From a bacterium (lineage in GTDB: Bacteria > JALSQH01), in the NCBI GenBank assembly GCA_026985515.1, contig JALSQH010000022.1, positions 1 to 5,114 on the forward strand: DNA of 5,114 nt, given 5' to 3'. The notes below the pieces were generated by a model. It saw only the letters and a list, made by a program, of their open reading frames with translations, ran no database searches and was not told the origin of the DNA. The number at the start of each line of letters is the position of its first letter. Position 1 is the stretch's first letter. The position numbers and the translations under genes were made by a program. This document shows, piece after piece, positions 1-5,114 of the stretch.

Positions 1-198
1 CTGAGAGAAATCGTTGGGAGATATGTAAAAGTGATAAAATTTAAGTAACATGGAAAAAACAGGGAATTTTTCGAGGCCTGGCATTCTACTTTCCTGTGTA
101 TGTGCAGGACTGAATGGCCACAGCCCACCTTCTGATCCATAAATCAAACCTGTGGAAACAGCAAAAATCAAAATATAACAGAGAAGCAACCTCCTCAA
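1..198 (-). CDS. Secreted YidD-like protein, 3' part beyond left edge
   Basis: This reading frame stays open for 66 codons from 198 down to base 1 and leaves the window, so the C-terminal part is missing. The chosen start is the TTG at 198-196. It has AGGAG (plus strand 206-210) seven bases upstream, overlaps the upstream stop as TTGA, and gives an MRR n-region to a signal peptide. The hydrophobic core is about residues 4-20, with possible cleavage near 21-22. A second TTG at 189-187 directly abuts a GGAGG and is less likely. After a linker of about 25 residues, positions 51-61 read LLKFYHFYISP. This matches the opening of YidD proteins (typically L.RFYQ.FISP, followed by a Cys-containing CRF.PTCS-like motif that would lie outside the window). 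YidD is a small membrane-associated protein that helps YidC/Sec-dependent membrane protein insertion. The classical form has no signal peptide, so this would be a longer secreted or anchored variant. The frame is clear; the family call rests on about 16 residues. Confidence 0.6.
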   Translation of the reverse strand, partial: MRRLLLCYILIFAVSTGLIYGSEGGLWPFSPAHTQESRMPGLEKFPVFSMLLKFYHFYISPNDFSQ

Positions 199-1013
199 AA
201 ACCCACTCCTGTTTTCAGGTTGAAAAAAATTCTACCACAATTACTACCAATCCCATAACCAGCTTCGATGCTCAGTCCTGTTAACTTCACAAGGAGGCTC
301 ATTCCACCATCAATCAGTAATACTGGAAACTTATCAACACCTTCCACAAAAATTTTCAAAAATGTACCTGAAGGAGGAAGGTTGAAATAAAATTCACTGG
401 TAGCGTAAAAATAACTGGTCAGAATATCATAATCCTGCTTAAAAGCTTTCATAAAAGGATAGCCTCCAATGTGAAAATATATTAGAGGAGCAGGAATAAA
501 ACCTCTGGAAAGAGAAAAAACAACATAATTTTTCATGGAAGCATTACTGCTTAAAGTGAATTTTTCATTAAATCTTATTCTCAATAATTTTCCAGTAACT
601 TTTTCAGATGTATGAAAAAATAAATAAGCAATTTTCAGCCCTTTTAGAGGTGTGAAAAGAATTCTTTCATGGATGAGTATGTTTTCTTCTGAAAACAACG
701 TTCCCGTGTAAATTGTTAGATAATCTTTTCTCATTCCCATGCCAGTTTCAAAATAACTTTTGTTTTTGCCAGTAGTTACACCTATCAGAAAGAAGTAATT
801 TCCAGAGTAGACACGATGATTCCCTGAACCTTCGAAGTATGGTTCACCTCTTTCTGATCTGTAGAGATGAAAATCAAGAAAAGTTACTGAAGATGTAGAA
901 TTATAATAAACTTCAGAATTAGTGTATGATGTTTGCAGAAAAAATTCAGAGGGAAAAAGATTTTCACACATGAACAAAAATAAAACAACTGGAAAAATTA
1001 CCTTGAAATTCAT
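195..1013 (-). CDS. Secreted protein, probable outer-membrane beta-barrel, function unknown
   Basis: This 272-residue protein is not recognised. Residues 1-22 form a signal peptide: MNFK n-region, hydrophobic core about 5-15, plausible cleavage after FPS at 20-22. Cys16 is preceded by FM rather than a lipobox, so a lipoprotein is unlikely. The mature part has no hydrophobic helix. It is made of short alternating stretches rich in Tyr, Phe, Ser, Thr and Gly (for example residues 72-80, 86-103, 162-170, 201-211 and 247-272) and ends in Gly-Val-Gly-Phe. A terminal Phe and this alternating pattern are usual for BAM-assembled outer-membrane beta-barrels. The start ATG has GGTGA (plus strand 1021-1025) seven bases upstream. 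The stop overlaps the TTG start of the YidD-like gene by four bases (TTGA), so the two are probably co-transcribed and coupled. No convincing promoter was found for it in the intergenic region. Secretion is well supported; the barrel is inferred from composition; no substrate or role can be named. Confidence 0.75.
   Translation of the reverse strand: MNFKVIFPVVLFLFMCENLFPSEFFLQTSYTNSEVYYNSTSSVTFLDFHLYRSERGEPYFEGSGNHRVYSGNYFFLIGVTTGKNKSYFETGMGMRKDYLTIYTGTLFSEENILIHERILFTPLKGLKIAYLFFHTSEKVTGKLLRIRFNEKFTLSSNASMKNYVVFSLSRGFIPAPLIYFHIGGYPFMKAFKQDYDILTSYFYATSEFYFNLPPSGTFLKIFVEGVDKFPVLLIDGGMSLLVKLTGLSIEAGYGIGSNCGRIFFNLKTGVGF
206..210 (-). promoter_or_regulatory. Shine-Dalgarno site deciding the TTG start of the YidD-like gene
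   Basis: On the minus strand AGGAG lies inside the last codons of the upstream gene, seven bases before the TTG at 198-196. This spacing favours that TTG over the one at 189-187 and suggests translational coupling of the two leftward genes. Confidence 0.55.
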
Positions 1014-1048
1014 GCTTTTATCACCACATATTCTTCACATAATTACAT

Positions 1049-1060
1049 AACTTGCAAGTT
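1049..1060. repeat. Perfect 12-bp palindrome in divergent intergenic region
   Basis: AACTTGCAAGTT is its own reverse complement. It covers the -35 hexamer of the rightward promoter and sits in the 117-bp gap between the two divergent gene pairs, 36 bases from the leftward start codon. Its position suits a dimeric regulator that could control one or both directions. A 12-bp palindrome can also arise by chance in AT-rich DNA. Confidence 0.45.
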
Positions 1061-1080
1061 TAACACAATAATGGTATGAT
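1052..1080 (+). promoter_or_regulatory. Predicted sigma70 extended -10 promoter for the 1131-2457 gene pair
   Basis: TTGCAA (1052-1057, four of six to consensus) is followed after 17 bases by TATGAT (1075-1080, five of six). TG at 1072-1073 gives an extended -10. Transcription would start near 1087, leaving a leader of about 44 bases before the ATG at 1131. The -10 is flanked by small arms TGGT (1072-1075) and ACCA (1082-1085). Confidence 0.6.
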
Positions 1081-1130
1081 AACCAGTAACAATTTGGGGA
1101 GAAAAAAACAAAAAATAAGGAGGTGTTTCC

Positions 1131-1622
1131 ATGAAAAAGTTTTTTACTGCTCTGGCAATTGTTGCAGCAATTTCTTTAACGGCTTACCCTGTCATACCAG
1201 CTCTTCATGCCAGGGAAGCAGGTATAGTTCAACAGGTTGATTATTATGAAGCTGCAGATGATTCTTCTGCTATAATTGCTGCAATTTTGTCAGTAATAAT
1301 ACCAGGGTTAGGACAAGTATACCTTGGATACATCGGTAGAGGAGCAATGATTTTTCTTGGATTTATTGTACTGGAGATCGTTGCGGGTATTATGGGTGTC
1401 TATATATATTATGCCGGTTGTATTCTTGATCTGATAGCTATCGTCTTCTGGATCTGGCAGATTGGCGATGCATACAAGCTTGGACTCAAAAAGGCAAGAC
1501 ACTACAGACGCCATAGGAGACACTACGACGAGGATGAAGATGAAGAAGATGAGGATTATGATGAAGATGAGGACAGCATGCTGACTCCTCATTTTACACC
1601 TGCCTATGTTGTCACTGAGTAG
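1131..1622 (+). CDS. Small membrane protein with PGxGQxYxG (TM2/DUF5683-like) module and acidic tail
   Basis: The protein has 163 residues. A signal peptide or N-terminal membrane segment spans about 1-27 (MKKFF start, possible cleavage after LHA). A short polar part (28-45, acidic) is followed by three hydrophobic segments at about 47-66, 71-91 and 94-112. The first carries PGLGQVYLG at 58-66, the small-residue motif seen in TM2-domain and DUF5683-like membrane proteins, whose biochemical roles are mostly unknown. The membrane part ends in IGDAYKLG. A basic stretch follows directly (119-131, with K119-K120 and several Arg and His), then residues 133-148, which are all Asp or Glu except Tyr143, then a short ordinary end. 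The basic stretch suggests a cytoplasmic tail by the positive-inside rule. The start is well set: AAGGAGGTG at 1117-1125, seven bases before ATG. The gene overlaps the next by 17 bases, and that neighbour carries the same module, so the two probably act together. Topology and module family are inferred. Confidence 0.8.
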   Translation: MKKFFTALAIVAAISLTAYPVIPALHAREAGIVQQVDYYEAADDSSAIIAAILSVIIPGLGQVYLGYIGRGAMIFLGFIVLEIVAGIMGVYIYYAGCILDLIAIVFWIWQIGDAYKLGLKKARHYRRHRRHYDEDEDEEDEDYDEDEDSMLTPHFTPAYVVTE

Positions 1623-2457
1623 AAAAACTATGGGGAGCTCTGCTCCCCCTTTTATCCTAATATTGATCATTTTTCCCTTTTTTGCTTCCGCTGATCTAAT
1701 TTCTGGAAGTCATAATTTCAGCTTTTACAAATGGCTGCTTCAGGAAGGGGATTACTATCGTGCAATTGGTGAACTGAGAAGGATACAGTGGAATTCTCCC
1801 AGAGAAAGATGGTTTTCCATAGAAAAAGAGATACTGCGTCTCTATCAGCTTTCAGGCCATATTGATGAAGGTTTGAAAGAATGGAGTAATTTTTCAAAGC
1901 TTCATGGCGAACTGATTTCAGGACATGAAAGGGAGTGGCTGCTAATAAAAACAAAACTTCTTCTGACAAAGGGTGATTTTTCTTCGGTATATCCTTTTCT
2001 GATAACTGTATCTACTCTTCCCGATGGAAAAAAGATATCTAATCTTTTAAAAGAAAGGGAAAAAATTTTACTTTCACCTTCAGATGAAGACAGGTCACCT
2101 CTTCTTGCAGGAATCCTTTCAGCAGTAATTCCTGGTGCAGGTCAGTGGTACGCAGGATTACCTGGGAATGGCATTTTCACATTTCTTGTAATATCTGCTC
2201 TTGGCGGAGGAACATGGTATTTGTATTCAAGAAATTCCTCCTTCTTTCCTCTTACTCTTACATTAACAATTCTCTTTTACGCTGGTAACATTTACGGTGC
2301 AGTCACCTCCACATGCAGGATGAATCTGATAAGAAAATGGAAAAAGTGGGAATATATTAAGGAAAAGGAAAACTTCAATCATTTAATTGAGATAAAAACA
2401 GGTCTTCCAAGCTCTGATAGATTTCTCCCAGGGATCAATTTCACATTTAAATTTTAG
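1606..2457 (+). CDS. Secreted/membrane protein: TPR-like helical domain plus PGxGQxYxG membrane module
   Basis: The protein has 283 residues. The signal peptide covers about 1-29, with Arg6-Lys7 in the n-region, a core at 16-27 and cleavage expected after ASA. The first ATG (1606) is preferred over ATG 1630 because only the longer form keeps those positive charges. Neither start has a good Shine-Dalgarno site, and the 17-base overlap with the upstream gene suggests coupled translation. Residues about 38-130 are amphipathic helices. One (38-60, with GDYYRAIGELRR) resembles a TPR helix pair, which would be a periplasmic protein-binding part. Residues 165-205 and 212-232 are hydrophobic. PGAGQWYAG at 176-184 and YAGNIYGAV at 225-233 match the layout of the upstream gene (PGLGQVYLG, later IGDAYKLG). 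A basic region (240-247) and an extended C-terminus ending Phe-Lys-Phe follow. As I recall them, proteins combining TPR-like repeats with this membrane module occur next to yidD-like genes in deltaproteobacteria-like genomes, which fits the left end here. Function unknown. Confidence 0.78.
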   Translation: MLSLSRKTMGSSAPPFILILIIFPFFASADLISGSHNFSFYKWLLQEGDYYRAIGELRRIQWNSPRERWFSIEKEILRLYQLSGHIDEGLKEWSNFSKLHGELISGHEREWLLIKTKLLLTKGDFSSVYPFLITVSTLPDGKKISNLLKEREKILLSPSDEDRSPLLAGILSAVIPGAGQWYAGLPGNGIFTFLVISALGGGTWYLYSRNSSFFPLTLTLTILFYAGNIYGAVTSTCRMNLIRKWKKWEYIKEKENFNHLIEIKTGLPSSDRFLPGINFTFKF

Positions 2458-2461
2458 CTCC

Positions 2462-2496
2462 AATCAAGAAAATTTCCCGTAACCCTCTTGATTTTT
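2462..2496 (+). terminator. Weak candidate intrinsic terminator after the 1131-2457 gene pair
   Basis: AATCAAGA (2462-2469) pairs perfectly with TCTTGATT (2486-2493) over 8 bp, with a 16-base loop. A run of five T (2492-2496) overlaps and follows the right arm. It starts five bases after the stop codon. The stem is AT-rich and the loop large, so termination may be partial. Confidence 0.4.
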
Positions 2497-2515
2497 GAAA
2501 AGTGATGGTTAAAAT
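2488..2515 (+). promoter_or_regulatory. Predicted sigma70 promoter of groEL
   Basis: TTGATT (2488-2493) and TAAAAT (2510-2515, five of six) are separated by 16 bases. Transcription would start near 2521-2523, just before the CIRCE operator, which is the usual arrangement for HrcA-repressed genes. The hexamers and spacing are the same as those proposed upstream of dnaK. Confidence 0.6.
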
Positions 2516-2526
2516 AATTTAAAAAA

Positions 2527-4210
<1,684 letters not shown>

Positions 4211-4244
4211 TTCTAACAACTTCAGATCACATTCGGGAGTCCAG

Positions 4245-4275
4245 AGCCTGGGGAATTTTCCCCGGGCTTTTTTTT
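4245..4275 (+). terminator. Strong intrinsic terminator of groEL
   Basis: AGCCTGGGGA (4245-4254) and TCCCCGGGCT (4259-4268) form a 10-bp GC-rich stem with one T-G wobble and a four-base ATTT loop. Eight T follow (4268-4275). It lies 34 bases after the groEL stop and should separate groEL from dnaK transcription. Confidence 0.93.
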
Positions 4276-4301
4276 GATTTTACACCCCTTTATGATAAAA
4301 T
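4274..4301 (+). promoter_or_regulatory. Predicted sigma70 extended -10 promoter of dnaK
   Basis: TTGATT (4274-4279), 16 bases, TAAAAT (4296-4301), with TG at 4293-4294 forming an extended -10. The start point would be near 4308, giving a leader of about 22 bases. The -35 overlaps the last T residues of the groEL terminator. No CIRCE element is present between the terminator and dnaK. Confidence 0.55.
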
Positions 4302-4329
4302 TTAAAAAAGGGTTTTATAGGGGGTACAA

Positions 4330-5114
4330 ATGGGAAGAGTTGTTGGAATAGATCTCGGGACAACAACAAGTATTGTTGCCACAGTAATTGATGGTGAGCC
4401 CACAGTAATTCCCAATAAAAAAGGGGAAATGATAATACCCTCTGTTGTTTCCTTTCTCGGAAAGGACAGAGTGATAGTTGGAACAGAGGCAAAGGATAGA
4501 TTGATAATTGACCCGACCCACACAGTTTACTCTGTCAAGAGGCTGATAGGGAGAAAATTTTTTCAGAGAGAGGTAAAAAAAGCAAGAGCGGTCATGCCCT
4601 ATAAAATTGTTGAAGGTCCAAACCAGGGCGTAAGAATTGAAATTGATGGACAGCTGTTCAGTCCAGAGGAAATTTCTGCTCTAATACTTAAGGAACTCAA
4701 GAAAATGGCTGAGGAGTTTCTTCAGGATGAGGTAACGCATGCCGTAATAACTGTCCCTGCTCATTTCAGTGATAGCCAGAGACAATCAACAAAAGATGCA
4801 GGAGAAATAGCAGGTCTCGAAGTGCTGAAAATAATTAACGAACCCACAGCAGCAGCTCTTGCCTATGGCTTCGGGAAGGGACTGGAACAGAAAGTTGTTA
4901 TATTTGATTTAGGTGGGGGAACATTTGATGTATCTGTCCTGAGTATCAAAAATGATGTTTTTGAGGTGGTAAGCACCGCCGGAGATGATTATCTCGGCGG
5001 GGATGATTTTGATGACAGGATAATTGACTATCTTTCAGAGACATTTTACAAGGAAACAAAAATAGATCTGAGAAGCAGTAAAGAGGCTCTTCAGAAATTG
5101 AAAAAATACGCAGA
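4330..5114 (+). CDS. dnaK: Hsp70 chaperone DnaK, N-terminal 261 codons, continues past right edge
   Basis: DnaK is the cytoplasmic ATP-dependent Hsp70 that binds unfolded segments with DnaJ and GrpE. Only part of the nucleotide-binding domain is present; the open frame runs to the last base. Visible landmarks are phosphate-1 motif GIDLGTTTS (6-14), Lys70 in VKRLIGRKF, the connect-1 region NEPTAAALAYG (170-180), phosphate-2 motif FDLGGGTFDVSVL (192-204) and AGDDYLGGDDFD (217-228). The start is unambiguous: an in-frame TAG (4318-4320) lies just upstream with no other start codon between, and AGGGGG (4319-4324) sits five bases before ATG. The segment after Lys70 is as long as in E. coli, so it holds the insert of about 23 residues found in diderm DnaK and missing from Bacillus-type proteins. 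Less usual residues are Thr13 in place of the common Asn (GTTNS) and VPAHFSDSQ in place of VPAYFNDAQ; Asp148, Arg151 and Lys155 are kept. A DnaK paralogue is possible but the main gene is more likely. Confidence 0.9.
   Translation, partial: MGRVVGIDLGTTTSIVATVIDGEPTVIPNKKGEMIIPSVVSFLGKDRVIVGTEAKDRLIIDPTHTVYSVKRLIGRKFFQREVKKARAVMPYKIVEGPNQGVRIEIDGQLFSPEEISALILKELKKMAEEFLQDEVTHAVITVPAHFSDSQRQSTKDAGEIAGLEVLKIINEPTAAALAYGFGKGLEQKVVIFDLGGGTFDVSVLSIKNDVFEVVSTAGDDYLGGDDFDDRIIDYLSETFYKETKIDLRSSKEALQKLKKYA

Follow-up and report, generated by a model that had tools for sequence, protein, structure and literature searches.

YidD is a nearly universal and poorly understood protein, named for an insertion role on the cytoplasmic face of the inner membrane. 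The locus analysed here raises the question of what a YidD with an export leader is doing beside other exported and membrane proteins, and which of these genes, if any, form one system. The window, that is, the whole stretch of 5,114 bases, is the entire contig C22 of genome G000, a 2.36 Mb draft of 97.6% completeness, and its base 1 is the contig edge. Its four exported or membrane protein genes do lie in two divergent pairs sharing one short gap, with a 4-base overlap between the barrel and YidD ORFs on the minus strand and a 17-base overlap between the small PG and TPR-PG1 ORFs on the plus strand, so that the preliminary description of the layout was accurate (Table 1). After TPR-PG1 the plus strand continues with groEL and then with the 5' part of an Hsp70 gene. 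Export, leader and topology calls throughout come from a hydropathy rule and not from a signal-peptide predictor.

Table 1. Coordinates of features in the window and at the other loci mentioned in the text
Location	Position	Strand	Feature	Remarks
Window	1..198	-	N-terminal part of exported YidD (leader and start of YidD core, ...KFYHFYISPNDFSQ)	66 aa, cut by the contig edge; BLASTP to G001 YidD
Window	195..1013	-	Exported protein, putatively an outer-membrane beta-barrel or of another all-beta fold	272 aa; opens the minus-strand operon
Window	1014..1130	.	Divergent intergenic control region	117 bases
Window	1131..1622	+	Small PGLGQVYLG membrane protein (small PG)	163 aa; G001 relative
Window	1606..2457	+	TPR-PG1: leader, TPR-like helices, C-terminal PGAGQWYAG ... 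YAGNIYGAV membrane module	283 aa; profile A1, structure model, Foldseek
Window	1632-1648		Terminator-like hairpin GGGGAGCTCTGCTCCCC	T-rich tail
Window	2527-2553		CIRCE element	1 mismatch
Window	2582-4210	+	groEL	
L110 (contig C208)	1-141		C-terminal end of YidD	46 codons
L194 (G001)	2268-3641		Transposase-like gene	457 aa
L171	1989-2438		Small membrane protein 5' of LolA-like gene	No Pfam family
L175	6904-7305		Small membrane protein 5' of LolA-like gene	
L176	1986-2510		Small membrane protein 5' of LolA-like gene	
L184	2497-2880		Small membrane protein 5' of LolA-like gene	
L187	1993-2517		Small membrane protein 5' of LolA-like gene	
L162	3096-3539		Small exported (C)CxGPRVG protein	No Pfam or NCBIfam family
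L183	6203-6712		Small exported (C)CxGPRVG protein	
L119	5345-5884		Exported protein adjoining the module	No Pfam family
L169	5349-5906		Exported protein adjoining the module	
L177	2624-3202		Exported protein adjoining the module	
L232	3528-3881		Exported YidD lacking both core cysteines	
L233	3734-4135		Exported YidD lacking both core cysteines	
L234	3881-4282		Exported YidD lacking both core cysteines	

Promoter-like matches in the divergent intergenic region were not in excess of those in shuffled sequence. The hairpin, ten bases past the small PG stop codon, falls within the start of the TPR-PG1 ORF and could serve in attenuation of this second gene of the pair. The near-perfect CIRCE element, of a quality for which no occurrence was expected by chance, precedes groEL. 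No groES was found beside groEL, nor any Cpn10 in the whole 97.6%-complete genome, either through gene loss or through an assembly gap.

The YidD fragment of the window is too short to score and by itself gave no Pfam match. It aligns with the N-terminal half of the YidD of G001, a genome of the same family and the only close relative (40% over 50 aa, E 1e-9), and this relative is a complete, exported protein of 147 residues that passes the PF01809 cut-off (49.2 bits against 27). Another contig of the window's genome, C208, opens with the C-terminal end of a YidD, which matches the C-terminal end of the same G001 protein (64% over 42 aa, E 2e-18). A chance ORF is therefore ruled out by the complete gene, by both alignments and by the continuation on C208, and the edge gene, first described as YidD-like with a signal peptide, does run into a YidD domain. 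Since the YidD ends on C22 and C208 both match the G001 protein, only a short stretch of the gene is missing from the assembly, and the alignments make it very probable that the two contigs are neighbours across a short gap. Behind the YidD end C208 carries a fifth gene, encoding a second TPR-PGxGQ protein (TPR-PG2) with 33% identity to its G001 counterpart. The full locus would then very probably read barrel, YidD and TPR-PG2 in one direction and small PG, TPR-PG1 and groEL in the other. In G001, contig C87 (L194) holds the end of the barrel gene, the complete exported YidD, the second TPR-PGxGQ protein and then small PG in convergent orientation, while the order TPR-PG1 to groEL is kept elsewhere (L111), with a TPR-PG1 54% identical to that of the window. 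A transposase-like gene after the G001 module may explain the shift of small PG relative to the window layout. The genome of the window has in addition a canonical yidD on C260, between rnpA and yidC-like genes, and it is this gene, and not the exported copies with their hydrophobic leader, that occupies the canonical place. A second exported YidD (60.1 bits to PF01809), followed by a TPR-PGAGQ protein, lies on C51. The window holds part of one copy of a module, and C51 another copy in the same genome.

Profile A1, built for TPR-PG, was searched against a wide sample of 290 genomes and gave strong relatives (full-length, better than 1e-20) in 44 genomes belonging to 37 families. When the DNA flanking these genes was annotated with the YidD and TPR-PG profiles, an exported YidD adjoined or was fused to the TPR-PG protein in 33 of the 44 genomes, from 28 families. 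In nine others the exported YidD is encoded elsewhere in the genome (G033, G035, G048, G080, G105, G117, G180, G221 and G263), and in two, G040 and G171, none was found, the TPR-PG gene of G171 being truncated at a contig end. Chance alone would put a YidD within 2 kb of a TPR-PG gene in about 0.1% of genomes. Moreover, a second YidD, as defined by profile A4, is present in 42/44 TPR-PG genomes against about 11/246 without TPR-PG, where the Fisher p of 8e-38 stands for a strong association and not for an exact probability, since related genomes are non-independent and A4 was built from adjacent pairs. The sampling apparently starts with a round of one genome per phylum: G188 shares the phylum of G043, whose four genomes are all positive, and G215 that of G074, with only 4 positive genomes out of 40. 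TPR-PG-bearing phyla thus probably number 25 or more, firm counts being those by family. A search of 29 further genomes added clear relatives in Poribacteria, in four copies, one of which (L222) has the order LolA-like, YidD, TPR-PG; in a Balneolales MAG (L224) a LolA-like gene and YidD precede two weaker tandem TPR-PG genes.

All 28 unfused pairs compared are on one strand; YidD leads in 26, and in most the two ORFs, with mechanically assigned starts, share 3 to 50 bases. Pairwise distances of YidD and TPR-PG correlate (r 0.68), and in a set thinned to 23 loci the correlation is r 0.30, a value reached by 1 of 5000 permutations; both coefficients still include shared species history. In five families the two proteins are fused. 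The fusions of G102 (442 aa) and G287 (419 aa, in the reverse order) have both YidD and TPR over the Pfam cut-offs, that of G137 has 426 aa, that of G145 (730 aa) joins one YidD to two TPR-PG units, and that of G185 (188 aa) consists of YidD and the PG module only. As both orders exist, fusion arose more than once. Tandem TPR-PG paralogues occur at about a dozen loci. Exported YidD and TPR-PGxGQ are one conserved two-component envelope module, encoded as an overlapping operon or a fusion in many families, and we regard a functional link between them as all but certain.

The same cannot be said of the other two genes of the window. The barrel candidate has a leader and a C-terminal F (...VGF), its single-sequence model is all-beta but of low confidence (pLDDT 37), and no Pfam or NCBIfam family matched it. 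Its only relative is in G001 (E 3e-8), where it is also 5' of YidD; none was found outside the window's family among 59 genomes, and the barrel was accordingly rejected as a conserved component. The small PG protein, in which a leader and hydrophobic segments are followed by an acidic tail with SMLxPxFTPxY at its C-terminal end, is 48% identical to its G001 counterpart, has a weak DUF6677 match under the cut-off, and was likewise seen in the window's family only. Both look like lineage-specific additions, as far as searched. The earlier view of the four genes as one system thus finds support for YidD and TPR-PG, which adjoin in at least 28 families, with fusions in five, and is not supported for the barrel and small PG; for the pair it is not the case that adjacency is limited to close relatives or that a YidD domain is wanting. 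The recurrent order of YidD followed by TPR-PG exists here as well, on the minus strand and partly on C208, outside the window.

Regarding the anatomy of the two conserved proteins, a hydrophobic stretch is present in the N-terminal extension of all 32 exported YidDs measured. The YidD core starts after about 40-100 residues in these proteins and after about 27 in the canonical YidD of the window's genome. Invariant residues of the core in profile A4 are C, P, C, R and D. In three exported YidDs both otherwise invariant cysteines are lost together, a hint at a paired function of these residues, for instance in a disulfide. By sequence, no relative of solved structure was found for the exported YidD. 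TPR-PG proteins consist of a leader, then TPRs, then PGxGQxYxG ... YxGNxYxA ... N near the end. TPR-PG1 of the window has no Pfam family match, but its residues from about 36 to 100 are confident helices in a single-sequence model whose best Foldseek matches are TPR proteins and BamD, the E-values being weak owing to the poor quality of the remaining model. The TPR-like part formerly noticed in one plus-strand protein is therefore real.

The partners that the module gains in distant bacteria are another TPR-PG protein and, in part of these lineages, a LolA-like one. The LolA-like gene lies immediately 5' of YidD, or of a small gene next to YidD, at ten loci of several families; it occurs at a minority of loci and is absent from both loci of the window's genome. 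The Pfam LolA match is over the cut-off for the L162 protein (28.3 against 23.6), below it for those of L171 and L175, and none was reported for L184, L187, L222 and L224. The best structural matches of the pooled profile were all LolA (E 6.6e-6), with E 0.23 when the two strongest members were left out. Several small proteins were seen around these loci: a membrane protein of 127-174 aa with a motif like GxSPEYVAxYTDxYKxKxK...GC recurs 5' of the LolA-like gene, an exported protein with two (C)CxGPRVG copies adjoins the YidD fusions of G137 and G145, and exported proteins of about 180-190 aa that look alike adjoin the module in three genomes of different families. Anti-phage defence was considered and rejected, with no PADLOC match found. 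Omp85 is encoded in 43/44 TPR-PG genomes against 34/36 without TPR-PG, which fits diderms yet is uninformative as a marker.

Given BamD-like TPRs in one partner and LolA-like carriers nearby, the best single reading is that the module assists in placing envelope proteins or lipoproteins or in handing them over. In the model, both proteins, judged exported from their hydropathy, would use Sec. The exported YidD would associate with a membrane from the periplasmic side, and the C-terminal PGxGQ ... YxGNxYxA module would anchor TPR-PG in a membrane with its TPR domain, resembling those of BamD and YbgF/CpoB, facing the periplasm and binding client or partner proteins. TPR-PG would thereby be anchor and receptor of the exported YidD, and the pair might place or hand over envelope clients, either membrane proteins or lipoproteins, mirroring from the periplasm the insertion step served by canonical YidD and YidC. 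A LolA-like chaperone in some lineages, and the beta-barrel and small PG protein in that of the window, would be add-ons. An accessory system for placing or assembling envelope proteins had been suggested from the window itself; what now stands of that suggestion is the linkage of YidD and TPR-PG, recurring in 28 families, while the role is proposed. Taken as a whole, a module with an envelope assembly or transfer role is a tentative statement, to which we give somewhat less than an even chance.

Other explanations of the pair have to be weighed against this model. TPR-PG could be the client, its PGxGQ module entering a membrane from the periplasm with the exported YidD inserting or folding it. 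The tight one-to-one linkage with YidD first, the naming of YidD as an insertion factor and the retention of just the PG module in the short G185 fusion agree with it; stable fusions, among them the one with two TPR-PG units for one YidD and the one in reverse order, agree better with a partnership than with catalytic help to a client, and many PGxGQ proteins exist without an exported YidD, so that we think it unlikely. We are no more inclined to a transfer of lipids or lipoproteins between the membranes, with the LolA-like protein as carrier and YidD plus TPR-PG as the docking or release site, which also has a small chance of being right: the ten loci with the LolA-like gene 5' of YidD extend over several families, Poribacteria and Balneolales included, but most loci, like both in the window's genome, have no such gene adjoining, and the LolA similarity is weak without its two strongest members.

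A scaffold or stress function of the envelope, with no insertion or transfer activity, would be in keeping with the common use of TPR proteins as scaffolds, and the position of TPR-PG1 directly 5' of groEL in both G000 and G001 would tie it to protein stress in the window's lineage. However, groEL carries its own CIRCE element and its neighbourhood was not seen at the loci of other families, which makes this explanation rather improbable. Chance or lineage-only adjacency of unrelated exported genes may still account for the barrel and small PG, which within the searches made were found in the window's family only; for YidD and TPR-PG it is refuted by the number of families, the fusions in two orders and the second YidD of nearly all TPR-PG genomes, and overall it is highly improbable. 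The boldest reading is a periplasmic-side insertion or transfer machine of many phyla, made of an exported YidD, a TPR-PGxGQ anchor and sometimes a LolA-like carrier. It would be a so far undescribed route for placing envelope proteins or lipoproteins, alongside YidC/YidD, Bam and Lol; such a pathway we consider doubtful.

The exported branch, having the same core and one specific partner in many families, provides a second, independent handle on the role of the YidD domain. If the core works alike on both sides of the membrane, any model that depends on the ribosome or on cytoplasmic parts of YidC as a contact is excluded. The fusions offer stable complexes for structure work, and two anonymous groups, the PGxGQ membrane modules and the LolA-like neighbours, gain a first clue to function. 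No report of the exported branch or of its pairing with TPR-PGxGQ was found in the open-licence literature, and description elsewhere is possible; on DUF5683 nothing useful was found.

According to Yu et al. 2011, as cited in PMC3573977 and PMC8082313, the YidD of E. coli aids membrane protein insertion near SecYEG/YidC. Exported copies share with canonical YidD (PF01809 / TIGR00278, membrane protein insertion efficiency factor) the core FYQ..IS..D...C....PSCS...A....G...DRL.R...DP and pass the Pfam cut-off, but differ in the leader, the longer N-terminal extension and the DPxE tail, and they adjoin TPR-PG instead of rnpA/yidC, being additional to the canonical copy. The periplasmic TPR proteins BamD (YfiO), which acts in outer-membrane assembly, and YbgF/CpoB, of the Tol-Pal system, have the leader and TPRs in common with TPR-PG and are its closest curated and structural matches; nevertheless, the TPR-PG protein of L114 scores under both cut-offs (YbgF 74.4 bits against 90.1, BamD 64.2 against 81.4), and TPR-PG proteins add the C-terminal PGxGQ membrane module and as a rule have no lipobox. 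DUF5683 and DUF6677 share the PGxGQxYxG start of the membrane module, whereas TPR-PG differs by the YxGNxYxA...N second half and the TPR part, and the matches stay below both cut-offs (14.5 bits against 26.7 and 18.2 against 24.3, respectively). The profile of the gene upstream of YidD in some lineages resembles LolA, the periplasmic lipoprotein carrier, although the neighbour protein is divergent and longer and is not encoded at the window's own loci. None of the domain types is new in itself, and the YidD part would get its correct name from public models; what is new, and well supported, is the partnership of YidD with TPR-PG.
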